A stretch of DNA of 44,321 nucleotides, taken from assembly GCA_010365215.1 (NCBI GenBank), contig JAAFGT010000027.1, positions 1 to 44,321 on the forward strand, written 5' to 3'. Shown in pieces: positions 1 through 44,321 of this stretch (positions are counted from its first letter, which is position 1; every line of letters begins with the position of its first letter). Source of the DNA: Acidipila sp. (GTDB taxonomy: Bacteria; Acidobacteriota; Terriglobia; Acidiferrales; UBA7541). The translations under genes and the position numbers were made by a program. The notes beneath the pieces are model-generated. The model saw only the letters and a list, made by a program, of their open reading frames with translations, did not search any database and had not been told where the DNA came from.

Positions 1-105
1 TGCTCTGCTTTGTATCTCTTCATCGGCATGTCCAGCTCTCCTTTAGAGTGATTCTCTCTCACTCCCGCTGGACACATTCAACCCGGTCACGTCACCACAG
101 CTTGG

Positions 106-1410
106 CTACGACACCCAGTCGAGGAATTTGTACCAGGCGCCCGCGAACGGAAGAAACCACGGCCGGCCGTCGTAGAGTCCCAGCGGCGCGCCGGGAAACG
201 GCAGTCCGTGGAATGGATTGGCTTCCGCCTGGCTGCGTCCGCCGATAATTTCAGCCATAATTTTTCCCAGATAGGTAGCCATCGCTACGCCATGCCCGGC
301 GTAGCCTAGCGCATAGTGGAACCCGTTGAGCTTGCCGGCGTGCGGCAGCATATCGAACGCGAAGTCCAGCGTACCGCCCCACGCGTACGCCACAGGAATA
401 TCACGCAGCTGCGGATAGACATCCAGCATGCCGCGGCGCAACAGTTCCGCGCTCTCGCGGATGGACTGCGGCGTTTCCGGAAGAAATCGCGCCCGCCCGC
501 CAAAAAGCATCCGCCGGTCAGGCGTAAGGCGGTAATAATAAAGATAATTCTTGGAGTCATAGATCATGCGGTCGCGCGGGCTCACCTCCGCCGCCAGCGC
601 CGCAGGCAGCGGCTCGGTGGCGATGATGTAGGAGCCGATGGGGATGAGCTTTTTTTGCAGCGCGCGCGTGGCGCTGGTGGTGTAGCCGCTGGTGGCCACA
701 AAAATATCGCGTGCCCACAGCGGGCCGCGCGCGGTAGTCAGGCGAAAGGAGGCTCCGCCCTGATTGGCGTCACGCTCGATCTTCTCGACCCGCGCCCCCT
801 CGTAGACCCTGGCCCCCGCCCTCTGCGCCGCTTGCGCCAGCCCGGCAACATATTGCGCGGGATTGAGTCCCGCGCTCGCATCGTCGACCAGCCCGCCATG
901 ATAAATCTCCGAACCAATCTCGGCGCGCAGCTCGCTTTTCGGAATGATGCGCAGGGTGTGGTTACACTCGCGCGCGATAAGTTCGGCGGAACGGCGGAAA
1001 TCGTCAAAATGCTTCGGCTTGCAGGCCACTTCGAGATGCCCGCAGCGCGAGAAGTCGCACGCGATCTGCTCCTCGCGGACAATCTGCTCCACGCAATCGA
1101 TCGACGCAAGCGATGCCGCGTACAGGCGGTGCGCCGCTTCGCCGCCGTAACGCGCGCTCAGCGTCCCCAGCGGCAACTTCAGCCCGGTGAGAACCATGCC
1201 TCCATTCCGCGAGCTTGCGCCCCAGCCGATAGACTCCGCTTCCAGCACGGCCACGCTCGCGCCGTTCTGCGCTAGCGTGCGCGCTGCCGAAAGCCCCGTG
1301 AAGCCTGCTCCAATTACGGCCACGTCCACGCTATCCGGCAGCGCTCCTGCGGTGTCGCCAGCCGGCATGGTCACCGTATCCTGCCAGAATACTTTTTCTT
1401 TGAATGCCAT
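106..1410 (-). CDS. DadA/PuuB-like FAD-dependent amine oxidoreductase
   Basis: This 434-residue protein belongs to the DAO family of FAD-dependent oxidases and dehydrogenases that oxidise amines or amino acids. The dinucleotide-binding motif GAGFTG lies at residues 34-39, followed by the acidic strand end VLEAE and the WGASSRNGGM segment typical of PuuB/YgaF-like members. A glycine-rich stretch near the C-terminus (LGYAGHGVAMAT) is the second FAD-contact region. The reading frame extends 21 codons upstream to a TTG, but the ATG at 1410 is preferred because homology-like sequence starts right after it. No good Shine-Dalgarno sequence precedes either start. It is transcribed away from the histidine kinase. 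The exact substrate cannot be read from the sequence. Confidence 0.85.
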   Translation of the reverse strand: MAFKEKVFWQDTVTMPAGDTAGALPDSVDVAVIGAGFTGLSAARTLAQNGASVAVLEAESIGWGASSRNGGMVLTGLKLPLGTLSARYGGEAAHRLYAASLASIDCVEQIVREEQIACDFSRCGHLEVACKPKHFDDFRRSAELIARECNHTLRIIPKSELRAEIGSEIYHGGLVDDASAGLNPAQYVAGLAQAAQRAGARVYEGARVEKIERDANQGGASFRLTTARGPLWARDIFVATSGYTTSATRALQKKLIPIGSYIIATEPLPAALAAEVSPRDRMIYDSKNYLYYYRLTPDRRMLFGGRARFLPETPQSIRESAELLRRGMLDVYPQLRDIPVAYAWGGTLDFAFDMLPHAGKLNGFHYALGYAGHGVAMATYLGKIMAEIIGGRSQAEANPFHGLPFPGAPLGLYDGRPWFLPFAGAWYKFLDWVS

Positions 1411-1635
1411 GGTCGTATGGAAAAGGATTTGCTGCTCGTGCAAATGGCGATTCCTGCCAAGGGACGAGAACAAAATCTAACACAGAGGCGGGTTCCCTGA
1501 ACACGCAGGAAGCAACACTAACAACCCGCGGCCGTCGGGCTTATCTTTGTAGCGCACCCGCAGCGCACCCGGAGAGCAAATGGAGCGCAAACTCGCGAGA
1601 GGATTTGGCGCTAGAATGACCTTAGCTCGGCCCAG

Positions 1636-2838
1636 ATGGCAACTTTCACCGGCATGAGGCAGCAATTGATAGCCAGCCACTCCAATGCGAAGACCGCGAT
1701 CTTTGTCCCCAGCCGGCCTGCCCGGAATCTCAGCGGCGAGCCGCGAGTGCTGAACGGCAAGATTGCCAGAGCTTCGCTTTTCTGGATCCTGCAATGTGCC
1801 GGGTGGGCGACGTTCGGCGCGGTAATGTTCGCATGGGGACTTCAATACTGGGATTTTCAGGATGCCCTCGCGAATAAAGCCATACTGATTCTGGTGGGCT
1901 TCGCGTTCACTCTCCTCGGACGTCATCTCTATCGCCTCGCCCGCCTTCACGCCATCCCTCACGCCGCATCGATCTTCCTCATCGTGGCGTTTTCTTTTGC
2001 CGGCGCAACGCTATGGATCGAGGCTGAAAACGTGCTCTTTCACATGTACTACTCCCGTCAAATTACGTTCCAGCCCACCGCCATCCCGATGGGAACGCTG
2101 CTTTACTACGGTTTCGTCCTGCTGGTGTGGTCGTTGCTCTATTTCGGGGTCAATGGCTGGTTCGAGTTGGAAAACCAGCGTGGCCGGGCGGCGCGCGCGG
2201 AGAGTCTGGCGCATACCGCGCGGCTCCAGGCGCTGCAGTCGCAACTCGAGCCGCATTTCCTGTTTAACACGCTCAACGCCATCTCCACTCTTGTGACCGA
2301 AGGGAATAATTCTGCCGCAACGCGCATGATCTCCTGTCTTAGCGATTTTCTTCGCCAGACGCTGGATTCGGCTGCGCGGCCCGAAATATCAATTGCTGAA
2401 GAGCTGGAGTTCGTGAAGCGCTACCTGGAAATTCAGCAAGTGCGGTTTGGCGAACGCCTGAAGGTCACCATCAACGCCAGTTCTGAAGCGATGGCTGGCC
2501 TCGTGCCCACGCTTCTGCTTCAGCCGCTGGTTGAGAATGCCGTCAAGCATGGCGTCTTGCCCCGCGAACTTGGCGGCTCGGTAACCCTCAACATCTCAAA
2601 ACAGGATGACCTTCTTCACATTTCTATCACCGATGATGGACCGGGAATTGCTGTGGCCGCGGCGCCGGTGCGCGGCGTGGGTCTCTCGATTACGGCCACG
2701 CGCCTGGCCGAGCTGTACGGTGAAAAGTCGCGCTTCTCGTTGGGGGTTCCGGGCAACGGCGGAGTCGTAGCCACAATTGAAATTCCCTTCCGTACCGCTC
2801 AAATTCCCCGGGTTTCCGCGCCCGAGGAAAACGAATGA
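1636..2838 (+). CDS. LytS/YehU-type membrane sensor histidine kinase
   Basis: This 400-residue sensor kinase has four or more hydrophobic segments between about residues 45 and 172, then a short coiled linker, then a His_kinase domain (PF06580 type). The phospho-acceptor is probably H207 in LEPHFLFNTLNAIS. The ATP-binding part shows the N-box LLQPLVENAVKHGV and the G-box DDGPGIA. It overlaps the next gene by 4 bases (ATGA), so the two are very likely translationally coupled as a two-component system. The start is uncertain: no strong ribosome-binding site precedes 1636, and an internal ATG lies at 1654. The signal sensed is unknown; family members respond to pyruvate, peptides or envelope state. 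Confidence 0.9.
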   Translation: MATFTGMRQQLIASHSNAKTAIFVPSRPARNLSGEPRVLNGKIARASLFWILQCAGWATFGAVMFAWGLQYWDFQDALANKAILILVGFAFTLLGRHLYRLARLHAIPHAASIFLIVAFSFAGATLWIEAENVLFHMYYSRQITFQPTAIPMGTLLYYGFVLLVWSLLYFGVNGWFELENQRGRAARAESLAHTARLQALQSQLEPHFLFNTLNAISTLVTEGNNSAATRMISCLSDFLRQTLDSAARPEISIAEELEFVKRYLEIQQVRFGERLKVTINASSEAMAGLVPTLLLQPLVENAVKHGVLPRELGGSVTLNISKQDDLLHISITDDGPGIAVAAAPVRGVGLSITATRLAELYGEKSRFSLGVPGNGGVVATIEIPFRTAQIPRVSAPEENE

Positions 2839-3617
2839 CGATCCGCGTTTTAATCGCTGACGATGAAGAGCTGGCGCGGCGGGGGATTCGCACGCGACTC
2901 GCGAAATCGAGCGATATGGAAATTGTCGCCGAGTGCCGTAATGGACGCGAGGTCATGGAAGCCGTGCGCCGCGCCTCGCCCGATCTTGTTTTTCTGGATG
3001 TGCAGATGCCCGGCAAAACGGGCTTCGACGTAATCGCGTCCATCGGCGCGGAGGTCTTCCCGCACGTTATTTTTGTCACCGCGTACGACCGCTACGCCAT
3101 TCGCGCTTTCGAGGTGAACGCCGTCGATTACCTCTTGAAGCCGATTGACGACGAGCGCTTCGAGATGGCCCTCCAGCGCGCTCGCGATCTGCTCATGCGC
3201 GAGCGCGACGGCAACTTTGCGCGGCGGCTCACCGCGGTATTGCGCGATGTCAGCTCCGGGCTCCGCGAAGAGCCGGCGTTCGCGCCCGATCGAATTGTAA
3301 TTCGTTCCGGCGGGCGCGTGGTATTCGTGAAGACGTCGGAAATCGACTGGATCGAAGCCGCGGGCGACTACGTAACCCTGCACGCCGGCAAAAAAACCTG
3401 GCTGTGGAGAGAAACTTTGTCCACCCTTGAAAAAAGACTTGCTCCGCGCGGCTTCACGCGCATTCACCGGTCCGCCTTGGTGCAAATTGACCGCGTCACC
3501 GAATTGAAGTCGCTTGATAGTGGAGAGTATCTCGTCCTGCTCCGCGATGGCACCGAGCTCAAACTCACGCGCAGTTATCGTCAGGGGTTGGAGCGATTGC
3601 TCGAGGGTCGCCCGTAA
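2835..3617 (+). CDS. LytTR-family response regulator
   Basis: This 260-residue regulator has an N-terminal receiver domain with the acidic pair D9/D10, the phospho-accepting Asp at D55 (FLDVQMPG) and the conserved Lys in YLLKPID near residue 103. A LytTR DNA-binding domain covers about residues 150-257, with signature stretches such as EAAGDYVTLH and FTRIHRSALVQIDRV. It is the cognate partner of the overlapping kinase. Its target genes are not evident. The aldo/keto reductase and permease genes downstream on the same strand are possible targets, but this is inference only. Confidence 0.92.
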   Translation: MTIRVLIADDEELARRGIRTRLAKSSDMEIVAECRNGREVMEAVRRASPDLVFLDVQMPGKTGFDVIASIGAEVFPHVIFVTAYDRYAIRAFEVNAVDYLLKPIDDERFEMALQRARDLLMRERDGNFARRLTAVLRDVSSGLREEPAFAPDRIVIRSGGRVVFVKTSEIDWIEAAGDYVTLHAGKKTWLWRETLSTLEKRLAPRGFTRIHRSALVQIDRVTELKSLDSGEYLVLLRDGTELKLTRSYRQGLERLLEGRP

Positions 3618-3778
3618 GCGTCCCACGCTCTTCCCCGGTAAGCGCATTTCGTCGCAACACGGCGTGGCCTCGTCGCGGCGTGGGGCCAGTTCGGCGCAAA
3701 TCGCTTGAATCACCCACCGGCTTCATCAATGCTTCCTCGCAGACTGGTTTTTCCTTTTCGCGTAGGCGGAGATCATTT

Positions 3779-4720
3779 ATGCAGACACAAAAGCAATCAC
3801 GGCGTGCGGTCTTGAAGTCGCTTGGAGGGCTCTGCCTGGCGGCCGCCGGTGCGCGCACAAATGCATTCGCTAACTTGCTGGCAGCGCCCGTTGACATCCT
3901 GACTCGCAGAATCCCGCGGACAGGCGAAGCCCTCCCAGCGATCGGGCTCGGAAGTTGGAAGACTTTTGAGGTTGGCAGTAGCCCGTCAGAACGCGAAACC
4001 GTCGCTGCGGTGATGCAGGCGTTTACTGGCAACGGTGGACGGCTTCTCGATACCGCGCCTATGTACAGCTCCGCCGAAGAAGTCATTGGTGACATTGCTG
4101 CGCAGCGCGGATTACTGCCCAGGTTATTTCTGGCGACTAAGGTCCTTAGCACGGGCCGCGCAGAAGGGATTCGCCAGATGGAAAACTCGCTGCGCAATCT
4201 CCGCACCACCCGCATCGACTTGCTGCAAGTGCACAACCTGGTGGACACAAAAACTCAATTGGCCACTCTGCGCGAGTGGCAGCAGGCCGGGCGCGTGCGT
4301 TACGTCGGCATCACCCACTACACGGATGAATCCCAGCGCGAGCTCGAAACTGTAATGCGGACTTTCCGGCCCGATTTTATTCAAGCCAACTATTCGATTA
4401 CCGACCGCGAAGCAGAACGACGTCTGCTCCCTGCTGCCGCCGAGCTCGGGATCGCCGTAATGGTCAATCGGCCGTTCGAAGGTGGAAGCCTTTTTGATCG
4501 TGTGCGCGGTAAAGCCCTCCCGGACTGGGCGAAGGAGATGGAATGTTCCTGCTGGGCGCAGGTATTTTTGAAGTTCATTTTGGCCCATCCGGCCGTGACC
4601 TGCGTGATTCCCGCCACCAGAAATCCCCAGCATGCACTCGAGAATATGGGCGCCAACCGCGGCCATCTTCCCGATGAAAAGATGCGCGAGAAAATGGCCG
4701 TTGTTTTGAATTCTTTTTAG
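3779..4720 (+). CDS. Tat-exported aldo/keto reductase
   Basis: This 313-residue protein has an N-terminal twin-arginine signal (SRRAVLKSLGG, residues 7-17, then an Ala-rich stretch), so it is probably exported folded with its cofactor. The aldo/keto reductase tetrad is complete: D91 and Y96 in DTAPMYSS, K121 in FLATK and H152 in LLQVHNL. It should reduce carbonyls with NAD(P)H, but the substrate is unknown. The frame continues 33 codons upstream, but the ATG at 3779 is chosen because a GGAG lies about 8 bases before it and the Tat motif follows directly. The permease gene starts 37 bases downstream, which suggests co-transcription. Confidence 0.88.
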   Translation: MQTQKQSRRAVLKSLGGLCLAAAGARTNAFANLLAAPVDILTRRIPRTGEALPAIGLGSWKTFEVGSSPSERETVAAVMQAFTGNGGRLLDTAPMYSSAEEVIGDIAAQRGLLPRLFLATKVLSTGRAEGIRQMENSLRNLRTTRIDLLQVHNLVDTKTQLATLREWQQAGRVRYVGITHYTDESQRELETVMRTFRPDFIQANYSITDREAERRLLPAAAELGIAVMVNRPFEGGSLFDRVRGKALPDWAKEMECSCWAQVFLKFILAHPAVTCVIPATRNPQHALENMGANRGHLPDEKMREKMAVVLNSF

Positions 4721-4757
4721 CGGTGCCCTGAGAAGAGCAGTTCTCCACGGAGCGACC

Positions 4758-7247
4758 ATGGAAAGTCTTCTGCAAGATCTGGCTTACGCCTTCCGTCTGT
4801 TGAGGAAAGCTCCGGGATTTACGGTGGTCGTTGTTGTCACGCTCGCGCTGGGCATCGGTGCGAACACCGCCATCTTCAGCATCGCCCAGACTGTTTTCCT
4901 GCGCTCGGTGCAATTCCCCGAGCCCAGCCGCCTGATGTTCATCTCGCGCGCGTATCCGGGATTTCCCCAGGGTGGTGGCAATTTCACCTATCCGGCCTAT
5001 CGCGACATCCAGCAGATGAATCGTTCGTTCGATAACTTTGCCGCTTACCAATCCTATGGCGCCTTGGCGCTTACCGACGGCATCGAGTCCGTTCGTGTCA
5101 CGGCGAATTACGTCACACCCTCCTATTTGCAACTCCTCGGCGCGAAGACCAAACTCGGGCGCATTTTTCTAGCGAAAGAGGACCACTTCGGCGGAGCTGA
5201 GGCAGTGATCGTCCTGAGCCACGCATTCTGGCAACGGCAGTTCGGTGGTGCCCAGGATATCGTGGGCCGGTCCGTCCACTTGAATCAGCGTGCATTGACA
5301 GTGGTCGGCGTACTGGACGAATCCTTCCACGATTCTCCAGCCCAGTTGGATTTTGGTTCACAGCCCACAGATGCATGGATTCCCCTGGGACTTTCGCACG
5401 AACTCACCGGCCTCAGCAGCACCACGGATCGTGCCAGCGCCATTTTGTGGGGCGTAGCTCACCTCAAATCCGGCGTTACCATCAGTCAGGCCCGCCAGGA
5501 CATTGCCGCCATCGCTCCCCGGCTGGCGCAAATGTACCCCGACACTGACCGTGGTTTCGGCATGGTGGCGAGACCCTTGCAAGACGTTCTGGTTGGAGAG
5601 TTTTATGCTCCGGTGTGGCTGCTGCTGGCGGGCTCCGGGTGCATTCTGTTGATCGGCTGCGCGAACGTAGCCAATCTACTGCTCTCGCGATTGATAAAGC
5701 GGCAAAAAGAGTTCGCGGTGCGCTTCGCTCTTGGTGCCTCGCCAGGGCGCTTAGTGCGGCAGATGCTGGTTGAAAATTTCCTGCTGACCATCGCGGCGGC
5801 AGCGCTCGGGCTGCTGATTGCCGTATGGGGCGTGCATGGGCTGGGCGCCTGGGCCGCGTCGAATCTTCCCGACTTCGTACACTTCCGGGTGGACGGCTGG
5901 ATATTGGCCGGGTCGATTGTTCTTTCTATCTGTACGGGATTGCTATTCAGTCTGGCTCCCGCCGTCCTGAGCTCGCGCGTGGATTTACGTGAAGCATTGA
6001 ACCAGGGCGGACGGCAAGGAGGCGACCTGGGCCGCCGGAGGGGAGCCCCAATTTTGGTCATTGCGGAAGTAGGACTTGCACTCGTTCTCTTGGTCGGGGC
6101 CGGACTGCTGCTCAAAAGCTTTCATCGCTTCACTTCGATTGAGCTTGGCTTCCACACCCACGATCTGCTGACTCTCCGCATGGACCTGCGCTCGGAGCGC
6201 TACACCCAGCCGCAAGCGCGCATACTTTTTGCCCGAAATCTGGTTCACAATCTTGAATCTTTGCCCGGTGTGGAATCCGTCACGCTCTGGGGACCCAGTA
6301 TGCTGGGGCAAGCCACCTGGGTTATCAATTCCCTGACCGAGGACGCGGACGCTGAGGATCCACGCAACATCGGAATGGCCAACCGCCACAGTGTGAATCC
6401 GCGTGCCCTGGCCAACCTTGGAATTCCTCTTCTGCGCGGCCGTGACTTCACCTGGCACGACGACGCGGACACTCCCCGCGTGGCCATCGTAAGTGAAGGC
6501 TTCGTTAAAACTTTCTGGCCAGGGCAGCATGCACTCGGAAAGCGCTTCCGCTCGAGCACCAACATGGACTGGATTACGGTGATTGGAGTAGCGGCGGATG
6601 CGCGGCACAGCCAGCGCTTCGTTTTGTCTGACGCTGCCAACGGAATTCCGCCGGCAGCGCTTGGACAGCAACTCGACGTCTATCTTCCTTACCCGCAACG
6701 AGCCAATCAGGCGCTGGTTGTTGCTCTGCGAACGAAAGGGGATACCGTGGCCATGACCCAGGCATTGCGCAAAGCGGTGCTCGCCATGGATCCGGGTTTG
6801 CCCACCTACGATATCGCCCTGCTGGATGACCGCCTGGCAGGACAGGAAAACGCCAGCCGCTCTCTCACCGTCCTGACGACTATTTATGCGCTGCTCGCCC
6901 TGTTCCTGGCGGCATTCGGGCTTTTCGGAGTGCTGGCGCACGCGGTCAGCCGCCGTACACACGAGATTGGAATTCGCATGGCGCTTGGCGCGCACCCACG
7001 AACTATTTTGGCCATGGTGTTGCGCGAAGGCATGCGTCTGACTCTGGCAGGAATCACCGTGGGAATGGCCGGGGCCTTTTTTCTGACACGCGTCATCTCC
7101 AGTCTGCTGTTTGGCGTTTCCTCGGGCGATCCCATGGTTTACCTGGCGATCGCCTTGCTTCTGCTGGCCGTTGCGGCTGCGGCCTGTTGGATTCCCGCGC
7201 GGCGCGCCACGCGCGTCGATCCCATGGTCGCCTTGCGCTGTGAATGA
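4758..7247 (+). CDS. ADOP-type MacB/FtsX-like ABC transporter permease
   Basis: This 829-residue membrane protein contains two MacB-PCD/FtsX units. The first transmembrane helix is at about residues 20-45 (APGFTVVVVVTLALGIGANT). It is followed by a large extracytoplasmic domain, three helices near residues 280-400, a second helix and periplasmic domain from about 430, and a final three-helix block near 700-815. This double-length layout matches the acidobacterial ADOP permeases, which are highly paralogous. The start has GGAG five bases upstream. No ATPase gene lies next to it, as is common for this family. The substrate is unknown; MacB-like permeases act as mechanotransmission exporters rather than classic pores. 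Confidence 0.9.
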   Translation: MESLLQDLAYAFRLLRKAPGFTVVVVVTLALGIGANTAIFSIAQTVFLRSVQFPEPSRLMFISRAYPGFPQGGGNFTYPAYRDIQQMNRSFDNFAAYQSYGALALTDGIESVRVTANYVTPSYLQLLGAKTKLGRIFLAKEDHFGGAEAVIVLSHAFWQRQFGGAQDIVGRSVHLNQRALTVVGVLDESFHDSPAQLDFGSQPTDAWIPLGLSHELTGLSSTTDRASAILWGVAHLKSGVTISQARQDIAAIAPRLAQMYPDTDRGFGMVARPLQDVLVGEFYAPVWLLLAGSGCILLIGCANVANLLLSRLIKRQKEFAVRFALGASPGRLVRQMLVENFLLTIAAAALGLLIAVWGVHGLGAWAASNLPDFVHFRVDGWILAGSIVLSICTGLLFSLAPAVLSSRVDLREALNQGGRQGGDLGRRRGAPILVIAEVGLALVLLVGAGLLLKSFHRFTSIELGFHTHDLLTLRMDLRSERYTQPQARILFARNLVHNLESLPGVESVTLWGPSMLGQATWVINSLTEDADAEDPRNIGMANRHSVNPRALANLGIPLLRGRDFTWHDDADTPRVAIVSEGFVKTFWPGQHALGKRFRSSTNMDWITVIGVAADARHSQRFVLSDAANGIPPAALGQQLDVYLPYPQRANQALVVALRTKGDTVAMTQALRKAVLAMDPGLPTYDIALLDDRLAGQENASRSLTVLTTIYALLALFLAAFGLFGVLAHAVSRRTHEIGIRMALGAHPRTILAMVLREGMRLTLAGITVGMAGAFFLTRVISSLLFGVSSGDPMVYLAIALLLLAVAAAACWIPARRATRVDPMVALRCE

Positions 7248-7413
7248 GCTCCAGTAGGTTCCTCACGTCCCCTTCAGGCTCGTAGTTATTAGCCATCGGT
7301 GCCATTCGCAGCCGCCCCGCGATCCGCGACGATGGTGTATAGTTTTTCCTCTCATGATTCCACCCGGAGAAGTTGCCTATTTCCGGGCGCTGCTGGAAAG
7401 TACAGGAGTCGTA

Positions 7414-8493
7414 ATGTCCGGAAAGATTCGCGTCGGGATTCTCGGCGCGACTGGCACCGTTGGCCAGCGCTTCGTGCAGATGCTCGAGCACCATCCCCAA
7501 TTCCAGGTGACCGCGCTGGCCGCCTCCGATCGTTCGGAGGGCAAGACCTACGCGCAAGCATGCCAGTGGCGGCTCGCCGGCGATCTGCCGGAGTTCGCGA
7601 AATCTCTGCGCGTCCAGGCGCCGAAACCTCCCCTGCCCTGTGACCTGATTTTTTCAAGTCTGCCCTCTGCCGGAGCGCAGGCCGTGGAAGAAGAATTCGC
7701 GCGCGCCGGTTATCCGGTAATCAGCAATTCTTCCGCGTGCCGCATGCTCGATGACGTGCCGCTGCTGATCCCCGAAGTGAACCACGAGCACTTGCGCTTG
7801 CTGGAGGTGCAGCGAACCAGTCGCAGCTTCGCCCCCGGTGGATTCATCGTCACCAATCCCAACTGCTCCACGATCCTTTTGGCGCTGGCCTTGGCACCTT
7901 TGCACGCGCGTTTCGGTGTCAGCGCCGTGGTGGTGACCACCCTGCAGGCCCTGTCGGGCGCCGGCTACCCCGGAGTGGCCTCGCTCGACGCCACCGACAA
8001 CGTAATTCCCTTCATCGCGGGCGAAGAAGAGAAAATCGAATCCGAGACGCTCAAGATTTTAGGCCGCTCCAAGGGAGATGCCATCGAAGCGGCGCGCTTT
8101 TCCATCAGCGCGCAATGCCATCGCGTGAATGTTTCTGACGGGCATCTCGCCGCGGTTCGCGTGAAACTCGCGCGTTCGGCTGGCCTCGACGAAGTGCGCG
8201 ATGCGCTCGCATCGTTCACTTCCTTGCCGCAGGAGCTGCGCTTGCATACCGCTCCCGAGCGGCCGTTGCTGGTGCGAGAGGAACCGGACCGGCCGCAACC
8301 GCGGCTGGATCGCGATGCCGGCCATGGAATGAGTGTCACCATCGGCAGGCTCATGCCCGACCGCGTTTTCGATTTCCGCTTCGTTGCGCTCAGCCACAAC
8401 ACCATTCGCGGCGCAGCCGGCGCGGCCATTTTAAATGCGGAGCTTCTCGCCGCCACCGGCCACTTCGCTTCCCTCCGCGCGCGGACCGCATGA
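7414..8493 (+). CDS. asd: Aspartate-semialdehyde dehydrogenase
   Basis: This 359-residue enzyme reduces aspartyl phosphate to aspartate semialdehyde with NADPH, the branch point toward Lys, Met and Thr. The N-terminal [10 protein letters not shown] (residues 11-20) binds NADP. The catalytic Cys is C151 in NPNCST, and R237 and H244 ([10 protein letters not shown]) are the substrate-binding and base residues. The sequence is of the fungal/archaeal ASD type rather than the E. coli type. The ATG at 7414 is chosen over an upstream in-frame ATG (7354) because AGGAG precedes it with good spacing. Aspartate kinase begins one base after the stop codon, so the two are probably translationally coupled. 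Confidence 0.93.
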
Positions 8494-8494
8494 C

Positions 8495-9916
8495 ATGAGC
8501 AAACCGCTATGCGTGATGAAATTCGGGGGCACTTCCGTCGGCGATGCCTCCTGCGTCGCGCGTGCCGCGCAGATCGCTGCCCGTCAAGCCGCTCATAGCT
8601 CGGTGATCGTAGTCGTCTCCGCAATGAGCGGCGTCACCAACCGGCTCATCGCCGCAGCCACACGGGCTGGCACCGGCGATCGCCAGGAGGCGGCGGCAGC
8701 CCTGCAAGATTTGAAGCAACAGCATGACGCGGCCCTCGCCATGCTGATTTCTCACCAGGATGAACGCGACAAAATTGCGTTACTCATGCAAGAGATTCTC
8801 GATGAAGGCCGGCGCCTCTGCGAAGGCACCGCCCTGCTGTGCCAGCTCACACCGCGCACGCTGGATTCCATCTCCAGCCTGGGCGAGCGCCTCTGCGCTC
8901 CGCTGGTCGCCGGCGCACTAGCCGAGATCGGAGTGCGCAGCGAGGCCGTCGACGCCACCGAATTAATTGTCACCGATGGCTACCACGGCAGCGCCGAGCC
9001 GCTGATGGAGGCGACGCGGCGGCGCTCGGAAGCGCGGCTGCGACCTCTGTTAGACGATGGCCTCATCCCGGTCGTCACCGGCTTTGTGGGCGCGACTTCC
9101 GAAGGCGTGCTCACCACGCTGGGCCGCGGCGGCTCGGATTATTCAGCCACGATTCTCGGCGCAGCGCTCGGCGCCGACGAGATCATCATCTGGACCGACG
9201 TCGATGGCGTGCTCACCGCGGATCCGCGGCTCGTCGCCGGCGCCCGAACCATCCCGGATATTTCCTACCGCGAAGCGGCGGAGCTGGCCTACTTCGGAGC
9301 CAAAGTCCTGCACCCCAAAACGCTTCGCGCGGTGATGGAGGCGGGAATCCCCGTTTGGATCCGCAACAGCTTCGCTCCCGAACTTCCCGGCACGAAAATC
9401 ACGCCGCGCGGCCGCACCAATGGCGGCGGCGTCAAGGCGCTGACGGCCATCAGCGAGGTGGCGTTAATCAGCGTGGGCGGGCCCGGAATTGTCGGCGTCC
9501 CCGACGTCGTCGGCCGCACATTTTCAACCACGGCCGCTGCGCGCGCCAACGTGCTCCTGATTTCCCAGTCTTCCTCGCAGAACGACATCTGCTTCATCGT
9601 CGCCTCCGCCGATGCCGCGCGCACGGTGGACGCGCTGCGCCAGGAATTTTCGAAAGATCTTTCGCATCAGCAGGTAGAACACATCACGCTCGATCCGGAT
9701 ATTGCCGTAGTGGCGGTGGTGGGTGAGAACATGCGCGGCACTCCCGGCGTAGCTGGGCGCACCTTCAGCGCGCTGGGACGCGACCACGTAAATATTATTG
9801 CCATCGCCCAGGGCTCCTCGGAAACCAATATCTCTTTTGTAGTCGAGCGCAAAGCGATGAAGGCGGCCCTCGAAGCAACGCATCGCGAGTTTGCGCTGGA
9901 GAAGCCGGGCTCGTAA
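8495..9916 (+). CDS. lysC: Aspartate kinase
   Basis: This 473-residue protein phosphorylates aspartate, the first step of the aspartate-family pathway. The kinase domain starts with MKFGGTSVGD (residues 8-17) and includes the GRGGSDYSAT motif. Two ACT domains follow, visible as paired GPGIVGVPDVVGRTF and MRGTPGVAGRTFSAL segments, which normally give feedback control by lysine or threonine. The organisation resembles the kinase half of ThrA, but the homoserine dehydrogenase domain is missing. The start at 8495 is one base after the asd stop. The upstream in-frame ATG at 8435 would lie inside asd and is less likely. Confidence 0.93.
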   Translation: MSKPLCVMKFGGTSVGDASCVARAAQIAARQAAHSSVIVVVSAMSGVTNRLIAAATRAGTGDRQEAAAALQDLKQQHDAALAMLISHQDERDKIALLMQEILDEGRRLCEGTALLCQLTPRTLDSISSLGERLCAPLVAGALAEIGVRSEAVDATELIVTDGYHGSAEPLMEATRRRSEARLRPLLDDGLIPVVTGFVGATSEGVLTTLGRGGSDYSATILGAALGADEIIIWTDVDGVLTADPRLVAGARTIPDISYREAAELAYFGAKVLHPKTLRAVMEAGIPVWIRNSFAPELPGTKITPRGRTNGGGVKALTAISEVALISVGGPGIVGVPDVVGRTFSTTAAARANVLLISQSSSQNDICFIVASADAARTVDALRQEFSKDLSHQQVEHITLDPDIAVVAVVGENMRGTPGVAGRTFSALGRDHVNIIAIAQGSSETNISFVVERKAMKAALEATHREFALEKPGS

Positions 9917-9946
9917 CCCGGGAAAAGCGAACGCAGCAGGTTTTAC

Positions 9947-11389
9947 ATGAGCGAGCAAGTGTCACAAACAGAATCCGAACGTACTGTCACCACCGCGCGC
10001 CAGCGCTGCACATCGCCCGCTTGCCATGCCCATTACGGGATCCGCGAGCAGATTTACGTCTGCCCGCGCTGCGGCGAGCTTCTTGAAATTGAATTGGCGC
10101 TGGAAACCGGGATCGACGCCGGCGCGCTGCCCAAGAAGTGGGAAGCGCGCGCAGCATCGATTGAGCCACGCGACCAGAGCGGTGTATGGCGCTACCGGGA
10201 ACTGCTTCCTTTTGATTCCGCTGCCCCCGTGGTCACCCTCTTCGAGGGCCGCACGCCCCTTTACGACGCTCCGCGCTGCGCCGAATATTGCGGGCTGCAC
10301 CAGCTTCGACTCAAACATCAGGGATGCAATCCCACCGGTTCCTTCAAAGACACGGGGATGACCACTGCGGTTACGCAAGCGGTTCTGCTCGGCGCGAATA
10401 CGGTGGTCTGCGCCAGCACCGGGAATACTGCGGCCAGCCTGGCCGCGTATGCCGCGCGCGCCGGGTTGCAGTGCGCCATTGTCGTGCCGCGCGGCCAGGT
10501 TACCGCGGCAAAACTTATGCAGAGCATGGATTACGGCGCCCTGGTTTGCGAAATCGAAAGTAATTTCGACGGCGCCATGAAGCTGATTCAGGAGCTTTCG
10601 GCGGATGCCTCTTTTTATCTGGCCAATTCCATCAACCCGTTTCGCATCGAAGGCCAAAAGACCGTTGCCTTCGAGCTCATGCAGCAGTGCGCGTGGCGCG
10701 TGCCCGACCACGTGGTGGTGCCCGGAGGCAACATGGGCAACAGCTCGGCCCTGGGCAAAGGCTTCGAAGAGCTGTTGACCCTGGGCCTGATCAAGCGCTT
10801 ACCCAGGCTAAGCATCGTTCAGGCCGAAGGCGCCGCCCCGCTCGCGAATTTTTTTGCCAGCCTCGAGAAAGATGCCGCGGCGGGCCGCGCCTCACTCCCG
10901 GAAACACTCACTCCTGTCCCGCATCCTCACACCCTGGCCACGGCCATCAAGATTGGCAATCCCGTTTCCTGGAAGAAAGGCCTGCGCTCGGTCCAGCGCT
11001 CGGGAGGAGTGGTCATCACCGTCACCGAACAGGAAATCGCCGAGAGCAAAGCGATGATCGGCCGCGACGGCATCGGATGCGAGCCGGCGTCGGCTACAAC
11101 CGTGGCCGGAATTCGCAAAATGATTTTAACCGCACATATCCGCCGCGACGAATCCGTCGTGGCCGTGCTCACCGGCAATCTCCTGAAGGACGCCGACTAC
11201 GCCACCGCCTATCATCGCGGTACGCTTTCTGCAGATACCGGTAAAAATGACAACCAGGCACGGGAAGTGCTTTCCGGAGCTTTTCGCAATCCTCCCGAGC
11301 GCGTGGCCGCGACGAAAGCCGCACTCCTCGAGAGCTTGCAACGCCACGCCGACAGACTGGCACGCCCGGGAGAAAAGCACCGGGGCTGA
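9947..11389 (+). CDS. thrC: Threonine synthase
   Basis: This 480-residue PLP enzyme converts O-phosphohomoserine to threonine. The N-terminus carries a small zinc-ribbon-like element (C21/C26 and C39/C42), as seen in one class of threonine synthases. The PLP lysine is K134 in GCNPTGSFKDTG, and the phosphate-binding glycine loop is in VVVPGGNMGNSS. It starts 30 bases after aspartate kinase and is followed by thrB after 38 bases, so the four genes look like one operon. The C-terminal region from about residue 430 is Ala/Arg rich and probably helical. Confidence 0.92.
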   Translation: MSEQVSQTESERTVTTARQRCTSPACHAHYGIREQIYVCPRCGELLEIELALETGIDAGALPKKWEARAASIEPRDQSGVWRYRELLPFDSAAPVVTLFEGRTPLYDAPRCAEYCGLHQLRLKHQGCNPTGSFKDTGMTTAVTQAVLLGANTVVCASTGNTAASLAAYAARAGLQCAIVVPRGQVTAAKLMQSMDYGALVCEIESNFDGAMKLIQELSADASFYLANSINPFRIEGQKTVAFELMQQCAWRVPDHVVVPGGNMGNSSALGKGFEELLTLGLIKRLPRLSIVQAEGAAPLANFFASLEKDAAAGRASLPETLTPVPHPHTLATAIKIGNPVSWKKGLRSVQRSGGVVITVTEQEIAESKAMIGRDGIGCEPASATTVAGIRKMILTAHIRRDESVVAVLTGNLLKDADYATAYHRGTLSADTGKNDNQAREVLSGAFRNPPERVAATKAALLESLQRHADRLARPGEKHRG

Positions 11390-11427
11390 AGGCCTGACGG
11401 CCAAGCCCTCCGGAAAATCAAGATTGC

Positions 11428-12405
11428 ATGATGAACCCTCCGCGCCTGCAAACGTTCGAAGTCCGCGTTCCCGCCTCCACAGCCAACCTGGGAGCTGGCT
11501 TCGACTGTTTCGGGCTGGCCTTGGAGCTTTTCCTCGCCGTTCGCGCAACGGTATTGCTCGAACCCGGTGCGCGCACACGCGCGCGCAGCCGCACGGAGCC
11601 CGGCGCCTCTCCTTTGCCGCGCGCTGCGGAACAAAATCTGATTTTCCGCGCCATGCTGCACGCCGCCGAAAAAGAAGATCTACCATTGCCGCCATTGCGG
11701 ATTGCCGCTCACAGCGCGATTCCCGTTGCCGGCGGCCTGGGCAGCAGCGCCGCCGCGGTGGTGGCCGGAATTGCTCTGACCTTCGCAATTAATAGACGAG
11801 CGCTCCCGGTAGATGCCGCCTTGCGCTACGCCAAAGAAATGGACGGGCACCCCGACAACGTGGCGGCTGCCTTGCTCGGCGGATTCACGGTAACCTGTGT
11901 CCGTGCGGATGGCAGCGTTGCGGCCGTCCGGAAAAACTGGCCGGCGGAGATTCGCGTAGTTGCGGTCACGCCGAATTTTTATCTGCCGACCGCGAGCGCC
12001 CGTGCCGTTCTTCCCGCGAACGTCCGGCACGTTGACGCGATTTACAACGTGCAGAGATCGGCCCTCTTCCTCGCGGCGCTCGATGAGCGGCGCTATGAGT
12101 TGCTTTGGGATGCCATGCAGGATCGCCTGCACCAATCGCACCGCCAGGAATTAGTCCCCGGCCTTGCCGGGATCCTGCGCATGCCGCGCATTCCTGGCTT
12201 GCTTGGTTTGGCATTGAGCGGCGCAGGGCCCAGCGTTATCGCCTTGGCTACCGGCCATTTCGCCGAAATCGGCAAGGCGATCGCCGGGCAGTTTGAGAGA
12301 CAAAACATCCAGTCGACAATCCGCCACCTCCAGGTTGCCAACGCAGGACAGACCCTTGTTGAACGATCTTCCTTCGGGCCTAAGCGCGGAGCGACGGAAC
12401 AATGA
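11428..12405 (+). CDS. thrB: Homoserine kinase
   Basis: This 325-residue GHMP-family kinase phosphorylates homoserine. The N-terminal strand VPASTANLGAGFDCFG (from about residue 14) and the ATP-binding loop PVAGGLGSSAAAVVAG (about residues 99-114) are diagnostic. The C-terminal motif LALSGAGPSVIAL matches GHMP motif 3. Two tandem ATG codons occur at the start. The last four bases overlap the antiporter start (ATGA), indicating coupled translation. Together with thrC it completes threonine synthesis from homoserine. Confidence 0.92.
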   Translation: MMNPPRLQTFEVRVPASTANLGAGFDCFGLALELFLAVRATVLLEPGARTRARSRTEPGASPLPRAAEQNLIFRAMLHAAEKEDLPLPPLRIAAHSAIPVAGGLGSSAAAVVAGIALTFAINRRALPVDAALRYAKEMDGHPDNVAAALLGGFTVTCVRADGSVAAVRKNWPAEIRVVAVTPNFYLPTASARAVLPANVRHVDAIYNVQRSALFLAALDERRYELLWDAMQDRLHQSHRQELVPGLAGILRMPRIPGLLGLALSGAGPSVIALATGHFAEIGKAIAGQFERQNIQSTIRHLQVANAGQTLVERSSFGPKRGATEQ

Positions 12406-13643
12406 ACTACGTGGTCATATTGATTGTTCAGATCGCCGTCATCCTCATCGCCGCGCGGCTGTTCGGATTTCTGTTCAAGTGGATCTGGCAGCCCCAGGTG
12501 ATTGGTGAGATGGTTGCCGGCATTTTGCTCGGCCCTTCGCTGCTCGGCTGGGCCGCCCCCGGAATTTCCGCTGCGCTGTTTCCGCCCGCCAGCCTCAGCT
12601 ATTTGAATACGCTCAGCCAGATCGGAATTGTGATCTACATTTTCCTGGTGGGTTTGGCGCTCAATCCCAAGGATCTCAAGCGTTTTGGACGCGCCGCGCT
12701 GGTTACCAGCAACGTCAGCATTATTGTGCCTTTCACCCTGGGGGCCATGCTGGCGCTTTATCTCTACCCCAGGCTGTCCAATGACACCGTTTCATTCACC
12801 AGTTTTGCTCTGTTCATGGGTGCGGCGATGAGCATCACCGCATTCCCGGTCTTGGCGCGCATCCTCAAAGATCGCAATATGCTGGACACCAAGCTGGGCA
12901 TGCTGGCCATTGCCTGCGCCGCTGTCGATGACGTCACCGGCTGGTGCATCCTGGCTTATATCGTGGTCATGGTGCGCGCCCAGCCGGGCACGCAGCACCT
13001 GTGGCTGAACCTCGCCGGACTGACGCTTTTCACCCTGCTGATGTTCTATGGAGTAAGGCCGTTGCTCCGGCGGTTCTACGCTGCCTATCGCCAGCGGGGA
13101 TCGCTCAGTGAAAACGCCGTGGCCCTGCTTCTGCTGGTGGTCCTCGCCTCGGCTCTGGCCACCGAACGACTCGGCGTCCACCTTCTATTCGGCGCGTTTT
13201 TGGCCGGTGTGGTGATGCCCAAGGAAGCGGATTTTGTGCGCCACATACTCGACAAATTCGAGTCGTTGACCGTCGTTTTGCTGGTGCCGCTCTTTTTTGC
13301 TTTCACCGGGTTGCGCACCAGCATCGGCATGATCCATGGCGGCCGTATGTGGCTCTATTGCGGCGCCATCATTGTGGTGGCCATCACCGGCAAGCTGGGC
13401 GGCTCTATGCTCGCCGCGCGCGCCAGCGGTGTGTCCTGGAACGAAGCCGCCGGTCTGGGCATTCTGTTGAACACCCGGGGGCTGATGCAGCTGCTTATTC
13501 TCAATATCGGCCTCGATATCGGCGTCATCTCGCCCGCGCTGTTCGCCATGATGGTGCTCATGGCGCTCGTTACCACGTTTATGACCACTCCCATGCTGGA
13601 ATGGATCTGTCCGCAGCATCGCCTGCCCAGAGAAAATGTTTGA
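12402..13643 (+). CDS. CPA2-family cation/proton antiporter (KefB/NapA-like)
   Basis: This 413-residue integral membrane protein has about 12-13 hydrophobic helices across its whole length and no cytosolic TrkA-N domain. Family features include GEMVAGILLGPSLLGW near residues 36-51 and the unwound-helix segment ACAAVDDVTGW near 171-181. It probably exchanges Na+ or K+ for H+. It overlaps thrB by four bases, so it is translated from the threonine operon, although no metabolic link is obvious. Whether it transports only ions or has an amino-acid-related role cannot be told from the sequence. Confidence 0.88.
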   Translation: MNYVVILIVQIAVILIAARLFGFLFKWIWQPQVIGEMVAGILLGPSLLGWAAPGISAALFPPASLSYLNTLSQIGIVIYIFLVGLALNPKDLKRFGRAALVTSNVSIIVPFTLGAMLALYLYPRLSNDTVSFTSFALFMGAAMSITAFPVLARILKDRNMLDTKLGMLAIACAAVDDVTGWCILAYIVVMVRAQPGTQHLWLNLAGLTLFTLLMFYGVRPLLRRFYAAYRQRGSLSENAVALLLLVVLASALATERLGVHLLFGAFLAGVVMPKEADFVRHILDKFESLTVVLLVPLFFAFTGLRTSIGMIHGGRMWLYCGAIIVVAITGKLGGSMLAARASGVSWNEAAGLGILLNTRGLMQLLILNIGLDIGVISPALFAMMVLMALVTTFMTTPMLEWICPQHRLPRENV

Positions 13644-13691
13644 ATGTCTGAAATGTCTGAAGTGTTAAGACACCAGGTCGCCTGAAAATAC

Positions 13692-13713
13692 GCGCCGGAT
13701 TTTGCGCCGGCGC
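13692..13713. terminator. Hairpin between convergent genes
   Basis: A perfect 7-bp inverted repeat (GCGCCGG and CCGGCGC, 8-base loop) lies between the convergent antiporter and SDR genes. It lacks a long T tract on either strand, so it is a weak candidate for a bidirectional terminator. Confidence 0.35.
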
Positions 13714-13730
13714 TTATACGCGGGCACAGC

Positions 13731-14444
13731 TCAGCGGGGAACGCCGCCCAGATAGATCACCTGCCCGGTGATCGCGTCACTCTGCGGGCGCAGGAAAAAA
13801 TCCACGACATTGGCCACGTCTTCAAATGTGCACAGCCGGCGAATGGTTAGCGATTCCAGCAGCTTGTCGATTTTTTCTTTGGGGATGCCGCGGATCATAT
13901 CTGTGGGCACCGGCGCGGGGCCCACGACGTTGACGGTGATCCCATAATCGATCAGTTCGCGGGAAATCACTTGCGACAGGCTTTCTACGGCGGATTTTGA
14001 CGCAATGTAAACGGCTTCTCCCGCCAGGCGCAGCGGCACCGCCGCGGATCCGAAATTAACGATCCTCCCCACCTTTCTTTTGCGCATCAGCTTGGCGGCT
14101 TCGCGGCTCACCAGCCAGGTGCCCAGAAGATTCGTATCCATCAGCTTCTTGTACGTTTCCACCGGCGTCAATAAAAAATGATTCATCGACGCAGCGCCGG
14201 CGTTATTCAGCAGCACATCCAGCCGGCCGTCTTCCGTGCTGATCCGGCGCATCAGCGCTTTCACCTGGGGTTCGTCGGTCACATCGGTTTCCACATAGGT
14301 GAACCCTTCGGCTTGCCACTCGGCGGGTTTCCGGCTGCATCCCCACACGCGATATCCCTGCCGGAGCAGATGCTCGCTGAGAAAGCGCCCGATGCCGGTG
14401 CGCGCTCCGGTGACCAGCGCGACAGATTTTTCCTGTAAGCTCAT
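13731..14444 (-). CDS. SDR-family NAD(P)-dependent oxidoreductase (FabG-like)
   Basis: This 237-residue classical short-chain dehydrogenase has the cofactor motif TGARTGIG (12-19), the structural NNAG (80-83) and the catalytic Ser133, Tyr146 and Lys150 (YIASK). It most resembles 3-oxoacyl-carrier-protein reductases. It is the last gene of the minus-strand halogenase operon, starting 16 bases after the GNAT gene, which suggests that it reduces a carrier-bound or released keto intermediate. The frame continues 30 codons upstream into the GNAT gene. The ATG at 14444 is preferred because the Rossmann fold begins right after it. Confidence 0.88.
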   Translation of the reverse strand: MSLQEKSVALVTGARTGIGRFLSEHLLRQGYRVWGCSRKPAEWQAEGFTYVETDVTDEPQVKALMRRISTEDGRLDVLLNNAGAASMNHFLLTPVETYKKLMDTNLLGTWLVSREAAKLMRKRKVGRIVNFGSAAVPLRLAGEAVYIASKSAVESLSQVISRELIDYGITVNVVGPAPVPTDMIRGIPKEKIDKLLESLTIRRLCTFEDVANVVDFFLRPQSDAITGQVIYLGGVPR

Positions 14445-14460
14445 GGGGACGGAAATCTCC

Positions 14461-15114
14461 TTACTTGCCTGCTGGTTCTTTGATCCAGTACGTATACAGG
14501 TGCACCGCTGCTCCGGCAAACACCATCTTCTCAAAGGGGCAGCCCATCGCGCTGTAAAAAAGATTCGCCGCCAGATTTGACGGCTGCACCCACAGATGGA
14601 TTCGTTCTAATCCTTTCGCCCGGCAATATTCCACGGCGCTTTCGAACAACCGCACCGCAATTCTTTTTCGCCCGTCCGGCGGAATGTGCTTTTGGTATTC
14701 CGGCATCACCGCCATAGAGAGCGCCTCTCCGCAACCCGCGGAAGATTCTTTGCGGGAATCTTTTGCCCGCCCGCGCATCAGCCGCAGCACGAACATCAGG
14801 TCTTTCAGCATCGCCGGCCGCGCCAGGACGCTCACCGACAGCAGCCACGAAAGATGGATGAAATGACGCCGCAACCCGATCGACATAAAATCGGCCGGGC
14901 GGTCGGTGTAAGAAATAAAGCCCACCACCTGGCCGCCCGCTCGGCACAACGTGCAGCCGATCAACCCATCGGCCACCAGTTGGGGATAATAAAACTCGCG
15001 CAGAAAGCGCGGGCCCATCTTTACGATCGGGCTCTCCGCCAAATACTTGATGTGCAGGTCCGCCACACTCTTAACGTCGGCGGCGTTGCCAGGGTCTAGT
15101 CGTTCAAGGCTCAT
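14461..15114 (-). CDS. GNAT-family N-acyltransferase
   Basis: This 217-residue protein has the GNAT fold: an N-terminal helix pair, the strand GGQVVGFISYTD near residues 60-73 and a C-terminal YCRAKGLERIHLWVQPSNLAANLFYSAMG block that matches the acyl-CoA-binding and C-terminal GNAT motifs. A hydrophobic, Arg-rich central insert (about residues 84-115) is unusual and may contact a membrane or a carrier protein. It sits between the AMP-forming ligase and the SDR gene in one operon. A role in moving an acyl group, possibly from the carrier protein, to an amine is inferred from context. The substrate is unknown. Confidence 0.8.
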   Translation of the reverse strand: MSLERLDPGNAADVKSVADLHIKYLAESPIVKMGPRFLREFYYPQLVADGLIGCTLCRAGGQVVGFISYTDRPADFMSIGLRRHFIHLSWLLSVSVLARPAMLKDLMFVLRLMRGRAKDSRKESSAGCGEALSMAVMPEYQKHIPPDGRKRIAVRLFESAVEYCRAKGLERIHLWVQPSNLAANLFYSAMGCPFEKMVFAGAAVHLYTYWIKEPAGK

Positions 15115-15157
15115 TTGTGTCCGCGATGCTGTGCCGCCGGCTCGGAATTCCTGCCAT

Positions 15158-16501
15158 TCAACGCCGTATCTTTTTGAAGCGGTAATTAACCTGCGACTCC
15201 GTGACCACTTGAACTTTTGCCGGCACCATGAACGGTTGCAGGCGGCCTTTGCAGTGCTGGGCGATGCGTCGCTTCATCTCCGCCGCGGGGATGGGCACGG
15301 CCATCTGCACCGTGGCCACCACGATCTGTCCCATCAGCAGGTGCGCTTCGCCGCGCACCGAAACGTCAATGACCTCGGGCAGCTCCGCAATTACCTTTTC
15401 CACTTCCGCGGGATACACTTTTTGCCCACCCACGTTGATAATCTCCGACTGCCTGCCGAGAATGCGGTAATAGTCTCCTTCCTGAATCACCGCGTCGCCG
15501 GTATCGAACCAGCCTTCCGCGTCGAAGGGGCTGGGCGCGTTCAAATAGCCCAGCATCGAAGAGGTAGCGTGGATGCGCAGGGTGCCGTCCACCACTTTGG
15601 TCTTGTAGTCTTCTCCTCCCACTTTCACGAAAAGTGAGCGGTTCGATTCCGACTTGGACCGCAGGATTCCCAGCTCGGATAATCCATACGTCTGCTGGAA
15701 AGTGGCATTGGGGAACGCTTCATTCGCCAGCGCCAGCGTGCGCTCCGACATCACCTCGGTCCCGTAGGTGATCAACTTGAGCGAGGAGAGATCGTAATTC
15801 TCTCCAGCCCGCGCCAGCAGCAACAAATTTAAAAAAGACGGCGAAGTAGGCAGCAGCTCCACTTTATATTTGGCAATGGCTTCGCACACCCGCGTTACGC
15901 TGCGGTCGCGGGGAACCACGATCGTGCCCAGATTGGCCAGCGTGTAAAACAGCGTGTTAAATCCCCCGATGTGATCGAAGAGAAGAAAATTGATGGTGCG
16001 GAAGCAGTGCCGCGGCTTGCGGAACTTCTCCAGCAGCCGCGGCAGCCCGTGCAGAATCGCTTTGGGTTTTCCCGTCGAGCCTGAGCTGAAGAGCACCAGG
16101 CCGGGAATTTCAGCGTCGCGCACTTGCTGGTAGAGAGGGTGGTTGCGCCGTTCTCCCGCGCGGCGAATCTCCGCGCGGTCCTGCGCATCGATCACGATCA
16201 GATGGTCGATCTCGGCAATCTTAAAAAATTCTGCGTGCTGGTCCCTCGATTCCCTGGAGAGCGGCACCAGAATACATTTTCGCTCGAGCAATGCCAGCAG
16301 GCAGGAAACCGAAGCAGGAGAATAATCGCCAATGACCGCGACTGCGTCACCCGGGCCAATTCCCGCCGCAGTCAGCTCGCCAAGCCATTGCTGGTAGCGA
16401 GCGAAGAGCTGGCCGTAGCTGCAAAGAGTATCGTTCCAGACCAGCGCGGTGCTTTCCGCACCCTCGCGAAACCTTTGCAGTTGCCAGTCGATATGTTCCA
16501 T
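15158..16501 (-). CDS. Class I adenylate-forming ligase (acyl/aryl-AMP ligase)
   Basis: This 447-residue ANL-superfamily enzyme activates a carboxylic acid as an acyl-adenylate and passes it to CoA or a carrier protein. The P-loop SSGSTGKPKA is at residues 139-148, YGLSE is the A5 motif, and GWFDTGDA followed by GRQSEIINVGGQKVYPAEVE gives A7-A8. The C-terminal catalytic lysine is probably K443 in YRFKKIRR. At 447 residues it is shorter than the usual ~500-550, with the loss mainly at the N-terminus. The adjacent stand-alone carrier protein is the obvious acceptor, comparable to CmlK or DltA partnerships. The carboxylate it uses cannot be predicted with confidence. Confidence 0.87.
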   Translation of the reverse strand: MEHIDWQLQRFREGAESTALVWNDTLCSYGQLFARYQQWLGELTAAGIGPGDAVAVIGDYSPASVSCLLALLERKCILVPLSRESRDQHAEFFKIAEIDHLIVIDAQDRAEIRRAGERRNHPLYQQVRDAEIPGLVLFSSGSTGKPKAILHGLPRLLEKFRKPRHCFRTINFLLFDHIGGFNTLFYTLANLGTIVVPRDRSVTRVCEAIAKYKVELLPTSPSFLNLLLLARAGENYDLSSLKLITYGTEVMSERTLALANEAFPNATFQQTYGLSELGILRSKSESNRSLFVKVGGEDYKTKVVDGTLRIHATSSMLGYLNAPSPFDAEGWFDTGDAVIQEGDYYRILGRQSEIINVGGQKVYPAEVEKVIAELPEVIDVSVRGEAHLLMGQIVVATVQMAVPIPAAEMKRRIAQHCKGRLQPFMVPAKVQVVTESQVNYRFKKIRR

Positions 16502-16586
16502 TTTGTTGCGATGTCGGCGTGAGGCGTCTTGCGCCCGCTCTGCTGCCTGATTTTCAGCGTAGAGCGCAGCTTTACGGCGTACGGCT

Positions 16587-16922
16587 CTACGGCTTTACCG
16601 CGCTCAATTTCGATTGCGTCGCCGCTTCACTGGCGGCAGCCAGCTCCAGGATGTAATCGGCCAGCGTCTCGATGGTCCTGAACGGACTATTCTTCCGCGA
16701 CAATGCCTGCTCGCTGACCAGCGACAGCTCCAAACCAAACGACTCAAACAGCGTGGATTCGACGTCGGTGATGAACGACACCAGGGCCATCGATGTGACC
16801 ACCGCTTCGGGACCCACCAGCAACGATCCCGGACCGGCGGTCACGCTGCCGCCTTCACCCTGATCCGCCAGAGCGGTGTTCAGCATCTCCACCATCTTGT
16901 TTACCAGTTCTTCGCGTTGCAT
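16587..16922 (-). CDS. Acyl carrier protein-like protein
   Basis: This 111-residue acidic, helical protein has the size and layout of a stand-alone acyl or peptidyl carrier protein. The probable phosphopantetheine attachment site is S44 in AVVTSMALVSFI, where the usual Asp before the Ser is replaced by Thr. Helix III (TIETLADYILELA) is typical. It carries a short extension at the C-terminus beyond the last helix. It lies between the halogenase and the ligase genes, so it most likely presents the substrate to both. No phosphopantetheinyl transferase is present in this window, so priming would rely on an enzyme encoded elsewhere. Confidence 0.75.
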   Translation of the reverse strand: MQREELVNKMVEMLNTALADQGEGGSVTAGPGSLLVGPEAVVTSMALVSFITDVESTLFESFGLELSLVSEQALSRKNSPFRTIETLADYILELAAASEAATQSKLSAVKP

Positions 16923-16968
16923 CGTTCCACAGCTCCTTGCTGAAATCCCTCAGCCCTTCATCGCCCGG

Positions 16969-18693
16969 TCAGGAAATATCATCCTCGCCGCCCACGCCGC
17001 CGAATCGCGGAGTGGTGTGCAGCTTCACCGGCTTTCCATCCTTATCATAGCCCTGCAGAAATCCTTGCTCCACCAGCCGCGCCACCACCTGCAGCGGCGT
17101 GCCCTGCACACCCAGAGTCTTCAATTGGGCGGCCAGTTCTTTGTAGCTTAACGGATGCTCCAGCAGGCTGCTGAAAAGTTTCTGGTGTTCCGAAGTCATT
17201 ACGTAGGCGGTCATGGTTCTGCCGGTTTCGTTGCCGATAAAATACTGGCGCTCCAGGCGGAAGGTGGTGGGGTGCACGCGGAAAGAAGGCACCAGCCGCA
17301 CCTCGCTCCCGGTCCACCGCATCGTGGTCATGCTTTGCAGTTCCTTCTGCAGCCGGCTGGCGCCCAGCACGCGGCGCATGGAGAGTTCCGTTTCATCGTA
17401 CGCGTCGGAGAGATCGCTGCTGCCGTGCTGCCACAATTCCGCCAGCGCGGCCGCGCCCGATTCCAATTCCTCCGCGCCCTCGGCGCCCGCATCCATGTGC
17501 TGCCCGGTAAGCGCGGTAAACCACTGCTTGCCTTCGAAGCGCGAATCTTTGGCTCCGGCAACTTTGCGGCTGGACCAGAATTTTGATTCCGGCTCTTCAT
17601 TGCTGGCGTAAAAACTGGCCACAAATTTATGGTACCGGGAATAGGCCTCGCGATACGAGCGCTCATACCAATCGTGCACTTCCGCGGCGTCCGCGGGATG
17701 GTCCAGCAGGTGGGCGATTCCCGAAGCCGCGAGCATGCCCGAGTAGGTGGCCAGGTGCACACCTTGGGAGAACAGCGGATCGATAAAGCACCCGGCGTCT
17801 CCGCAAAGAAACGCGTGGCCCATGGAGAGCGTCTTGGCTTCGTAGCTCCACTCCCGCAGCACGCGCACTTCTTCCGACTGCTTGGCCGTGGCCAGCAGCT
17901 CCATCGCCAGCGGGCACATGTGCAGACATTCCTGATAAAAAGCCTCGGCGCCGATGTCGCGGATGCGCGCGTTAGCGCTGATGTCGGTGACCACTCCCAC
18001 GCTGTAGGTATCGTCTTTCAGCGGAATAATCCAGATCCAGCCTTCCTTGAAAGTCACAGAAAAAATATTTCCTTCCAGGTCGCCTTTGAATCGTTTACCG
18101 CCCTTGAAGTACGCCCACACCGCCATGTTGCGGTAGTACGGGTCCCACTGCCGCAAATTCATTTTTTGCGCCAGCACTCCGCGCGCGCCGGAAGCATCCA
18201 CCACGTAAGCCGCCTCGCAAACGCCCTTGTGCTCCTCGCTCTTCCAATGCACGCGCGTGGGAGTTCCGTTCTCACCCAACTCCACGTCGGTAACTTCGTG
18301 CAGCTCGTTCACCTGGGTTCCGCGCTCGCGGACTGTATCCAGAAGAATTTTGTCAAACTCCGCGCGCGTCACCTGGTAGGAATGATCGAAAACCCACGGC
18401 GCGGTCTTCGGCGTGGCAAACGTAAACGACCACGGCGGCACACCGCCGCCCCAGATAAACGTCGCCGCGCGCTTCTTTGGAAAATTGGCGGCCTTAATTT
18501 TGTCTCCGAGTCCCAACCGGCTGAGAATCGAGATGGTGCCGGGCAGCAGCGATTCGCCAAGACGGTAACGCGGAAACTTCATCTTTTCGAAAACAATCGT
18601 TTCGATGCCAAGTTTATTGAGGATCAGCGCGGCAACGCTTCCGGCGGGTCCTCCGCCGATCACCGCCACCGGTTTTCTGTCATTCGAGTTCAT
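16969..18693 (-). CDS. Flavin-dependent halogenase (CmlS/PltA-like)
   Basis: This 574-residue FAD enzyme carries the halogenase signature WxWxIP as WIWIIP at residues 219-224 and a candidate catalytic lysine at K73/K74 (FPKKRAATF), the position expected for the hypohalous-acid lysine. FAD motifs are GGGPAG (13-18) and GDAGCFIDPLFSQGVHLA (298-315). A C-terminal extension of about 190 residues beyond the FAD fold gives a length close to CmlS (about 570), which belongs to the group acting on acyl or carrier-bound substrates. Such enzymes need FADH2 from a separate reductase, which is not in this window. AAGGTG lies eight bases before the start. As first gene of the operon it probably sets the product class. 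A non-halogenating hydroxylase relative is the main alternative. Confidence 0.82.
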   Translation of the reverse strand: MNSNDRKPVAVIGGGPAGSVAALILNKLGIETIVFEKMKFPRYRLGESLLPGTISILSRLGLGDKIKAANFPKKRAATFIWGGGVPPWSFTFATPKTAPWVFDHSYQVTRAEFDKILLDTVRERGTQVNELHEVTDVELGENGTPTRVHWKSEEHKGVCEAAYVVDASGARGVLAQKMNLRQWDPYYRNMAVWAYFKGGKRFKGDLEGNIFSVTFKEGWIWIIPLKDDTYSVGVVTDISANARIRDIGAEAFYQECLHMCPLAMELLATAKQSEEVRVLREWSYEAKTLSMGHAFLCGDAGCFIDPLFSQGVHLATYSGMLAASGIAHLLDHPADAAEVHDWYERSYREAYSRYHKFVASFYASNEEPESKFWSSRKVAGAKDSRFEGKQWFTALTGQHMDAGAEGAEELESGAAALAELWQHGSSDLSDAYDETELSMRRVLGASRLQKELQSMTTMRWTGSEVRLVPSFRVHPTTFRLERQYFIGNETGRTMTAYVMTSEHQKLFSSLLEHPLSYKELAAQLKTLGVQGTPLQVVARLVEQGFLQGYDKDGKPVKLHTTPRFGGVGGEDDIS

Positions 18694-18758
18694 TCCGTAA
18701 ACACCTTTTCGCGGACGTGCCGCATTTGGTTACTCACCAACACAGGCATTTCCCTGCG

Positions 18759-18792
18759 CCTGGTGACGCAGATCTCCTGGTGACGTAGCTCT
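18759..18792. promoter_or_regulatory. 17-bp tandem repeat upstream of the halogenase operon
   Basis: Two head-to-tail copies, CCTGGTGACGCAGATCT (18759-18775) and CCTGGTGACGTAGCTCT (18776-18792), match at 15 of 17 positions. They lie 66-99 bases before the halogenase start codon. The spacing and position suit binding of a regulator to two adjacent sites. No -10/-35 pair is obvious nearby, so the exact promoter position is open. Confidence 0.4.
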
Positions 18793-18944
18793 AAAGATAT
18801 GCAAGTTCCTCGCCAACCGGTCCGGCAGTCCCGCAAATGCCGCAATGCCCGGTAAACCCTATGAGATCACCACGATGGAATCTGCCACGGCAATCCATTC
18901 TGCCGCTTTAGCCAAGACTTTTCATCTTTAGGGAAAGTCTCGCT

Positions 18945-19883
18945 CTAGGCTTTTGTGGCCGGATGGCGGTTCCCGGGAGCCGGGAGCGCCCTGCCGCTGT
19001 TCAATTCTTCCAGCAGTTGGTCGGTCGAGATAATCCGAAAATGCTTGCGCACCAGATCCAGCATTATCTGGCAACGTCTTAGTTTACTCTCTTTGCCGAG
19101 GTGGGACAGGGTAAAAATTCTCTGTTTCCAACCGCGCAGCTCGCTCGCCGGCAACGGGTCCGCCAAATCCGTGAAATGAAAAAGCAGCACCAGCGGCGCT
19201 CCGCTGCGGCTGAATCGCTCCAGCCCCCAGCGGAATAAAGGAAGCCCCAGCAACAGCGCGTAGGAGGGGCTGAAAGGCACAGGCGATGGCCGGTAATCCG
19301 GCAGCGGCAGTTCCCAGAACTTGCTGCCCGCCAGCGGTTGTGCGGGCCAAAGAAAGTCCTCTAAAGGCCGGTTGAGCCGCCCGGCGATGATTTTGTTCGG
19401 TACCGCCGACGAATCATAGGTGTAACCGCATTGCGCCAGCAGCTCGACGGATTCCTGGTCGATGCTATAACCCGGCGCGCGAAAACCGCGCACGGAAATT
19501 CCCAGCGCCGCCTCCATCTTTTCGCGGCTGTCCGCGAGTTGATGGCGCTTTTCCTCGCGCGTCAGCCGGTAAAGCAAGGGATGGCTGAAGGAATGCGAGG
19601 CCAGCTCGTGGCCGCGAAGGTGCGCGTCCTGCAGCAGCGCGCGCTTGCGCGGATCGTCCAGGCTGCTGGCAATGACGAACAGCGTGGCGCGAACCGTGTT
19701 CCTCTGGAAAAACTCCAGCGCGTTCCGCATGCCGCTGGCAAATAGGTGATCCTCCGGTTGGGAGTACCGCCATCCGTGCATGCGATAAATATCTGTAGCG
19801 CCATCGCAATCTACGTGAATCACAGCCGGCGGAAGGTTCGGCAAGCTCTCCGCTTCGGGCGCCGCCCGCTGCCGGTCACTCAC
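18945..19883 (-). CDS. NodB-type polysaccharide/amide deacetylase
   Basis: This 312-residue protein belongs to the polysaccharide deacetylase family. The metal and catalytic residues are visible: D25/D27 in HVDCDGATD, the HxxxH pair H97/H101 in SHSFSHP and the downstream RAPGYS motif. No signal peptide is present, so it probably acts in the cytoplasm on a small or lipid-linked N-acetyl substrate rather than on wall polymer. The GTG at 19883 is chosen because it overlaps the VOC gene by only 8 bases. An ATG at 19955 would overlap it by 80. It lies 251 bases upstream of the halogenase operon on the same strand and may supply a free amine to that pathway, which is inference. Confidence 0.8.
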   Translation of the reverse strand: MSDRQRAAPEAESLPNLPPAVIHVDCDGATDIYRMHGWRYSQPEDHLFASGMRNALEFFQRNTVRATLFVIASSLDDPRKRALLQDAHLRGHELASHSFSHPLLYRLTREEKRHQLADSREKMEAALGISVRGFRAPGYSIDQESVELLAQCGYTYDSSAVPNKIIAGRLNRPLEDFLWPAQPLAGSKFWELPLPDYRPSPVPFSPSYALLLGLPLFRWGLERFSRSGAPLVLLFHFTDLADPLPASELRGWKQRIFTLSHLGKESKLRRCQIMLDLVRKHFRIISTDQLLEELNSGRALPAPGNRHPATKA

Positions 19884-20307
19884 CGGAGATCCGCAGGTCT
19901 TTCCCGCTTCTTTCCTTCTCCCAGCGCTGCTGCTCCGGCGCTCCCCAATGAGCAATCAACAAAACGTAACCGTCCGGGTCGTCTATCCTGATTTCACCGC
20001 TGGGCATGTACGGGGGATAATTGAGTGCCGGCGCCGCAAGCCCGTGCGCCAATAGATGCTCGCGCAGACCGGCCAAGTCGGGCGAATACATGTACAACAT
20101 CACCGCCTGTGCGGAAGCCTCCACACTCTCTTCCGCTTTCAGAAACATCACCGCGCCACCCTCGCAGTGCATTCGCGCCCACCCCAGCGGCTGCGCGCCG
20201 TCCGTGTCCACCGTCGTGAATCCCAATACCTGGTAAAAGCGAATCGATCGCTCGATGTCCGCCACATGCATCAGGGGCGTTGCATAACCGACTTTCATAA
20301 CCAACAA
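19876..20307 (-). CDS. VOC (glyoxalase/bleomycin-resistance) superfamily protein
   Basis: This 143-residue protein shows the paired beta-alpha-beta-beta-beta modules of the VOC fold. The N-terminal half begins VGYATPLMHVADIERSIRFYQVLGF, and the second half ends with RIDDPDGYVLLIAHWG. Candidate metal ligands (H14, E48 region and the DPDGY strand) are present, but the assignment is approximate. A second ATG at 20298 is possible as the start. Its last bases overlap the deacetylase start, so the two are probably translated together. The function could be resistance, isomerase or dioxygenase chemistry; nothing decides it. Confidence 0.8.
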   Translation of the reverse strand: MLVMKVGYATPLMHVADIERSIRFYQVLGFTTVDTDGAQPLGWARMHCEGGAVMFLKAEESVEASAQAVMLYMYSPDLAGLREHLLAHGLAAPALNYPPYMPSGEIRIDDPDGYVLLIAHWGAPEQQRWEKERSGKDLRISGE

Positions 20308-20399
20308 GTCTACAAGGTCTGAAGAATATTGTCTCGTTTAGCTCCTCAAACCCTGCACGCGCATGCAACATGAAATTGCTTATAGCCAGATAACAATTC

Positions 20400-20481
20400 G
20401 TCGGCACCCTCTACCAGCGAGCGCGCGCTGCCCGGCAGCCCCAGCTCCAATTACGATCACATCGATAGAACAGCGAGACAT
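20400..20481 (-). pseudogene. Decayed N-terminal fragment of a flavin amine oxidase-like gene
   Basis: Reading the minus strand from 20481 gives MSRCSIDVIVIGAGAAG, a textbook FAD Rossmann start. A shift to another frame is then needed to continue as AARSLVEGADELL, which matches the expected next helix of amine-oxidase-type flavoproteins. The reading frame then dies with no downstream domain. It appears to be a frameshifted leftover of about 80 bases. Confidence 0.4.
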
Positions 20482-20483
20482 TC

Positions 20484-21215
20484 TTATGTAGGTTGAACTC
20501 CCAATTCGCCGATATGGTTCAGAAGGTCTAAAGGGTCCTTGTAGACCCGGTACGCGCCCGCCTGTTCGAGTTCTGCCGCTCCGTACCCTCCACACAGAAG
20601 ACCGACACCGAGTGCCTTAGCCCTTCGGGCACCGAGCAGATCCCACACGCTGTCACCTACGACAATGCAATCACTCAACGCGAACCCAAGACGCTCCGCC
20701 GCCTCTAAGAAAACGTCAGGGCTGGGTTTGGCATGTCGCACATGGTCGGCGGTGATCACCGGCGATGACTCGGGAACACGCAATGGTTTTATCATTTGGC
20801 CGACCGTCTTTTGATCACCTCCGGTGGCGATCGCCCACTGGATTTTTCTGCCGGATAAGAATGCCAGAATCTGCCGGGCTCCGGGCAGCGGCTGAACCGA
20901 TGAAATTCTTTTCCGGAAATTCCTCTGGTGTAGCTTCTCCAGGCGGTCGACCATTCTCGGACCGGCGACTTTTCCCTTTTCAGCAAACAAAGTGCGTACC
21001 AGCAATCGTCCGCTCATGCCAATGCAGCGATGAATACGCGAGTCAGGGATTTCAAGGCCTTCTTCGCGTAACGCCTGCCGCCAGGCGGCAACGTGCTCGT
21101 AATTGCTATCCAGAAGGGTTCCATCCAGGTCGAAGAGAATTGCCGGATTTTCTCTTTCAGGATTCCTGTTGTTTTCTTGCTGCCGCGCTTTCCTTGAGTG
21201 CGAGGGATGGCTCAT
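20484..21215 (-). CDS. HAD-superfamily phosphatase (phosphoglycolate phosphatase-like)
   Basis: This 243-residue HAD hydrolase carries motif I ILFDLDGTLLDSN (nucleophile D29, acid D31), motif II near IATGG, the motif III Lys in RHAKPSPDVF and motif IV VGDSVWD. A helical C1 cap lies between motifs I and II, as in phosphoglycolate phosphatase and beta-phosphoglucomutase relatives. The frame extends 10 codons further to a TTG. The ATG at 21215 is preferred, although the ribosome-binding site is weak for both. The substrate is unknown. It lies next to a flavoprotein remnant and an acyl desaturase in a region that looks recombined. Confidence 0.85.
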   Translation of the reverse strand: MSHPSHSRKARQQENNRNPERENPAILFDLDGTLLDSNYEHVAAWRQALREEGLEIPDSRIHRCIGMSGRLLVRTLFAEKGKVAGPRMVDRLEKLHQRNFRKRISSVQPLPGARQILAFLSGRKIQWAIATGGDQKTVGQMIKPLRVPESSPVITADHVRHAKPSPDVFLEAAERLGFALSDCIVVGDSVWDLLGARRAKALGVGLLCGGYGAAELEQAGAYRVYKDPLDLLNHIGELGVQPT

Positions 21216-21395
21216 CGCTTCATGATATCCGCCACTCCACGACAAACGGTGTTCATTTTGGGACTATGCTGTTGTGCGAAGAAGCCGATGGCTCGTGGGC
21301 TCACGCTCCCACTTTGTGGAAGACACCCTTGGACGGCGAAGAAGTTTCGCCTAGCTTTGTTAGCCAAACGATTGATGAAAAAAAACAAGAACGCG

Positions 21396-22253
21396 CTAAA
21401 AATCTAGCGCGCCCAGGGGAACGTCCGTGGGTATCTCTTCACCCCTTGTCGTCGCCTTCACCAGGCCAAACTTTTTCATAAGTTTGACGGTTATAAATCC
21501 AAAGTCGTACTCCGATTCATCGTGGCTCAGCCGCAAAAGACCCGGATAGTGGTGATGATTATTTTGCAAGCAAGCGCTAAAGGTTGCCGTTACCGGTAGC
21601 CACTCGCCAATATTCATGGCGTTGTCTTCTTCATCGTTATACCGCCGGTATCCGAAGTCTCGCGTGTGGGTCCAATAGTTTTGAATCATATTCACCCACA
21701 GTGCAAAAATCCGCATTCCAAACCACATCACCAGCGTAAACTTCAGATCTCCAACTAACTTCCATAGGAGATAAAAACTAAGAGCTTGTGAAACGATTGC
21801 AAATAGCGGGTTCGCAACGAGCCGAAACGTCCGAGACTTCAAAATCGTGTCGCCGGCCAAATTCTCATTGCATTTATACGGCATTAAACAGCGATACATA
21901 GTTCGCCAAAAACCATCGCCTGCAAGTTTATTGGGATCTCCATCATGGTCAGAATTTTTATGATGCAATCGGTGGCGATTCACCCAGGCGATCGGATCCA
22001 CATAGATCCCGAAGAAGTTATTTGCGACAGTGACGACTTTTATGAACCATTCTTTATAGTCGAGTGCCCGATGAGCGATTCCCATATGAAGAACATCAGC
22101 CAAATACAACCCGGCAAGAAACCAACAAAAGATAAAATAGAGTCCGCCGATTAACATTCCCTCCCAAGGTCCGAACTGAGCTGGAGCGGAATAGACACAA
22201 ACCAGCACGTAGAACAAAATGATCAAATAACCTGTGACATTGTATATTTTCAC
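21396..22253 (-). CDS. Membrane acyl-CoA/acyl-lipid desaturase
   Basis: This 285-residue membrane protein has two to four long hydrophobic segments and the three histidine boxes of the delta-9 type fatty-acid desaturase family: HMGIAHR, NRHRLHH and QNNHHHYPG. These ligate a di-iron centre that inserts a double bond into an acyl chain. The C-terminal tail (EYDFGFITVKLMKKFGLV) also matches the family. Base composition is clearly richer in A+T than neighbouring genes, which suggests horizontal acquisition. The redox partner is not in the window. Adjustment of membrane fluidity is the usual role. Confidence 0.88.
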   Translation of the reverse strand: MKIYNVTGYLIILFYVLVCVYSAPAQFGPWEGMLIGGLYFIFCWFLAGLYLADVLHMGIAHRALDYKEWFIKVVTVANNFFGIYVDPIAWVNRHRLHHKNSDHDGDPNKLAGDGFWRTMYRCLMPYKCNENLAGDTILKSRTFRLVANPLFAIVSQALSFYLLWKLVGDLKFTLVMWFGMRIFALWVNMIQNYWTHTRDFGYRRYNDEEDNAMNIGEWLPVTATFSACLQNNHHHYPGLLRLSHDESEYDFGFITVKLMKKFGLVKATTRGEEIPTDVPLGALDF

Positions 22254-22589
22254 GATGACTCCTCGCGGGACGATTCAAGCAGAAATCAGAGCTCCTTTCA
22301 AGTGACAAGTTAAAGAAGTTAATACAGCGTTTCGGACTACAAAAGTCATATCCACAATTAGTTATCCACTGCCGCGCAATCTGCTCTTGGAACTCCTACG
22401 CAGTATTCGGCACTTTCGTGGGATCAGCAGAATTTAAGCGGCGCCCTCGGCGCGGTCGATCGGTTCGATTCTTCGTTGATCGTAGGGTCACCGCTTCCGA
22501 CGCCGCCGCGGCTATCAGCGGCTTCAATCAGTCAGAATTGAATGACGACAGTCAATGCCTGCTAACAAAATGAAGCTACGGGAGAAGAA
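22254..22589. other. Intergenic region with two DnaA-box-like sites
   Basis: No gene is seen in these 336 bases. Two sequences each matching the DnaA box TTATCCACA at 8 of 9 positions occur in the same orientation at 22348-22356 and 22362-22370, in an A+T-rich setting upstream of the desaturase. Short imperfect palindromes occur at 22530-22550. Nothing else is recognisable. Confidence 0.4.
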
Positions 22590-22666
<77 letters not shown>

Positions 22667-22762
22667 ACCGGGGGGCGCCCAGGCGCGACACCGCGCCCTG
22701 AGCGAGAATTAAAGGTTATCACAGTGCAAGGCACGCGACTATCTTCCTGCGCTGTTCATCCT

Positions 22763-23758
22763 TCACGCACGGGGATGCGAGCGGTCGAACACTTCCATCA
22801 GATGGCGGATCGAGGTGTGCGTATATTTCTGCGTGGTGGATAGCGACTGGTGGCCCAGCAATTCTTGAATCGCGCGTAAGTCCGCGCCGTCGCTGAGCAA
22901 GTGCGTGGCAAATGCGTGACGGAAAGAGTGCGGATGAAAATCCCACCCGGTATCCATCATGCGCACGTACTTCTTCACCATTCGCGCCACGGAACGCGGC
23001 GTGATCCGCCTGCCCGCGTAATTCAGGAACACCGCTTGCCGGTGCGGCGCGGATTTCACCCGGCCCAGCAATTGTTCACGCAGCGGCGCATAGGCCTCGA
23101 GCGCCGCCTGCGCCTTGCTGCCATAAGGAACCAGCCGCTCCTTACGTCCTTTGCCTCGCACGCGCAACATCTGTCCGCTTTGATCGATGTCTTCGAGGTT
23201 GAGTCCGGTCAATTCACTGACGCGCAAGCCCGCGGCATAAAGCATTTCCAGAAGCGCGCGATCGCGCTTGGGAATCATCTCGGACTTTTCCGTGGTGGCC
23301 GCGCTGGGTCCCCTGCCTTTCTTCGACGCCCCCGGCACGGCTCCCGCCCGGCCCGGTTGCGCTGCCTTCTGATCCAGCTTGCCGATTTTGTCCAGAAATC
23401 CGTTCAACTCTTCCGCCGTCTGCACGCTGGGCAAACGCTTGGGCAGTTTCGGAGCGGGCACCAGGCGCGCCGGATTCGCCGTAAGCAAACCCTCGCGGAC
23501 GCAGTAGCGGCAGAAAGACCGCAGCGCGGCCAGCTTCCGCGCGATGGAGCTTTTCTCCAGTTGCTGGCCGTACAGATCAGCGACGTACTCCCGGATCAAG
23601 TGGTGGTCCAGTTGCCCCATCGCGGGAACTTCCGCGCCCGGCGGAGAGAGGAACGCAACAAATTGGCAGAGGTCGCTCTTATAATTTCGAATGGTGTGCG
23701 CCGAGGAGTTGCGCACGTTGGCGAGATAATTTAAATATTTTTCAATGGCGGCTTTCAT
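22763..23758 (-). CDS. xerC: Tyrosine recombinase XerC/XerD
   Basis: This 331-residue site-specific recombinase has an N-terminal SAM-like core-binding domain (about residues 1-90) and a C-terminal catalytic domain. The catalytic set is present: Arg in GLRVSELTGL, Lys in RGKGRKERLVP, HPHSFRHAFATH (HxxR), the His in LLGHQS and nucleophile Tyr in TTQKYTH. About 35 residues of low-complexity Gly/Ala/Lys sequence are inserted between the domains near residues 125-155, making it longer than the usual ~300. Its position after topA and dprA supports the chromosome-dimer resolvase role over a phage integrase, despite the neighbouring tRNA gene. Confidence 0.9.
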   Translation of the reverse strand: MKAAIEKYLNYLANVRNSSAHTIRNYKSDLCQFVAFLSPPGAEVPAMGQLDHHLIREYVADLYGQQLEKSSIARKLAALRSFCRYCVREGLLTANPARLVPAPKLPKRLPSVQTAEELNGFLDKIGKLDQKAAQPGRAGAVPGASKKGRGPSAATTEKSEMIPKRDRALLEMLYAAGLRVSELTGLNLEDIDQSGQMLRVRGKGRKERLVPYGSKAQAALEAYAPLREQLLGRVKSAPHRQAVFLNYAGRRITPRSVARMVKKYVRMMDTGWDFHPHSFRHAFATHLLSDGADLRAIQELLGHQSLSTTQKYTHTSIRHLMEVFDRSHPRA

Positions 23759-23785
23759 GGCGGTACAAGAAAAGTTTTGGCGAAC

Positions 23786-26416
23786 CTAGGGCTTCGTCGC
23801 AGCGCCGACCTCGGCTTCCACGGGTTCTGCCGCGGACACTGCCGCTTCCCAGTCGCAGCCTTCCTTCAGGCAGGCACGCACCACGCCCGTCTTCGAGCGC
23901 TTTTCCACCACAAAAGCAGCGCCGCATTTCGGGCAGGGCTCGGCGATAGGGCGGTGCGGCGTGGTGAAGTCGCAATCCGGATACTGGTTGCAGCCGTAAA
24001 ACACGCGCATGCGGCCTTTTTTGGCGCGGCGCTCCACAAATTCTCCCTTGCCGCATTTCGGACAGGCGATGCCCAGCGTCTTTGAGCGTATGAACTTGCA
24101 CTTGGGATACGCCGTGCACCCCACGAATTCGCCATACTGGCCGTGCTTTTTCACCAGTTGCTCGCTGCACAGCGGACATTTTTCGTCGAGCAGCTCATCC
24201 GGCTGGCGAGCGATTCGCGTGCCTTGCACCATTCGCCGCGTGGTCTTGCATTCAGGATAGCCGGTGCATGCCAGAAAAGTTCCAAACCGCCCGCGCTTGA
24301 TGGTCATCTCCTTGCCGCAGTTCTCGCAATATTCCGGACCAGCCTCGCTTTCCGTTCCGTCGCCCACAAGTTCCGGCGAAAGGTCGCGGGTAAAGTCGCA
24401 ATCCGGATAGCGGTCGCATCCCAGGAAAAATCCATGCCGGCTGATGCGCTCGAGCAGCTTGCCCTCCCCGCATTTTTCGCACTTCTCGCCGGTGAGGATG
24501 CCTGCCTTGTACGACAGCATCTCGCCGCCAGCCTTATCCAGATCCTTTTCGAAGCGCTCCCAGAATTCCTGCACCGCGCGCTTCCACGGAAGCGTGCCTT
24601 CTTCGATTTCGTCCAGCTCGTCCTCAAGCCGCGCGGTGAATCCCACATCGAAAATATCTTCAAAACTCTTCACCAGCAGATCGGTAACTTTTTCGCCGAG
24701 CTGGGTGGGCGTGAACCGGCCCTGGTCCTTATTTACGTACTCGCGCTCGACAATCGTGGAGATGATGGTCGCGTAAGTAGACGGCCGCCCAATGCCCTTT
24801 TCTTCGAGTTCCTTTACCAGCGTGGCTTCGGTGTATCGCGGCGGCGGCTCGGTGAAGTGCTGCTCGGGGCGCAGGCTGTTGAGGCGCAGCACTTCGCCCT
24901 CCCTCACCTGCGGCAGCGCGCGGCCAGACTCGTCCTCCGCATCCTCCGCGGAAAGATCTTCTCGCTCCACCTGGTAGGCCGCCAGGAAACCGTTGAATTT
25001 CATCACCGAGCCGGTGGCACGGAACAGGTAATCTCCGGCGGTAACGTCAATAGTGGTCTGGTCGAACACCGCGGGCACCATCTGCGAGGCCACAAACCGC
25101 TGCCAGATAAGCTGGTAAAGTTTGAAAAGATCGGCATCCAGAAAGCGCTTCACATCTTCCGGCGAGCGCGTAACCTCCGTAGGACGAATCGCCTCGTGCG
25201 CTTCCTGCGCGTCTTTCTTGGACTTGTAAAAATTCGGCTTCTCCGGCAGATAGTTCGCGCCGTAGCTCGAGGCCACCAGCCCGCGCACCTGATCGAGCGC
25301 GTCGTTCGACACGCGAACGGAGTCCGTGCGCATGTAGGTGATCAGCGCCACGGAACCTTCATCACCCAGGTCCACGCCCTGATACAGCAGTTGCGCCAGG
25401 CCCATGGTGCGCTTGGCGGTGAAGCGCAATTTGTTGTAAGACGCCTGTTGCAGCTTGGAAGTGGTGAAAGGTGGCGCCGGGAAGCGGCGCTTTTCTTTTT
25501 GCACCACGGAAGAAACCGTCCAGCGCGCGTGCTCCACACCCCCAATCACTTCCTGCGTTTCCGCTTCGTTGGCCGGCTCCAGCGCTTCGCCCTGGCGCTG
25601 AATCAACTTGGCTTCAAACAGCGGTGGCGCAGCCGCCTCCAGCGCGGCGTGCAACGACCAGTATTCGCGTTTCAGGAATTCGCGAATCTCGCGTTCCCGC
25701 TCGACAATCAACCGCAGCGCCACGGTCTGCACGCGCCCGGCAGAAAGTCCTCGGCGCACTTTGTCCCACAGCAACGGAGAGATCTTGTAACCCACCAGCC
25801 GGTCCAGTACGCGGCGCGCCTGCTGCGCATCCACCAGGTTGGTATCCACTTGACCAGGCTTCTCGAAGGCCGCTTTGATGGCCTTGGCGGTAATCTCGTT
25901 GAACATCACGCGAAAGATTTTCTTTCGCTCGACTTTATTGGTGCCCAAAATTTCCGCCAGGTGCCAGCAGATGGTCTCGCCCTCGCGGTCGGGGTCCCCT
26001 GCCAGGTAAATGGCATCCGCTTCCTTCCCCGCCTTCCTCAACTCATTGACCACCTTTAATTTGCTGGCAATGACTTCGTAGGTAGGCTCGAAAGGATTTT
26101 CCGCGGGCCGTTCCTGGTTCTTGTGCAGATCTCTGGCTTGTTCAGCGGCTTCAGCCTTTAGCTTGTACTTGCCATTGTCTTTCGCGCCGTTGCCTTTCGC
26201 CCCGTTTCCTTTGGCTTTGGCGCGGGCCTTCTTCGCCAGCTTGGTCAGTTCCTTTAGCTTCTCCTCGAAATCGCCCGGCAACGACACCCCTAGCTCTTTC
26301 TTGGGCAGGTCCATCACGTGGCCAAACGAGGCTTTGACGATGAAATTTTTGCCCAGGTACTTATTGATGGTTTTCGCCTTGGCGGGCGATTCCACGATGA
26401 CCAGAGATCGCGCCAT
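23786..26416 (-). CDS. topA: DNA topoisomerase I
   Basis: This 876-residue type IA topoisomerase relaxes negative supercoils. The Toprim domain begins MARSLVIVESPAKAKTI and includes AGDPDREGE. The catalytic Tyr lies in TYMRTDSVRVS near residue 360. Five C-terminal zinc-ribbon units with CxxC pairs follow from about residue 600, four of them with YPxC ends and the last with CLKEGCDWE. A Lys/Gly/Asn-rich insertion with repeats of KGNGA occurs near residues 60-85, inside the Toprim domain. The ATG at 26416 is chosen because the conserved start follows directly; an upstream ATG at 26467 would add 17 residues. Confidence 0.95.
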   Translation of the reverse strand: MARSLVIVESPAKAKTINKYLGKNFIVKASFGHVMDLPKKELGVSLPGDFEEKLKELTKLAKKARAKAKGNGAKGNGAKDNGKYKLKAEAAEQARDLHKNQERPAENPFEPTYEVIASKLKVVNELRKAGKEADAIYLAGDPDREGETICWHLAEILGTNKVERKKIFRVMFNEITAKAIKAAFEKPGQVDTNLVDAQQARRVLDRLVGYKISPLLWDKVRRGLSAGRVQTVALRLIVEREREIREFLKREYWSLHAALEAAAPPLFEAKLIQRQGEALEPANEAETQEVIGGVEHARWTVSSVVQKEKRRFPAPPFTTSKLQQASYNKLRFTAKRTMGLAQLLYQGVDLGDEGSVALITYMRTDSVRVSNDALDQVRGLVASSYGANYLPEKPNFYKSKKDAQEAHEAIRPTEVTRSPEDVKRFLDADLFKLYQLIWQRFVASQMVPAVFDQTTIDVTAGDYLFRATGSVMKFNGFLAAYQVEREDLSAEDAEDESGRALPQVREGEVLRLNSLRPEQHFTEPPPRYTEATLVKELEEKGIGRPSTYATIISTIVEREYVNKDQGRFTPTQLGEKVTDLLVKSFEDIFDVGFTARLEDELDEIEEGTLPWKRAVQEFWERFEKDLDKAGGEMLSYKAGILTGEKCEKCGEGKLLERISRHGFFLGCDRYPDCDFTRDLSPELVGDGTESEAGPEYCENCGKEMTIKRGRFGTFLACTGYPECKTTRRMVQGTRIARQPDELLDEKCPLCSEQLVKKHGQYGEFVGCTAYPKCKFIRSKTLGIACPKCGKGEFVERRAKKGRMRVFYGCNQYPDCDFTTPHRPIAEPCPKCGAAFVVEKRSKTGVVRACLKEGCDWEAAVSAAEPVEAEVGAATKP

Positions 26417-26532
26417 ATTGTCTTCGGTTACCCGTGACTCCCCTGAATCCGATGCCTCCACCGGCATTTGCGTTGCGGGGCGCCGCCGGAGCTATTCACA
26501 GATAAGACTTTACCGTAGACCTGCTGGCATCC

Positions 26533-27660
26533 TCATAGCAAGACTTTCACAAAGTGCTTACCGGGCAACTGGCGGATTGCGCTCTTCATTTCCATCTCAA
26601 AAAGCGCCGCCAGCACCTCCGACGAACTGAGACCCGAAAGGTCTACCAGCTCATCCACGTGGCGCGCCTGCTCGATCGTGAGCAAAGCGAAAAGCGTTTT
26701 TTCGGCAGGGGAAAGACTTCCCTCCAGCAGCGTGGCACGTTCTTCCGACGAAGCCTGTTCCGGTGGCAGCAGCTCAGCGCGAATATCGGTGGGCAGCTCT
26801 TCCACTACATCTTCCCAGCCGCTCACCAGTTTGGCGCCCTGCCGGATGAGCTGGTTCGGGCCGAAGCTCAGCGGCTGCGTCACATTTCCGGGCACGCCGT
26901 AAACCTCGCGACCGAACTCCATCCCCAACCGCGCCGTAATTAACGACCCGGAATATTGCGCCCCTTCCACCACCACCACGCCCAGCGCCATGCCCGCGAT
27001 CACTCGATTACGCATGGGAAAATTTTGCGGCGCGGGAAATGCGCCCATCTTGAATTCTGAAATCAGCGCACCGCGTTCGGCGATAGACTGGTAGAGCTTC
27101 TTGTTTTCTTTGGGATAGATTACGTCAAGCCCCGTGCCCAGCACCCCGATGGTGGCGCCCTTTGCCGCCGCCAGAGCCCCCTGGTGCGCGCAGGCATCGA
27201 TGCCTCGCGCCATCCCGCTGACGATTACCAGTCCGCGCTCCGCCAGGTCCCTGCCAAGTTTTTCCGCCACTTGCACCCCGTACGGGGTAGGTTTTCGCGC
27301 TCCGACAACGGCGATCGAGTGGCGAGCCAGCAGCTCGATATTCCCGCGAACATAAAGCAGCGGCGGAGGGTCGTAAATTTCCAGCAGGCGGCTGGGATAG
27401 GTCGCATCGTCCCAGGAAATCAGGTGGCAGCCAAACGCGCGGACGCGAGCAAGCTCCTGCTCTGCAGCCTGCAGCGGTTGCTGCGAGTGAATCGCCTGCG
27501 CGCTTTCCGCCATCAGGCCGCACGCTTCGAGCGAGGTCAGCGAGGCGTGAAAAATAGCTTCCGGCGTGCGAAACTGCCGCAGCAGTTTGCCCGCAAGTCG
27601 CGCCCCTAGACCTGGCGTTAGCCCAAGCGCCAGCCAACCTTGGTAGGGTTGGAGGTCCAT
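26533..27660 (-). CDS. dprA: DNA-processing protein DprA
   Basis: This 375-residue protein loads RecA on incoming single-stranded DNA during natural transformation. An N-terminal helical (SAM/HhH-like) domain is followed by the Rossmann-like DprA core with AVVGARKPTPYGVQVA and IVSGMARGIDACAHQGAL, and the GxFPxxNRVIAG segment (PAPQNFPMRNRVIAGM). A C-terminal winged-helix (VDELVDLSGLSSSEVLAALFEMEM) closes it. The frame continues 27 codons upstream, but the ATG at 27660 directly precedes the conserved part. It precedes topA in the same orientation, as in many bacteria. Its presence suggests that the organism may be naturally competent. Confidence 0.92.
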   Translation of the reverse strand: MDLQPYQGWLALGLTPGLGARLAGKLLRQFRTPEAIFHASLTSLEACGLMAESAQAIHSQQPLQAAEQELARVRAFGCHLISWDDATYPSRLLEIYDPPPLLYVRGNIELLARHSIAVVGARKPTPYGVQVAEKLGRDLAERGLVIVSGMARGIDACAHQGALAAAKGATIGVLGTGLDVIYPKENKKLYQSIAERGALISEFKMGAFPAPQNFPMRNRVIAGMALGVVVVEGAQYSGSLITARLGMEFGREVYGVPGNVTQPLSFGPNQLIRQGAKLVSGWEDVVEELPTDIRAELLPPEQASSEERATLLEGSLSPAEKTLFALLTIEQARHVDELVDLSGLSSSEVLAALFEMEMKSAIRQLPGKHFVKVLL

Positions 27661-27771
27661 GCTCTGCGGTGAGCCTACGCAGGCCGATGCGCTATTGTCA
27701 AGATAGGGTAGTAGAGCATAGGTTCTCAGAGGGAACTTCACCCCAGCGGGTGGACCACCGTATCAAATAAA

Positions 27772-27808
27772 AAATGGCCAGCAGGCAAATCTGCCCTGCT
27801 GGCCATTT
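27772..27808 (-). terminator. Intrinsic terminator of the Asp-box protein gene
   Basis: The inverted repeat AAATGGCCAGCAGG / CCTGCTGGCCATTT forms a stem of 14 bp or more, with one bulged G possible near the loop. On the minus strand it is followed by a T-rich run (TTTTTTATTT). It lies 46 bases after the stop codon of the minus-strand gene at 27854. Confidence 0.85.
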
Positions 27809-27853
27809 CTAACCGCCCCTCGAAAAACGCGCCAGTATCAGCGCGTCCCGCTC

Positions 27854-30346
27854 TTAGCGAGCGATGTTGATTTCCCAGACGCCTCGTCCGTAGGTAGACA
27901 CGCGGAGGGTGTTGCCATTTTCGTAAAGGTCGCTGACCACAACCGCGGGCAGTCCCTTACCTAGCTGGCTCCACGAGTTTCCGCCATCCGTGCTGCGATA
28001 GACGCCGATCCACGTCGCGGCATATAGCGTACTGCCCGACGAATCACGAGGATCGACTTGCAGCTTGTCCACCGGAACGTCAGGCAGTCCGATGTTAGCC
28101 GGCGCGCTGAACGTGTATCCGCCGTGCCCATCCGCCACTCCCTTCACTACATGGATGACTCCCGGAATGGGCGCCTCGGAGTGCGCGTAAAGCAGATTGT
28201 CATTCGCCCAGGCAACGCCCGCGTTGAACGAAGCATATCCCGGCACCAGCGAGTTCAAGGGATACTCGGTCCATGTGGCTGCGCCGTCCGTGGTGATAAT
28301 TAAATTTCCACCGGTTCCCGGCACCCCGAGGTGGTTCAGGTCCACTGGGCTGATCCCCACCGTGTGCAACACGGCGCGTGGAAAATGACCGAAGTTCACA
28401 CCCTGCTGTCCGATGAGGTTGAAATTAACGCCACCGTCGGTGCTCTTGAATATCTTGCTGAACGACGAGGTGTAGAACACCAGTCCGCTGGGGTCGGCCG
28501 TTGCCGCTGGCGTGTCGATGGGCGTCGCGAAATTGGCATCCGCCGGGTCCAGCCCGCTGGATTGATTCCAGTCGTTCTGGTCGCTCGGTGGATTCACGGT
28601 AGAGTAGAAGATATTTTCAAACTGGAAGCTGGCCAAAGAGGAGTGGTTATTCGCCTGGCTCCATCCTGTCCCGAATCCGTCGCCGCCCAGCGTCTGGTTG
28701 AAGATGCTGGTATTTCCAACCCGCACACGCGTGCCGTCATCCTGCAAGCCGATGAGTGTGGTCGAGGGAGTCTGTGGATTGCCGATCAGCGTGTAGATCA
28801 GGCTGGTCTGGATTCCTTCCTGCTTGCGCGAATTCCAGTGCGCTCCTCCGTCCGTGCTGGCGAAAAGACCGCCGTCAGAACCGAACAGCAGCGTCCCCTG
28901 CTTACCCTTGCGAATCAAAGCGGCAGCGTGGCAGTCCGCATGAACATAAGGCAATCCAAACTGCGCCAGCCAGTTGGTAATGACCGTCCAGGTGTTGCCG
29001 CCGTCGGTGGACTTCACCGTGCTGAGGTTGCCGCCCAGGTAGACGGTATTCCGATTCTCATCGTTACTGTCCACCAGTATCATTTGGTTGTAAAAAGCCT
29101 GCCCGTGCATCACGTTCAGGTCGGGCTGATCAGGGTTAGGGTTGACCGGGGTCTTTGCCGCCAGGCCCAGCGCCGTCCAGTTCTGGCCGCCGTCCACGGA
29201 ACGAAATAGATCCAGTTGCGTCTGATCAAAAGTATCCGCCGCGAATGCATACACCACGCTGTCGCCCGCCTTGGCTACCGCCAGAGTCGTTCGCCCAGCG
29301 CCGGTGAATGTATTGCCGGCGTTCGGAATCGCGTTCCAGGTCGCGCCCTGGTCGGTGGAGAGCCACAGCGAGCCGTCGATGCCGCCCGAGCCGTTGAGTC
29401 CGAAGAAGCCGCTGCCAAAGAATGCCAGCGTTTGCGCCGAGGCTAGCCATCCGGCGCTGGTTTTCACCACGCTCCAGAGTTCCTGCCCGAAAAATGCATC
29501 GCCCGGATTGGCCCCCGCCACCTGGTTGTAAGAATTGCCGCCATCCGTCGAGCGGAACAACCCGCCGTCGGCTGCCACCAGCACGATGTCCTGAGGACCG
29601 CTGGTATCTACCTTTACATCGCGGATGGTGTTGGCATTCAATCCCACAAAGGGCTGCCAGGTATTGCCGCCGTCGGTGGACTTCACCATTACACCGGCCA
29701 CCAGATTGGGAGAATCGAACGGGTCACCCAACCCAAGATAAATCGTGTCGGGATTGCTGCCCAACGCTACGGAACCGCCCGAGGTGGTCAGCAAATTGTC
29801 CGTGGTCGCTGTCCATTGCGGGTGAGGACTCGAAAAATTTGATGTCTTCCACAGCCCGCCTCCGGAAGTCAGAAAATAAACGATATCCGGATTTTTGGGG
29901 TGCACCAGGATGGTGCGCGCGCGGCCGCTGTCGTTCTCCTCTAAAGTATAAAAGTTCTGGATAAAATTGTCCTTGGTGGGTCCTACGGAGAGCCAATTCG
30001 ATGCCGGCTTCGCGGGCGTTGCTGCATTGCCTGCGCCCAAATTCAGCGCGCGCTGCTTGTCCGCTTCGCGCAGCACGTGCCGTACGTATTCTGGGCCGCC
30101 CAGGCCGGCCATGCGCTGCGTCAACCACAGGTGTCGCGCGTTGGCGTTGTCGCGCTCGGGCTGTCCCTGCGTCTGGCTGGTGTGCGCCGCCCGGTTGGGC
30201 CGCGGTATTTTAAGATGGATATACCTTTCATCATCCGGTGCCGCGCTCTGCTTGCCGCTGGATTGTGCGGACGCAATCGGCGCTGCGCTCATGAGAAAAG
30301 ATAGGAGTATCGCGAACGATGAAGCGATAGATCTTCCCTTATTCAT
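27854..30346 (-). CDS. Secreted multi-Asp-box (BNR/VPS10-like) beta-propeller protein
   Basis: This 830-residue protein starts with a signal peptide (MNKGRSIASSFAILLSFLMS...ASA). It contains nine Asp-box motifs of the S-x-D-x-G-x-x-W/F kind, such as STDGGNTW, STDGGNSY, STDQGATW, SVDGGQNW and STDGGAHW. Spread through the protein, these predict one or two beta-propellers of the sortilin/VPS10 and glycoside-hydrolase 74 type. It ends STYGRGVWEINIAR without a sorting or anchor domain, so it is probably released. GAAGGAAGG precedes the start. It could be a glycan-binding or glycan-cleaving protein; no catalytic residues can be assigned from the sequence alone. Confidence 0.82.
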   Translation of the reverse strand: MNKGRSIASSFAILLSFLMSAAPIASAQSSGKQSAAPDDERYIHLKIPRPNRAAHTSQTQGQPERDNANARHLWLTQRMAGLGGPEYVRHVLREADKQRALNLGAGNAATPAKPASNWLSVGPTKDNFIQNFYTLEENDSGRARTILVHPKNPDIVYFLTSGGGLWKTSNFSSPHPQWTATTDNLLTTSGGSVALGSNPDTIYLGLGDPFDSPNLVAGVMVKSTDGGNTWQPFVGLNANTIRDVKVDTSGPQDIVLVAADGGLFRSTDGGNSYNQVAGANPGDAFFGQELWSVVKTSAGWLASAQTLAFFGSGFFGLNGSGGIDGSLWLSTDQGATWNAIPNAGNTFTGAGRTTLAVAKAGDSVVYAFAADTFDQTQLDLFRSVDGGQNWTALGLAAKTPVNPNPDQPDLNVMHGQAFYNQMILVDSNDENRNTVYLGGNLSTVKSTDGGNTWTVITNWLAQFGLPYVHADCHAAALIRKGKQGTLLFGSDGGLFASTDGGAHWNSRKQEGIQTSLIYTLIGNPQTPSTTLIGLQDDGTRVRVGNTSIFNQTLGGDGFGTGWSQANNHSSLASFQFENIFYSTVNPPSDQNDWNQSSGLDPADANFATPIDTPAATADPSGLVFYTSSFSKIFKSTDGGVNFNLIGQQGVNFGHFPRAVLHTVGISPVDLNHLGVPGTGGNLIITTDGAATWTEYPLNSLVPGYASFNAGVAWANDNLLYAHSEAPIPGVIHVVKGVADGHGGYTFSAPANIGLPDVPVDKLQVDPRDSSGSTLYAATWIGVYRSTDGGNSWSQLGKGLPAVVVSDLYENGNTLRVSTYGRGVWEINIAR

Positions 30347-30823
30347 TTGCCTTCCTTCGTATTTTTAATTTTGAGCGGTTGAACAGGATTAGAAAAAAGT
30401 CGAAGCGCTGCCGCTTGCACAGAAAAACCGGGGGAACTGTGGCCGGCAAAAACAGATTCATATTGAGAGAAAAAAGCCCTTTAAAATCGTGCAGTAACGA
30501 AAGTATGCGGCAGCGCCGAAATGCTGTCAAGAAAAAGCGCACCCATGTCCGGATTTTTCCGCAGCCTCGGCTGCCTCGCGCGGAAAAAGTTCCTGCGATT
30601 CCAGGCTAAGAATCCTGCGAGGCGGCACGGGAAACTACGGTGAATAAAACTAGCCGCCTCATGTGCATTTCTCCAGGCGAAATGTGGGGAAAAGATGAAA
30701 AAACCTGCGGCTTCCTCGCTGCTTGATTCCACAACTCATAGGTAGTACCTAAAACTGTATTGCCGCGAGCTCCCGCGTAAGACCTGAAAACTTTTCGAGC
30801 GCATGTCACTCAATTTGCCCCGC
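30347..30823. other. Gene-free 477-base region with palindromes
   Basis: No coding sequence is seen. It must hold the promoter of the Asp-box protein gene and the 3' end of the metalloprotease transcript. A 10-bp inverted pair, GCGCTGCCGC (30405-30414) and GCGGCAGCGC (30507-30516), is about 90 bases apart, and a strong hairpin lies at 30554-30588. On the minus strand a weaker hairpin followed by TTTTTT occurs near 30700-30722. Confidence 0.5.
30554..30588. terminator. Symmetric hairpin, possible bidirectional terminator
   Basis: TTTTTCCGC (30554-30562) pairs perfectly with GCGGAAAAA (30580-30588), and the loop contains a second palindrome, GCAGCC/GGCTGC. Each strand ends the stem with a T run, the form expected for a bidirectional intrinsic terminator. 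It lies 236 bases after the metalloprotease stop codon. Confidence 0.5.
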
Positions 30824-33376
30824 TCAATTTACTTGATCGCAAAACCACGGCCCCAGCGGCGCCCCGTCCATTCCGATGGGAGGCCCGTCAGGAATTTCGG
30901 CCGGCGGCGGCATCTTGAAGTCCTTGGGGTTCTTCTGAAACAGCGCAATCTGATCGGCGGCGTAAGCGAAGTGAGCGCGCTCGCCCGCATAAGCCGCTCC
31001 ACCACTCTGCGCGCTCAGTAATTTCTTCAGTTCATTAAGTTTCCACCACACGATCGCGCGTACCGGTTCCGGTGCGCTGCTGTTAACCGCCAAGCCCATC
31101 AAATAATGCAGCGCCACGTCATCGACCACGTCCGCTATCTGCGCCTTATAACCGGCTCCGTGCGGAGCCTTCCAGGTAGCCGCCAGCAATTTTTCCAGCA
31201 TCTCCTGCAGGCCCAGCGCGTTGGCGTCCCGCGAATGATATTCCACCAGCCGCGCCGCCCTTTCCGCATTGAGCAGCACGCCCAGCGTGTTTTCCGCCGC
31301 CGCCTCGGCCGGCGCCAGCGCGTCAAACGTCAGCCCGGTCCGCGCGCGAAAATTCTCGCGATCCCGCGGGTAGTCCGGCGGCCGCGGTGGAATGATCCGC
31401 AGCAACGCTTCCGGCAGCGCCAGCGTCTCTGGCCGAATCGTATTCAAGACGGCATCCAGCGCGCGCCGCTGCTCGGCGGCGGGAACGATCTCCGCCGGCT
31501 TTTGACCGTCTCCGCGCAGCGCAAACGTATAGTCGAGTCCCCCGATTACCTTCGTGGCCGCTTCCACTTGGTAGCGGTGCAGCATGTACACAGGCACCAG
31601 CACGTCTTCGAGCGTGGCCATCGGCGCGCGCTCGCGAATATTGTTTTCCGAGAACCGGCCCAGCGCCACGCCACGGATCTTCATCATCGTGTTCAGCCCG
31701 TCCACGGCGTTCGCGTAGTTGTCCCACAGGTGCGCCACAGGACTCGCTCCGCCGGCAGGCCGCGCGTCCTGATCCGTCAGATACAGCAACCCGCGTGCGT
31801 GCGCCTGGTTGAGGATTTCGTCCAGCGCTTGCTGCTCATTTGCGCCAGCAGGAAAATCCTGATAGCCATACGCGATAGTCACCTTGTCCCATTCGCCGAT
31901 TCCCGTAGCGTAAGCCTCGGAAAGGTCAGGCACGCCTCGCGGGCCCACTTGAACCAACGGATGCGGGTAGTCCATCACCGACGCGCGGTTAGAAACGCTC
32001 GCAGCGAAGTTGTGCATCAACCCCAGCGTGTGCCCCACCTCATGCGCGGCCAGCTGCCGTAGCCGCCCCAGCGACATCTCCAGCATTTTCGGTGAAACGG
32101 GTTGGCCCTTTTCGTACGCCGCCAGCAGGCCTTCGGCAATCAGATAATCCTGCCGCACGCGCAGCGACCCCAGCGTTACATGTCCTTTCAGAATCTCCCC
32201 GGTTCGCGGATCGGTGACCGTGGCCCCGTAAGACCAGCCTCGCGTCGCGCGATGCACCCATTGAATGACGTTGTAACGCAGATCCATGGGGTCGGCGCCT
32301 TCCGGCATCAGCTCCACCTGAAATGCTTTCTCGTACCCCGCCGCTTCGAACGCCTGATTCCACCAGCGCGCGCCTTCCAACAGCGCCCCGCGGATCGGCT
32401 CCGGCGCGCCGCGATCCAGGTAATAAACAATCGGCTTCACCGCCTCGCTCTTGCTGGCCGAGGGATCTTTTTTCTGCAGCCGGTGCCGCGCCAGGTAACG
32501 TTTCACCAGCGGCTCGCCGATCGGCGCGGCGTAATCCTTGTACGAAATTCCGAAGTAGCCCGCGCGCGGGTCGAAGCTGCGCATTTTGTAGCCCGGCACG
32601 GGCAGCTTCACAAACGAATGATGCTCGCGCACCGTCACCGCCTGCGCCGTGGGCACCACCTGCTGCAGCCACTCCCCCGGGTCATCCCCTTCGAACGTTA
32701 GCGTCGCCTCCACTTCCGTGTTCAACGGAAAGTTTTTAGTGCGCGGCAGGTAGATCGCGCAGCGTGAAGGGTCCAGCCGGAAATTGCCCTGGTGCGTGCG
32801 TCGCAGCGTGGCGGTTACGTCATGCGCGTCGCGCAGATAAAAATTGGTCGCATCCACCAGCACGCGGCCATCTTCTTCGCCCGCCACTTCGAATCCCCAT
32901 AGAATCGACTCCGCAAATGATTCCCGCACCGTTCGGCGTTCGTCGGCATCTTCTCCCGACGCTCGGTATCCGTAATTCGACTCGGTCAGCAAAACCTTCG
33001 GCCCGCTGCGTTCCCACCGCACTACCCGCGTACCCCCTAGCTGGCCGCGGTCCAGTCCAATGTCGTTCGACCCCACCCCTGCCGACAGCGAATTCACATA
33101 AAGAAATTCCGTCCCCCATTCGCCAATCTCCAGCCACAGCTTCCCGGCCCGGGCATCCCAGTACAGCGGCACATACCCCGGCAATTTTTCCAGCCCGGCA
33201 ATCTTTGCGGCAATAGTAACCGGCGCTGCCGGCGCTGCGGTCTGAGCGGGTGCGGGGGCTGAAGGCACCGCAGTCGCGGCGGGGTGAGCCGGCGCCGCAT
33301 CAGGCTTCCCCTGCGGCCGTGCCACTCCCACAGCCAGTACCACCACAAAGAGCACCTGCGCGAACCGACGAATCAT
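30824..33376 (-). CDS. Secreted zinc metalloprotease (DUF5117/DUF4953-like)
   Basis: This 850-residue protein has a short signal peptide, then a Pro/Ala-rich linker (residues about 25-55) and a large N-terminal domain. The metzincin-like zinc motif HEVGHTLGLMH lies near residue 445, with the downstream SVMDYPHP Met-turn. This arrangement matches the DUF5117-DUF4953 zinc-dependent metalloproteases common in Acidobacteriota and Bacteroidota. The ATG at 33376 is chosen because GGAGG lies seven bases upstream; an in-frame ATG at 33391 and a longer frame to 33445 are less likely. The gene has its own promoter region, divergent from the next gene. The substrate is unknown. Confidence 0.87.
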   Translation of the reverse strand: MIRRFAQVLFVVVLAVGVARPQGKPDAAPAHPAATAVPSAPAPAQTAAPAAPVTIAAKIAGLEKLPGYVPLYWDARAGKLWLEIGEWGTEFLYVNSLSAGVGSNDIGLDRGQLGGTRVVRWERSGPKVLLTESNYGYRASGEDADERRTVRESFAESILWGFEVAGEEDGRVLVDATNFYLRDAHDVTATLRRTHQGNFRLDPSRCAIYLPRTKNFPLNTEVEATLTFEGDDPGEWLQQVVPTAQAVTVREHHSFVKLPVPGYKMRSFDPRAGYFGISYKDYAAPIGEPLVKRYLARHRLQKKDPSASKSEAVKPIVYYLDRGAPEPIRGALLEGARWWNQAFEAAGYEKAFQVELMPEGADPMDLRYNVIQWVHRATRGWSYGATVTDPRTGEILKGHVTLGSLRVRQDYLIAEGLLAAYEKGQPVSPKMLEMSLGRLRQLAAHEVGHTLGLMHNFAASVSNRASVMDYPHPLVQVGPRGVPDLSEAYATGIGEWDKVTIAYGYQDFPAGANEQQALDEILNQAHARGLLYLTDQDARPAGGASPVAHLWDNYANAVDGLNTMMKIRGVALGRFSENNIRERAPMATLEDVLVPVYMLHRYQVEAATKVIGGLDYTFALRGDGQKPAEIVPAAEQRRALDAVLNTIRPETLALPEALLRIIPPRPPDYPRDRENFRARTGLTFDALAPAEAAAENTLGVLLNAERAARLVEYHSRDANALGLQEMLEKLLAATWKAPHGAGYKAQIADVVDDVALHYLMGLAVNSSAPEPVRAIVWWKLNELKKLLSAQSGGAAYAGERAHFAYAADQIALFQKNPKDFKMPPPAEIPDGPPIGMDGAPLGPWFCDQVN

Positions 33377-33491
33377 TATTTTCCTCCGCATGAATCCAGC
33401 ACATTTGAACACCGCATCGCAAAAGTCAAGCCCAGCGCGATTCATTGTAACTAATCGGGAGTTGGCCTAGACCGCCGTATACTACAGAGCT

Positions 33492-34202
33492 ATGACGCGT
33501 TACACGCTGCCATCCGGTAATCCGAATCAGAAAGCGTTTCGGATTTTTGCATATGGTTCAATCGGCGCAATGCTGATTCTTCTGCTGATTTCTGAATCGG
33601 GATGGGTGGATAGCGATGCAACCGGTCATGCGATGGGCTGGGCGGCGCTTGGCTTATTGCCTGTGTTTATGGGAGGCATTTTTGTTCTGATTGCAAGAAA
33701 TAGTGTTTGGCTATTTTGGCAAGGGGTAGCATTCGATTTGGCCGACGATAAAATAATTCTGGTAAAGGAAAACTCACCACTGATTGAGATTCCGCTGAAG
33801 CAGATCAATTTCCTTGGAGAGTCACGAAGCGGACTGCTCGTCCGAGGAGGCGAACCAGCAAAAACTTTTCTCATTCCCAAATCGATCGATAACTTTGAAG
33901 AACTGGAACGTCAACTGAACGGGTACTGCAAACTTACCTCCGTCAATACAAAAATCTCATATCGACCTGCTCTCCCGTTCGTTTTGATGATTGTGTCCTA
34001 TGCGTTTCTTTTTATTTCGAAAGCAGGTGCGGTTGTCATGGTCGCGGGAGTTCTGGCTCTTCTTATTCAGGGTTGGGCGTTCTTCTCAATGCGGAAACTT
34101 TTGGCACAGACAAGATCGCCAAAGTTACTGATGCTGGTTTTTCTTTTCTCTTGGGTGATGCTTGCCTGGCTTGTCTATCAGCGCGTGTCCGCCACTGTTT
34201 AA
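33492..34202 (+). CDS. Hypothetical membrane protein with central soluble domain
   Basis: I do not recognise this 236-residue protein. It has two hydrophobic helices near residues 20-70, a soluble beta-rich segment of about 75 residues (FDLADDKIILVKENSPLIEI onward), then three helices between about 158 and 232. This resembles bacterial PH-like or YdbT-type membrane proteins in layout only. TATACT lies just 9 bases before the start codon, so the transcript could be leaderless or nearly so. It is richer in A+T than the surrounding genes and opens an accessory stretch. A hairpin terminator follows. Confidence 0.7.
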   Translation: MTRYTLPSGNPNQKAFRIFAYGSIGAMLILLLISESGWVDSDATGHAMGWAALGLLPVFMGGIFVLIARNSVWLFWQGVAFDLADDKIILVKENSPLIEIPLKQINFLGESRSGLLVRGGEPAKTFLIPKSIDNFEELERQLNGYCKLTSVNTKISYRPALPFVLMIVSYAFLFISKAGAVVMVAGVLALLIQGWAFFSMRKLLAQTRSPKLLMLVFLFSWVMLAWLVYQRVSATV

Positions 34203-34244
34203 TAGCCGAGTGGCGCAAGCGGAGCCGTAGAGCGTTTCTGGGTG

Positions 34245-34276
34245 CCGCACCTTTCGGTTTTAATGGTGCGGTTTTT
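34245..34276 (+). terminator. Intrinsic terminator / palindromic repeat copy A
   Basis: CCGCACC (34245-34251) pairs with GGTGCGG (34265-34271), followed by TTTTT. It stands 43 bases after the stop of the preceding gene. The wider sequence, starting GGTGCCGCACC at 34241, recurs at about 35077 and, inverted, at 35181-35223. Confidence 0.6.
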
Positions 34277-34395
34277 GACCCTCCTTTCCCTTCGACCGCC
34301 CACGCCTTCATCGAGTATTTTTTACGCAACATCGCCGCCGTTCGTATCTGGAGACGTGGAAGACACGCTATCCTCTGCAGCGTTATTACTGTCTT

Positions 34396-34466
34396 CAGCG
34401 GTGATAGACTCTTCCCGTGCGCCGTTCTCCAGAAAGAAAACAGAGGAATTTCAGTGGGCCACCCGC
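34396..34466 (+). repeat. Leader repeat, copy 1
   Basis: This 71-base segment matches 35245-35314 with five substitutions and one single-base gap. It contains GAGGAATTTCAGTG, a ribosome-binding site plus GTG, but here the frame stops after seven codons. Copy 2 provides the leader and first codons of a 97-residue gene. Confidence 0.75.
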
Positions 34467-34585
34467 CAACATCCTGAAAGCCGATTCGCCGAATTGTTTC
34501 CCGACAAGTGGACGGCCTTGGAGAATTCTGACAAACGATGAGACTTGCGTAGGAGGACTGTCCGAAAACACGATGAGGGGGATCT

Positions 34586-34987
34586 ATGCGATGTACCGCA
34601 ATGATTGTGGCAATGCTTTCGTTTCTATTCGTTTGCCTCGAGGCTGACAGTCAGTCACTTCCGCCTTCACCCGGCAGCCAGCGTCATAGCCCCACAGACC
34701 CAAAAATCGTAGATCTGCCCCTGTCTCATCATCAATTTAGGCCAAAGCTGTCATTGCACAGTGCCTTAAGGATTGCCGACGGCTACATTGAAAAAGAACA
34801 TATCGACATTTCCTCATATTGGTTATATCGAGCGAACTTCATCCTATACGGTGATCAGGGTAAGAACGATAAGGACAAAGATCCCTGCTGGCATTTTTGG
34901 TGGGTCAACAATAACGATTCTCAGGGCGACTATGTCGAAATCATCGTATCGATGGATGGAAAAGCGTGGCGCATTCCTTCAATGTAG
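34586..34987 (+). CDS. Hypothetical secreted protein
   Basis: I do not recognise this 133-residue protein. A signal peptide covers about residues 1-23 (MIVAMLSFLFVCLEADSQS region). The mature part contains ALRIADGYIEKEHID, then WLYRANFILY, CWHFWWVNN and a C-terminal EIIVSMDGKAWRIPSM. The helix followed by beta strands and the final VSMDGK segment resemble a single PepSY-like unit, but this is only a weak structural hint. GAGGGGG lies five bases before the ATG. Hairpin B downstream may be its terminator. Confidence 0.65.
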   Translation: MRCTAMIVAMLSFLFVCLEADSQSLPPSPGSQRHSPTDPKIVDLPLSHHQFRPKLSLHSALRIADGYIEKEHIDISSYWLYRANFILYGDQGKNDKDKDPCWHFWWVNNNDSQGDYVEIIVSMDGKAWRIPSM

Positions 34988-35079
34988 ATAGTTTTCCTGG
35001 CTTGCTGCGGGGAGTGGGGTCACGAATTGTTGCTCCACGGCGGGTGGGTCACCCTTAAGACGGGGCTGAGGTTTGGGTG

Positions 35080-35119
35080 CCGCAGCCCTTTGCGGTTTAG
35101 ATTTATGCAAAGGGTGCGG
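35080..35119 (+). repeat. Palindromic repeat copy B (terminator-like)
   Basis: CCGCAGCCCTTTGC pairs with GCAAAGGGTGCGG with a single bulged G, and TTCTT follows. The outer sequence GGTGCCGCA and the loop sequence CGGTTTAGATTTA resemble copy A. It may terminate the secreted-protein gene that ends 92 bases upstream. Confidence 0.6.
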
Positions 35120-35180
35120 TTCTTCGGCGCTCTTGGTTTGACTCTTTACGAAGCAGGTTCCTACGCGTTGAGAATCACAG

Positions 35181-35223
35181 AAAAAGCATCGCACCCCTTA
35201 AAACCCAAACGGTGCGGCACCCC
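35181..35223 (-). repeat. Palindromic repeat copy C (inverted orientation)
   Basis: Read on the minus strand, it starts GGTGCCGCACCG and continues with GGTTTTAA, GGGGTGCG and TTTTT, the same plan as copy A. No minus-strand gene ends here, so a simple terminator role does not explain it. Confidence 0.55.
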
Positions 35224-35244
35224 ACGTCACTCGGAGACTACGTC

Positions 35245-35314
35245 CAGCGGTGATATTCTCTTCCGTGTGCCGTTCTCAAGAAAGAAAATAGAGGAATTTC
35301 AGTGGGCCACCCGC
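35245..35314 (+). repeat. Leader repeat, copy 2
   Basis: This 70-base segment matches 34396-34466. It supplies the ribosome-binding site (GAGGA at 35291), the GTG start at 35302 and the first codons (VGHP) of the small zinc-ribbon gene. Confidence 0.75.
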
Positions 35315-35595
35315 TCCATCGCCGGGTAGTTTTGGCATACCACGGGCTCCCGGTCGTAACTGCCCTTGCACTAGTTGGCATCTTCCTCGCAGTGTTCTTT
35401 TTCACCGGGAGTTTTCTGTTGTCCAGTCTGGCTGCGGCTGTGCCGTCCGTATTCCTCATATGGCGCTGGATGGTGGCAGGACGGCAAATTGATCGCTGGG
35501 GATGCCCGAAATGCGGCGAATCCTTCCCGGATAGGATGTATTGGAGGTATCCGCCCAAGGTCTGTCCATGCTGCGGAGAACTACTGGATCAATGA
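35302..35595 (+). CDS. Small membrane protein with C-terminal zinc ribbon
   Basis: I do not recognise this 97-residue protein. Two hydrophobic helices cover about residues 15-55. A four-Cys zinc ribbon follows: CPKC near residue 68 and CPCC near 88. The GTG start has GAGGA six to eight bases upstream, within a duplicated leader. Such small membrane zinc-ribbon proteins often have no known role. It is the third unrecognised gene of this stretch. Confidence 0.6.
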   Translation: MGHPLHRRVVLAYHGLPVVTALALVGIFLAVFFFTGSFLLSSLAAAVPSVFLIWRWMVAGRQIDRWGCPKCGESFPDRMYWRYPPKVCPCCGELLDQ

Positions 35596-35655
35596 TGTAC
35601 GGGGGGATAGCGAGGCTTTCAGGCGGGACCGAGGTTTGCCGTCGCCTCTTTTGCC

Positions 35656-35687
35656 TTGACAATATGTTATTATTAAGTTACTATAAT
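35656..35687 (+). promoter_or_regulatory. Sigma-70-like promoter
   Basis: A perfect TTGACA (35656-35661) is followed after 20 bases by a perfect TATAAT (35682-35687). With a 17-base spacer the alternative -10 is TACTAT. The surroundings are A+T rich. It could drive mqnA-mqnC with a long leader, or the small repeat-bearing frame. Confidence 0.5.
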
Positions 35688-35747
35688 TCAGGTGATACAT
35701 AGCTCGTGCCGGCACACTCGCTTCAGCTTCAGCACTCGATCAATGCT

Positions 35748-35864
35748 AACTCCTTTACAATCCAAGCTTATGAAAAATCCGCCTGCAACTCCTTTGCAAT
35801 CCTTGCTTACGGCGCAAAGGACTTAAAGTCTATTGGAATGAATGCTTACAAAAAACCCACCCGG
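35748..35864 (+). repeat. Three degenerate 39-base tandem repeats
   Basis: Units start at exactly 39-base spacing (35748, 35787, 35826). In one frame they read as 13-residue units: NSFTIQAYEKSAC, NSFAILAYGAKDL and KSIGMNAYKKPTR. Units 2 and 3 match at 17 of their first 24 bases, and units 1 and 2 match more closely. Confidence 0.6.
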
Positions 35865-35978
35865 GGGGTACCCCATCCTTCCTTCTCACCCTCTCGAAGG
35901 CCTCCATCCCGCGGCCATGTTATATTTAACCTTCCGGCAAACACTCCCTGACCGGTAGCGAACCCCAGGAGTCGAAAA

Positions 35979-36851
35979 GTGGACAGGCTGCGCATCTCCG
36001 TCGTCGAATACTTGAACACTGCGCCTCTGGTGTGGAGCTTCAAGCACGGGCCGCTGGCCGGCAAGTATGATTTGTCCTTCACCGTCCCCTCCCAGTGCGC
36101 CGAAGATCTGCGCCTGGGCCGCGCCGATATCGCCATCATCCCCGCCATCGAATGCCAGCGCATCCCCGATCTTGACGTCATCCCCGACGTGGCCATCGCC
36201 TCCAAGGGCGCGGTCCGCAGCATTCTTCTGGTCTCAAAAGTCTCCATCAAGCAGGCCCGCCACGTCGCTCTGGATTCCAGTTCGCGAAGCTCCGCAGCCC
36301 TGGTGCGCCTCCTGTGCCAAGGTTACTGGGGCATCCATCCCGAATTTGTGGAAGCCCAGCCGGATGTCGCCGCCATGCTGGCCCATGCCGACGCCGCCCT
36401 GGTCATCGGCGATCCTGCTTTGCGCCTCCAATTGCGCCATGAAGCCGGCCAGCCTGCGTTCCCCGGCGCCGAAAAACTAGGCGCGGACAAACTCTTTATC
36501 TACGACGTCGCCGAGCAGTGGCGCCAGTGGACCGGCCGCCCCGCCGTGCTGGCGCTTTGGGCGGCGCGGCACGGCTGCGCCACCTCCGAAGTCGTGGCCG
36601 ATTTCCTCGCCGCAAAACAGTACGGGCTGAAGCGCATCCGCGAAATCGCCGTCAACACGGCCATTCAATTGGATCTGCCTGCGGCCAGCCTGGCTTCCTA
36701 TCTTCGCCACAATATCGACTTCAGCCTGGACGCTGCCAACCTCGCCGGGCTGAAGCTGTTCTACGAAAAAGCCGCTCAAGCGGGACTCATCCACGCCGCC
36801 TCGCCTCTGCGGTTTGCCCACCATCATGCGCGCGTGCAGGTGGAAAGCTAA
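35979..36851 (+). CDS. mqnA: Chorismate dehydratase (futalosine menaquinone pathway)
   Basis: This 290-residue protein converts chorismate to 3-enolpyruvyl-benzoate, the entry step of the futalosine route to menaquinone. It has the periplasmic-binding-protein-like fold of MqnA, with the start RISVVEYLNTAPLVW and segments such as LRLGRADIAIIPAIE and VALDSSSRSSAALVRLL. GTG is the start codon, with AGGAG about eight bases upstream. The next gene, mqnC, begins directly after its TAA stop, so the two are coupled. A promoter-like pair lies 300 bases upstream. Confidence 0.92.
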   Translation: MDRLRISVVEYLNTAPLVWSFKHGPLAGKYDLSFTVPSQCAEDLRLGRADIAIIPAIECQRIPDLDVIPDVAIASKGAVRSILLVSKVSIKQARHVALDSSSRSSAALVRLLCQGYWGIHPEFVEAQPDVAAMLAHADAALVIGDPALRLQLRHEAGQPAFPGAEKLGADKLFIYDVAEQWRQWTGRPAVLALWAARHGCATSEVVADFLAAKQYGLKRIREIAVNTAIQLDLPAASLASYLRHNIDFSLDAANLAGLKLFYEKAAQAGLIHAASPLRFAHHHARVQVES

Positions 36852-37886
36852 ATGGGCATCACCCAGCAGGAAGCGCTCGATCTGCTCCGCTCCGACGACC
36901 TCGTCGGCCTGGGCATGGCCGCGCAGCAGGTGCGCAATCAAAAGAACGATCCGCGCGTAGCCACCTACCAGATCGACCGCAACATCAACTACACCAATTT
37001 CTGCACCGAGTACTGCTCCTTCTGCGCTTTCTATCGCCCCATGGGCGCGAAAGACGGCTACGTGCTTTCCCTCGAAACCATCTGCGAGAAAATCGATGAG
37101 ATGCTGGCCCTCGGCGGCACCGGCATTCTTCTGCAGGGCGGGCTGCATCCCGACCTGAAAATCGAATGGTACGAAAATCTGCTGCGCGCGCTCCGCGAGC
37201 GCTACCCGCAAGTGCACCTGCACTGTTTCTCCGCCCCGGAAATCCTGAATATTGCCGAAGTCTCCGGGCTCACCATCCGCGACACCATCGCGCGCCTCGC
37301 CGACGCCGGCCTCGCCTCCATTCCCGGCGGCGGCGCTGAAATTCTGGACGACGAAGTTCGCGCGCGAATCTCCCGCCTCAAGTGCACCTCGGACGAATGG
37401 GAAGAGATGCACCGCACCGCTCACGCCCTGGGCCTGCGCACCACCGCCACCATGATGTTCGGATGCGGCGAAGAGCACCGCCACCGCGTGAATCATCTCG
37501 AGCGCATCCGCCAGATCCAGGAATGTACCGGCGGCTTCACTGCTTTCATTCCCTGGATGTTCGCCCCGGAAAATACCCCGCTGGGCAAGCGCGTCGATCA
37601 GGCCACCGCCGTCGACTACTTGAAGATGCTCGCCGTCAGCCGCCTCTACCTCGACAATTTTGACCACATCCAATCGAGCTGGCTCACTCCGGGCATTAAG
37701 GTCTGTCAGGTGGGCCTGCAATTCGGGGCCGACGATGTGGGCAGCATCCTGATTGAAGAGAACGTGGTCTACGCCGCCGGCGTGCGCAATCGCACCAACG
37801 AAATCGAGCTGCGCCGCATCATAACCGATGCCGGATATATCCCCGCGCAGCGCGATACGCTCTACCGCTCCTACGCGCTGAAGTAG
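36852..37886 (+). CDS. mqnC: Cyclic dehypoxanthinyl futalosine synthase (radical SAM)
   Basis: This 344-residue radical SAM enzyme cyclises dehypoxanthine futalosine in menaquinone synthesis. The [4Fe-4S] motif is C51/C55/C58 in NFCTEYCSFCAF, and GGTGILLQGGLHP is the SAM-binding glycine region. Its length and its place immediately after mqnA support MqnC over the related MqnE aminofutalosine synthase. The other pathway genes (mqnB, mqnD, mqnE) are not in this window. Confidence 0.92.
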   Translation: MGITQQEALDLLRSDDLVGLGMAAQQVRNQKNDPRVATYQIDRNINYTNFCTEYCSFCAFYRPMGAKDGYVLSLETICEKIDEMLALGGTGILLQGGLHPDLKIEWYENLLRALRERYPQVHLHCFSAPEILNIAEVSGLTIRDTIARLADAGLASIPGGGAEILDDEVRARISRLKCTSDEWEEMHRTAHALGLRTTATMMFGCGEEHRHRVNHLERIRQIQECTGGFTAFIPWMFAPENTPLGKRVDQATAVDYLKMLAVSRLYLDNFDHIQSSWLTPGIKVCQVGLQFGADDVGSILIEENVVYAAGVRNRTNEIELRRIITDAGYIPAQRDTLYRSYALK

Positions 37887-37892
37887 CCCGTT

Positions 37893-38630
37893 GTGAAGAA
37901 GCTTCCCACATTGCTGGCCGGCATAATTATATTCCTGGCGCTGCCGCTCTCCGCCCAGACGATCAACGATTTCACCACGCCGGTTCCGCTACCCCCGGGC
38001 TCCACTCTGGTGATCGGTTTTCTCGGCGGAATCGAGAAATGGGATGGCGACGTCCACCGCGTGCGCAGGCTGGCCCTCGATCTCCGCGACAAACAGATTC
38101 CCGGCGTCTACGTGGAAACGGTGGAGAACCACAATCGCCGGCGCGCCATTGCCCTGATCAAGCGCGCGCTCGACCAGGACCATGACGGCCGCCTCGACGA
38201 AAGTGAACGGCGCTCGGTGCGCATTATCCTCTACGGGCACAGCATGGGCGGGGCCGCGGTGGTCGATGCGGCGCGCGAGCTTGCCAAACTGGGCGTGCCC
38301 GTGGCGCTGACCGTTCAGGTCGATAGCGTGGGCCTCGCTGACGCCGTGATTCCGCCCAACGTCGCCCGCGCCGCGAATCTTTTCCAGCACGAAGGCAAGT
38401 TCATTCGCGGACGCTCGAAGATTCGCGCAGCGGACCCGCAAAAAACGGAAATTCTCGGTAACTTCCTCTACACCTACGATGGGAAATACGTCGACCTGTC
38501 CGACGTGCCCTGGTACCACATGATCCTTCCCACCGTGCACATGAAAATGGAACGGGATCCCGCCGTGTGGTCCCGCGTCGAATCCTTAATTCTGAATGAA
38601 ATTCACCAGGTTGAATCGGCGGCTAAATAA
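37893..38630 (+). CDS. Exported alpha/beta hydrolase with EF-hand loop
   Basis: This 245-residue protein has a signal peptide (residues 1-22, ending LSAQT) and an alpha/beta-hydrolase nucleophile elbow GHSMGG with S117. Just before it, residues 94-105 (DQDHDGRLDESE) match a canonical EF-hand calcium loop at positions 1, 3, 5, 9 and 12. Possible acid and base residues are in QVDSVG and PTVHMK. It starts with GTG 6 bases after mqnC and is therefore probably co-transcribed with the menaquinone genes, with no clear metabolic reason. The substrate is unknown; an esterase or lipase activity is likely for the fold. Confidence 0.72.
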   Translation: MKKLPTLLAGIIIFLALPLSAQTINDFTTPVPLPPGSTLVIGFLGGIEKWDGDVHRVRRLALDLRDKQIPGVYVETVENHNRRRAIALIKRALDQDHDGRLDESERRSVRIILYGHSMGGAAVVDAARELAKLGVPVALTVQVDSVGLADAVIPPNVARAANLFQHEGKFIRGRSKIRAADPQKTEILGNFLYTYDGKYVDLSDVPWYHMILPTVHMKMERDPAVWSRVESLILNEIHQVESAAK

Positions 38631-38646
38631 GATTCCGCAGTAAAAA

Positions 38647-39330
38647 TTAGCGGCGCTTGAGGGATGGTCGTTCGTGAACCGTGATTTCCACTTCAGCCCC
38701 TTCGGGTAGGTCGAGCGGCGCGGTGGGTATAAGCGCGCCATGCGCGTAGCGCGCGCTCACTCGCCGCGCGCCCACTCGTGGCGTACTCGATGCGTGCGAC
38801 GCGCGCGTCGGTTCGGCACTCGCGCTTTCCGGCTCGCGTGCAATGATCCCGCCTCCGGTGCGGTCGAGTGCCTCGTTCACCAGGCGGTCGGCCTCGGCGT
38901 TCTGCGCGCGCGGAATATGCTCGATGGCAAACCACGCGAACTGGCGCGACAGCTTTTGCGCCCGCTCGTGAAGTGGTTTCAGTTCCGGGCTCTTCACTTT
39001 GTAGCGGCCTTCCATCTGCCGCACCAGCAGCTCCGAATCGCTGCGCACGCGCAGCCGGGTAATGGCGCGGCTTGCGGCCATATCGAGCGCGTTGATCAGC
39101 CCGTAGTATTCCGCGACGTTGTTCGTTGCTCGGCCAAAGTATTTTCCCATCTCCAGAATAATTTTTCCGTCCGGGCCTTTCAGAAGGAAGCCATAAGATG
39201 CCGGCCCGGGATTGCCGCGAGAAGCGCCGTCGATATAAGCGGTGGTTACGTCCGCCGAACGCTCGCCACGATCATCCGGCTCGGCGAACAGCCGCGCGTG
39301 CAATACAGATTTTTTGGACTCCGGCTTCAA
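38647..39330 (-). CDS. Ribonuclease HI-like protein
   Basis: This 227-residue protein has an RNase H fold (reverse-transcriptase-like type) with all four catalytic acids in context: Asp in AYIDGASRGNPG, Glu in NNVAEYYGL, Asp in VRSDSELLVRQM and Asp in NAEADRLV. About 27 residues precede the fold and about 65 follow it, the tail being Ala/Arg rich with a short strand pair at the end. It probably cleaves RNA in RNA-DNA hybrids. It lies downstream of the zinc-ribbon gene on the same strand, a pairing also seen in other bacteria. Confidence 0.88.
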   Translation of the reverse strand: MKPESKKSVLHARLFAEPDDRGERSADVTTAYIDGASRGNPGPASYGFLLKGPDGKIILEMGKYFGRATNNVAEYYGLINALDMAASRAITRLRVRSDSELLVRQMEGRYKVKSPELKPLHERAQKLSRQFAWFAIEHIPRAQNAEADRLVNEALDRTGGGIIAREPESASAEPTRASHASSTPRVGARRVSARYAHGALIPTAPLDLPEGAEVEITVHERPSLKRR

Positions 39331-39404
39331 TTGGAATTCCTCAGAAGTGTTGCCTCAAGAAGCGGCGCCCTGGATAAAACGCCGGCGCAAGAACGCGCTG
39401 CTGA

Positions 39405-40211
39405 TTACTTGCCGCCGCCCTGCGCCGCTGCAGATGACCCGCCAGGGCTGTGCGCCCGTGCTGCCTGCGAAGAATCCCCGCTCGCCGCGCCCGGCGCCGG
39501 AGGCTCGACGTAATAGAGGATGCGGTTGCACGAATCGCACTCCACGATCTCCTCCGAGCCCATCTGGCGGACGCGCTGCACCATATGCGGCCGCAGATGA
39601 ACGCGGCAGCCGGTGCACGCCTCGCCCACCATTTGCGCGACGGCGGTGCCATGATAACGCCTGGCCAGCTTGTGATAACGCGCCAGCAAGTCCTCGGGAA
39701 CTTCGCCCACGGCTTTGTCGCGCTCGGCGGTGAACTGCGCTTTCTCCTGCTCGATGCGCTGCTGCTCAGCGGCGATGCGCGCGTGCTCTTCCTTGGCCAG
39801 GGATTCCGCCGCGGCCACGGCCTTCTGCCCGGCTTTCATCTGCCGGTCGAATTCCTCGCCGGAGACCATGTGCTCGAGCAGTTGGTCTTCAGCCTTCTGC
39901 GTTTCGCTTTCGGCGAGCGCGATCTCATGGACCAGCGCTTTATACGCCTCGTTGCTTTTCACGGCGCCGGTCTGGTCCCGGTACTTGCGCCCCTTTTCTT
40001 TCCAGGATTCGACGTCGAGCTCGAATTTCTTCCGCTCTTTGACGTTGCCGAGGTGCGCATCTTTGGCTCGGGCCAGCTCCGCGCGAGCGGCGGTCACCGG
40101 CTCGTCCGCCTGGGCCACACGATTAGGAAGGGCGGCTAATTGCGCGGAAAGTTCAAGGATGCGCAGGTCGAGCCGCTGCAGTTCAATTAGATGAGGCAGG
40201 CTTGGATGCAT
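39405..40211 (-). CDS. C4-type zinc-ribbon coiled-coil protein (DUF164/CdsZ-like)
   Basis: This 268-residue protein has a long coiled coil over about residues 10-175, rich in Glu, Lys and Ala, then a C-terminal C4 zinc ribbon (CTGC and CDSC, about 20 residues apart). The layout matches the zf-RING_7/DUF164 family, whose members are thought to bind nucleic acid or act in RNA metabolism. A Pro/Gly/Ser-rich tail follows the ribbon. The RNase HI-like gene 74 bases downstream supports a link to nucleic-acid processing. The precise role is not known. Confidence 0.85.
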   Translation of the reverse strand: MHPSLPHLIELQRLDLRILELSAQLAALPNRVAQADEPVTAARAELARAKDAHLGNVKERKKFELDVESWKEKGRKYRDQTGAVKSNEAYKALVHEIALAESETQKAEDQLLEHMVSGEEFDRQMKAGQKAVAAAESLAKEEHARIAAEQQRIEQEKAQFTAERDKAVGEVPEDLLARYHKLARRYHGTAVAQMVGEACTGCRVHLRPHMVQRVRQMGSEEIVECDSCNRILYYVEPPAPGAASGDSSQAARAHSPGGSSAAAQGGGK

Positions 40212-40370
40212 GAAGAGGGCATTCTAACACAGGCGCTTGCGCACCCCGGAATTCGTCAGCGGTAAGGCAGAAGCCGGGTTCGGCCGGAAGTGCGGGATTC
40301 AATTCGCCAGTCCCACCGCTCGCCTCCGCCAGCGACGGTGCGTACAATGTCCAAGAAGGAGAAAATGCAT

Positions 40371-40568
40371 ATGCCGTTTGTACAGATCACCTGGGTTGCC
40401 GGACGCTCGCCTGAACAGAAACGCGACATCGTGAAGCGCGTCACTGCGGCGCTGGTCGAGGAGGGTAAGGCAAAGATTGAAAACATCCACGTAACGTTCG
40501 TCGATCTGCCGCCCACCGACTACGCCGAATCGGGAATCACCGTGGCCGACCAGAAGCGCAATCCCTGA
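40371..40568 (+). CDS. 4-oxalocrotonate tautomerase-family protein
   Basis: This 65-residue protein begins Met-Pro, giving the N-terminal Pro that acts as catalytic base after Met removal. The beta-alpha-beta fold is recognisable in PFVQITWVAGRSPEQKRDIV and ENIHVTFVDLPPTDYAESG. AGGAG lies about nine bases before the ATG at 40371, which fixes this start over upstream in-frame codons. Such enzymes tautomerise enol/keto acids as hexamers. The substrate is unknown and the neighbours give no clue. Confidence 0.85.
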   Translation: MPFVQITWVAGRSPEQKRDIVKRVTAALVEEGKAKIENIHVTFVDLPPTDYAESGITVADQKRNP

Positions 40569-40615
40569 CGCGCAGGCCGCGAACACTATGGCGAAAATTC
40601 CTGCCCGCTTCGCGC

Positions 40616-40996
40616 TTAAGGCAACGAACGAATCTCCATGCTTTGGTCCGTGGCGAAACTCGGACCGGAAGAATTTTCGGGCCCGCTATATCGCGCGGTG
40701 GCAAGAAATCCGCCCGCTCTGACTTCCACCGAATAAGTATATCCGGGACGCGTTCTGCCGCTGGCGGCTAACGCTCCACTCGAAGTCAACTCGTCGAGCG
40801 TGGCGTAATTACCGTGCTCCGCGAAGTAACCGCGCTCGGCCTGCGCGATCGCCAGCAAATCATTCTTCGCGCCCGTGGTGGAAATGGCCTGCACCATGTT
40901 TCCAGTGCTCTGATTTCGTCCGTGCGGCGAGAGATAGAACTGATATATGCCGAGTGCTATTGCCGCTACGATCAGCAATGAAATTAATCCTCGCAT
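40616..40996 (-). CDS. Pilin-like membrane-anchored protein without prepilin motif
   Basis: This 126-residue protein has one N-terminal hydrophobic helix (residues 3-20) and then a pilin-like globular part: AKNDLLAIAQAERGYFAEHGNYATLDEL, then TRPGYTYSVEVRAGGFLATARY. This matches the alpha-helix plus GNYATLDEL plus beta-sheet order of type IV pilin head domains. The GFTLIE processing site is absent, so it would stay membrane anchored rather than be assembled. The role is unknown. Confidence 0.7.
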   Translation of the reverse strand: MRGLISLLIVAAIALGIYQFYLSPHGRNQSTGNMVQAISTTGAKNDLLAIAQAERGYFAEHGNYATLDELTSSGALAASGRTRPGYTYSVEVRAGGFLATARYSGPENSSGPSFATDQSMEIRSLP

Positions 40997-41054
40997 TACA
41001 CTCTCACCCCAGACCGGTAAGCACGTCTTGCATTACTCGCAGCGCAAAGAGGCG

Positions 41055-41606
41055 TCACTTTTTCGCATGGTGCTCAATGTAATCACGGGCAAACTGCCGC
41101 AGCACGGCGCTGTGCAACCCGATTCGCGTCGCTTCCTCGTCCGCCTTATCTACCGTCCACCCGTCCACCAGCACCCGCCGGATCATCCAGAACGCACCTA
41201 CACGGTTGGCTGAGGCACAGTGAATGAACGCCGGGCGGTTTTTCGCCGCGTCCATTACTTTAAGGAATTTTTTTGCCTCCGCATCCGTTGGAGCGCTCGA
41301 GTCCACAGGAATCAGGAAATAGCGCAGTCCCAACTGTTTCGCGCGGGCTGCTTCGCCAGCCGCGTCGAATTCCTCCGGGCGCCGTAAATTGATCACCGCT
41401 TTTACTCCCGTGTCTTTGAGGCGCGCCAGGTCGTCGAGCGAGGGTTGGCCTCCGGTGCAAATCTGTTCGTTGACGCGCAAGAAATTCTTGATCCTAGTGA
41501 GGTCCGGAGCGCGTTGCGGTGCAGGGTCTTGGGCAGCAGCCCCCACAAGCACACTCGCTGCTATTACCAGCAACACGGCGATTCGCTGAAATATATTTTT
41601 CCTCAT
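41055..41606 (-). CDS. Exported protein tyrosine phosphatase-like protein (DUF442-like)
   Basis: This 183-residue protein has a signal peptide (residues 1-26, ending GAAAQ) and a small PTP domain. The phosphate-binding loop is HCASANRVG, with C130 as nucleophile and R135, and VINLRRPEEFD upstream. The TGGQPSLDDLARLKDTGVKAVINLR order is typical of the beta-lactamase-hydrolase-like/DUF442 phosphatases. GGAG lies eight bases before the ATG at 41606, which is preferred over an in-frame ATG at 41630. Its export is notable because most relatives are cytoplasmic. The substrate is unknown. Confidence 0.82.
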   Translation of the reverse strand: MRKNIFQRIAVLLVIAASVLVGAAAQDPAPQRAPDLTRIKNFLRVNEQICTGGQPSLDDLARLKDTGVKAVINLRRPEEFDAAGEAARAKQLGLRYFLIPVDSSAPTDAEAKKFLKVMDAAKNRPAFIHCASANRVGAFWMIRRVLVDGWTVDKADEEATRIGLHSAVLRQFARDYIEHHAKK

Positions 41607-41833
41607 GGGTTCTGCTCCGTATCTCGTCATCTACACATCCGTTCCCGTACGGCCCGCACGGTCGCAACATCGGCTTAAAAGTCATTCTCCCGCTCCGCGG
41701 GCTTTGGCGCAAGCGCGTATCCCCACGACAACACCGCCAAATCTGCTCTTCCCCTCTCGCCGCCGGATGATATGATTTTGCCGATTCGTTATCCCCCAGG
41801 CCCAAATTACACAGGGAGAGCAAAGGAGTGGCT

Positions 41834-42595
41834 GTGCCCGCTGCCGCACTTGACGCCGTCACGCTTCGCCAGTTGCGCGATTCCGAACTGGAAGAAGCGC
41901 GCAATCTGCAGCAGTGCCTGGTGCCCAACGGCGCGCTGCGCGCCGGTTCGCTCGAATGCGTCAGCCGCTTTCAGCCTGTCACTGAGGTTGGCGGCGACTT
42001 CCTGGATTACTTCTTCCTTTCCGACCGCCGCCTGGGAATTTACCTGGGTGACGTGGTCGGGAAGGGCCTTCCCGCCGCGATGTATGCCGCTCTCACCGTA
42101 GGCACCCTGCGCGGTATCCATAAGACGGGATCGCCGCCCACCACGGTTCTTTCCCTGCTGAATCGCCGCCTTCGAACGCGCGCCGTACCCGGCCGATACA
42201 GTGCAGTGCAATACGCTGTCTACGATCCCTCCACGCGTGAACTCTGGTACGCCAACGCGGGCCTTCCGCGGCCCATTCACATTTCCGTGGATGGCTGTAA
42301 AGAAGTGGGCGAAGGCGGCCTGCCTTCCGGCCTCTTCGATGATGCCCGCTACGATCAGTGGAACATCACGCTGAAACCGGGTGACGCTGTCCTGTTCGCC
42401 ACCGATGGTCTGATCGAAGCGCACAATCCCGATCGCGAAGAGTTTGGCGTCGACCGCCTGATGGATATCTGCAAAAACAATCTTTCCGGGCCGCCCGATC
42501 TGCTCCTCGATCGACTGTTCGAAGCGCTCCTGGAGTTCACCGATGGTCATCCTCCGCACGACGACGTGACCGCCGCGCTTCTGAAAACGTCATAG
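41834..42595 (+). CDS. RsbU/SpoIIE-type PP2C serine phosphatase
   Basis: This 253-residue protein is almost entirely a SpoIIE/PP2C phosphatase domain. Metal-binding acids are in VGGDFLDYF, YLGDVVGKGLPAAMYAAL, FATDGLIEA and PHDDVTAALL. There is no recognisable sensor domain, only about 20 residues at the N-terminus. It probably dephosphorylates an anti-sigma-factor antagonist. GTG at 41834 gives a five-base spacing from AGGAG. A GTG at 41828 overlaps the ribosome-binding site and would add two residues. No partner anti-sigma or antagonist gene is in the window. Confidence 0.87.
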   Translation: MPAAALDAVTLRQLRDSELEEARNLQQCLVPNGALRAGSLECVSRFQPVTEVGGDFLDYFFLSDRRLGIYLGDVVGKGLPAAMYAALTVGTLRGIHKTGSPPTTVLSLLNRRLRTRAVPGRYSAVQYAVYDPSTRELWYANAGLPRPIHISVDGCKEVGEGGLPSGLFDDARYDQWNITLKPGDAVLFATDGLIEAHNPDREEFGVDRLMDICKNNLSGPPDLLLDRLFEALLEFTDGHPPHDDVTAALLKTS

Positions 42596-42767
42596 AAATA
42601 AGAAAACCTGCGGCAACCCTCGAGCAACCCTAGATGGAATGACCCGCTTCAATTTGACTCGCGATTTAGCACCGCCTACGATGGTAGTCTGCCGCGGGCG
42701 GGGCTGCAGGCTTACCCATTTGCTGACGTGCTTCCCGCCGTGCCGGTCCAAAAGAGAGGTAGGAGAA

Positions 42768-44135
<1,368 letters not shown>

Positions 44136-44239
44136 TCCCGAATATCCAGCGGCTGGAGTTAGGGCATTGCTGCGGGGCGAAGTTGTTCGGCATCAGGCCA
44201 TAAACGTTGATTGGCGGAAGGCTATAAAGGAGCCGGTTC

Positions 44240-44321
44240 ATGGATCGAAGAAAATTTGGGAAGGCCGCAACGATTTTTGCCACGCTGCTGATGGCCGCGT
44301 CCGCGCCCTCTCTTCACGCCC
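44240..44321 (+). CDS. Start of an exported protein, cut by the window edge
   Basis: Only 27 codons are present, reading MDRRKFGKAATIFATLLM and then an Ala/Ser-rich stretch. This is a signal peptide. AAGGAG lies seven bases before the ATG. Placed 104 bases after an M16 peptidase gene, it may encode a second M16 subunit, but this cannot be seen. Confidence 0.65.
   Translation, partial: MDRRKFGKAATIFATLLMAASAPSLHA

Follow-up and report, generated by a model that had tools for sequence, protein, structure and literature searches.

Among the systems described so far, the chloramphenicol cluster of Streptomyces venezuelae offers the closest comparison for the locus reported here. The origin of the chloramphenicol dichloroacetyl group has been described as obscure, as have the roles of the dichloroacetylation genes: a 2014 study names cmlM, cmlJ, cmlK and cmlS, together with cmlT, as candidates and reports that cmlJ is essential (PMC4249514). 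The halogenase CmlS carries covalent FAD; in vivo data implicate it in dichloroacetyl formation, and the substrate proposed for this is a malonyl species of the enolate type (PMC8407142). CmlH is the predicted dichloroacetyl transferase (PMC7357120). The second relevant system is the starter cassette of mupirocin and thiomarinol, in which MupQ, MupS and MacpD make a 3-hydroxypropionyl-carrier from malonyl-CoA (PMC10098928). It shares its ligase family and its ligase-SDR-carrier composition with the locus below, but feeds a polyketide synthase and has neither a halogenase nor a GNAT enzyme, whereas our locus has both.

The window (the whole stretch of 44,321 nucleotides that was analysed) contains five genes that form one compact operon on the minus strand, with intergenic gaps of 16 to 85 bases. 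In the direction of reading these encode a CmlS-like flavin halogenase with a C-terminal CmlS_C domain (16969..18693, 574 aa), a CmlM-like acyl carrier protein with a predicted phosphopantetheine site at Ser44 (16587..16922, 111 aa), an AMP-forming ligase of the CmlK/thiomarinol-ligase type (15158..16501, 447 aa; Pfam AMP-binding and AMP-binding_C), a GNAT acyltransferase that we propose as haloacyl transferase (14461..15114, 217 aa; Pfam Acetyltransf_1, 39 bits) and a CmlJ-like SDR reductase (13731..14444, 237 aa). Pfam and NCBIfam confirm the family assignments of four of the products, the exception being the carrier protein, for which neither collection has a matching model. The start of the SDR was corrected to 14444 (MSLQEK, with AAGGAG upstream) instead of the TTG at 14534, which yields the 237 aa given above and places the gene 16 bases past the GNAT stop. 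A terminator-like hairpin follows 3' of the SDR on the same strand (13692..13713; seven G-C pairs, then a T-rich tail), as found by a scan for the consensus only. Directly upstream of the operon, on the same strand and 251 bases from the halogenase, lies a polysaccharide deacetylase (18945..19955; Pfam Polysacc_deac_1, 70 bits). The window proteins that were scanned include neither a PKS nor an NRPS. An earlier note, made from the DNA letters, had described five same-strand genes including a carrier, ligase, GNAT and SDR in the absence of a ketosynthase or NRPS; the first point is borne out, and so, among the scanned proteins, is the second. We read the operon as a stand-alone, chloramphenicol-type haloacyl-transfer module, and give this reading, with the full scheme proposed below, a probability of about two in three.

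The halogenase shares 47% identity with CmlS (3i3l) from end to end, and the C-terminal domain is part of this match (CmlS_C, PF22045: 110 bits). It is CmlS-like and falls short of assignment to the CmlS equivalog, with a score of 681.7 bits against NF033113, under the curated cut-off of 900. The W.W.IP motif is kept as WIWIIP at residues 219-224, K74 aligns with K71 of CmlS and E47 is the equivalent of E44, the two residues that we take to be the catalytic Lys and Glu; the motif and a candidate catalytic Lys had both been spotted beforehand. At the position of CmlS Asp277, presumably the covalent FAD site, the window halogenase has Glu281. Glu is also found in its relative from genome G294, whereas 13 others and CmlS itself have Asp. 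Given this replacement, and given that the family also includes FAD monooxygenases, it might be argued that the flavoprotein is a hydroxylase or another monooxygenase whose product is not halogenated. We regard this as highly improbable: the full-length CmlS architecture, the presumed catalytic positions and W.W.IP are all retained, and the best relatives with a solved structure are nearly all halogenases. The placement check suggested by the earlier note (halogenase or hydroxylase) thus came out on the side of the halogenases, with the protein grouping with CmlS.

The halogenase, carrier, ligase and SDR are homologues of cmlS, cmlM, cmlK and cmlJ. In S. venezuelae the same four enzymes (35-47% identity) are encoded by cmlM-cmlJ-cmlK-cmlS, adjacent and on one strand as in the window. 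The window differs in that it has no p-aminophenylalanine core and no CmlH, in its gene order, in the presence of a GNAT inside the operon and in the Glu, against Asp in CmlS, at CmlS position 277. Every one of the 13 named CmlS loci examined likewise has the four genes next to one another. Seven of these loci are full chloramphenicol clusters (L023-L029), four are other actinobacterial clusters, namely two of Streptomyces that contain an ATP-grasp enzyme (L021, L022) and those of Microbispora (L019) and Rhizohabitans (L020), and two lie on Rhizobium plasmids (L032, L033). Halogenase identity to the proteins of these loci is 44-47%. Judged by this comparison, the four genes seem to make up a haloacyl-carrier module that is portable. 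A CmlS/CmlK-type haloacyl module with carrier-bound chemistry, as first proposed, is supported, and four of the five genes are common to the window and the chloramphenicol cluster. The expectation that all five genes would be conserved as a neighbourhood holds for these four; the fifth, the transferase, is swapped.

The carrier protein was recognised by tblastn and by alignment to the 13 CmlM-type carriers of the cassettes, to which it is about 40-50% identical over the core and with which it shares an invariant Ser44-Met45. Its predicted structure (pLDDT 67) places Ser44 at the start of a helix, and Foldseek matches of this model in the PDB are nearly all ACPs, though weak (E-values >0.2). 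A carrier-like match in Tistrella was rejected as a cassette, as no ligase or halogenase lies beside it. The SDR, with its TGARTGIG, NNAG and YIASK motifs, is 42-47% identical to the cassette SDRs against at most 34% to other SDRs tested. The earlier note had viewed the carrier as an addition to the CmlS/CmlK pair, which it is not, since the chloramphenicol cluster has cmlM (PMC4249514); the SDR was rightly listed there but given no role, and it matches cmlJ of that cluster. It follows from the same comparison that cmlJ would belong to the haloacyl module and not to the aromatic core.

With homologues of CmlS, CmlM, CmlK and CmlJ at hand, the organism might be thought to make chloramphenicol or a corynecin-like p-aminophenylalanine amide, using core genes located elsewhere in its genome. 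However, CmlA, CmlP, CmlI and CmlH have no match within the 44-kb window and AurF (CmlI) has none in the whole genome (97.8% complete), and chloramphenicol itself is therefore very unlikely as the product. In addition the gene order differs, and the window halogenase and ligase form a lineage that is sister to the chloramphenicol-cluster proteins instead of being nested inside them. Taken together, we find this explanation hardly credible. The locus would rather be the known haloacyl module of four genes, without the core of the chloramphenicol pathway and equipped with its own transferase.

Three types of transferase accompany the four genes: CmlH in nine loci (L021-L029), a hexapeptide acyltransferase of the NeuD/PglD type in four and the GNAT in the window, with zero overlap across the 14 loci. 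In L019, L020, L032 and L033 (Microbispora oryzae, Rhizohabitans arisaemae and the Rhizobium plasmids) the enzyme belongs to the NeuD/PglB/VioB sugar N-acyltransferase family and lies between the ligase and the halogenase; CmlH was not found in the examined stretches of these loci. Like the window, these cassettes combine the four genes with a dedicated acyltransferase and have no chloramphenicol core. They differ from it in the fold family of the transferase and in an additional serine hydrolase, and those of M. oryzae and R. arisaemae also have an ATP-grasp ligase. Neither CmlH nor a hexapeptide acyltransferase is present in the window. An extra ORF of the Rhizobium and Microbispora cassettes, considered as the same GNAT, was rejected, as it is the hexapeptide acyltransferase. 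The Rhizobium plasmids carry other, unrelated GNAT-type genes.

It is chiefly this swapping of three transferase types without overlap that speaks for a role of the GNAT as haloacyl transferase, and together with the position in the operon it makes the enzyme our best candidate for transfer of the haloacyl group to an amine. The final step anticipated earlier, a GNAT acting on an amine, is supported to the extent that the GNAT appears to stand in for the CmlH or hexapeptide acyltransferase of the other loci. Relatives of the window GNAT were found neither in other cassettes nor on plasmids, and members of the ligase family are also used to load PKS starter units. Both observations would fit a situation in which the four genes make a halogenated carrier-bound acyl group that is released or used elsewhere, while the GNAT is an unrelated acetyl-CoA enzyme. 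This is unlikely in our view: an acyl transferase, either dedicated or predicted, is present in all other cassettes, no gene of the operon other than the GNAT is a candidate for this function, and only 43 and 16 bases separate it from the ligase and the SDR on its two sides. As for the acceptor, the three nearest GNAT relatives in the phylum (28-32% identity) are each flanked by a glycosyltransferase on one side and a DegT-type aminotransferase on the other, the latter of the UDP-4-amino-sugar kind where scored. This setting weakly suggests an amino sugar, which would be a plausible acceptor. The genes adjoining the operon include no recognised amino-sugar aminotransferase, and the predicted structure of the GNAT has a pLDDT of 40.

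The ligase is 35-40% identical to CmlK-type ligases. A search of plasmids revealed relatives in Burkholderia and Bradyrhizobium (46% identity) and on the thiomarinol plasmid pTML1 (36% over 449 residues, full length), each located in a row of ligase, SDR, carrier and PKS. Together with CmlK and the window ligase these form one clade against the outgroups, and they have in common a shortened DHIGG region and, at the C terminus, an FKK/LKK motif. From its gene order we take the pTML1 ligase to be TmlQ, the MupQ equivalent, which would place the window ligase in the MupQ/TmlQ family. The likeness does not extend to the other components: the window SDR is 25-30% identical to the thiomarinol SDR, no closer than to generic FabG, the carrier has no BLAST match to the thiomarinol carrier, and an adjacent PKS was not seen. 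An aryl substrate, which had been entertained before, is unlikely in view of the affinities of the two enzymes: with CmlS in the case of the halogenase, and with CmlK and the thiomarinol-plasmid enzyme in that of the ligase.

These relationships lead to the following scheme, in which we infer the loading by the ligase, the order of steps and the cleavage. The ligase would adenylate a small acid and load it onto Ser44 of the carrier. Most likely this acid would be the free carboxylate of malonyl-CoA, a new idea suggested by the grouping of the ligase with the thiomarinol-plasmid ligase; it is the ligase that carries this step, because the SDR and carrier are not specifically related to their thiomarinol counterparts. 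The halogenase would chlorinate the doubly activated alpha-carbon, probably twice, and the SDR would reduce the far thioester or keto end. This end could then be lost by deformylation or retro-aldol cleavage to leave a dichloroacetyl (or chloroacetyl) carrier, with which the GNAT would acylate a primary amine, perhaps that of an amino sugar. Substrate, activities and product are predictions in this scheme. In vitro work on a MupQ-type system reportedly describes a CoA/carrier bis-thioester. The most specific version of our reading, in which the dichloroacetyl-carrier arises from malonyl-CoA through such a bis-thioester, formed by a MupQ-type ligase, and the GNAT transfers the group to an amino sugar so that haloacylated sugars of the cell surface, or secreted ones, result, is speculative and, with all its parts, unlikely.

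As a variant of the preferred scheme, acetoacetyl or 3-hydroxybutyryl might be loaded instead of malonyl, with the SDR setting the oxidation state of the beta-carbon and a retro-Claisen cleavage after dichlorination yielding the dichloroacetyl-carrier. Beta-keto thioesters are good enolate donors, the SDR is FabG-like, and four cassettes have a serine hydrolase that could in principle perform the cleavage. Loading of this type is plausible since the SDR and the carrier fall outside the groups of their mupirocin-type counterparts; the grouping of the ligase with the thiomarinol-type enzyme argues against it. We put it forward as a tentative, less likely option.

If the haloacyl-transfer reading is correct, the five-gene operon, lacking the rest of the pathway, would be a near-minimal system for reconstituting dichloroacetyl formation. 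Since CmlK is tied to ligases with a measured reaction, the starting acid can be tested directly. Should malonyl-CoA indeed enter through a bis-thioester, the same opening steps would also account for the dichloroacetyl group of chloramphenicol, a long-unsolved question. Furthermore, at least three lineages possess the haloacyl module, in combination with different transferases. The comparison also suggests that there are haloacyl amides yet to be recognised, in bacteria that are not known as producers of such compounds.

With regard to distribution, patterns built from single proteins retrieved no relatives from the genome contigs, whereas a two-row alignment with CmlS did. A halogenase gene of this kind is present in two of 396 genomes of the phylum and one of 399 of the class, and its distribution is therefore sporadic. 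The second halogenase of the phylum (G294) is 64% identical to the one in the window, and in the tree the two branch together as sisters of 14 CmlS-type proteins; its gene lies on a 3.5-kb contig, too short to show presence or absence of a GNAT. The lysC-thrC-thrB operon is kept in relatives, but the antiporter and the cassette are missing beside those genes, and a comparison of this region with relatives revealed no clean insertion boundary. Base composition of the cassette equals that of its surroundings and gives no sign of recent transfer. The gene order (S-M-K-GNAT-J) differs from the M-J-K-S order of the other loci, which indicates an old or reassembled version of the cassette.

The gene of a CPA2-type Na+/H+ antiporter (window 12402-13643, + strand) faces the halogenase operon; the chloramphenicol clusters carry cmlN. 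Antiporter homologues are present at loci L055 (8715-10019), L054 (6422-7750) and the Streptomyces cluster L021 (1321-2664): halogenase-like genes are adjoined by such homologues in two relatives (genomes G059 and G087), and in Streptomyces LS1784 one lies near the cassette. The lysC-thrC-thrB operon has no adjoining antiporter in the window's relatives.

Directly upstream of the halogenase operon, and on the same strand, lie a polysaccharide deacetylase gene and an overlapping glyoxalase-family gene (18945-20307, - strand). Purely speculatively, the deacetylase could provide the GNAT with a free amine, by analogy with NodB and NodA. The fatty-acid desaturase gene (21396-22253, - strand; GC 0.46, GC3 0.51) has a GC content far below that of its neighbours, with a tRNA-Pro and a tyrosine-recombinase-like gene nearby; it is possibly a recent arrival.

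Among the actinobacterial clusters outside chloramphenicol, L019 (2586-7288) and L020 (Microbispora/Rhizohabitans) as well as L021 and L022 (Streptomyces) combine the haloacyl cassette with transporters and ATP-grasp enzymes of the L-amino acid ligase type; one of the four additionally has an aminotransferase. CmlM-J-K-S cassettes, surrounded by transposases, are also found on two conjugative plasmids of root-nodule rhizobia (Rhizobium pT136b and T1470 unnamed6; loci L032 and L033). One of these two contains a hydrolase-GNAT fusion, which the annotation splits into two genes. Finally, rows of ligase, SDR, carrier and PKS genes occur on Burkholderia stagnalis and Bradyrhizobium plasmids (L086, 11983-20763; L087, 11953-20592); the rows, in which the PKS is large, are similar to the mupirocin starter cassette.
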